Origin: Stenotrophomonas indicatrix
GTDB lineage: Bacteria > Pseudomonadota > Gammaproteobacteria > Xanthomonadales > Xanthomonadaceae
Length of the DNA stretch: 64,000 bases
Reading direction: 5' to 3'
Assembly (NCBI RefSeq): GCF_002750975.1
Contig: NZ_PEJS01000001.1
Location: 3,906,001-3,970,000 of the forward strand
Both the position numbers and the translations under genes were made by a program. The notes under the pieces are model-generated. The model had not been told where the DNA came from and did not search any database. It worked only from the letters and a program-made list of their open reading frames with translations. Positions 1-64,000 of this stretch are shown one piece after another. Each line of letters begins with the position of its first letter. Position 1 is the first letter of the stretch.

Positions 1-1
1 C

Positions 2-502
2 AATGTGCCGGACAACCGCTTCGCCGACGCCATGAGCTGGCTGCGTGCACGCACGCCGTTGCAATGCAATCCGGAAGGGCTGGACTACTTCGCACTGGAA
101 AGCAGCTGGCAGTCGCAGTCGGTGTATTTCACCGGACCCGATGGCCTGATCCTCGAACTGATCGGCCGCAGGCGCTTGCCGGCCAGCGACCGCAGTGGCG
201 CCTTCCATGGCAGCGAACTGACCTGCCTGAGCGAGGTCGGCCTGCCCAGCCATGATGTCGCTGCGGTGCGCGAACAATCCAACCAACGCTTCGGCCTGCG
301 GCCGATCAGCCCGCCGTCGCCCCAGTTCGCGCCGATGGGTGATGACGAGGGCCTGTTGATCGTGGTCGCTGCCGATCGCCGTTGGTTCCCCGAGCAGAAG
401 GACCTGCCCAACGCGCAGGGCCTGCAGCTGGAGGTGGCCGATGTGAGCAGCAGCGGCGAGCTGCACGATGCCGCGCTGGGCTGGCGGGTGCAGGCGGCCT
501 GA
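2..502 (+). CDS. VOC (glyoxalase/bleomycin-resistance fold) family protein, 5' end missing
   Basis: The reading frame is open from the left edge of the window, so the start lies upstream. About 165 residues are visible. The segment VYFTGPDGLILELIGR is the usual last beta-strand of a vicinal-oxygen-chelate module, with the Glu that commonly binds the metal. About 110 residues follow, which may be a second, degenerate half. Substrate and reaction cannot be named; VOC proteins include dioxygenases, lyases and resistance proteins. The gene ends two bases before the stop of the convergent TPM-domain gene, so the two are tail to tail with no room for a separate terminator. Confidence 0.6.
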   Translation, partial: NVPDNRFADAMSWLRARTPLQCNPEGLDYFALESSWQSQSVYFTGPDGLILELIGRRRLPASDRSGAFHGSELTCLSEVGLPSHDVAAVREQSNQRFGLRPISPPSPQFAPMGDDEGLLIVVAADRRWFPEQKDLPNAQGLQLEVADVSSSGELHDAALGWRVQAA

Positions 503-503
503 G

Positions 504-1916
504 TTACCAGCTGCCCGAGGCGCCACCGCCTCCGCTGCGGCCACCACCACCGGACCAGTCGCTGGAACTGCTTGAGGACGCACTGGACGACGAGGTGCTG
601 GACGAGGAGCGGTAGCCTCTGGACGCCCCCCGGCCGCCGCGGTTTTTTTCGCCGGGCAGCAGAGTGAACACCCAGATGAAGTACAGGAACAGCGTGCCCA
701 TGCTGGACACGATCGTCGCCAGCACGCGGGCGTTCTCCTCGCCGGCACGGTCGATGGCCAGCAGCGCGCCCAGCGCATAGCCACCGGTCAGCAGCACCAG
801 CACCACCAAGCGGATGGCGAAGCTGTTGCGGTTCTTCCGCCAACGCGCGCGACCGGCCTGCACCAGGAAGAACACCAGCATGGCGGCGATGCCGACCGCC
901 AGGTTCAGCAGCGTGTGCAGCGCAAGGCTGGGCGGCAACTGGCCGCGTACCAGCATCACCGCGAAGAAGCCGGTGCTGACGGCCAGCATGCCGTACAGCA
1001 CGATGCGTACGCCGCCGCTGCGACGCCAGCACCAGCCCAGCAGGGTTGCCACCGGTACGGCGGGCAGCAGCACGAAGACCAACGCCGGCAGCACGTGGCG
1101 CGGCAGCAGCAGCGACGCAGAAAGCCCTCCCGCGGCGATCACCGCCGTCACCAGCAGCGGTCTGCCCCACGCAGGCAATGTCGGCCACGTTGACCTGGGC
1201 ATCGCCGCATTGGCTGCCAGTGCCTTGCGCCGCCGCTCGCGGCGGTTACCGGTGAAATCGGCTTCGGTCCTCGTCGCCAGCAGACGCGGCGGCGATCGCC
1301 ACAGACCGGCCAGGAAGCCCGCCAGCAACGTCAGCGCGACGACCGAATCCCCCGTGCGCCAGTCCGCGGGCAACACGTTGCGTGCCGGCGTATCTTCCCA
1401 GGGCGGCAGTTGCTCGCCGTCGACCAGCGCCACCAGCACGTGGGTGCCGTCCAGCACGCCCTGGTCCAGGTCTCCCTCGCGCAGCCGCGGCACGATCGCC
1501 TTGTCGATGATGCGCGCGGCATAGGCATCGGGAATGGTGCCTTCCAGGCCATAGCCGGTCTGGATGCGTACACGCCGCTCCTGCACCGCCACCAGCAGCA
1601 GTACGCCGTCATCGACACCGGCGCGGCCCAGCTGCCATTGGTCGAACACTCGCTGCGCATAGGCTTCGATGCCTTCCTCGCCAACGCTGGGCACCACCAG
1701 CACCTGCAGCTGCGCGCCCTTGCGTGCCTGCAGCTGCAATGCCTGCTCGCGCAGCGCGGCGCGGGTGCTGGCGGACAGCGCATTGGCGGTGTCCACCACC
1801 GGGTCATTCAACGCTGGGACCGGGGCTGCCGCCAGCGCCAGCATCGGCAGCAGGCAGAGCAGCAGTGCAAGCCATGCCCAGTGCCCTGCGTTGCGCCACT
1901 GCCGCACCCGCCTCAT
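504..1916 (-). CDS. TPM-domain membrane protein with Ser/Gly-rich tail
   Basis: About 470 residues. The start chosen is the Met of MRRVRQWRN, directly before a hydrophobic signal segment that ends near ALAAAPVPA; an upstream in-frame start would only add an unstructured leader. A TPM domain follows (about residues 35-185, with DTANALSA near its beginning and GYGLEGTIPD in the middle), which is the exported fold of YgcG-like proteins and photosystem II Psb32. Several membrane helices come next, and the protein ends in runs of Ser and then Gly (SSSSSSS, GGGGRSGGGG), typical of YgcG-like proteins. TPM proteins are proposed to act in membrane-protein quality control, but no activity can be assigned here. 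A terminator lies between it and the upstream effector gene. Confidence 0.75.
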   Translation of the reverse strand: MRRVRQWRNAGHWAWLALLLCLLPMLALAAAPVPALNDPVVDTANALSASTRAALREQALQLQARKGAQLQVLVVPSVGEEGIEAYAQRVFDQWQLGRAGVDDGVLLLVAVQERRVRIQTGYGLEGTIPDAYAARIIDKAIVPRLREGDLDQGVLDGTHVLVALVDGEQLPPWEDTPARNVLPADWRTGDSVVALTLLAGFLAGLWRSPPRLLATRTEADFTGNRRERRRKALAANAAMPRSTWPTLPAWGRPLLVTAVIAAGGLSASLLLPRHVLPALVFVLLPAVPVATLLGWCWRRSGGVRIVLYGMLAVSTGFFAVMLVRGQLPPSLALHTLLNLAVGIAAMLVFFLVQAGRARWRKNRNSFAIRLVVLVLLTGGYALGALLAIDRAGEENARVLATIVSSMGTLFLYFIWVFTLLPGEKNRGGRGASRGYRSSSSTSSSSASSSSSSDWSGGGGRSGGGGASGSW

Positions 1917-2033
1917 GGGGCTGCCGCGCTCTGCACGTGCAGAGCACGACGTGGGGCCGACCCGTTGCTCGGCAATGACGGTGGTACACATGCTTCGGAA
2001 CGGCATCCGTGTATTTCCTCACTCCGGAAAGGG

Positions 2034-2061
2034 AAAAGCCGGCCGGGTCGCCCCGGCCGGC
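2034..2061 (-). terminator. Rho-independent terminator of the effector gene
   Basis: A perfect 10-bp stem, GCCGGCCGGG with CCCGGCCGGC around a 4-base loop, is followed on the minus strand by TTTTCCC. It lies 34 bases after the stop of the effector gene at 2095. Confidence 0.8.
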
Positions 2062-2094
2062 CTCCTTTACCACACACCTCTTGTCAGGCAGCGG

Positions 2095-3834
2095 TCAACG
2101 GCCCATGGCCACTCGCTGCTGCTCGTCCTGTACGTGCTGCTGCGAGGGCTCATGCTTGGCCAGCAGTGCAGCACTGGTCTCCTGCACGCTTGGCGCCGTC
2201 TGGGTCATGTCCACCGCAGTGCGGAAGCCGGGAACGGTGCCCATCACGAATGCCTTGCCATCCTGCAAGGTCACGCCCTGCAGCTTCTCCGGCGAATCGA
2301 TGCCGGCGGCCTTGGCCTGGGCAGTCACATGGGCGGCCATCTCGTTGCAGATCATGCCCGGCATGTGGCCGCGGATCGCGTTGTGCAGCGGCGTATCCGG
2401 ATGCGCCTTGTCGCCCAGTTGCGGCCCTTTCGGCGCCGCCTCGGCTTGGCTGCGGCCTTCGGCCAGCTTGCCCAGCGTGGCCGGACCGGCCACGCCGTCG
2501 GCGGAGAGGCCCTGCTGCTTCTGGTAGGCAGTCAGCGCATCGCGGGTATTGGCACCAAAGTTGCCATCCTCGCTCAGCCGGTTGCCGTGGCTGTCGCGCA
2601 CGCCCAAGCGGTTGAGCTCCTTCTGCATGGCAGTCACTTCCTCGCCCTTGGCGCCCTGGCGCAGTACACCGCCGTGGTCGCCATCGTGCGCATGGCCACC
2701 CTTGCCGGTTTCCTTCAGCTTGCCCTGGTCCCAGAAATCCTGCGGGCTGACCAGCTTGCCGTGCGGATCCTTCAACTGGTAATGCACGTGCTGGGCATAC
2801 TGCCCTGCACCACCGGGGCCACGCCCACCCATGGTGCCGATCGGTTCGCCGGCCTTGATCGGCTGGCCCTCCTTCACCTGGGTCGACTGCAGGTGCAGGA
2901 TCTCGTGCGAGTTGCCCTGCGCATCTCTGATCTTCACCGTGCCGTAGTCGCCACCGACAAAGGTCACCGTGCCGGAAATCGGCGCATTGACGGTCGGATG
3001 CTGCAGGTTGCGGCCGTGCTGGCCACCGACGTAGTTGAAGTCGGTGCCGCCGTGCGGCTTGTGCGCACGGTGTTCGCCGAACTCACCGGTAACGTGCGGC
3101 TTGACCCCGTTCTGCGGGGGCAGCATCACCTGCATCGTCTGCTCGAAGTTGCGGGTCTGGCCTTCAGCATGTGCCGCTGCCGGCTTGGCCTGCGCCTGTG
3201 CAGCGGCGCCCACGGCGGCTGCGGTCTGGCCACCATGGGACTGGCCGTGGGTCTGCGCCAGGCGCTGCTCCACGAACTGCTCGTACCTGTCCACGTATGG
3301 CATCACCTTCTTTTCGGAAAGGTTGAGGCCGCCGTAGTCGCGGGTCGGACCATCGTGATGGTACTTGTAGATGTATTCCTCGCCCTGGCCGCGCTTGTGT
3401 GCCAGGTTGCGGTTGTCAATGTAGTGGTCAACCAATGCATCGGACTGGGCGCCGACGTCGAAGCGGTTACGGTTGTTGAGGTGGTAGTGATTGCCGGTCT
3501 TGTCGATGAACTGGCCCAGGCCCGAGGCCGAGGTGGTGCCTGCGGCAGCATCGGGGTTGAATCCCGATTCCACGCGGGCGATGGCCAGTACGTGTGCGGT
3601 TTCGCGCGGGGTCAGTCCCTTCTCGCGCGCCGACTCGATGAGCGTGTCGATCACCCGTGACTGCACCTCCGGGGTTGCATCGCCCCACCGGCGGGAGTTC
3701 CCGTGCAGGCGCCCGTCGCTCTGGTCGATCGGCTCGCGGTAGTGGCTCCACGATTTGATGCGGTCACTGCTGTAGGCCGCCCCGCGGGGCTGGACCATGT
3801 CCTGGTAGATGTCTGCCATGTCTGTGCTATCCAT
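2095..3834 (-). CDS. Peptidoglycan-degrading effector with XVIPCD-like C-terminus (X-T4SS effector)
   Basis: A 579-residue protein without a signal peptide. Order of domains: a transglycosylase SLT-like region (about 55-190, with ARVESGFNPDAAAG and ASGLGQFI); an M23 metallopeptidase (about 235-355, with zinc-ligand segments HGGTDF and HVHYQL); a peptidoglycan_binding_1 repeat (about 375-445, EDGNFGANTRDALTAYQ); and a C-terminal stretch from about 460 that resembles XVIPCD, beginning KAHPDTPLHNAI and continuing GKAFVMG...AVDMTQTAPSVQETSAAL. XVIPCD is the secretion signal of antibacterial effectors of the Xanthomonadales type IV secretion system, so the likely job is to cleave the wall of a neighbouring cell. 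Two lipoprotein genes lie directly upstream on the same strand and are probable immunity proteins. The Shine-Dalgarno sequence is weak and distant; Met6 is an alternative start. No secretion machinery is encoded in this window. Confidence 0.82.
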   Translation of the reverse strand: MDSTDMADIYQDMVQPRGAAYSSDRIKSWSHYREPIDQSDGRLHGNSRRWGDATPEVQSRVIDTLIESAREKGLTPRETAHVLAIARVESGFNPDAAAGTTSASGLGQFIDKTGNHYHLNNRNRFDVGAQSDALVDHYIDNRNLAHKRGQGEEYIYKYHHDGPTRDYGGLNLSEKKVMPYVDRYEQFVEQRLAQTHGQSHGGQTAAAVGAAAQAQAKPAAAHAEGQTRNFEQTMQVMLPPQNGVKPHVTGEFGEHRAHKPHGGTDFNYVGGQHGRNLQHPTVNAPISGTVTFVGGDYGTVKIRDAQGNSHEILHLQSTQVKEGQPIKAGEPIGTMGGRGPGGAGQYAQHVHYQLKDPHGKLVSPQDFWDQGKLKETGKGGHAHDGDHGGVLRQGAKGEEVTAMQKELNRLGVRDSHGNRLSEDGNFGANTRDALTAYQKQQGLSADGVAGPATLGKLAEGRSQAEAAPKGPQLGDKAHPDTPLHNAIRGHMPGMICNEMAAHVTAQAKAAGIDSPEKLQGVTLQDGKAFVMGTVPGFRTAVDMTQTAPSVQETSAALLAKHEPSQQHVQDEQQRVAMGR

Positions 3835-3933
3835 TCTATGAAAAAGGGAATTTCCTTAAGGGGTACTGCTCCTGGTACTTCCGGTGTTGCGGTACTGCGC
3901 TCGCAGCGCACATGCGACGTCCTGCCGCTGCGC

Positions 3934-4509
3934 TCAGTCTTCGATGTAGTTCACCTCCGGGTGCTTGATGCCGAGCGTGTCGATCAGCTTCTCGTACTCG
4001 TCGTTGTTGGGCTCCTGCTCATCGCCTTCCGTGCCACGCAGCGGCGGCGTGCTGTGGGTCAGCTGGCGGCCACTGGCGTCGTACAGGTAGTACCACTCGC
4101 AGAAGCTGCAGCCGAACGGCAGTTCACCGTACTGCACGACGAAATACGGCGTGCCGCTCCGGTCCTGCACGCAGGCCAGGCCGACGGCGGTGTAGCCGTC
4201 CATTTCCTTGGGTACGGCAATGGCCTGGCGTGTGCCGTCCTTTTCGATTTCCAGCGTGGTCAGCCGGGAAGCGTCCGTGTCTTGGGTGGGCAGGGCCGCC
4301 AGGTGCAGGCGGGTGCCTTGGCAATCGATATGCATGCCGGTCTCATCGCGCGTAGGGGAGGTGGGAAGGGATGCGGCCGCGGCGGCAGGTGCGGCCGGCG
4401 TCGTTGCCGGGTTCGAAGAAGCAGGGGTCGCCGCCGGCGCGGATGCCTCCGGGCCGCTGCAGGCAGCGAGCATCAGGGCCAGCACGGGGGCAACGGGAAA
4501 CAGGCGCAT
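3934..4509 (-). CDS. Lipoprotein, probable immunity partner of the effector
   Basis: The start MRLFPVAPV is chosen because AAGGAG sits 6 bases before it; 191 residues. A lipoprotein signal ends at the lipobox LAAC, then an Ala/Pro/Thr-rich linker (to about residue 55) and a soluble domain of about 135 residues containing a CSFCEWYYLYD segment. It is probably anchored on the periplasmic side of the outer membrane. Position is the main clue: it is 99 bases upstream of the effector gene on the same strand, as is usual for X-Tfi immunity lipoproteins that protect against wall-degrading X-Tfe effectors. No sequence family was recognised, so the immunity role is inferred from context. Confidence 0.65.
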   Translation of the reverse strand: MRLFPVAPVLALMLAACSGPEASAPAATPASSNPATTPAAPAAAAASLPTSPTRDETGMHIDCQGTRLHLAALPTQDTDASRLTTLEIEKDGTRQAIAVPKEMDGYTAVGLACVQDRSGTPYFVVQYGELPFGCSFCEWYYLYDASGRQLTHSTPPLRGTEGDEQEPNNDEYEKLIDTLGIKHPEVNYIED

Positions 4510-4562
4510 GCGATGCTCCTTGGGGTGAACCACGCGCCCCCCGCAGGCGGTCGCGCGGAGGA

Positions 4563-5087
4563 TCAGATCGATTCGTCCTCACGCTTGACCAGCTGCCAGC
4601 ACGGCTTCTGGGCAAAGGTGTAGGTCTGCTGGTCGCTGGTATCGGGAGTGCGCATCTGCACCTGCACCTGTCCGTCAGGCAGACGGGTGACCTGCATCTG
4701 GCGACCCTGCCGCTGCAGCGTGGCCGGATCCGGCATCACCGGCCATTCGACCTTGGCCAGTGGCACTTTCTCCTCCACCTTGCGCGGCTCCGGCTCGGCT
4801 TCGGCATCGATGTGGCTGTCCAGCAGCGGATCGGCCGTGGACGTTTCCTGCAACGCGATCTCGTTGCCGAAGTGCTTGAGGAACTCGTCGAAGACCGGAT
4901 GGGGGCAGTTGCCAGCGGCCTCTGCCGCGGTCGTGGCGCCCGGTGCGACGGGCGTCGTGGCTGCAGCCGTGCTGGTCGGAGCGGGTGCGGCGGCATCAGC
5001 GGGGGCAGCCTGCGGGGCGGGCTTGCAGCCCGACAGCGCAACCCCCAACGCAAGGGCAAGCAGGGCAACGGGGCGAAGCTGGTTCAC
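4563..5087 (-). CDS. Second lipoprotein of the effector unit
   Basis: A GTG start is preceded by AGGAGG at 7 bases, a strong ribosome site. The 174-residue product has a lipoprotein signal with lipobox LSGC, an Ala/Thr/Pro linker, and a domain starting at NCPHPVFDEFLKHFGNEI and ending in FAQKPCWQLVKREDESI. The gap to the next lipoprotein gene is about 50 bases, so lipoprotein, lipoprotein and effector probably form one transcript. It may be a second immunity protein, an ancestral duplicate (both have the Ala/Pro/Thr linker and a C-terminal Cys/aromatic segment) or an unrelated envelope protein. Function is not known. Confidence 0.6.
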   Translation of the reverse strand: MNQLRPVALLALALGVALSGCKPAPQAAPADAAAPAPTSTAAATTPVAPGATTAAEAAGNCPHPVFDEFLKHFGNEIALQETSTADPLLDSHIDAEAEPEPRKVEEKVPLAKVEWPVMPDPATLQRQGRQMQVTRLPDGQVQVQMRTPDTSDQQTYTFAQKPCWQLVKREDESI

Positions 5088-5296
5088 GGGATCCTCCTGA
5101 TTCCGGGCGGTCGCGCGCGGTTCCGGCGCGGTAGGGAGGCAAGGATAGCCATGCCTTTGTCAATTCAGTTTCAACACACGCTGTCAGGAATATCCCGACA
5201 CTCAGAAATGAGATGGATATCACATTACTATTGAAGCCGTCGTCGTCGCGGCTGCCGCTAGACTACCCCCGCCCCCCCCGCTTTGACCCTGGCCCG

Positions 5297-5932
5297 ATGC
5301 GCGTATTCCTGCTTGTCTTATTCCTGCTGGTACCTGCGCTGTGGCCCTGCTCGGTGGCCGCGTTGGAGGTGTTGGAGGTCCAGGAAGGCGACCTGCTGTT
5401 CGTCACCGCCGGCCATGGCGGCCTGAGTGCGGCCATCGACGATGCGACCGGAAAACAAGGCGCGCCCAGCTTCGACCATGTCGCGCTGGTGGCTTCCGCA
5501 CCGCAGGGCTGGGAGGTGCTGCACGCCGATGAAGAGGGCTCGCGCCGGCAGACGCTGGAACAGTTCCGCGAGGACGCGAAAGGCAAGCAGCGGCAGATCG
5601 TGGTCTATCGCCTGCGTGCGCCGCCGGACAATGCCATCGCCGATGCCGTGGCCACCGCGCGCACGATGCTGGGCAAACCGTACAACACTGCCTACGTGTT
5701 GAACGACGACAGTTACTACTGCTCGGATTTCATCGAGCGCGCGTTCCGTGCGCACCATGTGTTCGCACTGCAGCCCATGAACTTCCGCAACCCGCAGACC
5801 GGTGAGATCTCCCGGCACTGGGTTGATCTGTATCGCGGCATGGGCATGGAGGTACCGCAGGGCCTGCCCGGTACCAACCCCAACGACATGGCTGCAGCAC
5901 CGGTGCTGCAGCGGATCGGCGTACTGGAATAA
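5297..5932 (+). CDS. Exported YiiX/YebB-like NlpC/P60-superfamily cysteine hydrolase
   Basis: The start at MRVFLLVLF is chosen because it begins a clear Sec signal peptide (cleavage near SVAALEV); 211 residues. The mature protein starts with a strand and Gly-rich turn (EGDLLFVTAGHGGLSAAI), then SFDHVALVA with the probable catalytic His and YYCSDFIERAF with the probable catalytic Cys. His before Cys is the circularly permuted papain order of the YiiX/YebB group (peptidase C92-like). Members hydrolyse amide or thioester bonds in the envelope; the substrate here is unknown. It is divergent from the effector/lipoprotein unit, with a 209-base shared upstream region, and could be unrelated to it. 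Confidence 0.7.
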   Translation: MRVFLLVLFLLVPALWPCSVAALEVLEVQEGDLLFVTAGHGGLSAAIDDATGKQGAPSFDHVALVASAPQGWEVLHADEEGSRRQTLEQFREDAKGKQRQIVVYRLRAPPDNAIADAVATARTMLGKPYNTAYVLNDDSYYCSDFIERAFRAHHVFALQPMNFRNPQTGEISRHWVDLYRGMGMEVPQGLPGTNPNDMAAAPVLQRIGVLE

Positions 5933-5933
5933 G

Positions 5934-5960
5934 CGAAGCCCCGCGCGGGGCGGGGCTTCG
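5934..5960. terminator. Bidirectional hairpin between convergent genes
   Basis: An 11-bp perfect stem, CGAAGCCCCGC with GCGGGGCTTCG around a 5-base loop, starts one base after the TAA of the hydrolase gene and lies 27 bases from the stop of the opposite small gene. There is no T tract on either side, so terminator strength is uncertain. Confidence 0.6.
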
Positions 5961-5986
5961 TCGGTGATGGATGGCGGCTGCCAGGA

Positions 5987-6148
5987 TCACTCTTCCTCGT
6001 CCTGCCCGCCCTGCTGCTGGTTCTGGTTGCGCTTCTGCTGCTCCTGCTGCTGTTGCTGCTGCTGGTCGCGGCCGCGCCCCTGCTGCTGATCCTGCTGGTT
6101 CTGCTGGCCCTGCTGCTTCTGGTTCGGGTTCTGGTTCTGCTGTGCCAT
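5987..6148 (-). CDS. Very small Gln/Asn-rich protein (53 residues)
   Basis: This short frame runs from ATG at 6148 to TGA at 5987. Residues 2-46 are mostly Gln, Asn, Lys, Arg and Gly (for example QQQGRGRDQQQQQQQ) and the end is acidic (GGQDEEE). It has no signal peptide and no membrane segment and should be disordered. The codon choice is uneven (CAG almost throughout), so it could partly be repeat expansion. The convergent hairpin next to it and the clean start/stop favour a real gene. Function unknown. Confidence 0.5.
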   Translation of the reverse strand: MAQQNQNPNQKQQGQQNQQDQQQGRGRDQQQQQQQEQQKRNQNQQQGGQDEEE

Positions 6149-6458
6149 GTCCGATCTCCAAATGCCACGCGCGGAATGCGGTGGACGGGGCCATCGTCGG
6201 CAGCGATTGGTTAACCATGCGTTGTGAGCGGGCTACACCCATGTGTACGTGCGTGAATGAACCGGCGCCAGCCCTTGCGGCACAAGCGACTGAAGGATTC
6301 ATGCGGGTTTGGCATGTCGTCATGCTGCAGCCGGAAACGAACGCATTCAGCGTGCCTGCCCGCCGCGGCGCGCGCAGCGGCGGCCTACGCCCATGGTCCC
6401 ATTTGCAGCATGCAGGGCCGCCGCCTATCGTCGGAATGACGTCACCCCGGAGATGCGC
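6149..6458. other. Gene-free stretch between divergent genes
   Basis: About 310 bases separate the Gln-rich gene (minus) from the acyl-CoA synthetase gene (plus). It must hold both promoters, but no convincing -35/-10 pair, operator or repeat stands out. Frames that run through it toward the synthetase lack a ribosome site. Confidence 0.4.
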
Positions 6459-8123
6459 ATGGCCCGCGACACTGCAGCACACCCCACCTACGAACAGGCA
6501 CTGGCCGATTTCAGCATCGAGCGCGGACAGCGACAGTTGCACGGTGACCTGCAGACCGGCATCAACGCCTGCGTGGAGTGCTGCGACCGCCACTGCGGCC
6601 GCAACGCGCTGGCGCTGCGCTGGGTGGACGCCCACGGTGCCCTGCATCGGTACACCTTCGAGGACCTGCGCGATGCCTCTGCGCGTGTTGCCCAGGTGCT
6701 GGCCGCGCAGGGCATCGGCAAGGGCGATGTGGTGGCCGGCCTGCTGCCGCGCACACCGGACCTGCTGGCGACCATCCTCGGCACCTGGCGGGTGGGTGCG
6801 ATCTACCAGCCGCTGTTCACTGCGTTCGGCCCCAAGGCCATCGAAACACGGTTGAAAACCGGGCGCACCGCATTGGTGGTGACCGACAGCGCAAACCGCA
6901 GCAAGCTGGACGAGGTCAATGGCTGCCCGCCGGTCGCCACCCTCCTGGCACCGGAGCAGACACTACGTGCCGGCGACATCGACTGGACCGCACGCACCGC
7001 CGATGCCACACCTGATTTCGCGCCGGTGATGCTGCGCGGCGATGCGCTGATGGCACTGCTGTCCACCTCCGGCACCACCGGCAGCCCCAAGGGCGTGCCG
7101 GTGCCGCTGCGCGCATTGCTGGCCTTTGCCAGTTACATGCAGTTGGCCGTGGACCTGCGCCCAGAGGACGTGTTCTGGAACATCGCCGATCCCGGCTGGG
7201 CCTACGGGCTGTATTACGCCGTGATCGGCCCGCTGCTGCTGGGCCAGGCCACCACCTTCAGCGAAGCCGGTTTCAGCGTGCAGGGGCTGAACGACATCGT
7301 CACGCGGCTGGGTGTCACCAATCTTGCCGGCTCGCCCACAGCGTACCGGCAGATCATCGCCGCCGGACCCGAGGCCAGTGCGGCCATCAACGGCAAGCTG
7401 CGGGTGGTGAGCAGCGCCGGCGAACCGCTGAACCCGGAGATCGCCCGTTGGTTCGCCGCCCATCTGGGCACCACGGTGCTCGACCACTACGGCCAGACCG
7501 AGACCGGCATGGTGGTCAACAACCACCACGCACTGGACCACGCCGTGCGGCCGGGATCATCGGGCTTTGCGATGCCCGGTTACCGCGTGGCGGTACTGGA
7601 CGATGCCGGCAACGAACTGCCGCCGCGCACGCCCGGCATCCTCGCCGTGGACCTGCAGCAGTCGCCGATCATGTGGTTCACCGGCTACTACGGTGCCGAC
7701 ACACCGGCGCTGGGCGATCGCTACTACCTCACCGGTGATTCGGTGGAATGCGAGGACGACGGCTCGATCAGTTTCATCGGCCGCTCGGACGACCTGATCA
7801 CCTCGTCAGGCTATCGCATCGGTCCATTCGATGTGGAGAGCGTGCTGATGGAACACCCTGCGGTGGCGGAAACGGCGGTGATCGGCGTACCCGATCCAGA
7901 GCGCACCGAGATCGTCAAGGCGTTCGTGATCCTGCGCGCTGGGTTCAGCGGCAGCGACACGCTGGCGCAGGAACTGCAGCAGCATGTGCGACGCCGGCTG
8001 TCCGCCCATGCGTACCCGCGCCAGGTGGCGTTCGTGGCGGAACTACCAAAGACGCCCAGTGGCAAGCTGCAGCGCTTCCTGCTGCGCAAGGCCGAGATCG
8101 AGAAGCAGGCGGCGGCTGGCTGA
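6459..8123 (+). CDS. AMP-forming acyl-CoA synthetase (ANL superfamily)
   Basis: The start at MARDTAAHPTYEQ is chosen because GGAG lies 6 bases before it; 554 residues, usual for the family. The adenylation motifs are in order: P-loop STSGTTGSPKG, YGQTETGM, YYLTGD, the hinge region FIGRSDDLITSSGYRI and the C-terminal catalytic Lys in PKTPSGKLQRFLLRK. The enzyme should activate a carboxylic acid to its acyl-AMP and then acyl-CoA. The overall pattern is closest to the medium-chain/benzoate-CoA ligase-like branch, but chain length cannot be fixed by eye. The convergent neighbour is a short-chain fatty acid transporter, consistent with uptake and activation of the same kind of acid. Confidence 0.85.
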   Translation: MARDTAAHPTYEQALADFSIERGQRQLHGDLQTGINACVECCDRHCGRNALALRWVDAHGALHRYTFEDLRDASARVAQVLAAQGIGKGDVVAGLLPRTPDLLATILGTWRVGAIYQPLFTAFGPKAIETRLKTGRTALVVTDSANRSKLDEVNGCPPVATLLAPEQTLRAGDIDWTARTADATPDFAPVMLRGDALMALLSTSGTTGSPKGVPVPLRALLAFASYMQLAVDLRPEDVFWNIADPGWAYGLYYAVIGPLLLGQATTFSEAGFSVQGLNDIVTRLGVTNLAGSPTAYRQIIAAGPEASAAINGKLRVVSSAGEPLNPEIARWFAAHLGTTVLDHYGQTETGMVVNNHHALDHAVRPGSSGFAMPGYRVAVLDDAGNELPPRTPGILAVDLQQSPIMWFTGYYGADTPALGDRYYLTGDSVECEDDGSISFIGRSDDLITSSGYRIGPFDVESVLMEHPAVAETAVIGVPDPERTEIVKAFVILRAGFSGSDTLAQELQQHVRRRLSAHAYPRQVAFVAELPKTPSGKLQRFLLRKAEIEKQAAAG

Positions 8124-8130
8124 GGGTCTC

Positions 8131-8167
8131 CGGGGTCAGAGCCCTTCCTTCGAAAGGGATCTGACCC
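8131..8167. repeat. GGGGTCAGA...TCTGACCCC palindrome, probable bidirectional terminator
   Basis: GGGGTCAGA-CCCTT pairs with AAGGG-TCTGACCCC with few interruptions. It sits exactly between two convergent stops (8123 and 8188). Palindromes with this GGGGTCAGA end are, to my knowledge, scattered through Xanthomonadaceae intergenic regions. Confidence 0.65.
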
Positions 8168-8187
8168 CACATGACCCCGTGCTTGCG

Positions 8188-9612
8188 CTACGGCATCACC
8201 GGCGGCACGTAGGCCAGGGTCATGCCCAGCAGCCACAGCAACCCCAGCACCAGCGGGATGTGCACCAGCAGCTGGATGAACGTGAAGCCGACGATGTCGC
8301 GGGCCTTCAGGCCGAGCACGCCCAGCAGTGGCAGCATCCAGAACGGATTGATCAGGTTCGGCAGCGCTTCCGCCGCGTTGTAGACCTGCACCGCCCAGCC
8401 CAGGTGCGCCTTCAGCTCGTTCGCGGCCTGCATCACGTACGGCGCTTCGATGATCCACTTGCCGCCACCGGACGGTACGAAGAAGCCCAGCACCGCCGAG
8501 TACACGCCCATCACCAGCGCGAACGTATCGGTGCTGGCCACGTGCACGAACAGGCTCGACAGCCGGTGCGCCAGCGTCTCACCGTCGCCACCGGCAGCAT
8601 GGGTGAGGATCATCGCGATGCCGCCGTACAGCGGGAACTGGATCAGCACACCGGTGGTGCTCGGTACCGCCTTGGCCACCGCGTTGAGGAAGCTGCGCGG
8701 GCGCCAGTGCAGCAGCAGGCCCAGCGAGATGAACATGAAGTTGTAGGTGTTGAGGTTGGCGATCGCGCTGACCAATGGCTTGTTGGCGAACTCGTTGAAC
8801 AGCCAGCCGAAGGCCAGCAGCGAAAGCAGCACGGTCAACAACGGGCTGTACTCCAGCCACTCGCCCGGACGGGTGCGGCGCTGCAGCGGCTCCGGTTCGG
8901 CCTGCGCCGCGCCGGGGAAATCTTCGGCGGTACGCGCACTGCCGGCGGCCGGCGCGGTCAGCCAGGCGATCAGCAGCGAGACCACGATCAACACCGAGGT
9001 CAGCGCGATCGACTGCCACAGGAAGATGGTTTCGGTGAACGGCAGCACGCCGGTGATCTCCAGCAGCCCCGGCGGCATGCTGGCCGGGTTGGCCTGCAGC
9101 TGTGCCGCCGACGAACTCAGGCCCATCGCCCACACCGCGCCCAGGCCCAGGTAGGCCGAGGCACCGGCCGCCCGATAGTCCATGCGCAGCTCGGTGCGGC
9201 GGGCCAGCGCGCGCACCAGCAGGCCGCCGAACACCAGCGAGAAGCCCCAGCTGAGCAGCGAGGCCAGCATGCTGACCAGGCCGACGTACACCACGGCACC
9301 ACGACCGGTGCGTGGCACCCGGGCCAGGTAGTCGATGAAGCGCGCGACCACCGGTGCAGTGGCTACCGCATAACCACCGATGACCACGAAGGCCATCTGC
9401 ATGGTGAAGGGAATCAGGCTCCAGAAGCCGTCGCCGAAGGCGCTGGCGGTGGCCTGCGGGGTGGCGCCGAAGCCCATCGCCGCCAGCGCGACGATGACCA
9501 CGCCGAGCACCGCGAATACATACGCATCGGGGAACCACCTTTCCGCCCAGGCGGCCGAGCGCAGCGCGGCGCGCGCCATCCAGCCGTCCTGTACTGCTGC
9601 CGTCGAGGCCAT
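8188..9612 (-). CDS. atoE: Short-chain fatty acid transporter, AtoE family
   Basis: The ATG start has GGAGG 7 bases upstream; 474 residues, normal for the family. The product is an integral inner-membrane protein with about 12 hydrophobic segments. It matches AtoE-type carriers along its length, including the WFPDAYVFAVLG start, the FVVIGGYAVATAP segment and the SGGGKWIIEAPYVM segment late in the protein. AtoE proteins import acetoacetate and short-chain fatty acids. It converges on an acyl-CoA synthetase gene that could activate the imported acids. No ato transferase genes are next to it, so this is not the E. coli ato operon. Confidence 0.85.
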   Translation of the reverse strand: MASTAAVQDGWMARAALRSAAWAERWFPDAYVFAVLGVVIVALAAMGFGATPQATASAFGDGFWSLIPFTMQMAFVVIGGYAVATAPVVARFIDYLARVPRTGRGAVVYVGLVSMLASLLSWGFSLVFGGLLVRALARRTELRMDYRAAGASAYLGLGAVWAMGLSSSAAQLQANPASMPPGLLEITGVLPFTETIFLWQSIALTSVLIVVSLLIAWLTAPAAGSARTAEDFPGAAQAEPEPLQRRTRPGEWLEYSPLLTVLLSLLAFGWLFNEFANKPLVSAIANLNTYNFMFISLGLLLHWRPRSFLNAVAKAVPSTTGVLIQFPLYGGIAMILTHAAGGDGETLAHRLSSLFVHVASTDTFALVMGVYSAVLGFFVPSGGGKWIIEAPYVMQAANELKAHLGWAVQVYNAAEALPNLINPFWMLPLLGVLGLKARDIVGFTFIQLLVHIPLVLGLLWLLGMTLAYVPPVMP

Positions 9613-9695
9613 CACCTACCCTCCCAGGTTCGATGGCCTGATTCTGGGCGGTGGGGTGCGGGCTGTCAGCCACCTATTGGTCGTAGGTGGCCGCC

Positions 9696-9782
9696 CGCCG
9701 GGGATGGCCCGGCGCTACCAGTTCGGCCGAGGATTCCGACCCGTGCACATGGCGCGGGGTAGCGCCGGGCCATGCCCGGCCG
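9696..9782. repeat. SMAG-type palindrome pair, inverted
   Basis: Two 23-bp palindromes ending in GTAG (CTAC on the other strand) lie at 9696-9718 and 9759-9782 in opposite orientation, with core GCGCCGGGCCAT.CCCGGC. A smaller hairpin, CCACCT...AGGTGG, is at 9670-9690. They fill the gap between atoE and ubiA. This is the layout of Stenotrophomonas SMAG/REP dimers, which can fold into one long RNA hairpin. Confidence 0.8.
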
Positions 9783-9787
9783 CCTTC

Positions 9788-10681
9788 TCAACGCAGCGCC
9801 AGATCCACGGCGATACCGGCAAACAGCGCGGCACCCACCCAGTTGTTGTGCAGGAAGGCCTTGAAGCACGGCCCACGCTCGCGGTTGCGGCAGATCCAGA
9901 ACTCGTACACCACCAGCAGCGTCGCCACCGCTACGCCGGCCAGGTAGTACCCACCCAGCCCGCCGCGCACGCCCACCAGCGTCATCGTGGCCAGGAACAG
10001 CGCGTACAGCACGCCCTGGATGACCAGGTCCAGGTCGCCGAACAGGATCGCAGTGGAGTGCGAACCCATCTTCAGGTCGTCTTCGCGGTCGACCATGGCG
10101 TACCAGGTGTCGTAGGCGGTGGACCACAGGATGTTGCCGGCATACAGCAGCCAGCCCAGCATCGGCACCTCGCCCTGCACGGCGGCGAAGGCCATCGGGA
10201 TGCCCCAGCCGAAGGACATGCCCAGGTAGACCTGCGGCAGATGGGTGTAGCGCTTCAGGTAGGGATAGCTGGCCGCCAGGAACACGCCGATGAAGCTCAG
10301 GGCGATGGTCAGGCCGTTCAGGGTCAGCACCAGGCCGAAGGCCACCAGCATCAGCACCGCGAACAGCGCCAGCGCCGCACGGCCGCTGATCGCACCAGTC
10401 GCCAGCGGTCGCGCCTTGGTGCGCTCCACGTGCGGGTCGAGCCAGCGGTCGGCGTAGTCGTTGATGACGCAACCGGCCGAGCGGGTCAGCCAGACGCCAG
10501 CGGTGAACACGAACAGGGTCCACAGCGGCGGCAGGCCGCCAGCGGCCAGCCACAACGCCCACCAGGTGGGCCACAGCAGCAGCAGCGTGCCGATCGGGCG
10601 ATCGGCGCGCATCAGGGACCAGTAATGCCGCCAACGCGGCGTCGGCGCCGGATGCGGCGCGGAAAGGGGGGTATCAGCCAT
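9788..10681 (-). CDS. ubiA: 4-hydroxybenzoate octaprenyltransferase
   Basis: 297 residues, an integral inner-membrane prenyltransferase. The first Asp-rich magnesium-diphosphate site is [12 protein letters not shown] and the second is in [13 protein letters not shown]; eight to nine hydrophobic helices surround them. It joins the polyprenyl tail to 4-hydroxybenzoate, the first membrane step of ubiquinone synthesis. The start MADTPLSAP fits the usual length. It stands alone on the minus strand, divergent from tRNA-Arg, with a SMAG pair behind it. ubiC is not in the window. Confidence 0.95.
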
Positions 10682-10830
10682 GACACTAGGATACTCCTGT
10701 GCCTTCGGACCGACTTTGCCGGCGGGGGGAGATTTGTGCGGCGAAACTGGATAGAATGCCCATCCCGCACCGCCTCATTGCGTTGCGATGCCCGCCCCGG
10801 CCCTGGCCGACGGCGCGGCGGTTCCACCAC

Positions 10831-10907
10831 GCGCTCGTAGCTCAGCCGGATAGAGTAGTGGCTTCCGAAGCCATTGGTCGGGGGTTCGAATCCCTCCGGG
10901 CGCGCCA
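10831..10907 (+). tRNA. tRNA-Arg (anticodon CCG)
   Basis: A 77-nt cloverleaf. The acceptor stem GCGCTCG pairs with CGGGCGC (one T-G wobble), followed by discriminator G and an encoded CCA. The anticodon loop is TTCCGAA, so the anticodon is CCG and reads CGG codons. The T-loop TTCGAAT is present. Accessory toxin DNA begins just downstream, but I could not find a second copy of the tRNA 3' end that would mark an integration site. Confidence 0.95.
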
Positions 10908-11266
10908 TCTTCCCTCAGTCTTCCGTCCTCGCCTGCCACCACGGCATGGCGCGCTGGTCGTGGGTTCATTCGGCTTCCCGATCCCCCGCTGCGGCTCCGT
11001 TGCGCTGAGCTGGAAGGGAATCGAGCGGTAGGCGGAGCCCTGCGCGTCGCGGACGATGATCGAGAATTCCTCCCCAGCGCTGGTCGCGCCGGGCAGAAAC
11101 GCGCCGTCGCCGTCGAACAGCACCGTCACCGGTTAGCCGGGCACGATGGACGTCCTGCTTGGTCATGCTGCAGATCCTCCATTGATGTTCCGCGTGCCGA
11201 TTACTGGATGACCCGGCAGCGGCGGCGAGGCACCTGCACACTGCCGCTGCTCAACTTCTTAGCGCA
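10908..11266 (-). other. Gene-poor stretch after tRNA-Arg with a broken coding remnant
   Basis: No intact gene is supported in these 359 bases. On the minus strand, ATG at 11166 opens MTKQDVHRARLTG; shortly afterwards a different frame carries a protein-like stretch (VTVLFDGDGAFLPG, then EEFSIIVRDAQGSAYRSIPF). A TAA sits just before that frame. This looks like a small gene broken by a frameshift, but the family was not recognised. Confidence 0.35.
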
Positions 11267-11752
11267 CTACAGCGCCGCCGAGCATCGACCGAACACGTTG
11301 GCGGGCTTCTCCCGCAGGCTCACGGCAACCACCCGGTGTTTCTGCTCGCCGCAGCCCCCCATGACCCCATACATGATGAGAAGTCCCTTGTCGTTGACGT
11401 AGCCGATGAACCTGCCATTACCTTCATCCGAAGCGGTCCTGACGAGATAGACGCTCTCCCCGGGGGCTGGCTCCAGGCCACTCAACGGCATTGAACCAAT
11501 CTTCCCTTCAACCTCTGATGCCGATACTGCGACCAGTGAGCTCTTCAACATCCACTCCGCTATGGCGGCTTCACTATCCGGATCAAGCGTGGAAATGCGG
11601 TCAAGCGGCAGAGTCGTTGAATTGCCAGGGAAGATCGCGTCGGATGAAACATCTACCCAGTCCGACCTCCATTCCGTGTGTTGAAATTTGTTGATGCTGC
11701 ACCCGCCCAGCATTGGCAAGACCAGCAGCGCTGCGCGCAAGATGCCAGCCAC
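11267..11752 (-). CDS. Small lipoprotein of unknown function
   Basis: The proposed GTG start gives VAGILRAALLVLPMLGGCS, a short lipoprotein signal with lipobox MLGGC; AAAGG lies 5 bases before it. A longer frame begins at 11896, but its extra 48 residues do not look like a signal or domain. The mature part (about 145 residues) contains an acidic segment with DRISTLDPDSEAAIAEWM and a Cys-containing C-terminus. Its place at the downstream end of the Rhs/immunity region, same strand, makes an envelope immunity role possible, but nothing in the sequence proves it. Confidence 0.5.
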   Translation of the reverse strand: MAGILRAALLVLPMLGGCSINKFQHTEWRSDWVDVSSDAIFPGNSTTLPLDRISTLDPDSEAAIAEWMLKSSLVAVSASEVEGKIGSMPLSGLEPAPGESVYLVRTASDEGNGRFIGYVNDKGLLIMYGVMGGCGEQKHRVVAVSLREKPANVFGRCSAAL

Positions 11753-11928
11753 CGGCCCTTTGATGATGTCCCTTGCTGGGGCACCTGGAATCTCCCTGCA
11801 CTTGCCGCGCCACAGAGCGGCCAGATGCCCGCTGGTGGGCGGACCCACCCGAACGGAATCACTCGCCGATACCCGGCCACGGTGCGTCTCATGCATGCCA
11901 TGCCACTCCTAATTTTCCACACCGGACG

Positions 11929-12297
11929 TCACTGCGAGTCTATCCGCCAGCCCAGGGCCAGGATGTCGAGTGAGCTGGCAGTGGTACAGGTTTCGATGCG
12001 GAAGCACTGAAGCCTTGGCAGCAACACACCCGAGGCCGCCCAGCGCCGTCTGCCATCGGCCAGTAGCTTGCTGTCCTCATCGACATATGCGCGGTCGATC
12101 GTGTCCTCACCCAGGACACCGAAGTTGAGCGCCAATCGTGCGCCGCGGCATTCAAGGAACACCACCCGCGCATTGCGCCCGTCGGGCCAGCGCACGTGGA
12201 CCACTACTTCATCCTGGATGCCCGGATTGCTGCGGTCTACGGACACCGCAGTCAAGATGGCGTCCGACCAGGGCAGTGCGTTGAACTCAAGGATCAT
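11929..12297 (-). CDS. Immunity-like protein, unknown family
   Basis: The ATG at 12297 is preceded by AAGGAGGT at 7 bases, a near-perfect ribosome site, so the longer upstream frame is rejected. 122 residues, soluble, no signal. The N-terminus MILEFNALPWSDAILTAVSV is followed by alternating short strands, then RARLALNFGVLGEDTID. The pattern (hydrophobic-Asp near the start, a beta-sandwich-like middle, an LxLNFG strand) resembles the neighbour at 12371, and the two may be distant paralogues. Small cytoplasmic proteins in tandem behind an Rhs gene are typically immunity proteins; which toxin it would neutralise is unknown. Confidence 0.6.
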   Translation of the reverse strand: MILEFNALPWSDAILTAVSVDRSNPGIQDEVVVHVRWPDGRNARVVFLECRGARLALNFGVLGEDTIDRAYVDEDSKLLADGRRRWAASGVLLPRLQCFRIETCTTASSLDILALGWRIDSQ

Positions 12298-12370
12298 GCG
12301 GGGTACCTCCTTCCTGGCTCTGGCAGCACGTTGGCATAGGTCCATCTCCCGTCCAGAGCCAGCGCTCGCC

Positions 12371-12775
12371 TCATGCTCGAACGTTTCGACTTGTTTGATG
12401 GAGCACCAGTTGCCAATGCTGTGACATGAGGCATGCAATTTCGGCACCGATCGTCGCTTCGATGAGGACAATGCACCCCGTCCCATCGAGTTCATGCGGG
12501 TCCGCAGGGTCCACTCCAAGCAGGGCACACGCACGATCAAACTCGAATGATGCTTCGCGCTCAGTGAAGACACTCAGGTCCAGAATGATGTTCTGCATCG
12601 AGAAGCCATCGATACTGAGGCGGACAATGTCATCGAAGATGACCTCATGCACATATCTTCCGCATTCCGTGGACAGAGAGAGTGCAAGACGGCGGCGATC
12701 TTCAATGCGGAGTCCATCAATGTGCAGATCATGCAGACAGCTCATGCTCCGTCCATCTGGATTTTCGATGTTCAA
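12371..12775 (-). CDS. Immunity-like protein with TTG start
   Basis: The TTG at 12775 is chosen because AGGAGGT lies 7 bases upstream; the next ATG (12745) has no such site. 134 residues, acidic, soluble, no signal. It begins MNIENPDGRSMSCLHDLHID and has a middle strand RYVHEVIFDDIVRLSIDGF, followed by QNIILDLSVFTE. The organisation parallels the protein at 11929. Only about 30 bases separate it from the upstream gene, so the small genes are probably co-transcribed. Function unknown; immunity is inferred from location. Confidence 0.6.
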   Translation of the reverse strand: MNIENPDGRSMSCLHDLHIDGLRIEDRRRLALSLSTECGRYVHEVIFDDIVRLSIDGFSMQNIILDLSVFTEREASFEFDRACALLGVDPADPHELDGTGCIVLIEATIGAEIACLMSQHWQLVLHQTSRNVRA

Positions 12776-12805
12776 CAGACAGACCTCCTCAACTGAAAAG
12801 GAAGA

Positions 12806-13135
12806 TCATGCTGTGACGCTGCTTTGAGCGCGCGCGCCAAACACACTGCGGTACCAATAGGCGTCACTGCGCCTGAACCAGGTCGAGAAGGCTTCAGAAT
12901 CGAAAACTTTGAGCTGTTCCATGGCAATACGGTAGCGCTGGAAGAAAGCCAATATGTCACGTAGCACCTCGGCATCCACCCGTCGCTTGTCGACCTGGAT
13001 GTAGATGATCCGGCCCCGGCCAACCACTTCCATGACGCACTCCATCTGATCCAGCCAGCCGAAGAATTGCGCTTCGTCCCGTGGGGAGTAGAACACCACA
13101 CTATCGGCCTGCAGTTCCACCTTTTCCATTTTCAT
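12806..13135 (-). CDS. Small immunity-like protein
   Basis: 109 residues starting MKMEKVELQADSVVFYSP. It has no signal or membrane segment and is rich in aromatics (AQFFGWLDQM, ILAFFQRYRI, AYWYRSVFG). It reads as an alpha/beta single-domain protein. It lies between other small same-strand genes downstream of the Rhs gene, which suggests an orphan immunity protein. The family was not recognised, and no catalytic motif is evident. Confidence 0.55.
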   Translation of the reverse strand: MKMEKVELQADSVVFYSPRDEAQFFGWLDQMECVMEVVGRGRIIYIQVDKRRVDAEVLRDILAFFQRYRIAMEQLKVFDSEAFSTWFRRSDAYWYRSVFGARAQSSVTA

Positions 13136-13314
13136 TGCGCGACCCTCTCCAGTCGAACGATTGCACTTATCATGCCTCTTGTCGGCTCGGCAATATGTGG
13201 GTGCCAGCTCGCCGAGGGGCCATACTCATTGCGATGCTTCTAACACGTGTGTGCTCATCGATGGGTGTCGTCAGCGTCGTCCACACTCGGGAACTTCCCC
13301 CGGCGTGCTGGGAA

Positions 13315-13722
13315 TCAGCCTGACCGGGCGGCACGCTGTACTCGCCGCCAGACCTCGTCCGACATGAAGTTCTTCCACGTTCGGCCAAGCAGCTCACGAA
13401 CAGAAGGGTGCTGCTTTGCCAGGCTCTCCAGCTTCTCGATCTCTGCCTCGCCATGGGCCACCAAGTAGTCCTCCAATGGTCCGGCAGCGAGACTGGATAG
13501 CAGAGGTGCATCCACATCCATCTGCCTGACGGCCTCAATGAATTCCCATCCTCCGTCGGCATCCCGCTGAATGATGTCATCGACAACATCCAGCACCTGC
13601 ATGTGCGATTGCCGCTCACTGGCGCCCATGGGAAGTCGATTGAACTGAACCCATGCTTCGGCGATCGTCTGCGGTCCACCATGCGGCCTTCCGGCTGATT
13701 CAATACTTTTATTTCGATGCAT
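13315..13722 (-). CDS. DUF6869-like protein, probable orphan immunity gene
   Basis: The start is ATG at 13722 (MHRNKSIESAG); an in-frame TTG nine codons earlier is an alternative. 135 residues. The C-terminal two thirds matches what I know of the DUF6869 pattern: WEFIEAV followed by LLSSLAAGPLEDYLVAHG and ending SDEVWRRVQRAA. DUF6869 proteins are small helical proteins often found beside polymorphic toxins. It lies in the row of small same-strand genes behind the Rhs locus. The role is inferred. Confidence 0.65.
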   Translation of the reverse strand: MHRNKSIESAGRPHGGPQTIAEAWVQFNRLPMGASERQSHMQVLDVVDDIIQRDADGGWEFIEAVRQMDVDAPLLSSLAAGPLEDYLVAHGEAEIEKLESLAKQHPSVRELLGRTWKNFMSDEVWRRVQRAARSG

Positions 13723-13759
13723 CCCAGATTTTCCCGGTTGAGAGGCCAAGCGAACAGCT

Positions 13760-14167
13760 TCACCCCACTACAGGAGGATAGATTTCAACTGAGACACCAA
13801 GGCTCAGTTCAAAAATTCTTTTGAGCAAGCTGTGATCAAGCTCAAAACCTCCCAACGCTTCCGTAAAGAGACTTACATAGAACTCCGCCTTCCCACCGCC
13901 ACCGACAATCTCATCCAAGAACCGAGCCTTGGCGGACAGCACATCGCACCACCTACGCAGCTCCTCGTCCAACTCAACACTCGCCTTGCGCACGAGCTGC
14001 ATTGAAACGTACGTTTCCTCGCACAGGCTCCCATCCGAAGATGGCGGGCGTGGATCGCCCACTGTCCTTGAGAATCTGGGCGTCAGACCGAACTCCAACG
14101 CGATATCAGACGCCCGCATGGAGGGGTGCCAGATCCGCAGCGAAATATTCGTTACCTGAATAGACAT
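13760..14167 (-). CDS. DUF4279 protein, probable orphan immunity gene
   Basis: 135 residues. The N-terminus ISLRIWHPSMRASDIALEF, with GLTPRFSRTVGDPR just after it, is the usual DUF4279 opening (a strand, a helix, then a Gly-Asp turn). It ends SLGVSVEIYPPVVG. DUF4279 proteins are common as immunity or immunity-associated genes downstream of Rhs and contact-dependent toxins. No clear Shine-Dalgarno was seen before ATG 14167. It directly follows degraded Rhs fragments, so its original toxin tip may have been lost. Confidence 0.7.
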   Translation of the reverse strand: MSIQVTNISLRIWHPSMRASDIALEFGLTPRFSRTVGDPRPPSSDGSLCEETYVSMQLVRKASVELDEELRRWCDVLSAKARFLDEIVGGGGKAEFYVSLFTEALGGFELDHSLLKRIFELSLGVSVEIYPPVVG

Positions 14168-14545
14168 GAGAGGCGTGGAAGGGTCGCGCTAAATGCTGAG
14201 TACCATCTGCAACCCGTTCTGCAAAACGATCTTTGCGCGATTGAGGTCACATTGATCATCGCCACCGGGTAGCCGCCAGTCAGATTGATGAAACCGTTGT
14301 AGACGTAGGTGAGGGGCAGCCGCTTAAGATCGGCCACCTTCAGGACCTGATCCTACGCTCAACTGGATAGCGCGAAACAGAGTGTGGAGCACGCTACTTC
14401 TTTGAGGTCTCAATCGGCGTGCCCGTCGCACCGTCTTGGGTCTGGGTCAGTCGGCCGAGCGCGTCATAGGCGTACTTGGCTAGCACTTCCGAGCCCGCAC
14501 CGCTCTTCAATTCGGTGATCGAACCGACGGAATCATGGCCATCCC
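14168..14545 (-). pseudogene. Rearranged fragments of an Rhs gene
   Basis: Two pieces of Rhs coding sequence are recognisable. 14411-14530 is about 95% identical by eye to 17824-17943 of the intact Rhs gene (encoding YAYDALGRLTQTQDGATGTP), but then runs into SKK and a stop. About 14270-14355 encodes ADLKRLPLTYVYNGFINLTG, a diverged copy of the TYAYNGFGDLTG repeat encoded near 18600. They are out of order compared with the intact gene and carry no tip or start. They look like leftovers of earlier tip exchanges. Confidence 0.75.
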
Positions 14546-14572
14546 ATCAGAAATGACGACAATTCTTTTGGA

Positions 14573-14779
14573 TCAATTATTTCTTGCCGACTTTGTTATC
14601 CATACCAGGGGCCCGCCCAAAACGTAAAGGACAGCTTTCAGCACCTCGAAGATCTTCTGGCGCCCGCTCAAGGCAACGCTCGCTGAATACTTCTCCCGAA
14701 TCGCGCGCCTCCTGCGTGCGACGCCAACTTTAGCGTCGCTTCGCGAAGTCGAAATCGTTCGTTTTGATTTACTTACCAT
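14573..14779 (-). CDS. Small basic ORF overlapping the end of the coupled membrane-protein gene
   Basis: The ATG lies inside the last codons of the gene at 14769-15149 (11-base overlap, sequence ATGGTAAGTAA). 68 residues: a basic N-terminal half (KSKRTISTSRSD, RRRRAIREKY) and a hydrophobic segment VLKAVLYVLGGPLVWI. It lies in AT-richer DNA. It may be a short membrane-associated protein, the remnant of a lost toxin tip, or chance. No family recognised. Confidence 0.3.
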   Translation of the reverse strand: MVSKSKRTISTSRSDAKVGVARRRRAIREKYSASVALSGRQKIFEVLKAVLYVLGGPLVWITKSARNN

Positions 14780-15149
14780 CAGCCTCATCCATTCCCCGAG
14801 CAACGGCCAAGCTCAGAATTTTTCCGGGAACGATCAGCAGCAGCATATATCCACTCAGCCTCTCAATGCTGCCCTGGAATCCAGCCGCAAGAATAGCCAG
14901 TGTTCCAGCCATCCCGACAGCAGACACCCATCTCCTTGATAATGTGACATTTATCTCGTGCTCGCCCCCATTCATCAGTGGAGCCACACTTTTCAAGACT
15001 AGGAACACCACAACCAAGTTCAGCATCAGCCCAGCGATAACAAGAATGAACATTTTCCAACCTGTCAATGGTGGAAACAGCACGCTCATGAAATCAAGCG
15101 ACGCCAGAACGAAGCATGTCATCAATCTGCTCTTTGTACTTTTCATCAT
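14769..15149 (-). CDS. Membrane protein coupled to the orphan Rhs tip (probable immunity)
   Basis: The ATG at 15149 overlaps the TGA of the orphan Rhs tip as ATGA, the classical layout for translational coupling; a GTG six codons upstream is less likely. 126 residues with three or four hydrophobic segments (for example MFILVIAGLMLNLVVVFLVL, AVGMAGTLAILAAGF, MLLLIVPGKILSLAV). It should sit in the inner membrane. A membrane immunity protein implies that the cognate tip may act on or cross the inner membrane. Base composition is clearly lower in GC than the Rhs core, as expected for an exchanged module. Confidence 0.65.
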   Translation of the reverse strand: MMKSTKSRLMTCFVLASLDFMSVLFPPLTGWKMFILVIAGLMLNLVVVFLVLKSVAPLMNGGEHEINVTLSRRWVSAVGMAGTLAILAAGFQGSIERLSGYMLLLIVPGKILSLAVARGMDEADGK

Positions 15150-15943
15150 TTGACCTTGCACCAGCACTCCTCAGCCGCTTCGGCGAATTTCATCGCTTCG
15201 ACGCCCAAGCTTAGCAAGCCCAAATTGCGTCCAATGACTCGAAAAAGCTGATTTAGGCTCTTGTTAGCTTGGATGCCCGTTCTAATTTGAGATTGTTCTC
15301 TAAGATTCCTTCCCCATCGATCAAGTTCCTGAAGCCTTGCGTTGGCAGCGGCATCTGCCCTCCACGTGTGCACCTCAGTCGCCGCTGCAGCCGTGCTCAT
15401 CACCGCAGAGGCTGAATCCAGAGAATGGGCACCCTCAGTGAACGCTTTGATTGTTCCAACTCCGGGCGTCAGATTTAGAGCAGAATCGAGGATTGCCGCC
15501 TCCACGCACGCGTCAGAGGCCCGAGGCTCACCCCCGATGTACGCCCCCATGGGTCCAACGCTCTGCAAACCCTCTGGATCAGCGTAGCTCACCGGATTGC
15601 CATGTACATAGGCATAGGTGCTTACGCCCCCTTCCAACCCAATCGGATCGCTCTGCGAGTACCGCCCCACTCCCGGGTCGTATTCCCGCTGGTAGTTGTA
15701 GAACAAGCCACTCGCATCGGTGGCCTGCTGGCCCGGGAAGCGCAGCGCCAGATCAAACACCACGCCATCCCCATCGGGATCATTGGCCGGCGCCTGATCG
15801 CCAAACACCTCACTCTTGTTGCTCCACTCCCAGATCGCAACATCACGCAACGGGTCGATCACTACGCGCGGTGTCCCCAGGTGATCGGGCTGGATGTACG
15901 CCAGCTCCGGCACGCCCGAGGCTGGTGTCTGGATCAACGCCAC
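15146..15943 (-). CDS. Orphan Rhs C-terminal tip with shared core end
   Basis: Open frame from a GTG at 15943; 265 residues if translated. The first 125 or so are almost the same as the end of the Rhs core in the intact gene: AYIQPDHLGTPRVVID, WEWSNKSEVFGD, NYQREYDPGVGRYSQSDP and the boundary YADPEGL. The following 140 residues are different and AT-richer: SDACVEAAILDSALNLTPGV, then a long helical region (LQELDRWGRNLREQSQ) and an end of EECWCKVK. This is a displaced tip module: silent cassettes of this kind can recombine into the main Rhs gene through the shared core. No signal peptide or intact core precedes it. The toxic activity cannot be named. Confidence 0.7.
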   Translation of the reverse strand: MALIQTPASGVPELAYIQPDHLGTPRVVIDPLRDVAIWEWSNKSEVFGDQAPANDPDGDGVVFDLALRFPGQQATDASGLFYNYQREYDPGVGRYSQSDPIGLEGGVSTYAYVHGNPVSYADPEGLQSVGPMGAYIGGEPRASDACVEAAILDSALNLTPGVGTIKAFTEGAHSLDSASAVMSTAAAATEVHTWRADAAANARLQELDRWGRNLREQSQIRTGIQANKSLNQLFRVIGRNLGLLSLGVEAMKFAEAAEECWCKVK

Positions 15944-16020
15944 CGGGTAGTTGTCCAGCCAGATCGCCTGTTGCTGCGCTTGCCCGGTCGTCGAGTAGTT
16001 GCCGACCCACTGCCCGGGGC
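15630..16020 (-). repeat. Direct repeat shared with 17130-17520 of the intact Rhs gene
   Basis: About 390 bases read as well over 90% identical in the two places, both on the minus strand, encoding the last conserved part of the Rhs core. The distance is about 1.5 kb. Recombination between them would replace the intact tip and its membrane-protein gene with the orphan pair. A shorter third copy is at 14411-14530 (matching 17824-17943). Confidence 0.8.
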
Positions 16021-16253
16021 TTCGTCATAGACAGTGACCTACGCATCGCCACTGGCTGGCACACATTGCCTGCGGCATCTTGGTTGCGCGCCTGAACGTG
16101 CACGGCATCAGGCGATGGCCGTCAGCCGGATAGGGTGTAGCTCGCCGTCCCCGCCGACGTGACCAGCGAGGTGCGGTCACCGGTGGCGTCGTAGCCATAA
16201 GGGTGCCCGTCGCACCGTCCTGGGTTTGGGTCAGTTGGCCGAGCGCGGCGCGC
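15944..16253 (-). pseudogene. Degraded Rhs core leading into the orphan tip
   Basis: This stretch matches 17520-17880 of the intact Rhs gene in pieces: ATGDRTSLVTSAGTASYT, ARNQDAAGN, then a jump of about 130 bases to the CAGTGGGTCGGCAACTACTC region. A deletion and frameshifts break the reading frame. It fades out at about 16253, next to the stop of the membrane-protein gene at 16301. Confidence 0.75.
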
Positions 16254-16300
16254 TATGGATACCCCAGCACACCCCGCAATGGAAGCGCTTAGACGCACAT

Positions 16301-16552
16301 CTATTCCGCCTTCGCCCGCCGAAGCCGAAGCAAGCCGACAGACCCAACTTTCCACATAACAAAAGCTATGGCGAGGGAGATCACAACGAATGCCAGACCT
16401 GCAAATCCATACCGACCGCCCTGATTCGAAAGGTCAATTACAACAAAAATAAGCATTACTAGATTAGCAGTAGCTATAAGGCAAGCCACCACCCTCATCG
16501 CCCAGAAAAACATGGTGTAGTAAGCCTGAAGAAAATTCTTCCATCCAGTCAT
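16301..16552 (-). CDS. Small membrane protein coupled to the intact Rhs gene (probable immunity)
   Basis: The ATG begins one base after the Rhs stop (TGA T ATG), so translation is probably coupled. 83 residues: MTGWKNFLQAYYTMFFWAMR followed by two strong membrane helices (LVMLIFVVIDL, GLAFVVISLAIAFVMW) and a basic tail. It is low in GC compared with the Rhs core. By position it is the immunity protein for the 170-residue Rhs tip. No family recognised. Confidence 0.65.
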   Translation of the reverse strand: MTGWKNFLQAYYTMFFWAMRVVACLIATANLVMLIFVVIDLSNQGGRYGFAGLAFVVISLAIAFVMWKVGSVGLLRLRRAKAE

Positions 16553-16553
16553 A

Positions 16554-19500
16554 TCAAGGACACCCGCACCCTTTGCCAGTTGGCGTAGCCATCTGCCCTG
16601 AGATCGTATACCCGGATCCAGTCATTGCACCAAATCCAACACCAGGAAGCGGTGGGATGGAGATGGATCCACCACTCATCTTATCTCTTTCCATATCTTC
16701 CAACGAGAAGAGGCGACGCAGCCAAGCCCAGTTGTCGCCCTCCTTATTTCCTTCCAACAGGTTGGTGGATCCTTGAACGGAGCCGCCAATGGACGGCCCC
16801 CAGCCGCCGGCCACTTCAGAGTATCGATAAACGCCCCAAGATCTGTCTGGCAACGGGCCAGAACTCTCCGAGGCACTTATTGATGTACCTGCACCTAGAT
16901 ACGCCCCCCCGCCAAGCATTCCGCTTATCTGCAATGAACCATAGATTTGGTAGCAGGAAACATTGCCCAAATTTTTTGGAATCGATACCCCGACGTTTAT
17001 CGATCCAGTCACTGCCACACCTGGGCCAGCCCCCCCCGCCGAACCCCCAACCCCGACTTGCTTATTCAATCCCAAGGGGTCCGTGAATTCGACGGAGTTG
17101 CCTGTAGCGTAAATAAAGGTCGACACTCCCCCCTCCAACCCAATCGGATCACTCTGCGAGTACCGCCCCACCGCCGGCTCGTACTCCCGCTGGTAGTTGT
17201 AGAACAAGCCACTCGCATCCGTCGCCTGCTGGCCCGGGAAGCGCAGCGCCAGCTCAAACGCCACACCGTCCCCGTCCGGGTCATTGGCCGGTGCCTGATC
17301 GCCAAACACCTCGCTCTTGTTACTCCACTCCCAGATCGCGACATCGCGCATCGGGTCGATCACCACACGCGGCGTACCCAGGTGATCGGGCTGGATGTAC
17401 GCCAGCCCCGGCACGCCCGTGGCGGGTGTCTGGATCAACGCCACCGGGTAGTTGTCCAGCCAGATCGCCTGATGCTGCGCTTGCCCGGTCGCCGAGTAGT
17501 TGCCGACCCACTGCCCGGCTTCGTCATAGACAGTGATCTGCGCATCACCACTGGCTGGCGCACGCAGCACGCGCTCACCGCGGTGGTTGTAACCGTAACT
17601 CTCCACGACAGCAGCACCCTGCTTCACCGCACTCATGCGATTGGCATCGTTGTAGGCGAACGTCTTGCTGCCAATGCTGGTGGTGTTGCCTGCGGCATCC
17701 TGGTTGCGCGCCTGACCGTCCACGGCAATCAGTCGATGGCTGTCAGCCGGATAGGTATAGCTTGCGGTCCCGGCCGACGTGGTCAGCGAGGTGCGGTTGC
17801 CGGTGGCGTCGTAGCCATAGGTTTCAATCGGCGTGCCCGTCGCACCGTCTTGGGTCTGGGTCAGTCGGCCGAGCGTGTCATAGGCGTACTTGGCCAGCAC
17901 TTCCGAGCCCGCACCGCTCTTCAGCTCGGTGATCGAGCCGACGGGATCGTAGCCGTAGCCCAGTGACAGACCGCCCGCCGCGGGGTCATGCACCGCCTGC
18001 GGACGGTAGTCCAAATCCAGCGGGCGCTGCAGCTGGCGGCCGTTTCCGTAGGTCCAGCCGGTCGCCGGCCCGAAGGCTGCGTGGGTCACGTTGTTGACCA
18101 CCACCTGCCGGGCCTGTCCCGGGCGGGTCAGGCCAATCTGGCTGATCCGCCCCTGGGCGTCGCGCACATAGTCGGCGACGCTGCCGTCCGGGTAGGTCAA
18201 CGCGGTCAGGCGACCGGACTTGCTGTAGGCGTAGCGCAGCGTGCTGGCTACACCGTTGATCGTCTGCACCTTGCGGGTGACCTGGCCAAAGCGGTCATGG
18301 CAGTACGCGGTGCTGCCATTGGCGTGCAGCACCTGGCCCAGGCGACCCTTGGCGAAACGCTCGTCGCTGGCACATACGGCTGGTGCGGTGTCGTAGTGAT
18401 AGCCCACGTCCAGGTTGGGATCCGGATAGGCAATGCCGACCAGTCGATTGAGCGCGTCGTAGCTGTAGGTGGCGGTCACGCCGCGCGCATCAGTGCGAGT
18501 CTTGCGGTTGCCAGCGGCGTCAACAGTGAAAGTAGTGTTCCCGCTGTCGGGGCTGACCTGTCCGGTCAGATCACCAAAGCCGTTGTAGGCGTAGGTGGTG
18601 TGCAGGCCCTTGGGATCGGTCACCTGGGTGACCTGATCCAGCGCGTTGTACTGGCTGCGGATTTCCGCGGCAACACCGCCCACGTCCTGCAGGGTCTGCG
18701 CCAGCCGGTTCAGCGGATCGTACTGCTGGGTCGTCTCACGCTGCAGGGCATCGGTGACCGACTGCGGATTGCCATTGGCGTCGTACGCAAAGCCGGTGGC
18801 ATTGTTGCCGGCATCCTTCAGCGTGGTCAGCTGCCCGAGTGTGTTGTAGACACGGGCCAGCGTGCGGCGCAGCGTGCCATCCGCATCGACCGTGTTCTCC
18901 TGCAGGCGGTTGCCGGCGTTGTCCAGAGTGTAGTGAATGGTGTTGTCGGCACTGTCGGCAATGTCCGTCAGCCGCTGCGCGGCGTCGTAGACGTAAGTGA
19001 CGCTGCTGCCGTCGGGTTCGGTGGTCCGTTGTACCTGGCCAGTCGGCCAGTAGCTGATCTGTGTAGCCCGGTCCTCGGCTGTGGTAGCACCGCGCACGGT
19101 GACGGAGGTCGGCCAGCCGCGGGCATGGTAGGTGTAATCGGTGACCACGCCGTTGGCGTCCTTCGCCGACAACGGCCGCCCGAGTGCGTCGTAGGCCAGG
19201 GTCTCGACCGTCTGGCCCAGCGCATTGGTCACGCTGCGCAGGTCGCCCTTGCGATAACTGCAGGCACCACTGGTCGCGCATCCCGCGTCGTCCGCGGTGT
19301 AGTAGGCATAGGTGGAGACATCCGCCACATCACTGCGCGGGCCATCCACGCTACGCAGCAGTCCCACCAGCGGGCACTCCGGGCCCTCTGCCTCACAGTA
19401 GGTCTGCGTGGTGATGCGGGTGTCACCGGTCACCATGTCGCGCACGGTGATGGTGGTTGGCTGGAGGCGCGCATTGCGTGCGATGCGAATCTCACGGTTA

Positions 19501-21317
19501 CCGACGGTCTGCTGCACCAGCCGATTGCTGTCCATGGCGACGCGCGTCTCGCTGACGCGCTGATCCGGAGTACCGGCCGCTTCGGTGGTGGTGGTCACGC
19601 TGACGGCGCCTACGGCAGCATCGCTGGCCTCGGCATAGGCGTAGCTGGTGACGACACCACGACGATCGGTCACCGACTGCAGCCGACGCCGGAAATCGGT
19701 GCCCTCGGGCAGATAGGCGCGAGTGGTGCTGCCGTTGCTTTCGGTGATGCCATTGACCTTGCGCGGAAGGCCGCTGGTACCGCTGGCAGTCAATGCGTAG
19801 GTGCTCTGCTTGCCCAGTGCGTCGGTGACGATGGTGGTGCCTGCCTGGGTGTACTCCAAGCGCACGCCATCAATGCCCACGTCGGCCTGACTGCAATCGC
19901 CGGAATGGCGGCTGCAGGTGACCCGCCCCTTGGCGTCGTAGCCGAACCAGCTGTAGCGACGGGTGTCTTCGGCGGTCACGCCGGTCAGATAGGCCGGGAA
20001 GCGGGCGTCCTCATAGTGATACGTGCGGCTGGCACCGTCTGCGTAGGTCGCGCTGATCAATTCGCCGGCGGGGGAGTAGGCGTAGCTCACCACAGGCTGG
20101 CCGGCAACCACCAGGGCCGAGATCAGTGAATCGTCGCCCTGCACCAAGTACTGGACGTCCACGCGCCGACCGGTTGAATGGGTGATGCTGAGCAGGCGGC
20201 CACGGCTGTCGTGTGCATAGATCAGCGACGTTCCGTCTTCGAAATCGCGGCGCTGCATCAAGCCAGCGGCATCAAAATGAATGCGCTCTCCGGCACGTGA
20301 AAGTTGCCAGTTGGTGCCCTGCTGGACCGCGCGATCGCCGCTTCCGTCCATGGCTTCGTAGCTTGCCCCCACTTTCTGGAATGCGGTCTGCCCGCCATCG
20401 GCGCCGATCAGCCCAACTTTCAGTTCAGGGCTGGGAGGGAAGGTGGCGTCGTCTACGCCTGCGGTAAGCCGCAGATTGTGGGAATGGGTCCAGCCCGTAC
20501 CCAACGCGCCGCCCGCCGTGCTTGTCAGGGAGTGATAGTGGCGTTCGAAGCTCACCCATCCAAGGTTGAAATCCGGCTCAGGCTGGGATTTATCGCCAGT
20601 GGTCGGATCACACGGGTTACCAACAGGACACTGCTGCGGCGGCAGCGGCGCGCTTGTGTAGGAGAGCATGGGCGACATGTGCGGCTCGTCCTGCCGGACC
20701 AGAGAGCACATCTGCAGGGCCTCATTCCACGTCAGGGACGGTCGATTCGGACAAAGCGCCGTTCTGGCCCGGCGCACATGCTCCCACCCCACTATCGACG
20801 AGCATTCTTGAGTGCTCTGGTGATAGAAGTTCAAGGTGTAATGAAAATCTTTCTCCTCGTTGGTGACGCTACCGTCGTCGCCCCTGCCAAGTCCAAGGAG
20901 CTCCACCCAAGGATCCTCCGTGAGGGTAGTCGCCGGGCACTGCGGGTCGCTGACGCGGGTAGCGAGGATCACGCTACGAATCTGATCTTCGGATGAGTAC
21001 TCCTGCCCTGAGTGGGTGTAGACCCAGTCGGTAGTAACGATCTTCTCGGGTCTCACCCGGTAATCGTAGATGACCTTCTTTCCAAGGACGCGTTGGCGTT
21101 TGACATGCCAATCGAAGGGTTTGTCCTTCTCGTACTGGGAAAAGAGCGACTTGATGTCCTTCTGCACCGCCGCTTCGGTGGCTCGCGGCTGGCCCATCGA
21201 CAGATAGCTCTCCCACTTCTTCTGCACCTCCTGCGCCTGCACCGCAGTGGTACCCACGCACCCCAGCGCGGCCATCGCCAGCACTGCGCACGACAGACCC
21301 TTCAATCGCTTCAACAT
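16554..21317 (-). CDS. Rhs repeat polymorphic toxin with Sec signal and variable tip
   Basis: 1587 residues; AGGAGA lies 7 bases before the start. Residues 1-29 are a signal peptide (cleavage near AVQAQE); an ALGC could also be read as a weak lipobox. Residues 30-235 are a Cys-containing N-terminal domain of unknown type. A DUF6531-like element follows (NPCDPTTGDKSQPEPDF, about 235-300), then YD/Rhs repeats to about 1400 (for example GFGDLTGQVSPDSGNTTF). The core ends with the RYSQSDPIGLEGG and FTDPLGL motifs, after which a 170-residue Gly/Ser-rich tip begins (about 1418; 16554-17066) and ends GKGCGCP. Rhs shells encapsulate a C-terminal toxin. No PAAR or VgrG is present, and the Sec signal argues against loading on a T6SS. 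The tip has lower GC than the core and its activity is unknown. Confidence 0.88.
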   Translation of the reverse strand: MLKRLKGLSCAVLAMAALGCVGTTAVQAQEVQKKWESYLSMGQPRATEAAVQKDIKSLFSQYEKDKPFDWHVKRQRVLGKKVIYDYRVRPEKIVTTDWVYTHSGQEYSSEDQIRSVILATRVSDPQCPATTLTEDPWVELLGLGRGDDGSVTNEEKDFHYTLNFYHQSTQECSSIVGWEHVRRARTALCPNRPSLTWNEALQMCSLVRQDEPHMSPMLSYTSAPLPPQQCPVGNPCDPTTGDKSQPEPDFNLGWVSFERHYHSLTSTAGGALGTGWTHSHNLRLTAGVDDATFPPSPELKVGLIGADGGQTAFQKVGASYEAMDGSGDRAVQQGTNWQLSRAGERIHFDAAGLMQRRDFEDGTSLIYAHDSRGRLLSITHSTGRRVDVQYLVQGDDSLISALVVAGQPVVSYAYSPAGELISATYADGASRTYHYEDARFPAYLTGVTAEDTRRYSWFGYDAKGRVTCSRHSGDCSQADVGIDGVRLEYTQAGTTIVTDALGKQSTYALTASGTSGLPRKVNGITESNGSTTRAYLPEGTDFRRRLQSVTDRRGVVTSYAYAEASDAAVGAVSVTTTTEAAGTPDQRVSETRVAMDSNRLVQQTVGNREIRIARNARLQPTTITVRDMVTGDTRITTQTYCEAEGPECPLVGLLRSVDGPRSDVADVSTYAYYTADDAGCATSGACSYRKGDLRSVTNALGQTVETLAYDALGRPLSAKDANGVVTDYTYHARGWPTSVTVRGATTAEDRATQISYWPTGQVQRTTEPDGSSVTYVYDAAQRLTDIADSADNTIHYTLDNAGNRLQENTVDADGTLRRTLARVYNTLGQLTTLKDAGNNATGFAYDANGNPQSVTDALQRETTQQYDPLNRLAQTLQDVGGVAAEIRSQYNALDQVTQVTDPKGLHTTYAYNGFGDLTGQVSPDSGNTTFTVDAAGNRKTRTDARGVTATYSYDALNRLVGIAYPDPNLDVGYHYDTAPAVCASDERFAKGRLGQVLHANGSTAYCHDRFGQVTRKVQTINGVASTLRYAYSKSGRLTALTYPDGSVADYVRDAQGRISQIGLTRPGQARQVVVNNVTHAAFGPATGWTYGNGRQLQRPLDLDYRPQAVHDPAAGGLSLGYGYDPVGSITELKSGAGSEVLAKYAYDTLGRLTQTQDGATGTPIETYGYDATGNRTSLTTSAGTASYTYPADSHRLIAVDGQARNQDAAGNTTSIGSKTFAYNDANRMSAVKQGAAVVESYGYNHRGERVLRAPASGDAQITVYDEAGQWVGNYSATGQAQHQAIWLDNYPVALIQTPATGVPGLAYIQPDHLGTPRVVIDPMRDVAIWEWSNKSEVFGDQAPANDPDGDGVAFELALRFPGQQATDASGLFYNYQREYEPAVGRYSQSDPIGLEGGVSTFIYATGNSVEFTDPLGLNKQVGVGGSAGGAGPGVAVTGSINVGVSIPKNLGNVSCYQIYGSLQISGMLGGGAYLGAGTSISASESSGPLPDRSWGVYRYSEVAGGWGPSIGGSVQGSTNLLEGNKEGDNWAWLRRLFSLEDMERDKMSGGSISIPPLPGVGFGAMTGSGYTISGQMATPTGKGCGCP

Positions 21318-21545
21318 CCCTGTTCTCCTTCCTGGACGGTTACCGCACCGGGAGGAACGAAGGCGCTCGGGCAGCCATTGCCCTTTCCCGCCCTGCTTCG
21401 GATCGTCCCTGTTCCGGATTGCGGCGTGGCCGCATGGGGACGTTATCTCCGATGTGGGTTACGCATTCAAGTCAGAAAGTGTGGAACCGGTTGAATTTCA
21501 GAGTTTTCTGATAACCGCCAACCATCGATAGCGGCCCGAAGATAC

Positions 21546-21572
21546 AAAAACGCCGGGCAGTGCCCGGCGTTT
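21546..21572 (-). terminator. Terminator after the GH109-type gene
   Basis: AACGCCGG...CCGGCGTT with a short loop; on the minus strand it is followed by a run of T (TTTTTG). It lies about 30 bases after the stop at 21600 and separates the GalNAc genes from the Rhs gene on the same strand. The remaining bases to 21317 must hold the Rhs promoter; no clear consensus was seen. Confidence 0.8.
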
Positions 21573-21599
21573 CCGTCACAGCGTGGAAGGGTGTAGACC

Positions 21600-22955
21600 T
21601 CAGTACTTTCCGTCAAACGCAAAAATCGGCTTGCGCTTCTGCCACAGGCCCGCAGTGAAATCCGGGAACTCCAGCGTCTGGAAACTGTTGGCGATCGACT
21701 GCTCGCTCAACGGGGTAATCGCGCTCCACGTCACTGCGTCGTAGATGTCGATCGGCATCGGCGCCTTGGCCTTCAGCGCTTCCACGAACGCATGGATCAC
21801 GAACCAGTCCATGCCGCCATGGCCGGCGCTGGCAGCGGTATCGGCATTCTGCTTCCACAGCGGATGTTCGTACTGGTCCTGGTACTTCTTGAACTCTTCC
21901 CACTGGTGCGGCGGGCTGCGGCCTTCGATGTGGATCGAATGGTTCACGTCCATCCACAGGCCCTTGGTGCCCTGCACGCGGAAGCCCATCGAATACGGTC
22001 GCGGCAGCGAGGTATCGTGCTGCAGCAGGATGGTCTCGCCGTTCTCGCAGGCCAGCGTGGTGGTGACGATGTCACCGAGCTTGAACTTCACCTTGGTGCT
22101 CGGATGGGTGGTGCCGCCGCTCTTGGCTACGGTGTATTCGTGCAGGCCACGCGCCTTGGTGGCGAATGCGTTGATGTGGGTGAAGCGGTTGCCGCGGTTG
22201 ATGCCGGTATACATCGCGCACGGGCCGATGCCGTGGCTGGGGTAGAGCTCACCATTGCGCTCCACCGAATGTTCGGTGCGCCAGCGTGCTTCGCTCCAGC
22301 CTTTGGGGCCGAATTCCACGCCGCTGTCGTAGGGCTGGTTCGGGTCGCCGGAATTGAACTTCACCCCGCGCAGGTCGTGCTGGTAACCGGCCTGCAGGTG
22401 CACCAGTTCGCCGAACAGACCCTGCCGCACCATCTGCAGGGTCGCCATCACGTCACGGCGGTAACAGACGTTTTCCAGCAGCATGTACGGGGTGCCGGTG
22501 CTCAGCTGGGTCTTCAGCACGTCCCAGTGATCCTGCAGGGTGATGCCGGCCACCACTTCGCAGCCCACGGCCACGCCGGCCTGCATCGCGGCAATCGCCA
22601 TCGGTGCGTGGTACTCCCACGGCGTGGCGATGATCACGCCATCAATGCCCTTCTGCTCCAGCAGGCGTTTCCATGCGTTGATGTCGCGGTCCTGACCGTA
22701 GGTCTTCGGCGCCGGCTTGCCCGCCTTGCTGACCATCTCCACGGCGCGGCCGAGCATGATCGGCTCGATATCGCACAGGGCAACGACCTCCACGTCGTCG
22801 CGGCGCACCAGTTCCTTCAGCAGCACCAGGCCACGCATGCCGGTACCGATCACGGCCAGGCGTACCTTGCGGCCACGTGCCCATGCCGGGGTCTGCGGCA
22901 GCAGGCTGCTGGCGGCGACAGCGGCGCTGGCCGCGATGAATTCCCTACGCTTCAT
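21600..22955 (-). CDS. GH109-type Gfo/Idh/MocA protein, probable alpha-N-acetylgalactosaminidase
   Basis: The start at MKRREFIAASAA is chosen because it begins a twin-arginine signal (cleavage near TPAWA) and AGGAG lies 10 bases upstream; 451 residues. After the signal comes a Rossmann NAD-binding motif, AVIGTGMRG, then EVVALCDIEP and IIATPWEYHAPMA of the Gfo/Idh/MocA fold, and a C-terminal domain with NGELYPSHGIGPCAMY. GH109 enzymes use bound NAD+ in a redox-elimination mechanism to release terminal alpha-GalNAc. Export folded with cofactor by Tat fits this mechanism. The neighbours (receptor, GH31, aga genes) strongly support GalNAc as the substrate; a different sugar oxidoreductase remains possible. 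Confidence 0.78.
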   Translation of the reverse strand: MKRREFIAASAAVAASSLLPQTPAWARGRKVRLAVIGTGMRGLVLLKELVRRDDVEVVALCDIEPIMLGRAVEMVSKAGKPAPKTYGQDRDINAWKRLLEQKGIDGVIIATPWEYHAPMAIAAMQAGVAVGCEVVAGITLQDHWDVLKTQLSTGTPYMLLENVCYRRDVMATLQMVRQGLFGELVHLQAGYQHDLRGVKFNSGDPNQPYDSGVEFGPKGWSEARWRTEHSVERNGELYPSHGIGPCAMYTGINRGNRFTHINAFATKARGLHEYTVAKSGGTTHPSTKVKFKLGDIVTTTLACENGETILLQHDTSLPRPYSMGFRVQGTKGLWMDVNHSIHIEGRSPPHQWEEFKKYQDQYEHPLWKQNADTAASAGHGGMDWFVIHAFVEALKAKAPMPIDIYDAVTWSAITPLSEQSIANSFQTLEFPDFTAGLWQKRKPIFAFDGKY

Positions 22956-23019
22956 GGCAAACACTCTCCTCTTGAAGGCGCGCCAGCCCGGGCCGGCGCG
23001 CCTGGTCACGCAAACGGAA

Positions 23020-25995
23020 TTACTTGAACCGGTAGCCGATGGTCACACTGTAACCACGACCGAAGATGGTGGCGTAGTCACTGGAGTCACCCAGGAAGCT
23101 GTTGGGATCGTAGAACGGCAGGCGGTTGAACAGGTTCTTGACGGTGAAGCTCAGGTTCCACGCGTCATCCGGGCGCCAGGTGACGCTCATGTTGGCGGTC
23201 CACCACGACGGTGCACCATCGCACTTGCTCTTTTCCAGGGCCAGGTAGCCGCCGGTGCAGGTTTCCTTGTTGTTGCTTTCTTCGTCGATCTGGTCGGTGG
23301 CCCACTTGGTGCCGCCCACGTAGTTGACGAACATGCTGGTGGTGACCTGCTTGTAGGTCCAGTCGGCATTGAGCGTCGCACGCAGGCGCGGGTTGTTGTA
23401 ATAGCCCACCACGTCGCCGTAGTACCAGCCGTTCTGTTCATCCATGTAGAAGCGGTTGCGGTTGGCGATGGTGGCGGCCAGGCCGATGTTCAGCCCGCCC
23501 CACTCACCCAGCGAGAAACGGCTGCGCGCATCGATGTCGAAGCCATCGATGAGGGTCTTGCCGCGGTTCTTGTACTGGCCCACCACGCTGGCCACGTTGC
23601 CGGCCGAGTAGCCCGGCAGCGTTCCCGGGCAGCTCACACCGCTTGCCGGGTCGGCGCACATCGCCGCCAGCTGCGCCAGGTTGGCGCGGTCGCTGTCGGT
23701 GATCGGCGAGCGCGACGAGGAAATGATGTCTTCGGCGCGGCGGTAGTCCGGAGCAACGATTTCGTTGTCGCGGTAGATGAACCAGTAGTCGGCCGACACC
23801 GACAGCCAGCTGGCCGGCTCGTAGACGAAGCCCAGCGTGGCGATCTTCGCCTTCTCCGGCTTCAGGTTCTGGTTCGGCTGGGTCATGCGGGCCACGGTAC
23901 GGCTGCAGTCCACGTTGAGCAGGCTCTTGCCCAGGTCGACATCACCGCCGCGCTGCGATTTCAGCAGCAGGTTGGCGATGGCGTTGGTCTCGGCGCAGCG
24001 CAGTTCATCACGGTAGCCGCCCAGCTGCGCGTACACGCCGCCGTTGCCGGACTCGGCCAGGCTGGGGGCGCGGAAGCCGGTGGAATAGGTACCGCGCAGC
24101 ATCAGCTGGTCGAATGCCTGGTACTTGAAGCCGATCTTCGGCGCGACGTTGGCGCTGAAGTTCGGGTACTTGTCCACGCGCACCGCCGCATCCAGCTCCA
24201 GCTTCTCGGTAATCGGCGCCACCGTTTCAGCAAACAGCGCATAGGTGTTGCGCGCGCCATCGAACCACGAGCCACCCTGCTGGGTGATCAGGCCGGCGGC
24301 CGCGTCGGCGTTGCCGGGGGTGTAGAAGGTTTCGCGGCTGGCGTTGAAACCGAACGCGGCGCGCATGTCACCGGCCGGCAGCTGGAACAGCGGGCCTTCG
24401 ATCTTGCCGTCCAGGGTATGCAGGCGCGTCCACGACTGGATGTCGAAGGTCGGGAAGGCGCCGCGGATCAGTGCGGCGTTGGCCTCGCTGATCTCACCGA
24501 ACTTGTACGCCGGATGATCGGAGATGATCACACGACCCGTGCCCGGGTCGATGCTGTAAGGACCGAAGGCCTTCTCGAAGCCCTTCACGTTGACGTTGAT
24601 CGTCTGGTAGGTGGTCGAGTGCGTGCCGGCGGTGGCGAACGCGGTTTCCCAGTTCCAGTCACCGACGTTGCCGCGCGCGCCGGTCAGCACGCGGTAGCTC
24701 TTGTCGGTGTTGCGCTGGCCGAAGTAGTTGGCGCCGGCATCCTGCAGCAGGTACTGCAGGCCGACCACGCCACCCATCATGGCCTTCAGCTCGGGGCTGG
24801 CGTGGTTGTACTCGTTGTTCGGGCCCAGGAACGGATACAGGAACTGGTTGACGTTGTTGCCGGTATCGCGCGAGAACCAGCTGGTCGGGTTGCCGGTGGT
24901 GGTGCCGTAGCTGCGCGGGGTACCGCCGTTGGCACGCAGGTCGATATCGGTATAGGTGGCCTCGGCGAAGATCTCGGTGCTGTCGCCCACCAGGAAGGTG
25001 CCGTTGAGGTAGGCGGTGTTGCGCTCGGATTTGGCGCCGGCGTCGATCTCGTTGTTCATCCAGGTTTCCCAGACGCAACGCGGGCCGGCCGCTTCACTGG
25101 TCAGCACGTTCTTGCAGCCGGGCGCGGCTTCCTGCACGCGGCGGCCGGTCACCGGATCGAACGCGAAATAGCTGCCCGGGTTGAACTCACCCGGCTTGCT
25201 GCCCACGCCCAGGCGCAGGTTGTTCAGGTAGTTGGGGTTGTTGACGTAGTACTGGTCCGGGCGCTTGTCATAGAAGTCGGCCAGCGGAATCGCGTCGCGG
25301 CGGTACATGTTCACCGCGCCGTAGATGTTGAAGCGGTTCTCGGTGAGGTCACCGAAGCCGGCGGTGATGCTGGCCTGGCGCTCGCCGTAGGAATCGATGC
25401 GCGAGGAGGTGTCGTTGGTGAAGCTGATCTCCGCGCCCTGGAAGTTGCGCTTGGTGATCACGTTGATCACGCCGGCCACCGCGTCGGTGCCGTACACGGC
25501 CGAGGCGCCGTCGGTCAGCACTTCCATGCGTTCGATGGCGGCGGCGGGAATCGCATCGATGTTGACGAACTGGGTCTGGAAACCCGCCGGCGCACCGTAG
25601 TACGACAGGCGGCGGCCATTCAACAGCACCAGCGTGCCCTGTGCGCCGAGGCCGCGCAGGTTGGCCTGCGAAGCGCCGTCGGAGCCGGTGAACAGCGAGC
25701 GCGAATCCTGCTGCGCTGGCCGGGCGGCCGGCAGGTTGTCGAGCACCTGCAGCAGCGTGCGCGCACCCATGTTCTGGATGTCCTGCTTGCTGATCACCTG
25801 CACCGGCGAGGCGGTTTCAACGTCGGTGCGGCGGATGTTGGAACCGGTGACCTCGATGCGGGCCAGGTCGGTGGCCTTGTCCTTGCTCTCCTGGGCGAAG
25901 GCAGGAACGGCGACCGACAGCAGCACGCCGGCGATGGCCAGCGACAACGGTGCGATCGAACGACAGGGGGGGCGGTGGTGGCGGGCGGGCAACAT
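23020..25995 (-). CDS. TonB-dependent outer-membrane receptor for a GalNAc-containing glycan
   Basis: The start at MLPARHHRPP is chosen (GGAGAG upstream); 991 residues with a signal peptide ending AVPAFAQES. The plug domain (about 40-170) has the standard TGSNIRRTDVETASPVQVI, ANLRGLGAQGTLVLLNGRRL and DGASAVYGTDAVAGVINVIT segments. The rest is a 22-strand-type barrel ending GYSVTIGYRFK. It is the CarB/OAR-like type common for oligosaccharides and peptides in Xanthomonadaceae. It lies between the two glycosidase genes and should take released or partly trimmed sugars across the outer membrane, powered by TonB-ExbBD encoded elsewhere. The ligand is inferred from neighbours. Confidence 0.85.
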   Translation of the reverse strand: MLPARHHRPPCRSIAPLSLAIAGVLLSVAVPAFAQESKDKATDLARIEVTGSNIRRTDVETASPVQVISKQDIQNMGARTLLQVLDNLPAARPAQQDSRSLFTGSDGASQANLRGLGAQGTLVLLNGRRLSYYGAPAGFQTQFVNIDAIPAAAIERMEVLTDGASAVYGTDAVAGVINVITKRNFQGAEISFTNDTSSRIDSYGERQASITAGFGDLTENRFNIYGAVNMYRRDAIPLADFYDKRPDQYYVNNPNYLNNLRLGVGSKPGEFNPGSYFAFDPVTGRRVQEAAPGCKNVLTSEAAGPRCVWETWMNNEIDAGAKSERNTAYLNGTFLVGDSTEIFAEATYTDIDLRANGGTPRSYGTTTGNPTSWFSRDTGNNVNQFLYPFLGPNNEYNHASPELKAMMGGVVGLQYLLQDAGANYFGQRNTDKSYRVLTGARGNVGDWNWETAFATAGTHSTTYQTINVNVKGFEKAFGPYSIDPGTGRVIISDHPAYKFGEISEANAALIRGAFPTFDIQSWTRLHTLDGKIEGPLFQLPAGDMRAAFGFNASRETFYTPGNADAAAGLITQQGGSWFDGARNTYALFAETVAPITEKLELDAAVRVDKYPNFSANVAPKIGFKYQAFDQLMLRGTYSTGFRAPSLAESGNGGVYAQLGGYRDELRCAETNAIANLLLKSQRGGDVDLGKSLLNVDCSRTVARMTQPNQNLKPEKAKIATLGFVYEPASWLSVSADYWFIYRDNEIVAPDYRRAEDIISSSRSPITDSDRANLAQLAAMCADPASGVSCPGTLPGYSAGNVASVVGQYKNRGKTLIDGFDIDARSRFSLGEWGGLNIGLAATIANRNRFYMDEQNGWYYGDVVGYYNNPRLRATLNADWTYKQVTTSMFVNYVGGTKWATDQIDEESNNKETCTGGYLALEKSKCDGAPSWWTANMSVTWRPDDAWNLSFTVKNLFNRLPFYDPNSFLGDSSDYATIFGRGYSVTIGYRFK

Positions 25996-26127
25996 CGGGG
26001 TTCTCTCCTGGCAGGGGTGCGGCGCGAATGGTGGATCGGCGGGCAAAACGCTCCCGGGCCACGGCTCCCACCGTCGTGGTGAAGCCGTAGTCGGAATGGG
26101 CGGGGGAGGAGCGGTGTTACGTGGCGG

Positions 26128-29100
26128 TCATGGGGCGACGATGCTGGCGGAGTCGCCCTCCTGGCCGATCAGCACGGCGTTGGCCCAGTTGGCACAGACC
26201 TGGGCGGGTTGGCTGCCCTGCGCACCCAGCGTGCGCAGGCTCAGGGTGGAAAGGCCACGGATGTCCAGCTCCGGCTTGACCACGCCGGGCGCCTTCACCA
26301 GGCCGCTGTCATACAGCAGGCGGTTGTCGCCCCAGACCTGGAACTGCAGGCCACCGGCCGTGCGGCAGGCGTCGTCAATGCCGAGGTCGGCACGCAGCAG
26401 GCGCCATCCCCCCTGCAGGCGCAGGTCGATGCGGCTGTTGGCGGACACGCCCAGGCCGCGGCGGAACTGCAGGCCGTTCATGCGCATGCCGGCGTCGCCG
26501 GTGAACGCCTTGTCGGCGTGCACCTGGCTGGCCAGCGCGGCCGGCACCGGCAGCTCGGAGAGATAGCGCTGCCGGGCCGGTCGCTCCGGTTCCTGGTGTT
26601 CGAGGATGTGGAAGGTGGACAGCGCAATCGGGCCGACGTCGCGCGGTTGCAGCGCGTCGAAGGCACGCGCACTGCCCTGTGCAGCGGTCACCATCGGATC
26701 GGTGCTGGAGGCACCATCACCTTCGGGGTTCTGCACGCTCAACACGCGGAAGCGCAGCAGGCGGCCGGCGTGGGCCGGGAAGTCGATGCGCTGCGTGCCT
26801 TCCTTCAGCTGCAGGTGGCCGCGGGCAATCGGTTCACCCCACTCGCCGTTGCTGTCGCCCAGGTACACCTCGTAGTCGCGCACCTGGCCGTGCTTCCAGT
26901 TCTTGTCGTTGCGCGGCGCGATGTCGATGCCATCGATCATCTTCCGTTCGCCGAAACCGATCACCCACTCGTGGGCACCGGTGCGCACGGCCTGGTTGCG
27001 CACGCTGCGGAACCAGGTGGCCGGATCATCATCGAAGGCATTTTCCAGCGCATGGCCGGGTTCTTCGGCCGGGCGGTTGACCACCAGCAGGCTGTCGGCC
27101 GGCAGTTCGCGGCCCAGCACCGGTGCAGCCGGATAGGCATCGTCGGCGGCCGCTGCGGCGACGGCGAAGTCCAGCTGCAGCTGCAGCGGCTGGCGGATGT
27201 CCTGCGCCGCGGTGCGTACATGCAGGGTGCCGCGACGCTCCTTGGCATCGAAGTACCAACCCTCGCTGGCGCTGTTGAATGCGGTCGCGTCGGCCAGCGC
27301 CGGCAGCGCGCGGCCAGCGGCCTGCACCGCACGCGGCGCCTGCCGGCTGAGCACGCGCAGGCCATAGCGGCGCTGTGCCAGCTGGCCGTTGTACTGGCCC
27401 TGTACCGCATCGATCTGTACCTGCACCGGGCCACTGCCCCGTGCCGGCGCCTGCACACTGATCCGCTGCGTGCTCGATTCGCCCTGCTGGTAGCGGCGGG
27501 TGTTGCCGTCATCTTCGTACAGCGTGTACTGCGAATCACCCTGCGGGTACAGGTCGAAGGTCACTTCATCGAGCGGTTTCTCGCCGTCGAACAGCATCGA
27601 CGGGTACATCGGCAGGATCGCACCGGCACGCACGAACACCGGCAGCGTGGCCAGGTCCACCTGGCGGTCCAGCTGGCGGCCATCGGCAGCGGCCTGCACG
27701 CGGCGGCCATCCCAGTAGTCGATCCAGCCGCCGGCGGGCAGGTGGATGTCGCGGCGCCAACCACGGCTGGCGGCCTGGCTGCGGTACACCGGTGCAACCA
27801 GCAGGTCGCGGCCGAGCAGGAACTGGTACTTGTAGGTTTCATCCTGCGCGTGCGGATCGCGCGGGTTGTCCCACATCAGGCCACGCACCGGCGGTGCACC
27901 GGTCTGTGCGGCCTCATGCACCAGCCCATACATGTACGGGGTCAGGCGCATCTTCAACTTCAGATAATCGCGGTTGATGCTGCGGTAGGGCTCGTCGTAC
28001 CACCACGGATGCTTGCGCGCATTCGACGACCAGCCGCTCATGCCCATCAGCACCGGGGTGAACGCCTTCCACTGCAGGTCGCGGGTGAAGGTCTCGGCGC
28101 TGCCGCCGAAGATCGCGTCCACATCGCCGCTGGCGTAGGCCATGCCGGACAGGCCCGAACCCACCAGGGTCGGTACATGCCAGCGGATGTAGTCCCAGCT
28201 GCTGCTCTGGTCGCCGGTCCAGGCCACGGCATAGCGCTGGATGCCGGCCCAGCCCATCACCGTCCACAGGAACGGGCGCGAATCGGAATTGTCGAGGATG
28301 CCGTTGAACGCCTGGCGGTTGGCATCCATCGCGAACTGGTAGCCCTTGCCGGTCCAGGCCACGTCCAGTTTCTGCACGCGGCTGCCGGCCTTGCCCACTT
28401 CCCAGGCGATCTTGTCGACGCCGTTCTCGGTCCACAGGCCGGTGCGGAAGCCGTACCCGGCCAGGCCCTTCACCGTCTCCGGCAACTGCTTGTAGCCGCA
28501 GCCATAGCCATCGTTGGGCAGGATCCAGCCGCCGGGCATGTCATTGGCGCGGTACTGTTTGGCTACGCTGTCGATCACATCGGGGGTGGTGCCGGTCGGG
28601 CCGTCGCTCCAGCCCTCGGGCACGGTGCCGGGCTTCTTGCCGTTGTCGCCGTCGTTGTAGCAATCGGCATCGCCGTAGGACAGCGCCCAGCGCGCGACCA
28701 TGTTCGGGCGGCCGGTCAGCTGGGTGTAGCGCTCGATCAGCTTCGGCAGATCGGCGCCAACGAAGTAATACGCATCGAAGCGGTCTTCGCGATGCAGCAG
28801 GGTGGCCTGGTCGCTCTGCCGCAGATCGTAGCTGCCATCGCTCCACGTATTGCGCAGCATGCCCCAGCCACGGCTGCTCAGCAGCATCGGTGCCGGGCTC
28901 GGGCGATCCCCCTCTTCCCAGCCGCCGGAGTACGAGACGTCCAGTTCGCGGCCCTTGAACTGGTAGCGGCCGTTCTGTTGGCCACCGCCGTAATAGCCTT
29001 CATCGGCCTGCGAGGACAGCACCTGCACGCTCTGCGCGGCATCCAGGTCCAGCGGCTGCAGTTCCTGCCACAGCGCGGTGGGCTGGCCGTTGTCCAGACG

Positions 29101-29487
29101 CTCCAGGCGCAGGCGCAACGGCTGCCGCTGCACATGCAGCACGAGTGCAGCGGTACGCACGCGGATCTCCTGCGCGTCTTCTTCCAGCTGTGCCTGCACG
29201 TTGGCCTTGGGCTGTGGCAGCACGATCGGCGCGGCCTTGTCGCCGGCACCGGTCAGCTTGCCGTTGCGGCCGGCCTGTACGCGGATGATGTCGGTGGCCG
29301 GCAGTTCAATGCGGATGCGCGTGCCGTTGTCGGTCTGCAGGTCCCAGCCGTTTACACCCTCGGTGCTGGCACTGGCGCTGACCGAGCGCAGGTTGCCGAC
29401 CGGTGCGGCCTGGGCCGACAGGGACGCCGACAGCAGTGCCGGCAACAGGGCCAGCAGCAGTGGCGAACGACGAACGCAGATTTCCAC
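26128..29487 (-). CDS. Exported GH31 glycosidase with F5/8C and NPCBM modules, probable alpha-GalNAcase
   Basis: The GTG start at 29487 is preceded by GGGAG at 5 bases and leads straight into a signal peptide (RRSPLLLALLPALLSASLSA); 1119 residues. Order: N-terminal sandwich (about 35-230, GYYGGGQQNGRYQFKG), GH31 barrel (about 230-560), beta-sandwich domains, an F5/8 type C/CBM32-like module (about 790-910, ENAFDDDPATWFRSVRNQ) and an NPCBM module (about 960-1110). Candidate nucleophile Asp375 is in KLDVAWTGKGY; candidate acid/base Asp426 is in WTGDQSSSWDY. The KLDVAW motif and these modules fit the GH31 branch that acts on alpha-linked GalNAc. It starts a unit with the receptor and GH109-type gene. 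An alpha-galactosidase or alpha-xylosidase role is the alternative. Confidence 0.82.
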   Translation of the reverse strand: MEICVRRSPLLLALLPALLSASLSAQAAPVGNLRSVSASASTEGVNGWDLQTDNGTRIRIELPATDIIRVQAGRNGKLTGAGDKAAPIVLPQPKANVQAQLEEDAQEIRVRTAALVLHVQRQPLRLRLERLDNGQPTALWQELQPLDLDAAQSVQVLSSQADEGYYGGGQQNGRYQFKGRELDVSYSGGWEEGDRPSPAPMLLSSRGWGMLRNTWSDGSYDLRQSDQATLLHREDRFDAYYFVGADLPKLIERYTQLTGRPNMVARWALSYGDADCYNDGDNGKKPGTVPEGWSDGPTGTTPDVIDSVAKQYRANDMPGGWILPNDGYGCGYKQLPETVKGLAGYGFRTGLWTENGVDKIAWEVGKAGSRVQKLDVAWTGKGYQFAMDANRQAFNGILDNSDSRPFLWTVMGWAGIQRYAVAWTGDQSSSWDYIRWHVPTLVGSGLSGMAYASGDVDAIFGGSAETFTRDLQWKAFTPVLMGMSGWSSNARKHPWWYDEPYRSINRDYLKLKMRLTPYMYGLVHEAAQTGAPPVRGLMWDNPRDPHAQDETYKYQFLLGRDLLVAPVYRSQAASRGWRRDIHLPAGGWIDYWDGRRVQAAADGRQLDRQVDLATLPVFVRAGAILPMYPSMLFDGEKPLDEVTFDLYPQGDSQYTLYEDDGNTRRYQQGESSTQRISVQAPARGSGPVQVQIDAVQGQYNGQLAQRRYGLRVLSRQAPRAVQAAGRALPALADATAFNSASEGWYFDAKERRGTLHVRTAAQDIRQPLQLQLDFAVAAAAADDAYPAAPVLGRELPADSLLVVNRPAEEPGHALENAFDDDPATWFRSVRNQAVRTGAHEWVIGFGERKMIDGIDIAPRNDKNWKHGQVRDYEVYLGDSNGEWGEPIARGHLQLKEGTQRIDFPAHAGRLLRFRVLSVQNPEGDGASSTDPMVTAAQGSARAFDALQPRDVGPIALSTFHILEHQEPERPARQRYLSELPVPAALASQVHADKAFTGDAGMRMNGLQFRRGLGVSANSRIDLRLQGGWRLLRADLGIDDACRTAGGLQFQVWGDNRLLYDSGLVKAPGVVKPELDIRGLSTLSLRTLGAQGSQPAQVCANWANAVLIGQEGDSASIVAP

Positions 29488-29808
29488 ACGGACTCCCAAC
29501 CCGTTCACCGGGCGTTTCGAAAGCGGTTGGGCCGACTCTAGGGCAGCGATTCGAAAGATGTCAACAAATTGAAAGGAAAAAGGAAGATATATTTGGATGA
29601 AACGAAAGTTGTTGCGGCGCAATACTTTGTGTAACCGCTTGCAGGCGCCTGTTAAGCATTGTGCGATACGGCATCCGGCGGTTTCTTTCGTTTCCAGAGT
29701 GATGCCGCGCGAGGAAAGTCATCACCGCGATATCTTTCTTTTTACTTTCGGTATTTGACATTTCGAAAGAAAACACAGATGGTGCGCTGGCCCAACTGGA
29801 ACCTCCGA
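29488..29808. promoter_or_regulatory. Divergent control region of the GalNAc locus with two inverted operator motifs
   Basis: This AT-richer gap separates the GH31 arm from the agaS arm. CTTTCGTTTC occurs on the plus strand at 29685-29694 and on the minus strand at 29599-29608, an inverted pair 76 bases apart. The core TTTCGTTT agrees with the AgaR/DeoR-family operator described for enterobacterial aga genes. Further partial copies (CTTTCGG at 29745-29751, TTTCGAAAG at 29761-29769) and a TTGACA at 29756-29761 lie near the agaS start. The agaR gene of the plus-strand operon would be the natural regulator. Site use is inferred. Confidence 0.6.
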
Positions 29809-30963
29809 ATGGACGTCACCCTGCTTTCCGATGTGTCCGCCTGGCAGCGCCGCGGCGGAGCCGATACCGCTACCGAAATCGCCCAGCAGCCGGCGCTGTG
29901 GGAAGCCCTTGCACAGGATCTGTCGCGTGCCCGCGACCGCCTGCAGGCCTTCCTCGGCGACAGCCTCAACGACCCGAACCAGCGCGTGCTGTTCACCGGC
30001 GCCGGCAGCTCCGGCTTCATCGCTGAAATGGTGGCCGATGCCATCAACGCGCAGTGGCCGGCCGAGGTGCGCGTGGTGCATACCACCAGCCTGCTCACCC
30101 ATCCTGCGCTGTACCTGCAGCGCGATCGTCCGACCCTGCTGGTGTCGTTCGGCCGCAGCGGCTCCAGCCCCGAAAGCGTTGCCGCCGTCGACCGTGTGCG
30201 CAGTGACGTGGACGATGCGCGCTTCCTGGACATCACCTGCAATGCCGAGGGCGAGCTGGCCCGCCGTGGCGCCGGCCGTGCCGACACCTTCACCCTGCTG
30301 ATGCCGTCGGCCAGCTGCGACCGCGCCTTCGCCATGACCAGCAGCCTGACCTGCATGCTGCTGGCGGCATTGACCGTGTTCGACCGTTCGCCGTGGGATG
30401 CGCGCATCGCGCGCCTGCAGCAGATTGCCGGTCTGGCCCGCGAAGGCCAGGCCCAATGGGATGCAGCTGTGGCCGCGCTGGCGCAGCGCCCGTTCAACCG
30501 GGTCATCTACCTTGGCAGCGGCCCGCTGGAAGCACTGGCGCGCGAGGCTGCGCTGAAGGTGCTGGAGCTCACCGCCGGCCGCGTGCTGGCGCTGGCCAAC
30601 ACCCCGCTCGGCTTCCGCCATGGACCGAAGTCCACGCTGGACGGCAGCACCCTGGTGGTCGTGCTGCGCAGCGTGCAGCCGCTGGCGCGCCGTTATGAGC
30701 AGGACCTGCTGGAAGAACTGCGCCGCGACGGCGTCGCCGGCCAGGTGCTGTCGATCGGCCCGCATTCGGATATCGGCGCCGACGATGACTACACCCTCAC
30801 CGTGCCTGCCCTGGATGACCCGTGGCTGGCCCCAGTGTGGCTGGGCTTTGCGCAGCTGTACGCGCTTCAGCGTTCGGCCGCACTCGGCCTGACCCCCGAC
30901 AATCCGTTCCCGGACGGCACCGTCAACCGCGTGGTCAAGGGTGTCACCATCCACCATGGCTGA
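29809..30963 (+). CDS. agaS: Galactosamine-6-phosphate isomerase/deaminase (SIS domains)
   Basis: 384 residues from MDVTLLSDVSAWQ; an ATG ten codons upstream is an alternative start, but it lies in the presumed promoter. Two SIS phosphosugar-binding halves are visible: the first with FTGAGSSGFIAEM and VSFGRSGSSPES, the second with IYLGSGPLEALAREAALKVL and a GFRHGPKS loop. AgaS converts galactosamine-6-phosphate to tagatose-6-phosphate and ammonia. It is the first gene of the plus-strand operon, and its last 8 bases overlap the kinase start. Confidence 0.88.
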   Translation: MDVTLLSDVSAWQRRGGADTATEIAQQPALWEALAQDLSRARDRLQAFLGDSLNDPNQRVLFTGAGSSGFIAEMVADAINAQWPAEVRVVHTTSLLTHPALYLQRDRPTLLVSFGRSGSSPESVAAVDRVRSDVDDARFLDITCNAEGELARRGAGRADTFTLLMPSASCDRAFAMTSSLTCMLLAALTVFDRSPWDARIARLQQIAGLAREGQAQWDAAVAALAQRPFNRVIYLGSGPLEALAREAALKVLELTAGRVLALANTPLGFRHGPKSTLDGSTLVVVLRSVQPLARRYEQDLLEELRRDGVAGQVLSIGPHSDIGADDDYTLTVPALDDPWLAPVWLGFAQLYALQRSAALGLTPDNPFPDGTVNRVVKGVTIHHG

Positions 30964-31894
30964 GCTGATCGCCAACGCCTGCTACGGCATCGACATCGGC
31001 GGCACCAAGATCGAGCTGGTGGTGTGCGATGCGGCGATGCAGGTCACCTGGCGCCGCCGCGTGGCTACCCCGCAGGGCGACTACGACGGCTTCCTGCAGG
31101 CGGTGGTGACATTGGTTGCTGAAGCCGATGCTGCGCTGGGTCGCAGCGATGCGGCCATCGGCATCGCCCTGCCCGGCGTGCGTGATCGTCGCAACGGCCG
31201 CCAGCTCAGCGCCAATGTGCCTGCGCTGACCGGTCAATGCGTGGCGGCTGATCTGCAGGCACGCCTGCAGCGCCCGCTGCATTTCGGCAACGACCTGCAG
31301 TGTTTTGCGCTCTCTGAAGCGCACGGTGGCGCCGCCGATGGCTACCCCAGCATGTTCGGCGCCATCCTCGGCACCGGTGCCGGTGGCGGCTTCTGCCTGC
31401 AGGGGCGCCTGCTGTCCGGCTTCAACGGCCTGGCCGGCGAATGGGGCCACTGGAGCGTGCCGGGTCACCTGCTGCAGCGTCATGGCCTGCCGCTCATCGA
31501 TTGCGCCTGTGGCCTGCAAGGCTGCGTGGAGCGCTACGTGTCCGGGAGTGGCCTGGCGATGATCGAGCGCCACCTCGGTGGCAGCGCTGCCGATGCCAGC
31601 GTGGTGGTCGCCCTGGCCGAGGCCGGCGATGCACGTGCACGGCAGGCACTGGACATCCATCGCGACCTGCTCGGCCACAGCCTGGCCGCACTGGTGCTGG
31701 CACTGGACCCGCACGTGATCGTGCTCGGTGGCGGCCTGTCCCAGTACGCACCGCTGTACCAGCTGTTGCCGGCGGCCATCGCCGCGCATCTGTTCAACGG
31801 CGTGCAGGTGCCACCCATCGTTCCGCCGCGCTTCGGCGATGCCGGTGGTGCACGCGGTGCCGCCCTGCTGGCCTGCCAACCCTCGTTTTCCTGA
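30956..31894 (+). CDS. agaK: ROK-family N-acetylgalactosamine kinase
   Basis: 312 residues from MAELIANACYG. The ATP site YGIDIGGTKIELVV is at the N-terminus, and the ROK zinc signature DCACGLQGCVERYVSG is near residue 185, followed by VIVLGGGLSQYAPL. ROK kinases phosphorylate free hexoses; the position between agaS and agaZ indicates GalNAc to GalNAc-6-phosphate, needed because the locus has a porter rather than a phosphotransferase system. The start overlaps the end of agaS (ATGGCTGA). The sugar specificity is from context. Confidence 0.85.
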   Translation: MAELIANACYGIDIGGTKIELVVCDAAMQVTWRRRVATPQGDYDGFLQAVVTLVAEADAALGRSDAAIGIALPGVRDRRNGRQLSANVPALTGQCVAADLQARLQRPLHFGNDLQCFALSEAHGGAADGYPSMFGAILGTGAGGGFCLQGRLLSGFNGLAGEWGHWSVPGHLLQRHGLPLIDCACGLQGCVERYVSGSGLAMIERHLGGSAADASVVVALAEAGDARARQALDIHRDLLGHSLAALVLALDPHVIVLGGGLSQYAPLYQLLPAAIAAHLFNGVQVPPIVPPRFGDAGGARGAALLACQPSFS

Positions 31895-31910
31895 TGTCCG
31901 GAGCTTGACC

Positions 31911-33245
31911 ATGTCCCCGTTGCAGACCCTGCTTGCCTCCCACCGCGCCGGCCACAACGTCGGCCTGTACAGCGTCTGCTGCAGCAACGAACAGGTGCTG
32001 CGCGCGGCCATGCACGTGGCGTTGGCGCACGATACCGTGCTGCTGATCGAAGCCACCTCCAACCAGGTCGACCAGTTCGGCGGCTACACCGGCATGACCC
32101 CGCCGCAGTACCGCGACTACGTCGGCACCCTGGCCGATGAGGAAGGCTTCCCGCGCGAGCGCTTGATCCTCGGCGGTGACCACCTTGGCCCGAACGCGTG
32201 GCAGAAGCGCCCGGCCGCCGAAGCGATGACCCATGCGCGCGTGCTGATCGAGGCCTACGTCGCCGCTGGTTTCCACAAGATCCACCTGGACTGCAGCATG
32301 TCCTGCGCCGATGACCCGGTGCCGCTGCCCGATGCCATCGTTGCTGCACGTTCGGCCGAGCTGGCCGAGATCGCCGAGCGCACCGCCGCCGAGAACGGCC
32401 TGCCGCCGCCGGTCTATGTCATCGGTACCGAAGTGCCGATTCCCGGTGGCGAAGCCTCGCTGGCCGGTGGCCTGCAGGTGACCACCCCGGCTGCCGCTGC
32501 GCAGACCCTGGCCATCCACCGGCAGGCCTTCGATACCCCGCTGCTGCGCGATGCATGGCAGCGTGTGCTGGCCATGGTGGTGCAGCCGGGCGTGGACTTC
32601 GACCACAGCAGCGTGCACGAGTACGACGCGGCCGCCGCCAGCGAGCTGGCCGACTTCCTCGAACAGCAGCCGCGCATCGTGTTCGAAGCGCATTCGACCG
32701 ACTACCAGCGCGAAAGCGGCCTGCATGCCCTGGTGCGCGACCATTTCGCCATCCTCAAGGTTGGCCCCGCGGCCACCTTCGCCTACCGCGAAGCGCTGTT
32801 CGCACTCGCTGCCATCGAAGCCGAGCTGCTGCCGGCCGCGCAGTGCTCGCGCCTGCCGCAGGTGCTGGACGAGGTGATGGTGGCGCAGCCGAAGTCCTGG
32901 CAGTCCTACTACCAGGGCGACGAAGCGACCCTGCGCCTGCTGCGCAGCTATTCCTTCAGTGACCGCTGCCGCTACTACTGGGGCGAGCCGGCGCTGGTGC
33001 AGGCCGTGCAGACCCTGTTCGCCAACCTGGAACTGCACGCGCCGCCGCTGGTGCTGCTCAGCCAGTACCTGCCGGAGCAGTACCGCGCCGTGCGCGAGGG
33101 CACCCTGGCCAATACGCCTACCGCCCTGGTGCAGCATCGCATCGGCCTGTGCCTGGGCGAATACGCCCGCGCCTGCAGCGCCAACCAGGCAGGAACCCGC
33201 AAGCACAACGCAAGTCCGGCTGCCGCCGATCTTGCGAACGGCTAA
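31911..33245 (+). CDS. agaZ: Tagatose-bisphosphate aldolase subunit / tagatose-6-phosphate kinase-like, GatZ/KbaZ family
   Basis: 444 residues; CGGAG lies 7 bases before ATG 31911. The family is clear from NVGLYSVCCSNEQVL, EATSNQVDQFGGYTGMTP, RLILGGDHLGPNAWQ and FHKIHLDCSMSCADD. GatZ/KbaZ were first described as non-catalytic partners of the class II tagatose-bisphosphate aldolase GatY/KbaY; comparative work on GalNAc pathways also proposed a tagatose-6-phosphate kinase role for AgaZ. No gatY/agaY and no pfkB-type kinase occur in the window, so the last two steps of the pathway must use genes elsewhere or a different chemistry. Confidence 0.85.
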   Translation: MSPLQTLLASHRAGHNVGLYSVCCSNEQVLRAAMHVALAHDTVLLIEATSNQVDQFGGYTGMTPPQYRDYVGTLADEEGFPRERLILGGDHLGPNAWQKRPAAEAMTHARVLIEAYVAAGFHKIHLDCSMSCADDPVPLPDAIVAARSAELAEIAERTAAENGLPPPVYVIGTEVPIPGGEASLAGGLQVTTPAAAAQTLAIHRQAFDTPLLRDAWQRVLAMVVQPGVDFDHSSVHEYDAAAASELADFLEQQPRIVFEAHSTDYQRESGLHALVRDHFAILKVGPAATFAYREALFALAAIEAELLPAAQCSRLPQVLDEVMVAQPKSWQSYYQGDEATLRLLRSYSFSDRCRYYWGEPALVQAVQTLFANLELHAPPLVLLSQYLPEQYRAVREGTLANTPTALVQHRIGLCLGEYARACSANQAGTRKHNASPAAADLANG

Positions 33246-33272
33246 TCTCTACCTTTCCCTGCGAAACCGAGA

Positions 33273-34055
33273 ATGGCCATGCGCAACACCCGCTCCCGCC
33301 GGCAACAGATCCTGCAGCTGCTGATCGAGCACGGCACGGTGCAGGTGGCCGATCTGGTCGAGCGCTTCGGCGTGTCGGCGGTGACCATCCGTGCCGACCT
33401 GACCCACTTCGAATCGCAGGGGCTGGCCACGCGAACCCACGGTGGCGCCACCCTGGTGCGAACGCCGCCGCAGGAGCAGGACATCCATGAAAAGGATGCG
33501 CTGAACCTGCCGCTGAAGGACTCCATCGGCACGGCGGCCGCGCGCCTGGTGCAGGCCGGTGACAACATCATCATCGACTCCGGCTCCACCACGATGACCC
33601 TGGCCCGCCATCTGCGCGAACACCGCGATGTGACGGTGATGACCAACGGCCTGAACATCGCCTGGGAACTGGCCAACGCGGCCGGCATCACCGTGCTGCT
33701 GACCGGCGGACTGCTGCGCCAGCAATCGCTGTCGCTGCAGGGCAGCCAGGCCGAAGCCAGCCTCAACTCCTACAGTTTCGACACCCTGTTCCTGGGCGTG
33801 GATGGCCTGGACCTGCAGTTCGGCCTGACCACCCACGACGAAGCCGAAGCCCGCCTCAACCACCGCATGGTCGAACGCGCGCGGCGCATCGTGGTGCTCA
33901 CCGACGCCTCCAAATTCGGACGCGTCAGCCTGCACCGCATCGCCCGCCTCGATCAGATCCACGCCATCATCACCGACGCCGGCATCGACGACGCGACCCG
34001 CGAGGGGCTGCAGCGGCTGGGCATCGAAGTGATCATCGCCGAGCCCCCCGCATGA
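33273..34055 (+). CDS. agaR: DeoR-family transcriptional regulator of the GalNAc genes
   Basis: 260 residues. An N-terminal winged helix (RRQQILQLLIEHGTVQVADL, then FGVSAVTIRADLTHFE) is followed by the DeoR C-terminal sensor domain (GDNIIIDSGSTTMTLA, TGGLLRQQSLSLQG, LFLGVDGLD). DeoR proteins sense phosphosugars and usually repress. It overlaps the next gene by 4 bases (ATGA), so it is made from the operon it probably controls. The likely targets are the CTTTCGTTTC sites at 29.6-29.7 kb. Met3 (33279) is an equally possible start. Confidence 0.87.
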   Translation: MAMRNTRSRRQQILQLLIEHGTVQVADLVERFGVSAVTIRADLTHFESQGLATRTHGGATLVRTPPQEQDIHEKDALNLPLKDSIGTAAARLVQAGDNIIIDSGSTTMTLARHLREHRDVTVMTNGLNIAWELANAAGITVLLTGGLLRQQSLSLQGSQAEASLNSYSFDTLFLGVDGLDLQFGLTTHDEAEARLNHRMVERARRIVVLTDASKFGRVSLHRIARLDQIHAIITDAGIDDATREGLQRLGIEVIIAEPPA

Positions 34056-35167
34056 CCGACACCCGCTCCCTGCATGGCCGCATCCTCACCCCGTTGGGCT
34101 GGCGTCGCGGCCAGGTCCAGTTCGATTCGCACGTGCGCCAGCTGCAGGTAAATGACCACAGCGGCGGCGATGACCCGCAGCTGCCGGTGATCCTGCCCGG
34201 CTTCATCGACCTGCACGTGCATGGCGCGGCCGGCGTCGACCTGATGCAGGGCGGCGAAGTGGCCCGCACCATCGCCCGTACCCATGCGCGCTTTGGTACC
34301 ACCACGCTGCTGGCGACCACCATGACCGCTGGCCTGGACGAGATCGAATACGCGCTGCAGGGCGTTGCGGCAACGATGGCAGCGCCCGATGCCGATGCCG
34401 CCTGCATCGCCGGTGTGCACCTGGAAGGCCCCTTCATCAGCCCGCAGCGGCTGGGCGCACAACCCAATCGTACGATCGAGGCGACGATGGCGCTGGTGCG
34501 GCAGCTGCACGCGCTGGCACCGATCCGGGTGATGACGCTGGCGCCGGAGATCGGCGAGCACACCGCGCTGATCCCCGCGCTGTCCGCACTGGGCATCCGC
34601 GTGCAGCTCGGCCACAGTGCCGGCACCTACGAGGAAGGCGTGGCCGCATTGCAGGCCGGCGCTTCCGGCTTCACCCATCTGTTCAACGGCATGACCGGCG
34701 TCGACCACTACCGGCCGGGCATCGCCGCCGCTGCCCTGGCGCATGCGCAGTACGCCGAGATCATTCCCGACCTGCAGCACATCCATCCCGGCGTGATCCG
34801 TCTGGCCGCACGCGCGATTCCGCGCCTGTATGCGGTAACCGACGCGACGGCCGCCACCGGCATGCCCGATGGCGAGTACGCACTGGGCGAGCAGCGCGTA
34901 CACAAGTGCGGCGGCTGCGTGCGCCTGGCCACCGGCTCGCTGGCCGGCAGCGCGCTGACCATGGACCAGGCGCTGCGCAACCTGGTGCAGGTGGGTCTGG
35001 ATCTGGCTGACGCATCGCAGCGCGTGTCCACCTTCCCGGCCGATTACCTGGGCTTGGGCGATCGCGGCCGCATTGCGCCCGACGCCCGCGCCGACCTGGT
35101 GGTGCTGGATGCGGAACTGCGCCTGCAGCAGGTCGTGGTGGGCGGTCGATTGATCGATCTGGACTGA
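34052..35167 (+). CDS. agaA: N-acetylgalactosamine-6-phosphate deacetylase (NagA family)
   Basis: 371 residues. Amidohydrolase motifs are in order: LPGFIDLHVHGAAGVD (metal-binding HxH), AGVHLEGPFISPQR (metal-binding Glu), VQLGHSAGTYEEG, FTHLFNGMTG and the catalytic Asp in YAVTDATAATG. It removes the acetyl group from GalNAc-6-phosphate to give galactosamine-6-phosphate, the substrate of AgaS. Sequence alone would equally allow GlcNAc-6-phosphate (NagA); the surrounding aga genes decide. The ATGA overlap with agaR shows close coupling. Confidence 0.87.
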   Translation: MTDTRSLHGRILTPLGWRRGQVQFDSHVRQLQVNDHSGGDDPQLPVILPGFIDLHVHGAAGVDLMQGGEVARTIARTHARFGTTTLLATTMTAGLDEIEYALQGVAATMAAPDADAACIAGVHLEGPFISPQRLGAQPNRTIEATMALVRQLHALAPIRVMTLAPEIGEHTALIPALSALGIRVQLGHSAGTYEEGVAALQAGASGFTHLFNGMTGVDHYRPGIAAAALAHAQYAEIIPDLQHIHPGVIRLAARAIPRLYAVTDATAATGMPDGEYALGEQRVHKCGGCVRLATGSLAGSALTMDQALRNLVQVGLDLADASQRVSTFPADYLGLGDRGRIAPDARADLVVLDAELRLQQVVVGGRLIDLD

Positions 35168-35256
35168 CACACGCCATGCGGCCCGGATGCCGCACTCAAG
35201 GCGCGCAAGCGCATTGCATCAGCCACGCACCATCCCGTCAGTCCAGGAACGAGCCG

Positions 35257-37068
35257 ATGACCGCAGCCACTGCACCTGCCGTACCCGCTTCCACCGCCCC
35301 GCGCTGGCCCGTACGTTACCTGCTCTTCATCGGCGGCCTCGGTGGCCTGCTGTACGGCATCGACATCGGCATCATCGCTGGCGCCCTGCCCTATCTTGAA
35401 GCCACCGCCAGCCACGCCTGGCAGCTCAGCAGCCAGCAGCTCGGTTTTGTCGTCGCTGCGGTGCTGCTGGGCAGCGTGCTGTCCTCGCTGTTCGCCGGCA
35501 TGATCGCCGACCTCATCGGCCGCCGTGGCGCGATGCTGCTGGCCGGCGTGCTGTTCACCGCCAGCATCCCGATCATGGCACTGGCCTCGGGTTACACCCC
35601 GCTGCTGCTGGGGCGCCTGCTGCAGGGTGTCAGCGGCGGCCTGATCGGCGTGGTCATTCCCCTGTACCTGGCCGAAGTGCTCAGCCCGGAACGGCGCGGC
35701 CGCGGCGCGGCGATGTTCCAGCTGCTGCTGACCGTCGGCCTGGTGCTGGCCGCGTTGATCGGCCTGTACCACGCCCATGCCGTGGACGCTGCCGCAGAGT
35801 CGGTGCGCTCGCTGCCGGTCGCGCAGCAGGCACAGGAGCTGTTCACGGTGAAGGACCACGCCTGGCGCACCATCTTCTGGACCTGCCTGGCACCGGGCCT
35901 GCTGTTCTGCGCCGGCATCTTCTGGCTGTCCGAATCACCGCGCTGGCTGGTGCGTCGTGGCCGCATCGATGATGCGCGCCGCAGCCTGCAGCGCGTGCTG
36001 CCCGCTGCCGACGTCGAGCCCACCCTGGCGCAGATCCAGGCTCCGGAATCGAGCAGCAGCAGCGGCAAGCGCGACCCGCTGCTCAGCCGCCGCTACGTGG
36101 TGCCATTCGTGTTGGCCTGCGTGGTGCTGGCCTGCACCCAGGCCACCGGCATCAACTCGGTGCTGGCCTATGCGGTCAACATCCTCAACCAGGCAGGCCT
36201 GTCCGGCTCGGTGGCCAACGGCGCCGACGTGGCGATCAAACTGCTCAACGCGGTGATGACCGTCGCCGCGCTGCTGCTGGTCGACCGCAAGGGTCGCAAG
36301 TTCCTGCTGATGCTGGGCAGCGGTGGCATCTGCGTGGCCCTGCTGGCCGCAGCAACGCTGTTCTTCCAGGCCGAACGGGGCCGCGCCGACGTGCAGCCGC
36401 ACCTGCAGGCCGCAGTGAGTGGCGATGGCCTGCAACTGGTACTGGATGACGCGCAGTGGCAGCATCTTGCCGGTGGCGTCGACCGCGAGGGCCGGCCGCT
36501 GCAGCTGACCGTGTCCTACGCCTATGGCGACTTCACCAACGTGCGCGCGCTGCGCAGCGACAACCTGACCGACCGCGAGCTGCGCATCGAGCGCGCCGGC
36601 ACCGTGCAACCGGACAGCGTCATCGGCGCGTTCTTCCGCACGATGCACCTCAATCCGTTCGCCGACCCGGCCAGTGCCGCGCAGGCACCGCTGCGCATCG
36701 AGCAAGCCCGTATCGGCCCGATTCCGCCGCCCGCGCATGGCTGGGCCGTCGCTGCCTGCATCCTGGTATTCGTGGCGTTCTTCGCAGTTGGCCCAGGCGT
36801 GTGCGTGTGGCTGGCGCTGTCCGAGCTGATGCCCAACCGCATCCGCTCCAACGGCATGAGCATCGCGCTGCTGATCAACCAGTTCGTGTCCACCACCATT
36901 GCCGCCATCTTCCTGCCGACGGTGGGGCACTACGGCTACGCCAGCATGTTCCTGTTCTGGGCGGGCTGCACGTTCGTGTTCTTCCTGGTGGCCGCATTCT
37001 GGCTGCCGGAAACCAAGGGGCGCTCGCTGGAAGAGATCGAAGCCGGCTTTGCAGGAAAGCAGCGCTGA
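35257..37068 (+). CDS. MFS sugar porter with a large periplasmic-side insertion
   Basis: AGGA lies 8 bases before ATG 35257; 603 residues, about 120 more than a typical sugar porter. Sugar-porter signatures are present: GGLLYGIDIGIIAGALPY in helix 1, DLIGRRGAML after helix 2, GRLLQGVSGGLIGVVIPLYL, CTQATGINSVLAYAVNIL in helix 7 and WLPETKGRSLEEIE at the end. Residues about 370-490, between helices 9 and 10, form a hydrophilic insertion (QLTVSYAYGDFTNVRALRSD and neighbours). As last gene of the GalNAc operon it should carry GalNAc across the inner membrane with protons. Confidence 0.85.
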   Translation: MTAATAPAVPASTAPRWPVRYLLFIGGLGGLLYGIDIGIIAGALPYLEATASHAWQLSSQQLGFVVAAVLLGSVLSSLFAGMIADLIGRRGAMLLAGVLFTASIPIMALASGYTPLLLGRLLQGVSGGLIGVVIPLYLAEVLSPERRGRGAAMFQLLLTVGLVLAALIGLYHAHAVDAAAESVRSLPVAQQAQELFTVKDHAWRTIFWTCLAPGLLFCAGIFWLSESPRWLVRRGRIDDARRSLQRVLPAADVEPTLAQIQAPESSSSSGKRDPLLSRRYVVPFVLACVVLACTQATGINSVLAYAVNILNQAGLSGSVANGADVAIKLLNAVMTVAALLLVDRKGRKFLLMLGSGGICVALLAAATLFFQAERGRADVQPHLQAAVSGDGLQLVLDDAQWQHLAGGVDREGRPLQLTVSYAYGDFTNVRALRSDNLTDRELRIERAGTVQPDSVIGAFFRTMHLNPFADPASAAQAPLRIEQARIGPIPPPAHGWAVAACILVFVAFFAVGPGVCVWLALSELMPNRIRSNGMSIALLINQFVSTTIAAIFLPTVGHYGYASMFLFWAGCTFVFFLVAAFWLPETKGRSLEEIEAGFAGKQR

Positions 37069-37069
37069 T

Positions 37070-37564
37070 TCAGCGCTGCTGTGGCGGCGCAGGGCCGCCG
37101 TGCACTATGTAGCGCGCCATGTCGTGCACTTCGGCCACGCTCATGTTGGTACCGGCCACCTGCATGGACTCGCCAAAAGGGCCCGCTATGGTGGCCACGG
37201 ACAGCACGTGGTCATCGACGGTAAGCGCCACCTGCTTGCCCACCAGGGCCTCGGTCGCGTGCAGCAACCGGCCGGCGGACTCCTTGCGGAACGTCAGTTC
37301 CAGTACGGGCTGGTGGGCGGCGTCCAACGCCGCTCGCACGTCGACGATATCGGCACTGGTGAGCATCGGCGGCGCTTTCACGGCGATGCTGCGCCCTTGC
37401 CACTGCAGGGTAGCGCGGCCATCGGGATCGACCTCACGCATCTGCACCTGCACCCCCTCCCGCGGCGGATGCCGTGTCTCCGCCGGAAGCACCCGGTTGC
37501 AGCCCGCCAGCAGCAACACCGCGAGGCCGCCGCCGAGCAACGCCCATCTGTTCCAGCCCCGCAT
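37070..37564 (-). CDS. Lipoprotein with SecD head-like domain
   Basis: 164 residues from MRGWNRWALLGGG. A lipoprotein signal with lipobox LLAGC is followed by one domain: PPMLTSADIVDVRAALD and ELTFRKESAGRLLHATEALV with QVALTVDDHVLSVATI. This is the layout of the small periplasmic SecD/SecDF head-type fold, here without any membrane channel helices, so it is not a translocase. The ATG overlaps the stop of the upstream HdeD-like gene by one base. Its convergent neighbour is the sugar porter, one base away. Function unknown. Confidence 0.6.
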   Translation of the reverse strand: MRGWNRWALLGGGLAVLLLAGCNRVLPAETRHPPREGVQVQMREVDPDGRATLQWQGRSIAVKAPPMLTSADIVDVRAALDAAHQPVLELTFRKESAGRLLHATEALVGKQVALTVDDHVLSVATIAGPFGESMQVAGTNMSVAEVHDMARYIVHGGPAPPQQR

Positions 37565-38115
37565 CAGCGCAGCTTCCTCAGCTTGAACGCCACCAGCACC
37601 TGCAGCACGCCGTACAGCAGGCTGCCGATGCCGATCCACAACGTGGTTACCGCTACGCCGGCATACGGGTTGGCCGCGAACAGCAGGCCCAGCACGATGG
37701 CCAGCACGCCACTGAGGATCAGCAACCACTCACCCTGGATCTGCCTGCGCACGCGGATGGCGAAGACGATGCGATAGATGCCTGCCACCAGCAGCCATGC
37801 CGCCAGGAACAGCACCAGCACGCTGGCGGTGGCCAGCGGATTGATCACCGCCAGGATGCCGAAGCCCAGCGAGGCGGCCACGTACAGCAGCAGCCAGCCA
37901 CGCGAGGCGCCACTACCACCGGTAATCAACGCCAGCAGGCTGATGACGCCTTCCACGATCGCCATCACGCCCAGCGTCCACGCCAGCGCGATGGCCGCCG
38001 ACATCGGCCAGCCGATCGCGATGATGCCGAAGCCCAGCGCGACCAGACCGTACAGCAGCAGGATCCACCAGCTGCGTCCAACGGCCGACAACAAGGGAGA
38101 CAGAGGGGAATTCAT
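37564..38115 (-). CDS. HdeD/DUF308 family membrane protein
   Basis: GGAG lies 6 bases before ATG 38115; 183 residues. Six hydrophobic helices in three pairs (WWILLLYGLVALGFGIIAIG, ALAWTLGVMAIVEGVISLLA, GWLLLYVAASLGFGILAVIN and others) match the DUF308/HdeD repeat, where WxLLLxG-type helices recur. E. coli HdeD is involved in acid resistance; here the role is unproven. It is likely transcribed with the lipoprotein gene at 37070. Confidence 0.8.
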   Translation of the reverse strand: MNSPLSPLLSAVGRSWWILLLYGLVALGFGIIAIGWPMSAAIALAWTLGVMAIVEGVISLLALITGGSGASRGWLLLYVAASLGFGILAVINPLATASVLVLFLAAWLLVAGIYRIVFAIRVRRQIQGEWLLILSGVLAIVLGLLFAANPYAGVAVTTLWIGIGSLLYGVLQVLVAFKLRKLR

Positions 38116-38173
38116 GACCACTCCTTCGATCCGGGTTCGTGGACATCCTAGACCTACGGAATGAAAGGTGCGA

Positions 38174-38869
38174 TCACGGCACCCGCGCACAGACCCATGC
38201 CCGCACATCTTCAGCCCCCACCAGCCGCAGCGTCTCGGCGACTTCCAGCACGGTGCTGCCGGTGGTCATCACATCGTCGACGATGGTCAGCCGCGCGGGG
38301 ACGGCACCGCGCACATCGAAGGCGTCGAACAGGTTGTCGCGGCGCTGCTCGGCGCTGCGTTCGGACTGCGGCGCGGTATGACGGCGACGGTACAGCCCGC
38401 GCCACCTCGGCGTCCGCAGCAGCCGGCACAGCTCGGCTGCCTGATCATAGCCGCGCTGGCGCAGTCGCCTGGGATGCAGCGGCACCGGTACCAGCGGTGG
38501 GCACGACCATGGCGGCGGGTTGCGCAGCATCAACTGCGCAAGCAGGCGTCCAGCAGCCAGGTCCTGGTGGAATTTGTAGCGGACCAGCAGTTGATCGATC
38601 GGCGGCAGGTACAGCAGGCTGGCGTGGGTAGCGGTCTGCGGCGGCGGCTCGTCACGGCAGGTGCCGCAGATGGGCAGGGCGTCGTCCGGTAGCGGCAGCG
38701 CGCAGCGAAGGCAGGCGCGACCCGCCCACGGCAGGTCGGCGAGGCAGGCGACGCAGAGGTCGAGGGTGTCGTGACCGCGCTCGCTGCAGACCAGGCAGCG
38801 CAGGGACAGCAACAGGCGAAAGGCGGCCTGCAACGGTTCACCAAGGACAGAAGGCAGTGGGAGGCGCAT
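38174..38869 (-). CDS. comF: ComF family phosphoribosyltransferase-like protein
   Basis: 231 residues. An N-terminal double zinc ribbon (CLVCSERG, CVACLADLPW, CLRCALPLP, CGTCRDEPP) and a C-terminal type I PRTase site (LTIVDDVMTTGSTVLEVAET) define ComF/GntX. The family takes part in natural transformation, possibly by linking ssDNA to processing helicases, but its reaction is unknown. In related genomes comF is often next to bioB; here about 4 kb of other genes lie between. Confidence 0.9.
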   Translation of the reverse strand: MRLPLPSVLGEPLQAAFRLLLSLRCLVCSERGHDTLDLCVACLADLPWAGRACLRCALPLPDDALPICGTCRDEPPPQTATHASLLYLPPIDQLLVRYKFHQDLAAGRLLAQLMLRNPPPWSCPPLVPVPLHPRRLRQRGYDQAAELCRLLRTPRWRGLYRRRHTAPQSERSAEQRRDNLFDAFDVRGAVPARLTIVDDVMTTGSTVLEVAETLRLVGAEDVRAWVCARVP

Positions 38870-39088
38870 GCCGCAGCATCGCCCTGCAAGCGCAGGCTGC
38901 CCATCGGTGAAGGGGCTGCCTGCATGTCAGTACAGGGAGCGTTGGCCGATGGGGACTGCACCTTGCCAGGCCGTGGACCTGCATCGCACCTGCTACCGCG
39001 CGCTTCCATCCACATACGGCCGGAACTGCAGAACCAGCACTGGCCGATCCTGCGCCAGCTATCATCAGGATGGGCGCAGTCGCCCTGG

Positions 39089-39595
39089 ATGGACCTCTAC
39101 TGCATGGACGGACTGACGCTGGTCAAGGCAACTGCGCAGGACGCAGATGTGGTCTTCAGATTGATGCAGCTGTACTACTTCGAAGCCTCTGCCTGGAGTG
39201 GTGAGGAGATCCTTGCCGATGGTCTCTACGACTGCGCACTTGCCGATGTCCGGGTCCGCCTGCAGGAAGAGCCGGAGTGGACCCGTCTGCTCTGGCTCGA
39301 TGGCCAGCTGTGTGGATTCGTCCAGGTGGATGAAGTCGAGTTCCAGGGGCGGCGCCTGCCAGAGTTGGCCGATCTGTTCATCCTTCCAAAGCATCGGGGC
39401 AAAGGCATCGCGTCCGCAGTGGTCGCAGAGCTTGTGCGGCCTAAGTCGGGGGAATGGCTGCTGGCCACATTCCGCAAGGATCATGTGGCGCACGCATTCT
39501 GGGAACGGAATCTTGCAAGGATGGGCATGGCGTGCAGCGTCCCAGCCGGGTCAGAAGGAACAGACTTCCGCCTGTTCCTGATCAGGGCGATATGA
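39089..39595 (+). CDS. GNAT-family N-acetyltransferase
   Basis: 168 residues from MDLYCMDGLTLVKATAQDAD; Met at 39104 is also possible. The acetyl-CoA site is LADLFILPKHRGKGIASAVV, with the usual R/Q-x-x-G-x-G/A shape, followed by LLATFRKDHVAHAFWERNL. It transfers an acetyl group to an unknown amine. It is a single gene on the plus strand at the beginning of the mixed region between comF and bioB. Confidence 0.75.
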   Translation: MDLYCMDGLTLVKATAQDADVVFRLMQLYYFEASAWSGEEILADGLYDCALADVRVRLQEEPEWTRLLWLDGQLCGFVQVDEVEFQGRRLPELADLFILPKHRGKGIASAVVAELVRPKSGEWLLATFRKDHVAHAFWERNLARMGMACSVPAGSEGTDFRLFLIRAI

Positions 39596-39599
39596 CGAT

Positions 39600-39729
39600 G
39601 GGGAGCCCCCCCAGCTCCCCGGTCAGCACTCGCCCGCGCCAGGATGGCCAATAGGACGGTGCAACCACGCAAGGGCTTGCCCTGCTCCTGGCGGCGGCAG
39701 CCCAAGGCTGGACGTGGCTGGCTTGGGCT
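39600..39729. terminator. Hairpins between convergent genes
   Basis: GGGGAGC...GCTCCCC (39600-39620) directly follows the GNAT stop, and AGCCCAAG...CTTGGGCT (39699-39729) precedes the stop of the opposite gene. Neither has a strong T tract, so they are only probable terminators. Confidence 0.45.
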
Positions 39730-39776
39730 CACCGGGGGTCAGCCGCACGCAGCGGATCGACCACCGTGAATTCCCC

Positions 39777-40424
39777 TCAAAACTCGATCCCATTGGCTGC
39801 ACGCTGGCAGGCAGGCAGTCCCAGCGCGATACGCGTTCGCCCGATCGTGGCCGCGATCTCCTGTTCAAAGCCAGCCCCTGACTCCAGGCAATGCAGCAGC
39901 CCGACAACCCTCTGCTTCAGCTCAACGGCCCATGGCACGTCATTTGGATCGGCGATCACTTCTGTAAACAACAACCCACTGCGTTCGACCTCACCCGCCA
40001 ACACCGCCAACACCGCCGAGTGGTACGTGTTCCATAGCGTGGGCGATGCATTGGCAGTGGTCCACGCCAGCGCGTGGGCAATCGAGGGGAAGCGATCGCG
40101 CAGCGCAACGACTTCCTGCGCTGCACGCCTGGCCAGCAGCGTGGCCTCCGCCGAGAACTGCTCCTCGTCGATGAATTCGTGGAAGGTTCCCACTCTGTGC
40201 CCGGCGTCGAATGAAAGGAAGTCCTTCTCATGCCAGAGCCAGCACGCTCCAACATTCAGATAGCTTCCCTTCCGTCCCGAAGAGGGCTGGAATTCAACCA
40301 CGCCGATCCACCATACCTGGTCGTCAATCCAGATTCTGGAGCGTCCCTTCTGCACGCAGCCCAGAGGGCGCAGCACCGTTCTGGCTGCAGCATTGATCAT
40401 TCGAGAGTGCTGAGCGGTCGACAT
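39777..40424 (-). CDS. DUF4304-like protein
   Basis: AAGGA lies 8 bases before ATG 40424 (MSTAQHSRM), which decides this start; 215 residues. The first half (LRPLGCVQKGRSRIWID, WWIGVVEFQPSS, SYLNVGACWLWHE) resembles DUF4304, an alpha/beta domain with Trp-rich strands often seen near immunity genes. The second half is helical. No signal or membrane segment. Function unknown; the family assignment is tentative. Confidence 0.5.
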   Translation of the reverse strand: MSTAQHSRMINAAARTVLRPLGCVQKGRSRIWIDDQVWWIGVVEFQPSSGRKGSYLNVGACWLWHEKDFLSFDAGHRVGTFHEFIDEEQFSAEATLLARRAAQEVVALRDRFPSIAHALAWTTANASPTLWNTYHSAVLAVLAGEVERSGLLFTEVIADPNDVPWAVELKQRVVGLLHCLESGAGFEQEIAATIGRTRIALGLPACQRAANGIEF

Positions 40425-40683
40425 CGAAGGCATCCTTGCGCTTGCGAACGTTCGCGGAATCGTACTGGAAGGAACGTCGGCCAGCATCATTGAATCGGCG
40501 AAGAACCCGCCCACGCGTCCCTTCAACATTGCTGGTCGTCCGCTTCATACGAAAGCGCAGAGACGTTGGTGAAACCAGAAAGGGGGCCGGCTGCGGGCAC
40601 CGCGCACAGGAGTGCGGTGGTGTGCGCAGCGTGACACTTCCGCAAACGACACTGGAAGCGGGTGAATCAATGATCCTGCCGAT

Positions 40684-41232
40684 TCACTCCATCATGCGCT
40701 CTCGCCAACGGCGCTTCTCCACGGTCCGGATGTTGGGCTGCGCGCGCAGTACATCCAGATATCGAGAAAGATGAAGCAGTTCATCGTCGCAACCATCACC
40801 AGTGAACTCCCGCACCTGTATCAGATTTCCGTAGTTCTTGGCGTACTTGCTGGGAGTGTCGTCAATGCCGATCATCTGCTCCAGCGCAAAGCCTAGACGT
40901 TTCAGTTTGGCCAGGCGCTTCTGGCTGGTGTAGCCACCGGTCTCCCAATCACGCGCAGTACTGCAGCGCTGGGACGACCACAGGAACTCCAGCGTGCGCC
41001 CTGGCATCAACCATGCCACCAGTGGCTCGGCATACAGACTGCCGGAAGATGTCCACACCCCTACGTTGAAGTGCGCGAATGCGAAATCCAGGAAGTCGTC
41101 AACGTAGGGACGCTTGTAGACGTGATAGCCCACCACTTGAGTGTCAGCAGGACGGTGCAACTGACGCGCACTGGCATGAACCAGCGTTTCATCGAGATCG
41201 AGCACCAGGAGCTTTCGGTCAGTTGTGGGCAT
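40684..41232 (-). CDS. HAD-superfamily NLI-interacting-factor (FCP1/SCP-like) phosphatase
   Basis: 182 residues from MPTTDRKLLVLDLDETLVHA. That segment contains the DxDxT nucleophile motif, and VGVWTSSGSLYAEPLV supplies motif II; IGIDDTPSKYAKNYGNLIQV is the last acidic motif. This is the FCP1/SCP (NIF) class best known for dephosphorylating RNA polymerase II tails in eukaryotes. In bacteria these proteins are sporadic and their substrates are unknown. It is divergent from the H-NS-like gene; a GC hairpin at about 41291-41317 lies between. Confidence 0.75.
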   Translation of the reverse strand: MPTTDRKLLVLDLDETLVHASARQLHRPADTQVVGYHVYKRPYVDDFLDFAFAHFNVGVWTSSGSLYAEPLVAWLMPGRTLEFLWSSQRCSTARDWETGGYTSQKRLAKLKRLGFALEQMIGIDDTPSKYAKNYGNLIQVREFTGDGCDDELLHLSRYLDVLRAQPNIRTVEKRRWRERMME

Positions 41233-41477
41233 GTTTCCGGTCTGGTCTCGTTCCACGCTCAGCGGCATCGATAAAGTAAAAGTACTCGACAAGGTGGCGG
41301 CTGGGTCCGCCGCCTTTCAACAACATACCCCACAGCGTCAGCAGCATGCTGGACGCCCTGGGCCTACCCACACTGGTGGCGAGATGCCTGGTGGCGCCCG
41401 GCTGGGGGACTGGTTGCCTAGGCTAGATACCCGTCCGCTGCTTGACAGGCTGCCGGGATGTCCGGACCCTTCGCGGC

Positions 41478-41900
41478 ATGACAATCGACGTCGAACACCT
41501 GAGCCTGCGCGAACTGAACGCCCTTGTGACTGCTGCCGAGCAGCGGAGGGCGCTGGTTGCCAGCCGCCGCCCCGTGGCCGTTGTCCGTCGCAAGCTGATC
41601 GCCTTCGCCGCGCAGTGCGGCTACACGATTGAAGAGCTGATCGGGGCCGCGCCCGCCGAGGCCGCTGCACCGGTCCGCAAACCTGCCACACGGCGCAAGG
41701 CAGGCAAAGTGGCGGCCAAGTACCGCGACCCGGACAACAAGCGCAATACGTGGTCGGGCCGCGGCCGGATGCCGCGCTGGCTTGCCCAGAAGACCAAGCA
41801 TGGCCGCAGCCCTGCCGATTTCCTGATTCCCGGGCTGGGCCGGTCCGACGTTCGAAAGTCCAGCGCGATCGGGCAGAGAACCGTCTTCAAGCAGAGCTGA
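41478..41900 (+). CDS. H-NS family nucleoid-associated protein
   Basis: 140 residues from MTIDVEHLSLRELNALV. An N-terminal helical oligomerisation segment is followed by a basic linker and the C-terminal DNA-binding signature YRDPDNKRNTWSGRGRMPRW, with the expected RGR minor-groove hook. H-NS proteins bind AT-rich DNA and silence horizontally acquired genes. No strong ribosome site was seen before ATG 41478. It stands alone in a mixed region and could be a paralogue of the housekeeping gene. Confidence 0.88.
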   Translation: MTIDVEHLSLRELNALVTAAEQRRALVASRRPVAVVRRKLIAFAAQCGYTIEELIGAAPAEAAAPVRKPATRRKAGKVAAKYRDPDNKRNTWSGRGRMPRWLAQKTKHGRSPADFLIPGLGRSDVRKSSAIGQRTVFKQS

Positions 41901-42028
41901 GCCGTGGGTGCTCGGCGCACGGAGCGGACGATCGCCGTGGCACCAATGCGTGCATTTCCAGGTCGGGCGGTGCAGGCAGCTCTATCGCATCGTAGCGACG
42001 GCCGTGGCCTGCAACTCCATCCAGCCGC

Positions 42029-42649
42029 TCACTCCTCGCCCAGGGCCACCGGCAGCGGCACCTTGCGGATCAACTTGAGCGCGCGTCCTTCCAGCACGTA
42101 GAAGAAGGCGAAGTTGCCGGTCCTGGCATAGTTGTCGTCGAACTCCCCGCCCTCGGCCACTACCAGCGCGCTGTGCGGATCGACCTTGACCACCATCGGG
42201 CCGAGCTCTCCGCCCAGCGATGGGGTGGCCAGCTTGCCGGTGCGCTTGCTGACGAAGGTCATCGAAACACAACTGGTTCCGCATCCCCATCCCACCAGCG
42301 TGTACTCGCCGGCAAAGCCGACCTCTCCGTCCTTCAGGGCTGCTGACAGGCGTGTCCTGAACATGCGGGCGCGCGGATCGCTGAGGTCCAGCGATGCGGC
42401 CGGCCCGCTATGGATCTTTGTTACGGGGTAGTCAGCGAGCCTGGGATTGCCGCCTTCACCATTGAAGATCGCCTCGCGGATTCGCGCGTTTTCTGCGACC
42501 TGTGCGGCAGTCGGACCAATGGAACTTGCAGCATCCGTGGCATCCGGGGCGCTTGCCTGCATCGCCTGCACCTGCGTCACTGAGCAAAGGGCCAGTCCTG
42601 CGCCGGCCATGGCCAGCAGGACGACCAGCGAAGTGCGACTTCTGGACAT
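42029..42649 (-). CDS. Exported protein of unknown function
   Basis: GAGGAG lies 6 bases before ATG 42649, so this inner Met is preferred to the one two codons earlier; 206 residues. A Sec signal peptide (RTSLVVLLAMAGAGLALCSV) is followed by a periplasmic domain with EYTLVGWGCGTSCVSMTF and EFDDNYARTGNFAFFYVLEG. The Cys pair suggests a disulfide. It is 20 bases downstream of another exported-protein gene and is probably co-transcribed. The family was not recognised. Confidence 0.6.
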   Translation of the reverse strand: MSRSRTSLVVLLAMAGAGLALCSVTQVQAMQASAPDATDAASSIGPTAAQVAENARIREAIFNGEGGNPRLADYPVTKIHSGPAASLDLSDPRARMFRTRLSAALKDGEVGFAGEYTLVGWGCGTSCVSMTFVSKRTGKLATPSLGGELGPMVVKVDPHSALVVAEGGEFDDNYARTGNFAFFYVLEGRALKLIRKVPLPVALGEE

Positions 42650-42669
42650 GCTCATCTCCTCAAGACGCC

Positions 42670-43098
42670 TTATCGCTCTGCACATGCTTCGGCGGCAAGC
42701 GAGCAGATCTGCACGACAGCTGCGACCTGCGGTGTCTTTCCCACGTGCCCGCAATCCTGCAGCCAGATCAATGCGTGCTGCCCCACCTTGAGATCGGTTT
42801 CATCGATGCCGCCGCCATAGACGGTCCACAAGCCGGTGCCGTCGTTGACGATGGTGCGGTGAACCGCGCCTGCGCGGGTCTGGACCGTCAGCTGGCGATC
42901 GCGGACCTTCACGATCGTTCCCGTCACCGAGGGCGGCGAGGGAGCGATGTCACCGCCGTCGGCGACCGGCAGCACGCACTGCGTCGCTGCAATGGCAACG
43001 ACGGGAACGGTGGTCAGCATCAGGGCAGTGGCAATCGCCGTCGCCTGCAGCGCGTTCGCCGCCACGACCTTCAGTACCGCAATCAATGAGGTGTTCAT
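42670..43098 (-). CDS. Small exported protein of unknown function
   Basis: AAAGGA lies 7 bases before ATG 43098; 142 residues. The N-terminus has a long hydrophobic signal (ATAIATALMLTTVPVVAIAA), then a small domain with GTIVKVRDRQLTVQTRAG, an OB-like strand pattern, and WLQDCGHVG. The Cys residues may pair. It is divergent from bioB, so the 130-base gap between them holds both promoters and the probable BirA operator. Confidence 0.55.
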   Translation of the reverse strand: MNTSLIAVLKVVAANALQATAIATALMLTTVPVVAIAATQCVLPVADGGDIAPSPPSVTGTIVKVRDRQLTVQTRAGAVHRTIVNDGTGLWTVYGGGIDETDLKVGQHALIWLQDCGHVGKTPQVAAVVQICSLAAEACAER

Positions 43099-43140
43099 GG
43101 CAATCCTTTGCGTGAGCACCCAGTCTAACCCTCGTCCGCA

Positions 43141-43174
43141 CTGTAAACTTACATAAAATCAAAACAGTTGACAG
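43141..43174. promoter_or_regulatory. Probable BirA operator in front of bioB
   Basis: CTGTAAACT (43141-43149) and AGTTGACAG (43166-43174) are inverted 9-base half-sites with one mismatch, separated by 16 AT-rich bases. The known BirA half-site is TTGTAAACC with GGTTTACAA, and the spacing equals that of the E. coli bio operator. The right half-site overlaps a TTGACA (43168-43173) that could be the -35 element of the bioB promoter, so bound BirA-biotinyl-AMP would block it. Confidence 0.65.
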
Positions 43175-43229
43175 CGCACTACGACCCACCCAGACTGCGC
43201 CCTCGCTCCAGCCCTTCCAAGGTCCCGCC

Positions 43230-44273
43230 ATGGCAACCGCCATCCGCCACGACTGGCACCACGACGAACTGCAGGCGCTGTTCGACCTGCCTTTCCCGGA
43301 ACTGCTGTTCCGCGCCGCCGCCGTCCACCGCGAGCACTTCGACCCGGCCCGGGTGCAGGTCTCCACGCTGTTGTCGGTGAAGACCGGTGGCTGCCCGGAA
43401 GACTGCGCGTACTGCCCGCAGGCGCAGCGCTACAGCACCGGGGTCAACGCACAGAAACTGATGGACACCGATGCGGTGCTGGCCAAGGCCCGCCAAGCCA
43501 AAGCGGCCGGTGCCTCGCGTTTCTGCATGGGCGCAGCGTGGCGTTCGCCGAAGGACCGCGACATCCCCAAGGTGGCGGCAATGATCGCCGGGGTGAAAGC
43601 GCTGGGCCTGGAAACCTGCGCCACGCTGGGCATGCTCAGTGGCGAGCAGGCGCGCGCGTTGAAGGACGCCGGCCTGGACTACTACAACCACAACCTCGAT
43701 ACCGCGCCGGACTACTACGAGTCGATCATCCACACCCGGCAGTACCAGGATCGCCTGGATACGCTGGGCCATGTGCGCGATGCGGGGTTGAAGACCTGCT
43801 GCGGCGGCATCGTTGGCATGGGCGAAACACGCGCGCAGCGGGTCGGCCTGCTGCTGGCGCTGGCCACCTTGCCGGCGCATCCCGATTCGGTGCCGATCAA
43901 CAAGCTGGTGCAGGTGACCGGCACGCCGCTGCATGGCAGTGCCGAGCTGGACCCGTTCGAGTTCGTGCGCATGATCGCCGTGGCCCGCATCGCCATGCCG
44001 CGTTCGATGGTGCGGCTGTCGGCCGGCCGCGAGGCGATGAGTGATGAGCTGCAGGCGCTGTGCTTCCTGGCCGGCGCCAACTCCATCTTCCATGGCGACA
44101 AGCTGCTGACCACCGGCAACCCGGAGAGCGAGCGCGACATGGCCCTGTTCGCACGCCTGGGCCTGCAGCCGATGGCGGTGCAGGTGGACGCCGACGGTCA
44201 TGACCATGGCGGCACCGTGCATGCCGATATCAGCGCCGATGGCCCCGGCTGCGGCTGCGCTCACGCGGCCTGA
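43230..44273 (+). CDS. bioB: Biotin synthase
   Basis: 347 residues. The radical-SAM motif [20 protein letters not shown] is at about 50-70, with [16 protein letters not shown] and [15 protein letters not shown] further on, all diagnostic. It inserts sulfur into dethiobiotin using one 4Fe-4S and one 2Fe-2S cluster. The C-terminus [17 protein letters not shown] has an extra Cys/His end. It is the first gene of the biotin cluster and lies just downstream of a probable BirA operator. Confidence 0.97.
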
Positions 44274-44340
44274 GCCGGCGGCCAAGCAGGCGTCGCGGCA
44301 ACGCGCTACCCTAGCCGCCCCGTCGCCGCATCCAGCCGCC

Positions 44341-45564
44341 ATGGCACGCCCCGACCTGACCGCCCGCCTCCAAGCCCAGCGCGCGTTGCGCGATGCACAA
44401 GGCCGTCGCCGCCCGCGGCGCACGGTCACCCGTCGCGATGGTGTGCGCCTGGAAGTCGATGGGCGCTGGCTGACCGGCTTCTGCAGCAACGATTACCTGG
44501 GCCTGGCCCAGCAGTTCAGCGTGGTCAACGCACTGCAGGATGCCGCCGCGCGCGAAGGTGCCGGTGCCGGTGCTTCGCACCTGGTCTGCGGCCACCACGC
44601 GCTGCACGACGCATTGGAACGCGAAATGGCCGAGTGGCTCGGTTACCCGCGTGCCTTGCTGTTCGGCAGTGGCTTCACCGCCAACCTGGCCGTGCAGCAG
44701 GCGCTGCTGGGCGAAGAGAACGATGTCTGCGTGCAGGACAAGCTCAACCACGCCAGTCTGCTCGATGCCACCCGGCTGGCCGGCGCGCGCCTGCGCCGCT
44801 ACCCGCACCTGGACGCGGAAGGTGCGATGCGCCAACTCAAGCATGCGCCCGATGGCGCAGCGATGCTGGCTACCGACGGTGTCTTCAGCATGGATGGCGA
44901 TATCGCGCCGCTGCGTGCGCTGTCGCTGGTCGCGCGCCTGCAGCAGGCGCTGTTCTACGTGGACGATGCGCATGGCGTGGGCGTGCTCGGCGATGGTCGT
45001 GGCGCGGTCGCCACCGCCGGCCTGGGCGTGGACGATGTGCCGCTGCAGCTGGTCACCCTGGGCAAGGCGCTCGGCGGTTCCGGCGCGCTGGTGCTCGGCC
45101 GCGAAGACCTGATCGAGCACCTGGCCGAAACCGCACGCCCCTACATCTACACCACCGCCATGGCGCCGGCGCTGGCGGCATCCGCACTGGAAGCGGTGCG
45201 CCTGGCCCGCCGCGATCATTGGCGCCGGGCGAAGCTGGCCGATCTGATTGCCCTGTTCCGCAGCGAAGCGCGACGTCATGGGCTGGATCTGATGGCATCG
45301 GAAACGCCGATCCAGCCGCTGTTGTGTGGCGACGACCACACTGCCATGGCGATGTCGCAGGCGCTGGAGCAGGCCGGCTGGCTGGTCGGCGCGATCCGCC
45401 CACCGACCGTGCCGGAAGGCAAGGCGCGCCTGCGCGTCACCTTGTCCGCGCTGCACACCACCGAGCAGGTACGCGGCCTGGTCGAAGCCATCGCCGTTGC
45501 ACGCGACCGCGTGGCCTTTGCCGCGCGCGAAGTGCTGCCGCCGTCGTTGCCGGCGCTGGCCTGA
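44341..45564 (+). CDS. bioF: 8-amino-7-oxononanoate synthase
   Basis: 407 residues from [18 protein letters not shown]. It is a PLP alpha-oxoamine synthase: [10 protein letters not shown] at the start, [32 protein letters not shown] and the cofactor Lys in [15 protein letters not shown]. It condenses pimeloyl-ACP with alanine to give KAPA. The length is normal. It follows bioB in the same direction. Confidence 0.96.
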
Positions 45565-45582
45565 GTGATCGTGTAGTTCCCC

Positions 45583-46362
45583 ATGCATATTGAAGTGACC
45601 GGCCATGGGCCGGACCTGGTACTGATCCACGGCTGGGCCCTGCAGGGCGGCGTGTTTGCGCCGCTGGTGCAGCGCCTGGCCGATCGATTCACGCTGCATC
45701 TGGTCGACCTGCCCGGCCATGGCCACAGCCGCGACGACAGCACCCCGCTGCGCCTGCCGTTCGTGGTCAATGCCATTGCCGCAGCCACGCCGCCAGCGGT
45801 GTGGTGCGGTTGGTCACTGGGTGGCCTGTTCGCGCTGCACGCGGCGGCCACGCTGCCGAAGGTGCGCGGTCTGGCGATGATCGCCGCCACGCCGCGCTTC
45901 GTGCGCGGTGATGACTGGCCGCATGCGGTGGAGCCATCGGTATTCGAGCAGTTCGGTCGTGACCTCGCGCAGGACTTCAGTGGCACCCTGGAACGTTTCC
46001 TGGCACTGGACGTGATGGGTTCGGCGCATGCCCGCGAGGAACTGCGCACCCTGCGGCAGCGCCTGGTCGAACGCGGAGCGCCCACCGAACGCGCACTGCA
46101 CGAGGGCCTGCAGCTGCTGGAGAACACCGACCTGCGCGGTGCCCTGCCCGCACTGGGCAAGCCCAGCCTGTGGATTGCCGGCCAGCGTGACCGTCTGGTC
46201 TCGCCGGCGGCGATGCAGGCCGCTGCCGCGCTGGCGCCCGGCGGGCAGTCGCTGACCGTCGGCCATGGCGGCCACGCGCCCTTCCTCGGCCATGCCGATG
46301 ACGTTGCAGCCGCCCTGCAACACTTCGTTGCCGGCCTGTCACCGGCCGATGGCGGACAATGA
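45583..46362 (+). CDS. bioH: Pimeloyl-ACP methyl ester carboxylesterase
   Basis: 259 residues. An alpha/beta hydrolase with LVLIHGWALQGGVF (oxyanion region), the nucleophile elbow GWSLGGLF, Asp in AGQRDRLVSP and His in GHGGHAPFLGH. It removes the methyl group that BioC adds, releasing pimeloyl-ACP for BioF. The gap to bioF is 18 bases. BioC is encoded two genes downstream. Confidence 0.93.
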   Translation: MHIEVTGHGPDLVLIHGWALQGGVFAPLVQRLADRFTLHLVDLPGHGHSRDDSTPLRLPFVVNAIAAATPPAVWCGWSLGGLFALHAAATLPKVRGLAMIAATPRFVRGDDWPHAVEPSVFEQFGRDLAQDFSGTLERFLALDVMGSAHAREELRTLRQRLVERGAPTERALHEGLQLLENTDLRGALPALGKPSLWIAGQRDRLVSPAAMQAAAALAPGGQSLTVGHGGHAPFLGHADDVAAALQHFVAGLSPADGGQ

Positions 46363-46391
46363 GCCTCCCTAAGCTTGTGCAGGACTGACGC

Positions 46392-47171
46392 ATGGATCTG
46401 GGCATTTCCGGCCGCTGGGCACTGGTCTGCGGCGCCAGCAAGGGGCTTGGCCTGGGCTGCGCGCGCGCATTGGTGCGCGAAGGCGTGAACGTGGTCATCG
46501 TCGCCCGCGGTGACGCTGCACTGCAGGCCGCGGCTGAAGAACTGCGTACGCTGCCCGGTGCCGCTGAAGTGCGTGCGATCGCCGCCGACGTCACCACCGA
46601 GGCGGGCCGCGCCCAGGCGCTGGCCGCCTGCCCGCAGGTCGACATCCTGGTGACCAACGCCGGCGGCCCGCCGCCGGGCGACTTCCGCACGTTCGAGCGC
46701 GACGACTGGATCGCCGCGCTGGACGCCAACATGCTGGCGCCGATCGCGCTGATCCGCGCCACCGTGGACGCGATGATCGAGCGCGGCTTCGGCCGCATCG
46801 TCAACATCACCTCGTCATCGGTGAAGGCACCCATCGACGCGCTGGCGCTGTCCAACGGCGCGCGCAGCGGGCTGACCGGCTTCGTCGCCGGGCTGGCGCG
46901 GCGCACCGTCGTCCACAACGTCACGATCAACAATCTGCTGCCCGGCCAGTTCGATACCGACCGCCTGCGCGCCAACTTCGCCCACGCCGCCGGCCAGGGC
47001 GGGGACGTGCAGGCAGTGGCCGAACGCCGCCGCCAGCAGATTCCCGCCGGCCGCTTCGGCACGCCGGACGAATTCGGCGCCGCCTGCGCCTTCCTGTGCA
47101 GTGCACAGGCCGGTTACCTCACCGGGCAGAACCTGCTGATCGACGGCGGCGCCTACCCCGGTACGTTCTAA
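46392..47171 (+). CDS. SDR-like protein lacking the catalytic Tyr and Lys
   Basis: 259 residues. The Rossmann motif is VCGASKGLGLG with VTNAGGPPPG further on, like 3-oxoacyl-ACP reductases. Where active members have YxxxK, this protein has S154-N-G-A-R158 (ALSNGARSGLTG), so both the catalytic Tyr and Lys are replaced. A subgroup of FabG-like SDRs is known with an imperfect catalytic set. It lies between bioH and bioC in the biotin cluster, 29 and 12 bases from its neighbours. It may have a role in the pimeloyl pathway or be a passenger. Confidence 0.8.
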   Translation: MDLGISGRWALVCGASKGLGLGCARALVREGVNVVIVARGDAALQAAAEELRTLPGAAEVRAIAADVTTEAGRAQALAACPQVDILVTNAGGPPPGDFRTFERDDWIAALDANMLAPIALIRATVDAMIERGFGRIVNITSSSVKAPIDALALSNGARSGLTGFVAGLARRTVVHNVTINNLLPGQFDTDRLRANFAHAAGQGGDVQAVAERRRQQIPAGRFGTPDEFGAACAFLCSAQAGYLTGQNLLIDGGAYPGTF

Positions 47172-47183
47172 GAGACTTCTGCA

Positions 47184-48068
47184 ATGCCGTCCCACTTCGA
47201 TACCCGCCATGTCCGCCGCGCCTTCGCCCGCGCCGCCACCAGCTACGACGCTGCCGCCGCCCTGCAGCGCGAGGTGCAGTCGCGGCTGCTGGAATCGCTG
47301 GACTACCTGGAGGCACGCAAGCCGGAGGTGGTGCTGGATATCGGTGCCGGCACCGGCCATGCCAGTGCGCTGATGAAGAAGCGCTGGCCGAAGGCGCAGG
47401 TGATCGCGCTGGACGTGGCACTGCCGATGCTCGACCAAGCCAAGCGCCAGGCCGGCTGGTGGAAGCCGTTCCAGCGCCTGGCCGCCGATGCCACGGCGCT
47501 GCCGTTGGCCGACAACAGCGTCGATGTGATCTTCAGCAACCTGTGCCTGCAGTGGGTGGACGACCTGCCGGCGGTGTTCGCCGGTTTCCGCCGCGTGCTC
47601 AAGCCCGGTGGGTTGCTGGTGTGTTCGACGTTCGGGCCGGAAACGCTGGTCGAGCTCAACGAGGCCTTCGCCGCCGCCGACGACCGCCCGCACGTGAGCC
47701 GCTTCGCGCAGATCGCCCAGTTCGGCGATGCGCTGATGATGGCCGGCTTCCGTGATCCGGTTCTGGATCGCGACCTGTTCACCCTGACCTACGACGACCT
47801 GCCCTCGTTGATGCGCGAGCTGCGCGCGATGGGCGCGACCAACGCACGGGTCGATCGCCGCCATACGTTGACCGGCCGGGGGCGGTTCGCGGCGGCAGCG
47901 GCGGCGTACGAACCGATGCGCCGTGCCGATGGCAAGCTGCCCAGCAGCTGGGAAGTGATCTACGCCCATGCCTGGGCGCCGGATCCGGGCGCGCCGATCC
48001 GCGAAGGTGGGCATGACATTGCTTCCGTGCCGGTGTCGGCGATCCCGATCCGGCGCAAGCAGACCTGA
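47184..48068 (+). CDS. bioC: Malonyl-ACP O-methyltransferase
   Basis: 294 residues. The SAM motif I is VLDIGAGTGHASALM; then VIALDVALPMLDQAK, DATALPLADNSVDVIFSNL and LCLQWVDD, with the RVLKPGGLLVCSTFG strand, as in BioC. It methylates the free carboxyl of malonyl-ACP so that fatty acid synthesis can build the pimeloyl chain. It is the last gene of the cluster. bioA and bioD are not in the window. Confidence 0.93.
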   Translation: MPSHFDTRHVRRAFARAATSYDAAAALQREVQSRLLESLDYLEARKPEVVLDIGAGTGHASALMKKRWPKAQVIALDVALPMLDQAKRQAGWWKPFQRLAADATALPLADNSVDVIFSNLCLQWVDDLPAVFAGFRRVLKPGGLLVCSTFGPETLVELNEAFAAADDRPHVSRFAQIAQFGDALMMAGFRDPVLDRDLFTLTYDDLPSLMRELRAMGATNARVDRRHTLTGRGRFAAAAAAYEPMRRADGKLPSSWEVIYAHAWAPDPGAPIREGGHDIASVPVSAIPIRRKQT

Positions 48069-48079
48069 TTCGAAGGCGC

Positions 48080-48212
48080 CGCCGGGCATGGCCCGGCGCT
48101 ACCAGCCGACCTTGGTCGGCGCTGTGCTTCCCGTGCCGACCAAGGTCGGCAACTACCAAAAGCAGGTCCCGGCCAAGCGCGCGTTATGGGTAGCGCCGGG
48201 CCATGCCCGGCG
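48080..48212. repeat. SMAG-type palindrome cluster
   Basis: GTAG-ended palindromes lie at 48080-48102 (minus) and 48190-48212 (plus), core GCGCCGGGCCATGCCCGGC. Between them are two smaller palindromes, GCCGACC..GGTCGGC at 48105-48120 and 48135-48150, the second followed by AACTAC. They fill the gap between the convergent bioC and YdcF-like genes and may stop transcription from both sides. Confidence 0.8.
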
Positions 48213-48229
48213 AGCGCAGCGGCAGCCGC

Positions 48230-48862
48230 TCAGGTATTGGCCGGTGAACTCAACGGCGGCCGTACCAGGTCGCGGTGGAAGAAGTAGATCTCCTGCACCA
48301 GGAAGCGCCAGCTGGTATGGAAGCTGCGGAAGCGCGTGCTCGGCGTGGACGAGGCCAACGCCTGGATGCCCAGCGCCTTGCTCAGGCGCAGCGCGCGCGC
48401 CATGTGCAGCGGGTCGCTGACGATGATCACCGAATGCAGCTTGCGCTGGTCCATCAGCCGCTTGGCCTCGACCAGGTTCTGCACGGTATTGCGCGAGGCG
48501 GTCTCGATGAGGATCGCCTCATCGGGAATGCCGTGCTTGAGCGCATAGCGCCGGGCCACCTGCGATTCCGAGAAGCGCGCACCGGTGCCGCCGTAGCCTC
48601 CGGTAAAGATCAGCAGTGGCGCGTAGCCGGCATCGTACAGATCCAGGCCGTGGCGGATGCGCTCTTCAAACACCGGCGAGGGCTTGGCATCGTAGGCCGC
48701 CGCACCCAGCACGATGATCGCGTCCGCCTTGGCCGCCTGGTCGCGCTCGCCGACCCAGACGATCCAGGCGGTCACGCCCAGCAGCCAGATCACCAGCAGT
48801 ACGAACAACCGCCACACCCAACCGAGCAGGCCGGTACGTTCGCGATGGCGGCCGCGGCTCAT
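48230..48862 (-). CDS. YdcF/DUF218 family protein
   Basis: 210 residues from MSRGRHRERTG. One N-terminal membrane helix (LFVLLVIWLLGVTAWIVWV) anchors a DUF218 domain: ADAIIVLGAAAYDAKPSPVF, LLIFTGGYGGTG, IETASRNTVQNLVEAKRLM and VIIVSDPLHMARAL. These are the nucleotide-binding-like loops of YdcF/SanA/ElyC proteins, which act in envelope maintenance or polysaccharide metabolism. The start overlaps the stop of the upstream dehydratase gene by 4 bases, so the two are coupled. Confidence 0.85.
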   Translation of the reverse strand: MSRGRHRERTGLLGWVWRLFVLLVIWLLGVTAWIVWVGERDQAAKADAIIVLGAAAYDAKPSPVFEERIRHGLDLYDAGYAPLLIFTGGYGGTGARFSESQVARRYALKHGIPDEAILIETASRNTVQNLVEAKRLMDQRKLHSVIIVSDPLHMARALRLSKALGIQALASSTPSTRFRSFHTSWRFLVQEIYFFHRDLVRPPLSSPANT

Positions 48863-49821
48863 GGCGCTCCCCAACGCAGGGCAGGCAGATCGACATTGCC
48901 GCCGGACAGCACCAGTCCAACGCGCAGGCCGGCGAAGCGCGCAGGCTGCGCAAGCACCGCCGCCAGCACGATCGCCGAGGACGGCTCGACCACCTGCTTG
49001 AGCACGTCCCACAGCAGGCGCATCGCCGCCACGGTGGCGGCATCGTCAACCACGATGACCTCGGCGCCCGCGGCCTGCAGCAGCGCGAAGTTGGGTGCGC
49101 CGATCAGCGTGCGCAGTCCATCGCAGATCGTGTCCGGGGTAAATGCCTCCTGGCGCTTGCCGGTCGCCAGCGAACGGGCGGTGTCATCGGCACCGGCCGG
49201 CTCGGCCAGCACCAGCCGCGTGCCCGGGCTGGCGTGCTGCAGGGCCAACGCGGTGCCACTGGCCAGGCCACCACCGCCCACCGGCACCACCAGCACGTCG
49301 AACGGCCCCTCGCTGTGCAGCAGCTCCAGCGCGGCCGTGCCCTGCCCGGCGATCACCGCGGGGTTGGTGTACGGATGGACCAGAGTGGCGCCGGTATCGG
49401 CCTGCACCTTGGCGCAGGTGGCCTCGCGGTCGGCAATGGTGGCCGGGCAGCGCCAGAGGGTGGCGCCATGCCGGGCGATATTGGCCAGCTTGGCGGCCAC
49501 GGCCCCTTCGGGCACCACCACATGGCAGGGAATGCCCCGTGTGCGGGCAGCCAGCGCCAAGGCGGCACCGTGATTGCCGGAGGAATGCGTCACCACACCG
49601 GCACCGGCGTGATCGGCATCCAGCGACCACACCGCATTGCACGCGCCGCGGAACTTGAACGCGCCGCCGCGCTGCAGGTGCTCGGCCTTGAACGCCAGTT
49701 GCGCACCGGCCAACGCATCCAGCGTGCGCGAGCGCAGCACCGGGGTCACGCTGGCATGGGGCGCGATCCGCGCGGCGGCGGCGAGGACGTCATCAGCGCG
49801 GGGCAACAGTGAATCGCTCAT
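48859..49821 (-). CDS. PLP-dependent threonine/serine dehydratase-like enzyme
   Basis: 320 residues. Fold type II PLP enzyme: the cofactor Lys is in RGGAFKFRGACNAV, the substrate loop is THSSGNHGAALALA and the phosphate loop is VPVGGGGLASGTAL. The length fits catabolic threonine dehydratase or serine racemase, without the regulatory domain of IlvA. It would deaminate serine or threonine to the oxo-acid, or isomerise serine. It stands upstream of the YdcF-like gene. Confidence 0.85.
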   Translation of the reverse strand: MSDSLLPRADDVLAAAARIAPHASVTPVLRSRTLDALAGAQLAFKAEHLQRGGAFKFRGACNAVWSLDADHAGAGVVTHSSGNHGAALALAARTRGIPCHVVVPEGAVAAKLANIARHGATLWRCPATIADREATCAKVQADTGATLVHPYTNPAVIAGQGTAALELLHSEGPFDVLVVPVGGGGLASGTALALQHASPGTRLVLAEPAGADDTARSLATGKRQEAFTPDTICDGLRTLIGAPNFALLQAAGAEVIVVDDAATVAAMRLLWDVLKQVVEPSSAIVLAAVLAQPARFAGLRVGLVLSGGNVDLPALRWGAP

Positions 49822-49980
49822 GACGCAAGATTAACGTATGGCCCCGCGCTGGCGAGGGCGCCATCGGTCATGCCAGCATGCATGCCTACACCGCCATTCA
49901 TCCTGGCCGGCGGAATTAAGGGCTGATTCAACGCCGGCGGCTGAAGCTGCCTGCATACCCGTCCTCTGGGGGGACCCATC

Positions 49981-50448
49981 ATGAAAACGCGCCTGATGCT
50001 TGCCGGTGGCCTGCTGCTGGCCCTGACCGGTTGCACCACCTATGACTATGTCGGTGGCCGCGGCGGTGGCTACTACCACGGTGCGCCGTCGGTGGAGTAC
50101 CGCTACCCCTATGGCTACCCGGCCGACTACGGCTATCCGTATTACGGCGGCGGTGGCTATTACGGCTATGGCGGCCCGTACTACCAGCGGCCGATCTACC
50201 GCCCGCCGCACCACAACCACCGCCCGCCACCGCGTCCCGGCAACGGCGGCGAAAACCGCCCGCCACCGCCGCCGCGCCAGAACAATGGCGGCTCGCCCTG
50301 GCGCAACATGGATTCGATGCGTCGACCGCCGCAGCCTGTACAGCGGGTCGAGCGCCCCTCGCCGCCGCCGCAGGCGCGTCCGGCCCCGGCTCCGCGTGCG
50401 CCGAGGATGAACAGTTCCCCCTGGCGTGCCATGGATCGTGAGAGATAG
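49981..50448 (+). CDS. Gly/Tyr/Pro-rich lipoprotein
   Basis: 155 residues from MKTRLMLAGGLLLALTGC, a lipoprotein signal with lipobox LTGC. The mature part has Tyr/Gly repeats (YPYYGGGGYYGYGGPYY), then Pro/Arg/Asn-rich segments (RPPPRPGNGGENRPPPPPR) and two copies of a short motif, SPWRNMDSM and SPWRAMDRE. It should be disordered and surface-exposed or periplasmic. GGGGGGACCC lies before the start. Function unknown. Confidence 0.7.
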   Translation: MKTRLMLAGGLLLALTGCTTYDYVGGRGGGYYHGAPSVEYRYPYGYPADYGYPYYGGGGYYGYGGPYYQRPIYRPPHHNHRPPPRPGNGGENRPPPPPRQNNGGSPWRNMDSMRRPPQPVQRVERPSPPPQARPAPAPRAPRMNSSPWRAMDRER

Positions 50449-50553
50449 CGCACAGTTGACGCTTGTTCCATCTTGCATTTCACACGGTCCAAGCCTCAAT
50501 CTACGCGGGTGGTGACGGCCAGCGTCACAAAGTGACAAAAGCGTTAAGGGCCC

Positions 50554-50679
50554 GTCCCAAACAGCTCTACGTCGATATCCGACAGGAACATCTGGATCCC
50601 CCCTGTTCCGGCCCTGTCGGATGTCGGCACCTTTAAAGACGAACGGCCCCGCACTGCGGGGCCGTTTGTTGTTTGGGAC
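50554..50679 (+). ncRNA. Structured intergenic element, possible small RNA or leader
   Basis: GTCCCAAACA (50554-50563) is exactly complementary to TGTTTGGGAC (50670-50679). Inside lie a second imperfect stem (GACAGGAACA with TGTTCCGGCCCTGTC) and a terminator hairpin whose T-rich tail overlaps the right arm. The nested stems suggest a folded transcript or two alternative folds. No promoter is clear (TTGACG at 50456 lacks a good -10) and no family was recognised. Confidence 0.3.
50642..50666 (+). terminator. Rho-independent terminator
   Basis: AACGGCCCC pairs with GGGGCCGTT around a 7-base loop, followed by TGTTGTTT. It lies about 200 bases after the lipoprotein gene, too far to be only its terminator, and upstream of mnmG. 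Confidence 0.8.
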
Positions 50680-50696
50680 ACCAGGGCGCGCGGGCA

Positions 50697-50719
50697 GTAG
50701 ATCCACGCCATGCGTGGAT
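50697..50719. repeat. SMAG-type palindrome
   Basis: GTAGATCCACGCCATGCGTGGAT is a single 23-bp GTAG-ended palindrome. A second of the same subtype is at 63118-63140. The rest of the 558-base gap (50449-51006) holds the structured element and terminator above and, closer to mnmG, CCACCGTG...CACGGTGG; no further gene is seen. Confidence 0.75.
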
Positions 50720-51006
50720 GCCGCGTTCCCAGCCGCCCCAAAAAACAGGGCCGGACAGTCCCCCGACTGCCGGCCCCTCTGCTTCCCCACCGTGCGCCTG
50801 TACCGGCCCCTGTTCCAATTCCGGTCACCAGCGCCTGCGGCGCCAGCCACGGTGGGTGCTATTGGGTTATCTGCAAAAATCCTGCCAACTTTAGGGTTGA
50901 TTTCGATGCCGGCCGGCCGGCGCCAACGTCCCTGCCCCGATTGGCGCTAAAATCGCCACCCCCGGCGCCGTCTCCGGCTGCGCCTGCCCCTTGCTGAACA
51001 GCCCCC

Positions 51007-52896
51007 ATGATCGATTCCTTCCATCGTTACGACGTCATCGTCATCGGCGGTGGCCACGCCGGCACCGAGGCCGCGCTGGCTGCGGCCCGTATCGGCGTGC
51101 GCACCCTGTTGCTGACCCACAACATCGAAACGGTGGGAGCGATGAGCTGCAACCCGGCCATCGGTGGCATCGGCAAGGGCCATCTGGTCAAGGAAATCGA
51201 CGCCCTCGGCGGTGCGATGGCGCATGCCGCCGACCGCGCCGGCATCCAGTGGCGCACCCTCAACGCCTCCAAGGGCCCGGCCGTGCGCGCCACCCGCTGC
51301 CAGGCCGACCGCAACCTGTACCGCATGGCGATCCGCGCCATCGTCGAGGGCCAGGCCAACCTGACCGTGTTCCAGGCGGCGGTGGATGACCTGGTCATCG
51401 AGGGCGACCACGTGCGCGGGGTCATCACCCAGACCGGCCTGCGTTTCGATGCCGAGGCCGTGGTGCTGACCGCCGGCACCTTCCTGGCCGGCAAGATCCA
51501 CGTCGGCCCGACCCAGTACGCAGCCGGCCGCATGGGCGATCCGCCCGCCACCACGCTGGCTGCACGCCTGCGCGAGCGGCCGTTCCAGGTGGACCGCCTG
51601 AAGACCGGCACGCCACCGCGCATCGACGGCCGTTCGCTGGACTACAGCGTGATGGACGAGCAGCCCGGCGACACGCCGCGCCCGGTGATGTCCTTCCTCG
51701 GCTCGGTGGATGAGCATCCGCAGCAGGTCAGCTGCTGGATCACCCACACCAGCGAGCAGACCCACCAGATCATCCGCGACGCCCTGCACCGTTCGCCGCT
51801 GTACAGCGGCCAGATCGAAGGCATCGGCCCGCGCTACTGCCCCTCCATCGAGGACAAGGTGGTGCGCTTCGCCGAGAAGGCCAGCCACCAGATCTTCGTC
51901 GAGCCCGAAGGCCTGGGCATCGTCGAGATCTATCCCAACGGCATTTCCACCTCGCTGCCGTTCGACGTGCAGCTGGAGATGGTGCGCAGCATCCGTGGTT
52001 TCCAGAACGCGCACATCACCCGCCCCGGCTATGCCATCGAGTACGACTTCTTCGATCCACGCGGGCTGAAGGCCTCGCTGGAAACCAAGCTGGTCAACGG
52101 CCTGTTCTTCGCCGGCCAGATCAACGGCACCACCGGTTATGAGGAGGCTGCCGCACAGGGCCTGCTGGCCGGCCTCAACGCCGCTCGCCAGGTGCGTGGC
52201 CTCGAGGGCTGGTGCCCGCGTCGCGACGAAGCCTACCTCGGCGTGCTGGTGGATGACCTGATCACCCACGGCACCAACGAGCCGTACCGCATGTTCACCA
52301 GCCGCGCCGAGTACCGCCTGCAGCTGCGCGAAGACAACGCCGACCAGCGCCTGACCCCGGCCGGCCGCGACATGGGCCTGGTCGATGATCGTCGCTGGCG
52401 TGCCTTCGAAACCAAGCAGGCTGCCGTGGCCGCGGAGCGCACGCGCCTGGGTGCGCTGTGGGCCACGCCGGCCAATGCGCTGGGCCGCGAAGTGCAGGAA
52501 ACGCTGGGCGTGGCGGTCAGCCGCGAAACCAACGTGCTGGACCTGATCAAGCGCCCGGAACTGGATTACGCGCAGCTGATGCGGGTGCCCTCGCTCGGCC
52601 CGGCCGTGGCCGATGGCAAGGTGGCCGAACAGGTGGAGATCGGGGTGAAGTACGCCGGTTACCTGGATCGCCAGCGCGAGGAGATCGAGCGCCAGCAGCG
52701 CCATGAAGCAACGCCGATTGCCGGCGATTTCGACTACGCCATCGTGCGCGGGCTGTCGGCCGAAGCGCTGCAGAAGCTCGAGCGTGTGCGTCCGCAGACC
52801 ATCGGCCAGGCCCAGCGCATTCCGGGCATGACCCCGGCGGCGATCTCGCTGCTGCTGGTGCACCTGGAGCGCGCACGGCGCGGACGCGTGGCATGA
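51007..52896 (+). CDS. mnmG: tRNA uridine-5-carboxymethylaminomethyl synthesis FAD protein
   Basis: 629 residues. The FAD motif [18 protein letters not shown] is at the start, with [30 protein letters not shown] and [20 protein letters not shown] following, all diagnostic of MnmG/GidA. With MnmE it forms the cmnm5 group on wobble uridine 34 of several tRNAs. The length and start are standard. It is followed by a SMAG pair. mnmE is not in the window. Confidence 0.97.
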
Positions 52897-52903
52897 AAAA
52901 ACG

Positions 52904-52981
52904 GTAGTGCCGGCCGCTGGCCGGCAGCCCGATACACCTTCGACAGAACCTCTGCGGGTGCCGGCCAGCGGCCGGCACTAC
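52904..52981. repeat. SMAG-type inverted pair
   Basis: GTAGTGCCGGCCGCTGGCCG... (52904-52926) and its reverse (52959-52981), with core GCCGGCC.GCTGGCCGGC, begin 8 bases after the mnmG stop. The pair could fold as one long hairpin in the mnmG mRNA. Confidence 0.8.
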
Positions 52982-53045
52982 CGGCAGGGCTGCGTGCTGC
53001 ACGCGGTATCATCATCGCGATTGCCCTGCTCTTCCGGAGATGCCG

Positions 53046-53576
53046 ATGACCCCGCTGCGCCCCTTCCGCGACAAGATGCCGGTGCTCGGCCAGCGCGTGT
53101 ATGTCGATCCGGCCTGCACGATCATCGGTGATGTCGAACTGGCCGACGACGTATCGATCTGGCCGGGCACGGTCATCCGTGGCGACGTCAATTTCGTGCG
53201 CATCGGTGCACGCACCAACGTGCAGGACGGCACGATCATCCACGTCAGCCACCACAGCCCGTACAACAAGGCCGGCTACCCGACCCTGATCGGCGAAGGC
53301 GTCACCGTCGGCCATGGCTGCATCATCCACGCCTGCAGCATCGGCGATTACAGCCTGATCGGCATGGGCGCGTGCATCCTCGACGGTGCCCGGGTCGAGC
53401 GCCATGGCTTCGTCGGTGCCGGTGCGGTGGTCGGCCCCGGCAAGGTGGTGGGCGAGGGCGAGCTGTGGGTGGGCAACCCTGCCCGTCCGGCGCGCACGCT
53501 CAGCGACAAGGAGATCGAGTCGCTGCACTATTCGGCCGACCACTACGTGCGGCTGAAGGACGAATACCTGGGCTGA
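53046..53576 (+). CDS. Gamma-class carbonic anhydrase family protein (YrdA-like)
   Basis: GGAG lies 6 bases before ATG 53046; 176 residues. A left-handed beta-helix of hexapeptide repeats (ADDVSIWPGTVIRGDVN and following) with zinc-ligand positions in GTIIHVSHH and VGHGCIIHACSIG. The metal His set is complete, so the protein can bind zinc, but many YrdA/PaaY-like proteins have weak or no anhydrase activity. It is a stand-alone gene between mnmG and the RDD operon. Confidence 0.88.
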   Translation: MTPLRPFRDKMPVLGQRVYVDPACTIIGDVELADDVSIWPGTVIRGDVNFVRIGARTNVQDGTIIHVSHHSPYNKAGYPTLIGEGVTVGHGCIIHACSIGDYSLIGMGACILDGARVERHGFVGAGAVVGPGKVVGEGELWVGNPARPARTLSDKEIESLHYSADHYVRLKDEYLG

Positions 53577-53700
53577 GGCCGCCTCGCCGATGGCCGGGCT
53601 CTGCTAAAGTCTGGGCCCGACCAGGAACCGTCGAGACCCCCATGCCCGTGGCTGCACGCCGGAGAGGACTCCAGCGCCCACTTCGGCGGCCATCGCGCTG

Positions 53701-54390
53701 ATGGCCGCGCCGATGCTCGATACCTACCGCGAGGTGGTAACGCCGGAAGGCGTGCCGCTGCAGTTGCCTGCGGCCGGCCCGATGCCGCGTGCGCTGGCCT
53801 GGCTGATCGACCTGGCCGTCCGCTTCGGCGCGCTCACCGCGCTGTCCATTCCGCTGGCCCTGCTCGATGAGTTCGGCCGCGGCCTGTACATGGCGCTGAT
53901 GTTCCTGCTGATGTGGGCCTACCCCATCGTCTGCGAAGCGCTGTGGGGCCGTACCCTCGGCAAGCGCGTGCTGGGCTTGCGGGTGCTCGCGCAGGATGGC
54001 GCACCGGTGGGCTGGATGGCCTCGATCACCCGCAACCTGCTGCGCACCGTGGACATGCTGCCTTTCGGCTACGCACTGGGCCTGATCAGCAGCCTGTTCG
54101 ATCCGCATGGCCGCCGCCTGGGCGATCTGGTTGCCGGCACGATGGTGGTACATGCACCGCCGCATTACCTGCCGCCGCCGGCCACCATCGACAGCGCGCT
54201 GGCGCCGCCGCAACCGCTGCGGCCGGAGGAACAGGCGGCGGTGATGGCCTTCGCCGAGCGCGCGCCACGCCTGTCACCCGCACGCCAGCAGGAACTGGCC
54301 GGCATCGCCGAGCCGTTGACCAGCGCGTCCGGCCAGGTCGGCGTGCTGCGCCTGTATGCAATGGCCAACTGGTTGCTGGGACGACGATGA
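53701..54390 (+). CDS. RDD family membrane protein
   Basis: 229 residues. The RDD domain (about 25-150) has PRALAWLIDLAVRFG (R and D in helix 1), WGRTLGKRVLGLRVL and the second DPHGRRLGDLVAGTMVV segment, in the expected order. Three membrane helices, then a cytoplasmic tail. RDD proteins may be ion antiporters or accessory membrane proteins. It begins a six-gene overlapping operon and ends with ATGA into the next gene. Met5 is an alternative start. Confidence 0.88.
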   Translation: MAAPMLDTYREVVTPEGVPLQLPAAGPMPRALAWLIDLAVRFGALTALSIPLALLDEFGRGLYMALMFLLMWAYPIVCEALWGRTLGKRVLGLRVLAQDGAPVGWMASITRNLLRTVDMLPFGYALGLISSLFDPHGRRLGDLVAGTMVVHAPPHYLPPPATIDSALAPPQPLRPEEQAAVMAFAERAPRLSPARQQELAGIAEPLTSASGQVGVLRLYAMANWLLGRR

Positions 54391-55379
54391 AGCAGGAGCA
54401 GTTCGTCGCCCGCCATCAACAGGAATGGCATGACCTGGAGCAGTGGCTGCAGCATCGCGCCGGTGCCTCGCGTCGGCGTCGGCGCAGGCCGGGCGCGGAA
54501 GAAGCCGGCGATGTCAGCTTCCCGCAGCGTTACCGACGGCTGTGCCAGCAGCTGGCGCTGGCCCGCGAACGCGGCTACAGCCCGCAGCTGGTGCAACGCC
54601 TGCAGCAGTTGATGCAGCACGGCCATGGCGTGCTGTACCGCACGCCGCCGACCCGCTGGCGGCGCGCGCTGGAATTCCTGGTTGCTGATTTCCCGCTGCT
54701 GGTACGCAGCCAGGCGCGCAGCATGTGGGCGGCGCTGGCGATGTTCGCCGTGCCCGCGCTGGCCTGCTTCGTGCTGGTGCAGGTGTACCCGGACAGCATC
54801 CACCTGCTGATGGACAACGGCCAGATCGCCGAGATGGAGCGCATGTACGATCCATCGGCCGAGCGCCTGGGCCGCGACAGCGGCACCGACTGGATGATGT
54901 TCGGCTACTACATCATGAACAACATCAGCATCGCCCTGCGCACCTTCGCCAGCGGCCTGCTGGCGGGGTTGGGCACGCTGCTGGTGCTGCTGTTCAACGG
55001 CATCACCATCGGCGCGGTCGCCGGCCACCTGCAGCACATCGGCCATGGAGGCCCGTTCTGGCGCTTTGTGGCCGGCCACGGTGCGTTCGAACTGACCGCG
55101 ATCGTGATTGCCGGCGGCGCCGGCCTGCAGCTGGGCATGAAACTGCTGGCTCCCGGGCGGCGGCGCCGAGTGAATGCGTTGGTCGAAGGCGGGCGCATCG
55201 GCGCGCGGCTGTGCCTGGGCGTGGCCTTCATGCTGCTGCTGGCCGCGTTCGTGGAAGCGTTCTGGTCCTCCATCGCCGACATTCCGGCTGCAGTGAAGTT
55301 CAGCGTGGCCGGGGTGCTGTGGGCCGGCGTGCTGCTGTGGCTGTGGCGCGGTGGACGCGGAGGTGGCCATGCGGATTGA
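54387..55379 (+). CDS. SpoIIM/DUF95-like membrane protein
   Basis: 330 residues from MKQEQFVARHQQEW. An N-terminal soluble helical part (to about 100) is followed by six hydrophobic segments with GYYIMNNISIALRTFASGLL and GHGAFELTAIVIAGGAGLQLG, typical of the stage II sporulation protein M family outside spore-formers. The start overlaps the RDD stop (ATGA) and the end overlaps the next gene by 11 bases. Role in the MoxR operon unknown. Confidence 0.87.
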   Translation: MKQEQFVARHQQEWHDLEQWLQHRAGASRRRRRRPGAEEAGDVSFPQRYRRLCQQLALARERGYSPQLVQRLQQLMQHGHGVLYRTPPTRWRRALEFLVADFPLLVRSQARSMWAALAMFAVPALACFVLVQVYPDSIHLLMDNGQIAEMERMYDPSAERLGRDSGTDWMMFGYYIMNNISIALRTFASGLLAGLGTLLVLLFNGITIGAVAGHLQHIGHGGPFWRFVAGHGAFELTAIVIAGGAGLQLGMKLLAPGRRRRVNALVEGGRIGARLCLGVAFMLLLAAFVEAFWSSIADIPAAVKFSVAGVLWAGVLLWLWRGGRGGGHAD

Positions 55380-57003
55380 CCACCTGGACGTGGTGCTGCG
55401 CGCGCGCAGCAGCTGGGAAGCGATGGAGCTGGGTAGCGCGCTGGCCCGCCGCCACGCCCGCGGTGTGTGGGGCAGCTGGCTGCTGGCCAGTGCGCCGTTG
55501 TTCGTGCTGTTCAATGCACTGGCCTGGTGGCTGGATGCCTTCGGCTGGGCGTGGCTGGCGATGTGGTGGTGCAAACCGTTGTTCGAACGCGCACCGCTGT
55601 ACGTGCTCTCGCGCGGCATCTTCGGCGAACGGGTCGGCCCGCGCGATGCGCTGCGCGCACAGCGGCAGTGGGGCGGCAGCGGCTTCTGGGGCTATCTGGG
55701 CTGGCGCCGTTTCAGCGGCCTGCGCAGCCTGTGCCTGCCGGTCAATCTGCTGGAGGGCAATGCGCCCGCCCAGCGTGGCCCACGCCGGCGTGCAGTGGCC
55801 GCCGGCGCTGCGGGCCCTGCGCTGGTGCTGGCGGTGATCTGCCTGGCATTCGAGCTGGTGCTGGTGGTGGGCGCGATCGCAACCATCTTCATCTTCATTC
55901 CCCTGGAACTGCTGCCCGAATCCTGGCGCGCGGCGTGGGCGATGGTCAGCGTGGAAGCGCCTGCGTGGGCCAAGCTTGGCCTCAACCTGCTGTTCTGGCT
56001 GGCAGCGGCGCTGATCGGGCCGTTCTACGTGGGCGCCGGCTTCGGCCTGTACTTGAACCGACGCACGCAGATGGAAGCCTGGGACGTGGAAATCGCCCTG
56101 CGCCGCCTGCGCGAACGCCTGCTGCCGGTCGCCTCTTCGTTGGTGCTGCTGTTGTGCCTGGCGCTGCCGTTGGCGCCCGTGCACGCACAGGACGCCGACA
56201 CGCCGGACGCCGCGCAGACCACCACGGCCAGCGCCGATGAAGACGCAGAAGCGGAAGACGCTGAAGAAGCCGAAGAAGCGGCCACTGCGGAAAACGATCC
56301 GGCCAATACACCGGCGCTGATCTTCGGCGACACGCCGGTGGATACCGCTGGCTTCCGCCAGGCCGTGAACCGCGCCTACGAAGATCCGCTGCAGCGGCCG
56401 ACGCGGCAGGTCAGCCGATGGAAGCCGATCGAAGACGCCGCCGAGAAGCAGAAAGACAAGAAAGAGCTGCAGAAGGACAGCAGCAGCAACGCGGACCGCA
56501 CGTCGCGCAAGAGCGGCCAGTTGTGGCTGGCCCGGCTCGCCGAATGGGGCCTGTGGGGGCTTCTGGGGGTCCTGCTGCTGGTGCTGCTGTTGACCGCGCG
56601 GCTGTGGCTGCCGTGGTTGCGCGGTTCCGGCCGCCGCAAGGAAAAGCAGGCACCGCAGATCACCGAAGAGCAGGTGGAAATGCCGGTGGTGCTGCCGCCG
56701 GATGTGGCGACCCAGGCTGGGCTGCTGTGGGACCAGGGACGGCCGCGGCAGGCACTGGCGCTGCTGTATCGCGCCAGCGTGCGCACGCTGGTGGAGCGCA
56801 CCGGCATCGCGTTGCCGCCCGGTGCCACCGAAGCACAGTGCCTGCGTGCCTCGCGGCGCATGTCCGACAGCACCGACCGTGAACTGTTCGCGCGCATCGT
56901 GCGCATGTGGCAGTACGCCGCCTACGGCGGGCGCCTGCCTAGCCGCAGCGATTTCGACGCGTTGGCCAGCACGCTGCGCCAGCAGTACGGGTGGCAGGCA
57001 TGA
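55369..57003 (+). CDS. Membrane protein with C-terminal DUF4129
   Basis: 544 residues from MRIDHLDVVLRARSSW. The N-terminal half has several helices (LVLAVICLAFELVLVVGAIA and others). An acidic linker (about residues 280-310) is followed by another helix and the C-terminal DUF4129 (PRQALALLYRASVRTLVERT, GATEAQCLRASRR), a domain tied to MoxR/transglutaminase operons. The start overlaps the SpoIIM-like gene and the end overlaps the DUF4350 gene (ATGA). Confidence 0.85.
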   Translation: MRIDHLDVVLRARSSWEAMELGSALARRHARGVWGSWLLASAPLFVLFNALAWWLDAFGWAWLAMWWCKPLFERAPLYVLSRGIFGERVGPRDALRAQRQWGGSGFWGYLGWRRFSGLRSLCLPVNLLEGNAPAQRGPRRRAVAAGAAGPALVLAVICLAFELVLVVGAIATIFIFIPLELLPESWRAAWAMVSVEAPAWAKLGLNLLFWLAAALIGPFYVGAGFGLYLNRRTQMEAWDVEIALRRLRERLLPVASSLVLLLCLALPLAPVHAQDADTPDAAQTTTASADEDAEAEDAEEAEEAATAENDPANTPALIFGDTPVDTAGFRQAVNRAYEDPLQRPTRQVSRWKPIEDAAEKQKDKKELQKDSSSNADRTSRKSGQLWLARLAEWGLWGLLGVLLLVLLLTARLWLPWLRGSGRRKEKQAPQITEEQVEMPVVLPPDVATQAGLLWDQGRPRQALALLYRASVRTLVERTGIALPPGATEAQCLRASRRMSDSTDRELFARIVRMWQYAAYGGRLPSRSDFDALASTLRQQYGWQA

Positions 57004-58186
57004 GCCCGCGCCTGTTCTGGTCGTTGCTGCTCGGCGCGCTGGTCCTGCTCGGGGTGCCGCTGACCATCCTGTTCCTGCGCACGCACGAAAAGGTGACCGA
57101 GACCATCGTGCTGCCGCCGCAGGGCGAAGCCAGCTACAACCCGCTGTATGTGCTGGGCCAGGCGCTGCGCGCCGACGGCATCGAGGTGCAGTCCCGGCAG
57201 CGGCTGGACCTGGCACAGATGCCACTGGCGGCCACCGATACGGTGGTATTGCTGCAGGACACCGCCGACATGCCGCCGCGCACCGCACAGGCCCTGCTGG
57301 ACTGGGTCGGCACGGGTGGCCATCTGCTGCTGCGCACGCAGCCACCGGCCGAGGACGATGCCAGCAGCACGCAGGGCCCCCTGCTGGACAGGATCGGCGT
57401 GGACAGCCTGTTCCATGAAAGCGACTGCCAGCCCTTCCACGTGGTCGATGATCCGAGCCATGTCGAGTTCTGCGGCGGCCGACGCTTCAGCCTGGGCTTC
57501 CAGGCCAACGCCACGGCCGAGCGCCGCTGGGGTGGCCAGGAAGGACTGGTGTTCGCGCGCCTGCCGCACGGCAAGGGCCGCATCGACGTGCTGGCGGACA
57601 TGGACGTCATGCGCGGTGAAGGCCCGTCCGCATCAACACGCCGCCGCGCGGTCGACGCCGATGCCGTTGCCCGCGATGGCCTGCATGACCTCTCCCACCG
57701 CGACCTGACACGCTACCTGCTCGATCCCAACTATGGGCGCGGCACGATGTGGCTGGTGTACGGCAGCCGCCCGCCCTCGCTGGGCGCGCGCATCTTCTAC
57801 CAGGGCTGGCCGCTGTGGGTGCCGCTGCTGCTGGCGATCCTCGGCTGGCTGTGGTCACGCGCGCAACGCTTCGGCAGTGCCCTGCCCGCGCCGGTGGTCG
57901 AACGCCGTTCGTTGCTGGAGCACGTCCGCGCCAGTGGCGAACTGCTGCTGCGCTTCGGCCATGGCACGCGCCTGTACCTGGCCGTGCAGGCGCTGTTCCT
58001 GCACCGCCTGCGCCTGCGCGCGCCCGTCGCTGCGGCACTCGACGGTGCTGCGCGTGACCAGGCCATCGCCGCAGTGCTGCAATGGCCCGTCAGTCGAGTC
58101 GCCAGTGCACTCACTCCGCCTTCGCCGCATGATTCCTCCGCCCTGCGCGAGCGCATCCGCTTGCTGCTCCAGATGAGATCCCTGCT

Positions 58187-58190
<4 letters not shown>
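57000..58190 (+). CDS. DUF4350 family protein
   Basis: 396 residues from MSPRLFWSLLLGALVLLGV. One N-terminal helix, a GATase-like periplasmic domain (YNPLYVLGQALRADGIEVQS, LLDWVGTGGHLLLRT) and a C-terminal helix (WVPLLLAILGWLWSRAQRFG) fit DUF4350. The C-terminal cytoplasmic tail is about 100 residues. It overlaps both neighbours by ATGA. It is a regular member of MoxR operons; biochemical role unknown. Confidence 0.85.
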
Positions 58191-59169
<979 letters not shown>

Positions 59170-59173
<4 letters not shown>

Positions 59174-60468
59174 GGCCTGCGCCGCTGCTGCTGGCGTTGC
59201 TGTTGGCCTGGGCTGCGCTGGGCGGCGTGGTGCTGGCCGGGCTGCTGCCACGCTGGAGCTGGGCGCTGGCCGGCGCACTGGTTGCGGTGGTGGCACTGGT
59301 TGATCTGTGGCGGCAGCGGCGACGACCATCGCCCAGCGTCGAGCGCGACGTGCCCGAAGCCCTGGCACTGGGCGTGCGCCGCGAGATCGGCCTGCGCCTG
59401 CAGTCCGGGCAGGCCATGCAGGTACAGGTATTCGATCTGGTGCCAGGCGGTTGGCCACTGGAATCACTGCCGCAACGCGTGCAGTTGCGGGCGGGCCATG
59501 CCAGTTCGCTGCATTACCACGTGCAGCCGCAGCAGCGCGGCCGCTTTGCCTTCGAAGGCGTGCAGCTGCGCATCCGCTCGCCATGGCGGTTGTGGTGGCA
59601 GCAGCGCACGCTGCCACCGGCGCTGGAGGTGCGGGTCTATCCCAACTTCGTGCCACTCACCCGATTTGCGCTGTTCAGTGCCGACCAGGCCTCGCGACTG
59701 GTCGGTGCACATGTGAAGCGCCGCCGTGGCGAAGGCACCGACTTCCACCAGATGCGCGAGTACCGCATCGGCGACAGCCTGCGCCAGCTCGACTGGAAGG
59801 CCACCGCCCGCGCCCGCAAGCTGATCTCGCGCGAGTACCAGGACGAGAAGAACCAGCAGCTGCTGCTGATGCTCGACAGCGGCCGGCGCATGCTGGCCAG
59901 TGAAGGCGGACTCTCGCATTTCGACCATGCCTTGAACGCCTCGCTGGTGGTGGCCTACCTGGCATTGCGCCAGGGCGATGCTGCCGGCCTGTTCGCGGTA
60001 GGCGGCGAGCGTCGCTGGGTGGCGCCGCAGCGCGGCATGGACACGGTGCAGCATCTGTTGCGCGCCAGCTATGACCTGCAGCCGCAGGCCGTGGCCACCG
60101 ATTACCTGGCTGCCGCCACCGAAGTCTCACTGCGCCAGCCCCGGCGCGCGCTGGTGATGCTGGTCAGCAACGTGCGCGACGAGGACATCGAAGACCTGCT
60201 TGCGGCGGTGCGCCTGCTGCAGCGCCGTCATCTGGTGTGCGTAGCCAGCCTGCGCGAGCGCGAGCTGGATGCTGCGCTGGAAGGCGAGGTGCACACGGTG
60301 GAAGATGCCGCGCAGGCCGGTGCCGCCGCGCTGTACCTGCAACAGCGTGCGCAGGCGCATGACGCGCTGCGTGCCGAACGGGTGATGGTGCTGGACGTCA
60401 CGGCCGATGCCCTGCCCGCCGCGCTGGTGGAGCGCTATCTGGCGGTGAAGCGCGAAGGGCTGCTGTAA
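59170..60468 (+). CDS. DUF58 domain protein
   Basis: 432 residues from MRPAPLLLALLLAWAALG. Two N-terminal helices, then a beta-rich part and the DUF58 signature GEGTDFHQMREYRIGDSLRQ with RQLDWKATARARKLISREY, followed by a vWA-like segment (QLLLMLDSGRRMLA) with a partial metal-binding site. DUF58 proteins are regular partners of MoxR ATPases. It is the last gene of the operon, and a SMAG cluster follows 3 bases after its stop. Confidence 0.9.
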
Positions 60469-60471
60469 CCG

Positions 60472-60601
60472 GTAATGCCGGCCGCTGGCCGGCGGATCAC
60501 CACAACCGCCGGGCATGGCCCGGCGCTACCGACGCTCCGCCTTGGTAGATGCCAACCTTGGTTGGCACACCATCAACGGCGCCGACCAAGGTCGGCACTA
60601 C
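60472..60601. repeat. Cluster of four GTAG/GTAA-ended palindromes
   Basis: Elements lie at 60472-60494 (GTAATGCCGGCC...), 60507-60529 (reverse, GCGCCGGGCCATGCC core), 60545-60568 (GTAGATGCCAACC...) and 60581-60601 (reverse, ending CACTAC). Thus two inverted pairs of different core sequence stand side by side between the convergent DUF58 and zinc-ribbon genes, and the last touches the stop of the latter. Confidence 0.8.
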
Positions 60602-61245
60602 CCCTGCAGCAAGCGCTTCTGCAACCGCTCCACCGCGCGCTGCAGCAGCACGCGATGCCGTGCCAATTTCATCCACTGCGGCAGCCGCGAGAACATCGAG
60701 CGATGATGCCCTTTGGTTTCACGCAGTGTCGCGACAGCGTACTCATGAAGCGCCTGCAGATGCTCGGCGTTGTAGGCCCAAAGCAGACCTGCGCGGGTCG
60801 GCTCCACCAGATGCAGCGGAAGGCCGAAATGTGGATCGGCCGGCTCGGCATCGCGCAGCGGGGTGGCCGACACGTCGACATCGCTGCTGCGCCCACATTG
60901 CCCACATCGCGCGGGAAAGGTGGCCGGCGAACGAACGCCCGACGCTATCCGGCGATGCACGTACAGCCATTGGTGCCCGCAGTACCCGCACGGCCGACGC
61001 CCCTGCATGCACACCGCGCCCACCCAGTCGCCACTGTCCAGCGCAACGCTGCAGCCGGTGCAGCGGAAACGCACCGTCCAACGGTAGGGCTGCCAGCTCG
61101 CCAGCACCCAGCCCGGCGTATCGCAGCGGTGGCAGCGCACCGCGATGCGGTCGGCGAACGCATTCAGGCCGCGACCATCGTCGAAATGACGGCCCGGCAC
61201 GGGAGCAGGACGCCCGCGCCGACCGGGCGGGCGTTGCACCGCCAT
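60598..61245 (-). CDS. Zinc-ribbon protein of unknown function
   Basis: 215 residues. Three CxxC pairs are spread over the protein (CHRCDTPGW, CTGCSVALD, CGYCGHQWLY) and a fourth is in ARCGQCGRSS, so two or more zinc ribbons are likely. The C-terminal third is helical and basic (LQALHEYAVATLRETKGHHR). The ATG overlaps the stop of the upstream ygiC gene by one base. No known catalytic motif. Family not recognised. Confidence 0.6.
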   Translation of the reverse strand: MAVQRPPGRRGRPAPVPGRHFDDGRGLNAFADRIAVRCHRCDTPGWVLASWQPYRWTVRFRCTGCSVALDSGDWVGAVCMQGRRPCGYCGHQWLYVHRRIASGVRSPATFPARCGQCGRSSDVDVSATPLRDAEPADPHFGLPLHLVEPTRAGLLWAYNAEHLQALHEYAVATLRETKGHHRSMFSRLPQWMKLARHRVLLQRAVERLQKRLLQG

Positions 61246-62423
61246 CAGACGTAGATCCGCGTCGGCGCTTCGTCGATGATCGCGTGCGGCACGAAGCGCG
61301 CACTGTCGCGGGTGATCGCGCTGTCGTCCTCGCGGATGCCGATGCCGCAGGCGTGGTCGCCGATCACCCAGCTGCCGATCAGCGGGTAACCGCCTTCGAA
61401 GCGGGTGAGCGGATGCGCACGCTGGAGGATCGCCGGACCGTCGTACGGACCGTCGCTGCGCTGCGTGCTGCCGTCGGCCAGGTGCATCTCGATGTTGGCA
61501 CCTTCGCGCGAGAACAGCGGCTTGCGCACCCAGCCCGAGGCCAGCGCGCTGCCGTCATCGAAGTGTGCTTCCAGCAGGTTCGGATGGCCGACATTGCGCT
61601 GCCACAGCAGCGGCAGGATGCCCTTGTTGCTCAGCACCGCCTTCCATGCCGGTTCCAGCAGCTGCACGCCCGAGCCCGGCAGCGCGCGACCGAATTCCTC
61701 GGCCATCAGGTCTTCCAGCGGGTACAGCTTGAACAGCGTGCCGATGACCGTATCGTCCAGCGCGGTGAAGCGCCCGTCTTCGGACAGGCCGATGTCCTCG
61801 ATGGCGATCGCCTGCCCGTGCAGGCCCGTCTGCGAAGCGCAGTCGCGCAGATACTCGACCGTACCGCGGTCTTCGTCCGAGCTGCCCACCGCACTGAAAT
61901 ACAGCGGCGGCGGCAGCTGCGTGGCCAGTTCGCCGAAGCGTTCGACCAGGGCTTCATGGATCGCGTTGAACTGGTCGGCGTGCTGCGGCAGGCGGCCGGC
62001 GTTGCGCTGGTCCTCCAGCCACTGCCACTGGAAGAAGCTGGCTTCAAACAGCGAGGTCGGCGTGTCGTAGTTCAGTTCGTACAGCTTGGCCGGGCCGGTG
62101 CCGTCGTAGGCCAAGTCCAGGCGCCCGTACAGGTGCGGCTGGCGCTGGCGCCAGCTGTCGGCGATCCAGTCGCGGTAATGCGCGGGGATCGCCAGCTGGT
62201 CCATCAGGCGCTCGCTGGCGATGACATCGCCGACCAGGTCCATCGCCATCTGGTGCAGTTCGGCGCTGGGGTCTTCGATGTCCTGCTCGATCTGGCGCAG
62301 GGTGAACGCGTAATACGCGCTTTCATCCCAGTACGGCTGGCCGTCGATGGTGTGGAAGCGGAAACCGGCTTCCTCCGCGCGCGCCCGCCACTGGGCGCGC
62401 TCGGCAATACGGATACGTTGCAT
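61245..62423 (-). CDS. ygiC: Glutathionylspermidine synthase family ATP-grasp protein (YgiC-like)
   Basis: 392 residues from MQRIRIAERAQWRARAEEAG. The ATP-grasp family features are KLYELNYDTPTSLFEASFFQ, LLEPAWKAVLSNKGILPLLW and GWVRKPLFSREGANIEM, with GSWVIGDHACGIGIREDD near the end. It matches the C-terminal synthetase domain of Gsp, and E. coli YgiC/YjfC; it lacks the amidase domain. The peptide or polyamine substrate is unknown. It lies 7 bases after ygiB, as in enterobacteria. Confidence 0.88.
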   Translation of the reverse strand: MQRIRIAERAQWRARAEEAGFRFHTIDGQPYWDESAYYAFTLRQIEQDIEDPSAELHQMAMDLVGDVIASERLMDQLAIPAHYRDWIADSWRQRQPHLYGRLDLAYDGTGPAKLYELNYDTPTSLFEASFFQWQWLEDQRNAGRLPQHADQFNAIHEALVERFGELATQLPPPLYFSAVGSSDEDRGTVEYLRDCASQTGLHGQAIAIEDIGLSEDGRFTALDDTVIGTLFKLYPLEDLMAEEFGRALPGSGVQLLEPAWKAVLSNKGILPLLWQRNVGHPNLLEAHFDDGSALASGWVRKPLFSREGANIEMHLADGSTQRSDGPYDGPAILQRAHPLTRFEGGYPLIGSWVIGDHACGIGIREDDSAITRDSARFVPHAIIDEAPTRIYV

Positions 62424-62430
62424 GGGTCGA

Positions 62431-63000
62431 TCAGCCGCCGACGCTGCTGCCGCTGCGGCGCGCACTGGTGCTGCCAAAGCCGCTGCGGCTGGCGGTCACC
62501 GCACGGTTCGGTTCGCTGCTGACCGGGGCCAGCCCGGCCTTGCCCGCGCCGATGCCGCTGGCGGTGTTCAGGCCGCCGCTGCCACCCGGGGCAGGACGCG
62601 CCCAACCGGCGCTCTTGTCCTGGTAGGCCGGCGCCGAAGCCGGCGCCTGCGGGGCCAGGCCACCGCGGTTGCTCAGCATCTGCGACATGAAGAAGCCCAT
62701 CATCATCGGACCGATGAACGAGGTGCCGGCCGAGGTGTGCTGCTGCACGCACTGCTCAGGCTTGTAATCCTGTTCGCAGGCTTCCTTGGTCGCGTACTTC
62801 GGCGCTGCGTCGGCAGACTTCTTCTGCGCCTCGGCAAACGCATTGCGGCACGCCGAAGGATCAGCGGTAGCCGCGGTGCAGGCCTCCACCGAGGTATACA
62901 GGCCTTCCTGCACCTGCACCTGCTCTTCCTTCTGGCAGGCAGTGAACAGCAGCGGCGCAGCGCTCATCAGCAGCAGCGCGGTGGTGCGGGAACGTTTCAT
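62431..63000 (-). CDS. ygiB: DUF1190 lipoprotein (YgiB-like)
   Basis: 189 residues. A lipoprotein signal with lipobox LFTAC, then a DUF1190 pattern with paired Cys (VEACTAATADPSACRNAFAE, EACEQDYKPEQCVQQH), a Met-rich GPMMMGFFMSQM segment and a Gly/Ser-rich tail. YgiB is the standard partner of ygiC. Function unknown. It is divergent from ilvD, with a 424-base gap. Confidence 0.87.
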   Translation of the reverse strand: MKRSRTTALLLMSAAPLLFTACQKEEQVQVQEGLYTSVEACTAATADPSACRNAFAEAQKKSADAAPKYATKEACEQDYKPEQCVQQHTSAGTSFIGPMMMGFFMSQMLSNRGGLAPQAPASAPAYQDKSAGWARPAPGGSGGLNTASGIGAGKAGLAPVSSEPNRAVTASRSGFGSTSARRSGSSVGG

Positions 63001-63117
63001 GGCCTCATGCCTTCAAGTCGGAACAATGCCCCATCATGCCAAATCCGGGCCAACAACCGGAATCGGCAAAGTAGGAAAGATGAACGGAATTTCATTTTCG
63101 TTGTCATCCCGAGCTTG

Positions 63118-63140
63118 ATCCACGCATGGCATGGATCTAC
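63118..63140. repeat. SMAG-type palindrome
   Basis: ATCCACGCATGGCATGGATCTAC is a reverse-oriented GTAG element of the same subtype as 50697-50719. It lies just upstream of the large inverted repeat in the ygiB-ilvD gap. Confidence 0.7.
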
Positions 63141-63170
63141 TGGCCCACGGCCACCTGTCGGAGGCGGGGT

Positions 63171-63256
63171 GGGTCCGGTGGCGGGGGCGTGAGCGCCATG
63201 GATGGCGCGACCGAGCCTACATGGACGTATTTACGGCGTCCCCCGCCACCGGACCC
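63171..63256. repeat. Large inverted repeat upstream of ilvD
   Basis: A perfect 17-bp inverted repeat, GGGTCCGGTGGCGGGGG (63171-63187) and CCCCCGCCACCGGACCC (63240-63256), extends outward by a further 7 bases with one mismatch. The 52-base loop carries its own hairpin (GCGCCATGGATGGCGC, 63193-63208) and the stretch GAGCCTACATGGACGTATTT. It could be a repeated intergenic element or a regulatory RNA fold. The remainder of the 424-base gap (63001-63424) has no supported gene. Confidence 0.7.
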
Positions 63257-63424
63257 AGCCCGCCATCCCGCGGATAGCCCGCTTTTGATTTTGACGTTGA
63301 CGTTGATTCGGCAGGTGCAGGGCGCAGCCCTGCCGGACCGCCTCCGGTGGTTGCAGCAGCAACCGAAAAAATTGGCCATGATCAACCGACCCCCACGTCG
63401 TACGGCCCGCCCGTTCCGCCAGCC

Positions 63425-64000
63425 ATGCCCGAATACCGCTCCCGCACCTCCACCGCCGGCCGCAACATGGCCGGTGCCCGCGCCCTGTGGCGTGCCACCG
63501 GCATGAAGGATGGCGACTTCCACAAGCCGATCATCGCCATCGCCAACTCCTTCACCCAGTTCGTGCCCGGCCACGTGCACCTGAAGGACCTTGGCCAGCT
63601 GGTCGCGCGCGAGATCGAACAGGTCGGCGGCGTCGCCAAGGAATTCAACACCATCGCCGTGGACGACGGCATCGCCATGGGCCACGACGGCATGCTGTAC
63701 TCGCTGCCCAGCCGCGAGATCATCGCCGACGCCGTCGAATACATGGTCAACGCCCACTGCGCCGATGCGCTGGTGTGCATCAGCAACTGCGACAAGATCA
63801 CCCCCGGCATGCTGATGGCGGCGCTGCGCCTGGACATCCCGGTGGTGTTCGTCTCCGGCGGACCGATGGAAGCCGGCAAGACCAAGCTGTCCGAGCACAA
63901 GCTGGACCTGGTCGACGCGATGGTCGTCGCTGCCGATGACAGCGCTTCGGACGAGAAGGTCGCCGACTACGAGCGCAGCGCCTGCCCCACCTGTGGCTCG
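63425..64000 (+). CDS. ilvD: Dihydroxy-acid dehydratase, 3' end beyond window
   Basis: 192 codons are visible from ATG 63425 to the right edge. The N-terminal signature is diagnostic: [40 protein letters not shown], the iron-sulfur Cys in [20 protein letters not shown] and a further Cys in SACPTCGS at the very edge. The enzyme forms the 2-oxo-acid precursors of valine, leucine and isoleucine. It is a single gene in front of a large inverted repeat; no leader peptide for attenuation was recognised. Confidence 0.96.

What the first reader, a model, noticed from the sequence alone, without database searches (positions are those of the whole stretch)
10908..21317. Rhs toxin locus with displaced tips and a row of orphan immunity genes
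Seen: one intact Rhs gene, one orphan tip sharing more than 90% of the core end, older fragments, and at least seven small same-strand genes behind them, two of them coupled to tips by TGA-T-ATG or ATGA. Known: Rhs and CDI loci keep silent tip/immunity cassettes. Inferred: the strain has exchanged tips repeatedly and kept immunity to former toxins. No integrase or transposase is visible, so recombination through the core repeats is the likely engine.
Basis: partly seen in the sequence, partly recalled or inferred. Interest (0 to 1): 0.75.

Follow-up and report, generated by a model that had tools for sequence, protein, structure and literature searches.

The report
Rhs toxin locus archiving old immunity genes
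A Stenotrophomonas maltophilia-complex bacterium carries one large toxin gene whose tip has been swapped over time, and behind it sits a row of small genes whose relatives in other strains lie beside other toxin tips and probably guard against them; the arrangement is clear, but of a kind already known from other bacteria.

Summary
Behind an intact 1587-aa Rhs gene (21317-16554, minus strand) lie two further core-end copies, one with a displaced tip, and eight small same-strand genes. The genome belongs to the Stenotrophomonas maltophilia complex.

The same site holds 9 distinct tip families in 11 loci. Homologues of S1, S4 and S6 sit directly behind main Rhs tips in congeners (S6 at 94% in G058). 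S3's homologue follows an Ntox37 tip in G086. A DUF6869 gene (S2 family) follows an Rhs in another genus. S5 was never seen in that position. Of 40 main-position neighbour genes, 33 have a displaced homologue at another locus. S1, S3, S5 and S6 show fewer amino-acid changes than neutrality predicts; S2 does not.

The 'core recombination' engine is half right: left ends are homologous core, right junctions are not core-to-core.

No TssC/VipB match was found in the genome, and the Rhs has no PAAR match but a signal-peptide-like start, so delivery is unknown. This is a good new example of sequential toxin displacement (Rhs/CDI orphans; V. cholerae immunity arrays), not a new kind. No protection was tested.

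The parts
16554..21317 (-). Rhs gene, 1587 aa: signal-peptide-like N-terminus, DUF6531, RHS repeats, core end; main tip (TIP1) is residues 1417-1587
   Evidence: hydrophobic N-terminal stretch
16557..17069 (-). TIP1, main-position variable tip (171 aa, Gly-rich, no Pfam/NCBIfam match)
   Evidence: same tip in Stenotrophomonas sp. S48 at 77%; truncated relative displaced in G059
16301..16552 (-). I1, 83 aa, two hydrophobic segments; putative cognate immunity of TIP1
   Evidence: coupling read; hydropathy; displaced homologues in G059 (60%) and G011 (51%)
15569..16250 (-). second core-end copy with about 121 nt missing inside
15146..15568 (-). TIP2, displaced tip (140 aa), read as the end of ORF 15943-15146
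   Evidence: P0003/P0004 relatives at 81%; decayed C-terminus in G021
14769..15149 (-). I2, about 126 aa, hydrophobic segments; putative cognate immunity of TIP2
   Evidence: 68-72% homologue in G021
14405..14540 (-). third core scrap (core residues 1122-1166); shares its I2-to-core junction with G021; joined at 14405/14406 to the older array
13760..14167 (-). S1, 135 aa, DUF4279-like (below the Pfam cut-off here); homologues are the first gene behind main tips in G056 and G031
13315..13749 (-). S2, DUF6869 protein (longest ORF 144 aa); a DUF6869 gene follows an Rhs tip in G269, another genus
12806..13135 (-). S3, 109 aa; a 55% homologue follows an Ntox37 tip in G086
12371..12775 (-). S4, 134 aa; homologues are the first gene behind main tips in G009 and G084
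11929..12297 (-). S5; found only in the genus in the search made (3 of 198 family genomes, own included), at Rhs loci, never as first gene behind a main tip
   Evidence: start inferred from where homologues begin
11267..11743 (-). S6, about 158 aa, lipobox-like LGGC; 94% to the first gene behind the main tip of G058, 61% in G037
   Evidence: lipobox read by eye, motif recalled
10831..10907 (+). tRNA-Arg (CCG), distal border of the array

Best explanation
This is a polymorphic Rhs toxin locus in which incoming [core end - tip - immunity] modules have replaced the active tip several times. Each newcomer joins the resident gene through homologous core at its left end. Its right end is joined to the old core or array without evident homology, pushing the old core end, tip and immunity gene downstream. 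Displaced toxin parts then decay or are deleted, while immunity genes tend to be kept, giving a row of orphan immunity genes towards tRNA-Arg. Shown here: fixed locus, swapped tips, displaced modules, homology of S1, S3, S4 and S6 to tip-adjacent genes elsewhere, and tip-adjacent position of I1 and I2. Inferred: the order of events, the cause of retention (protection against relatives that still use those tips), and any toxicity or protection.
For: In the eight syntenic loci the flank proteins are 96-98% and the cores 78-92% identical (ubiA lies outside the stretch fetched for G021). 9 tip families among 11 syntenic loci, and 1.4-11 kb between Rhs stop and ubiA in the 10 loci where it could be measured. 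Direct tip neighbours: S1 homologues in G056/G031, S4 in G009/G084, S6 in G058 (94%) and G037; S3 homologue behind an Ntox37 tip, 1.1e-25; S2 family behind an Rhs in another genus. Across 40 main loci, 33 neighbour genes have a sense-strand homologue at another locus; 104 sense hits, 0 antisense. All 10 other genomes with an S6 homologue (of 90 others searched) carry it at an Rhs locus, G002 at only 28%. G065 carries S1, S2, S3, S5, S6 (79-96%) behind a different main tip/immunity pair, with 94% DNA identity starting at 14406. G021 shares the I2-to-core(1122) junction. Fewer nonsynonymous changes than neutral for S1, S3, S5, S6 and I2 (P from 0.024 to 3.6e-9).
Against: S2 shows no constraint between window and G065 (14.5 of 19 changes nonsynonymous). 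S5 is never the first gene behind a tip. S1- and S2-family genes also occur with no core end nearby. No remnant of the G058 or G037 tip was found upstream of S6, and matches of 39 tips of other strains to the array are no better than reversed-tip controls, so the array holds no direct trace of most lost toxins. No homologue of G065's X immunity gene was found in the window, so immunity is not always kept. Only 10 of 40 main loci show a displaced core piece downstream at over 50% identity.
Confidence: 0.85

Rival explanations
1. Whole-block import: a strain received the Rhs 3' end together with a ready-made immunity array by ordinary homologous recombination through core and flank, so the array records other lineages' history rather than this strain's own successive toxins.
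For: G065 and the window share the S1-S6 block with uneven divergence (94% then 87%), and no S4 was found in G065. Kirchberger et al. describe this route in V. cholerae (PMC5361080 section 13). Neighbour genes of Rhs loci elsewhere in the chromosome turn up in arrays of this site (for example the L069 gene at 85% in L040).
Against: It does not explain how arrays first form. The displaced [core end - TIP2 - I2] module and the core scrap show local displacement events.
Confidence: 0.3
2. The distal small genes are a variable gene island at a tRNA-Arg hotspot, unrelated to Rhs immunity.
For: The array abuts tRNA-Arg; DUF4279 and DUF6869 relatives exist with no core end within 1.5 kb.
Against: S1, S3, S4 and S6 homologues sit directly behind Rhs tips; S6 was at an Rhs locus in 10 of 10 other genomes with it; no integrase match among the proteins scanned; no direct repeat of 25 nt or more involving the tRNA in 10000-22000.
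Confidence: 0.07
3. The displaced tip module is a reservoir that can be recombined back into the main gene (silent cassette) rather than debris.
For: TIP2 and I2 are open and coupled; switching-in of an orphan module is reported in Salmonella (Koskiniemi et al., as cited in PMC5361080 section 13).
Against: The adjoining core copy has lost about 121 nt. TIP2 matched 2 of 394 other family genomes: a G021 fragment, and a 35% match in G408 that begins at base 248 of its contig and was not examined. P0004 (81%) is only a partial protein on a 2.5-kb contig.
Confidence: 0.25

Closest known systems
V. cholerae T6SS immunity gene arrays (Kirchberger et al. 2017, PMC5361080; abstract and section 13 read)
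   Same: One active effector followed by several orphan immunity genes that match effector neighbours in other strains; proposed left end by homology, right end by illegitimate recombination.
   Different: Here the carrier is an Rhs protein with a signal-peptide-like start and no PAAR match, in a genome with no TssC/VipB match; displaced core ends remain visible.
Orphan CdiA-CT/cdiI and rhs-CT/rhsI modules (Poole et al. 2011, PMC3150448; abstract and section 11 read)
   Same: Displaced core end + tip + immunity module behind a full-length gene; tips fused to full-length genes in other bacteria; DPxGL border.
   Different: The window adds a longer row of small genes without toxin parts.
Orphan immunity genes of gut Bacteroidales (PMC12247911; title and start of abstract seen in a search listing; the rest recalled)
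   Same: Orphan immunity genes kept without cognate toxins.
   Different: Recalled as lying on mobile elements away from the toxin gene; here they sit behind the Rhs gene.
S. rhizophila PAAR-Rhs Tse6 operon with additional immunities (PMC13340143; passages read)
   Same: Same genus, Rhs toxin followed by two cognate immunities and further genes in a low-GC stretch.
   Different: T6SS PAAR-Rhs in a vgrG operon; the window's Rhs has no PAAR match.

Membership tests
Rhs polymorphic toxin | RHS/YD repeats and RHS-associated core domain | tested here: met
   PF05593 1.7e-65, TIGR03696 1.4e-17
Rhs polymorphic toxin | variable C-terminal tip after a DPxGL border | tested here: met
   tips of 40 loci fall into 26 families at E 1e-5; DPLGL and DPEGL borders read; motif as stated in PMC3150448
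Rhs polymorphic toxin | small immunity gene directly downstream | tested here: met
   all 40 main loci have an ORF longer than 60 codons starting within 30 nt behind, or up to 40 nt before, the Rhs stop; immunity itself not tested
Orphan rhs-CT/rhsI module | core end + tip + immunity gene displaced behind a full-length gene | tested here: met
   14769-16250
Orphan rhs-CT/rhsI module | same tip in main position elsewhere | tested here: inconclusive
   for the displaced TIP2 only partial proteins; for TIP1, which is in main position here, one full-length Rhs elsewhere
T6SS-delivered Rhs effector | PAAR domain or T6SS machinery in the genome | tested here: not met
   no PAAR match; no PF05943 match in the own genome, E. 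coli control rings. One T6SS component only was tested.
Orphan immunity array by sequential displacement | orphan genes homologous to effector-adjacent genes of other strains | tested here: met
   S1, S4, S6, S3; S2 only in another genus; S5 not met
Orphan immunity array by sequential displacement | orphan immunity proteins protect against the cognate toxin | not testable with these tools
   needs co-expression

The most novel reading that the evidence does not exclude
A Sec-signalled, T6SS-independent Rhs family of Stenotrophomonas runs a genus-wide trade in tips: at least two chromosomal Rhs loci exchange modules, and each strain keeps a layered archive of immunity genes under purifying selection against toxins that its relatives currently deploy, delivered by an export route not yet known.
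Probability: 0.35. Interest if true: 0.6.

Novelty: new member of a known kind. Interest (0 to 1): 0.42.

Why it matters
It extends the sequential-displacement model to a multidrug-resistant genus and to an Rhs protein in a genome where no T6SS sheath gene was found (one component tested). It gives testable immunity-toxin pairings across strains (E301, D457 and EA1 share the site). It also points to likely immunity families that had only DUF labels, or none, in Pfam and NCBIfam.

Tried and rejected
Tip remnants in the array: of 39 tips of other strains, the best forward match (E 0.044) was no better than the best reversed-tip match (E 0.044). A suggestive stretch upstream of S6 had no DNA support (score 19 against a shuffled mean of 18), so I dropped it.

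Reading the 13 nt at 14406 as the last codons of a lost X immunity gene: identical to the end of G065's gene, but G086's version of that gene ends with different residues. It could equally be a junction inside G065, so I do not claim it.

Micro-homology at the right-hand junctions was not tested.

Structure prediction of TIP1 and TIP2 was not obtained: the machine was busy at each of eight tries (TIP1; TIP2). Sequence search of solved structures gave one match each for TIP1 (E 0.67) and TIP2 (E 0.97), taken as chance, and none for S6. PADLOC gave no match for nine proteins. PHROGs gave one, an unnamed family matching the core part of the displaced ORF.

The search for related loci in genome contigs found only three relatives, all S. 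maltophilia; most comparison genomes are therefore unnamed G handles.

Papers: the listings of searches (15 of 134, 15 of 30, 12 of 31 and 10 of 68 papers shown) showed no paper on immunity arrays behind this Rhs locus in S. maltophilia; the rest of those hits was not seen, and most subscription papers are not held. PMC10732056, PMC11893273, PMC13340143 and PMC13055248 were seen as passages only.
Full report
WHAT IS THERE. All features except the tRNA are on the minus strand. The Rhs gene 21317-16554 encodes 1587 aa with DUF6531, RHS repeats and the RHS core domain. Its first residues look like a Sec signal peptide (hydrophobic stretch; no signal predictor was used). The variable tip TIP1 starts after a DPLG border. 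One base after its stop begins I1 (83 aa, two hydrophobic segments). A second core-end copy follows (about 16250-15569, 88-93% in blocks, about 121 nt missing inside), ending in TIP2, with I2 overlapping TIP2's stop by ATGA. A 136-nt core scrap lies at 14540-14405 (93%). Then come S1-S6 up to tRNA-Arg 10831-10907. S1 is weakly DUF4279 (0.0032, below the cut-off) and S2 is DUF6869 (3.5e-24); S3-S6 have no Pfam or NCBIfam match at E 1. GC is 51-63% in the array against 64-71% in most flanking windows.

WHERE. The window is G000:C1:3906001-3970000. A relative of the Rhs N-terminus at 92-94% is in S. maltophilia E301, D457 and EA1; equal contig lengths identify these as G017, G059 and G008, whose loci share both flanks.

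THE SITE IN RELATIVES. The first Rhs search covered 61 genus genomes (49 with a match; its list of matches was cut); the N-terminal search covered the 91 genus genomes held (32 with a match). Both counts include the own genome. I fetched 50 Rhs regions (20, 20, 10), chosen from those lists; not every listed place was fetched. A main Rhs with tip was found in 39 of these 50 plus the window (40 in all); the other 11 were not used as main loci. Eleven loci, the window included, have the oxidoreductase flank at over 80% identity, 10 of them also ubiA within the fetched stretch. They hold 9 tip families (single linkage, E 1e-5), and the Rhs-stop-to-ubiA distance runs from 1.4 to 11 kb. In the eight such loci, flank proteins are 96-98% and cores 78-92% identical. 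Tip exchange on a fixed core is therefore seen directly.

THE SMALL GENES ELSEWHERE. As the first gene behind a main tip: S1 homologues in G056 (35%) and G031 (31%), both above the DUF4279 cut-off; S4 homologues in G009 and G084 (37-38%), and in G008 as a later ORF 231 nt behind the stop; S6 homologues in G058 (94%) and G037 (61%). In G086, in a run of core pieces, a 55% S3 homologue follows a 160-aa tip with an Ntox37 domain at 1.1e-25. In G269, another genus of the family, a DUF6869 gene (1.4e-12) overlaps the end of an Rhs. S5 is never in this position. It recurs behind the main Rhs in 10 fetched loci at other chromosomal places, where the Rhs N-terminus is more distant, and in G065 at the window's site; a search of 198 family genomes found it in 2 others, both near core ends. 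I1 is displaced in G059, behind a core scrap and a truncated TIP1 relative, and in G011. I2 was found in 1 of 90 other genus genomes, G021.

GENERAL TEST. For the 40 main loci I searched each neighbour gene against the downstream arrays of the other loci (the whole locus where no main Rhs was found). 33 of 40 had a homologue; all 104 hits were on the Rhs sense strand, none antisense. Part of this is a gene family found in many of these loci (the L077/L078 family, about 35%), and the 40 loci include related strains and several loci of one genome, so the figure is descriptive.

RESULTS AGAINST. S1: matches in 22 of 90 other genus genomes; several, at 28-38%, have no core end within 1.5 kb, and one 18-kb stretch in G059 shows no Rhs match. 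S2: of 18 other family genomes with a match, 2 had a core end within 1.5 kb. S3: 2 of 9. S4: 8 of 90 other genus genomes, 6 at Rhs loci, G076 beside a tip scrap 89% like the G084 tip, and G029 in a cluster with in-frame stops and no core. S6: 10 of 90 others, all at Rhs loci.

SELECTION. Between window and G065, nonsynonymous changes were 6 of 13 (S1), 12.5 of 26 (S3), 33.7 of 61 (S5) and 10 of 29 (S6), below an assumed neutral share of 0.75 (P 0.024, 0.0015, 0.0008, 5e-6). S2 gave 14.5 of 19 (P 0.53). These are simple pairwise tests; part of the divergence may predate displacement.

MECHANISM. G065 carries S1, S2, S3, S5 and S6 behind another tip/immunity pair (X); DNA identity of 94% to the window starts at 14406, where the core scrap ends. 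G021 shares the stretch from the end of TIP2 through I2 into the core scrap (82.6% over 826 nt), so that junction is older than the window strain or was transferred as a block. The right-hand joins (I1 to core near residue 1148, I2 to core at 1122, core scrap to array) are not core-to-core; micro-homology there was not tested. This fits homology-facilitated illegitimate recombination as proposed for V. cholerae arrays (PMC5361080 section 13) better than simple recombination between core repeats. The order X, then TIP2, then TIP1 is the simplest reading but is not proven. X immunity has no homologue in the window, so retention is not a rule.

TOXINS AND DELIVERY. TIP1 and TIP2 have no family match, and only chance-level matches to solved structures. 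Their putative immunity proteins look like membrane proteins by hydropathy, so a target at the envelope is a guess. The own genome has no TssC/VipB match, and the Rhs has no PAAR match.

VERDICT. A clear case of a known kind, in a carrier whose export route is open.

Noticed in passing
G000:C1:949167-950036 (L057 8895-10172): A second, truncated Rhs core end in an open frame of 425 codons, followed by an open frame of 195 codons, elsewhere in the same genome (core 43-52% identical).
   Followed up: partly
window 11148-11151: About 286 nt present in G065 and G058 are missing here; the stretch may belong to a gene found in the arrays of several other strains at this site, but that link was not checked.
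   Followed up: partly
G059:C1:4616945-4617331 and similar places in several congeners: A stand-alone DUF4279-like gene at what looks like a fixed site away from Rhs.
   Followed up: partly
G029:C13:34600-37400 (L171): S3, S4 and S1 homologues in a row, with in-frame stops in the last two, and no Rhs core found: apparently a decayed array without its toxin gene.
   Followed up: partly
G054:C16:28879-48700 (L050, L088): A broken main Rhs followed by a run of many displaced core ends over about 20 kb, longer than in the window.
   Followed up: partly
G037 main tip (L039:12054-12512): The tip beside an S6 homologue carries a HEAGH stretch like that of zinc metalloproteases (seen; motif recalled); the G065 tip, of the same tip family, has weak metallopeptidase matches.
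   Followed up: no
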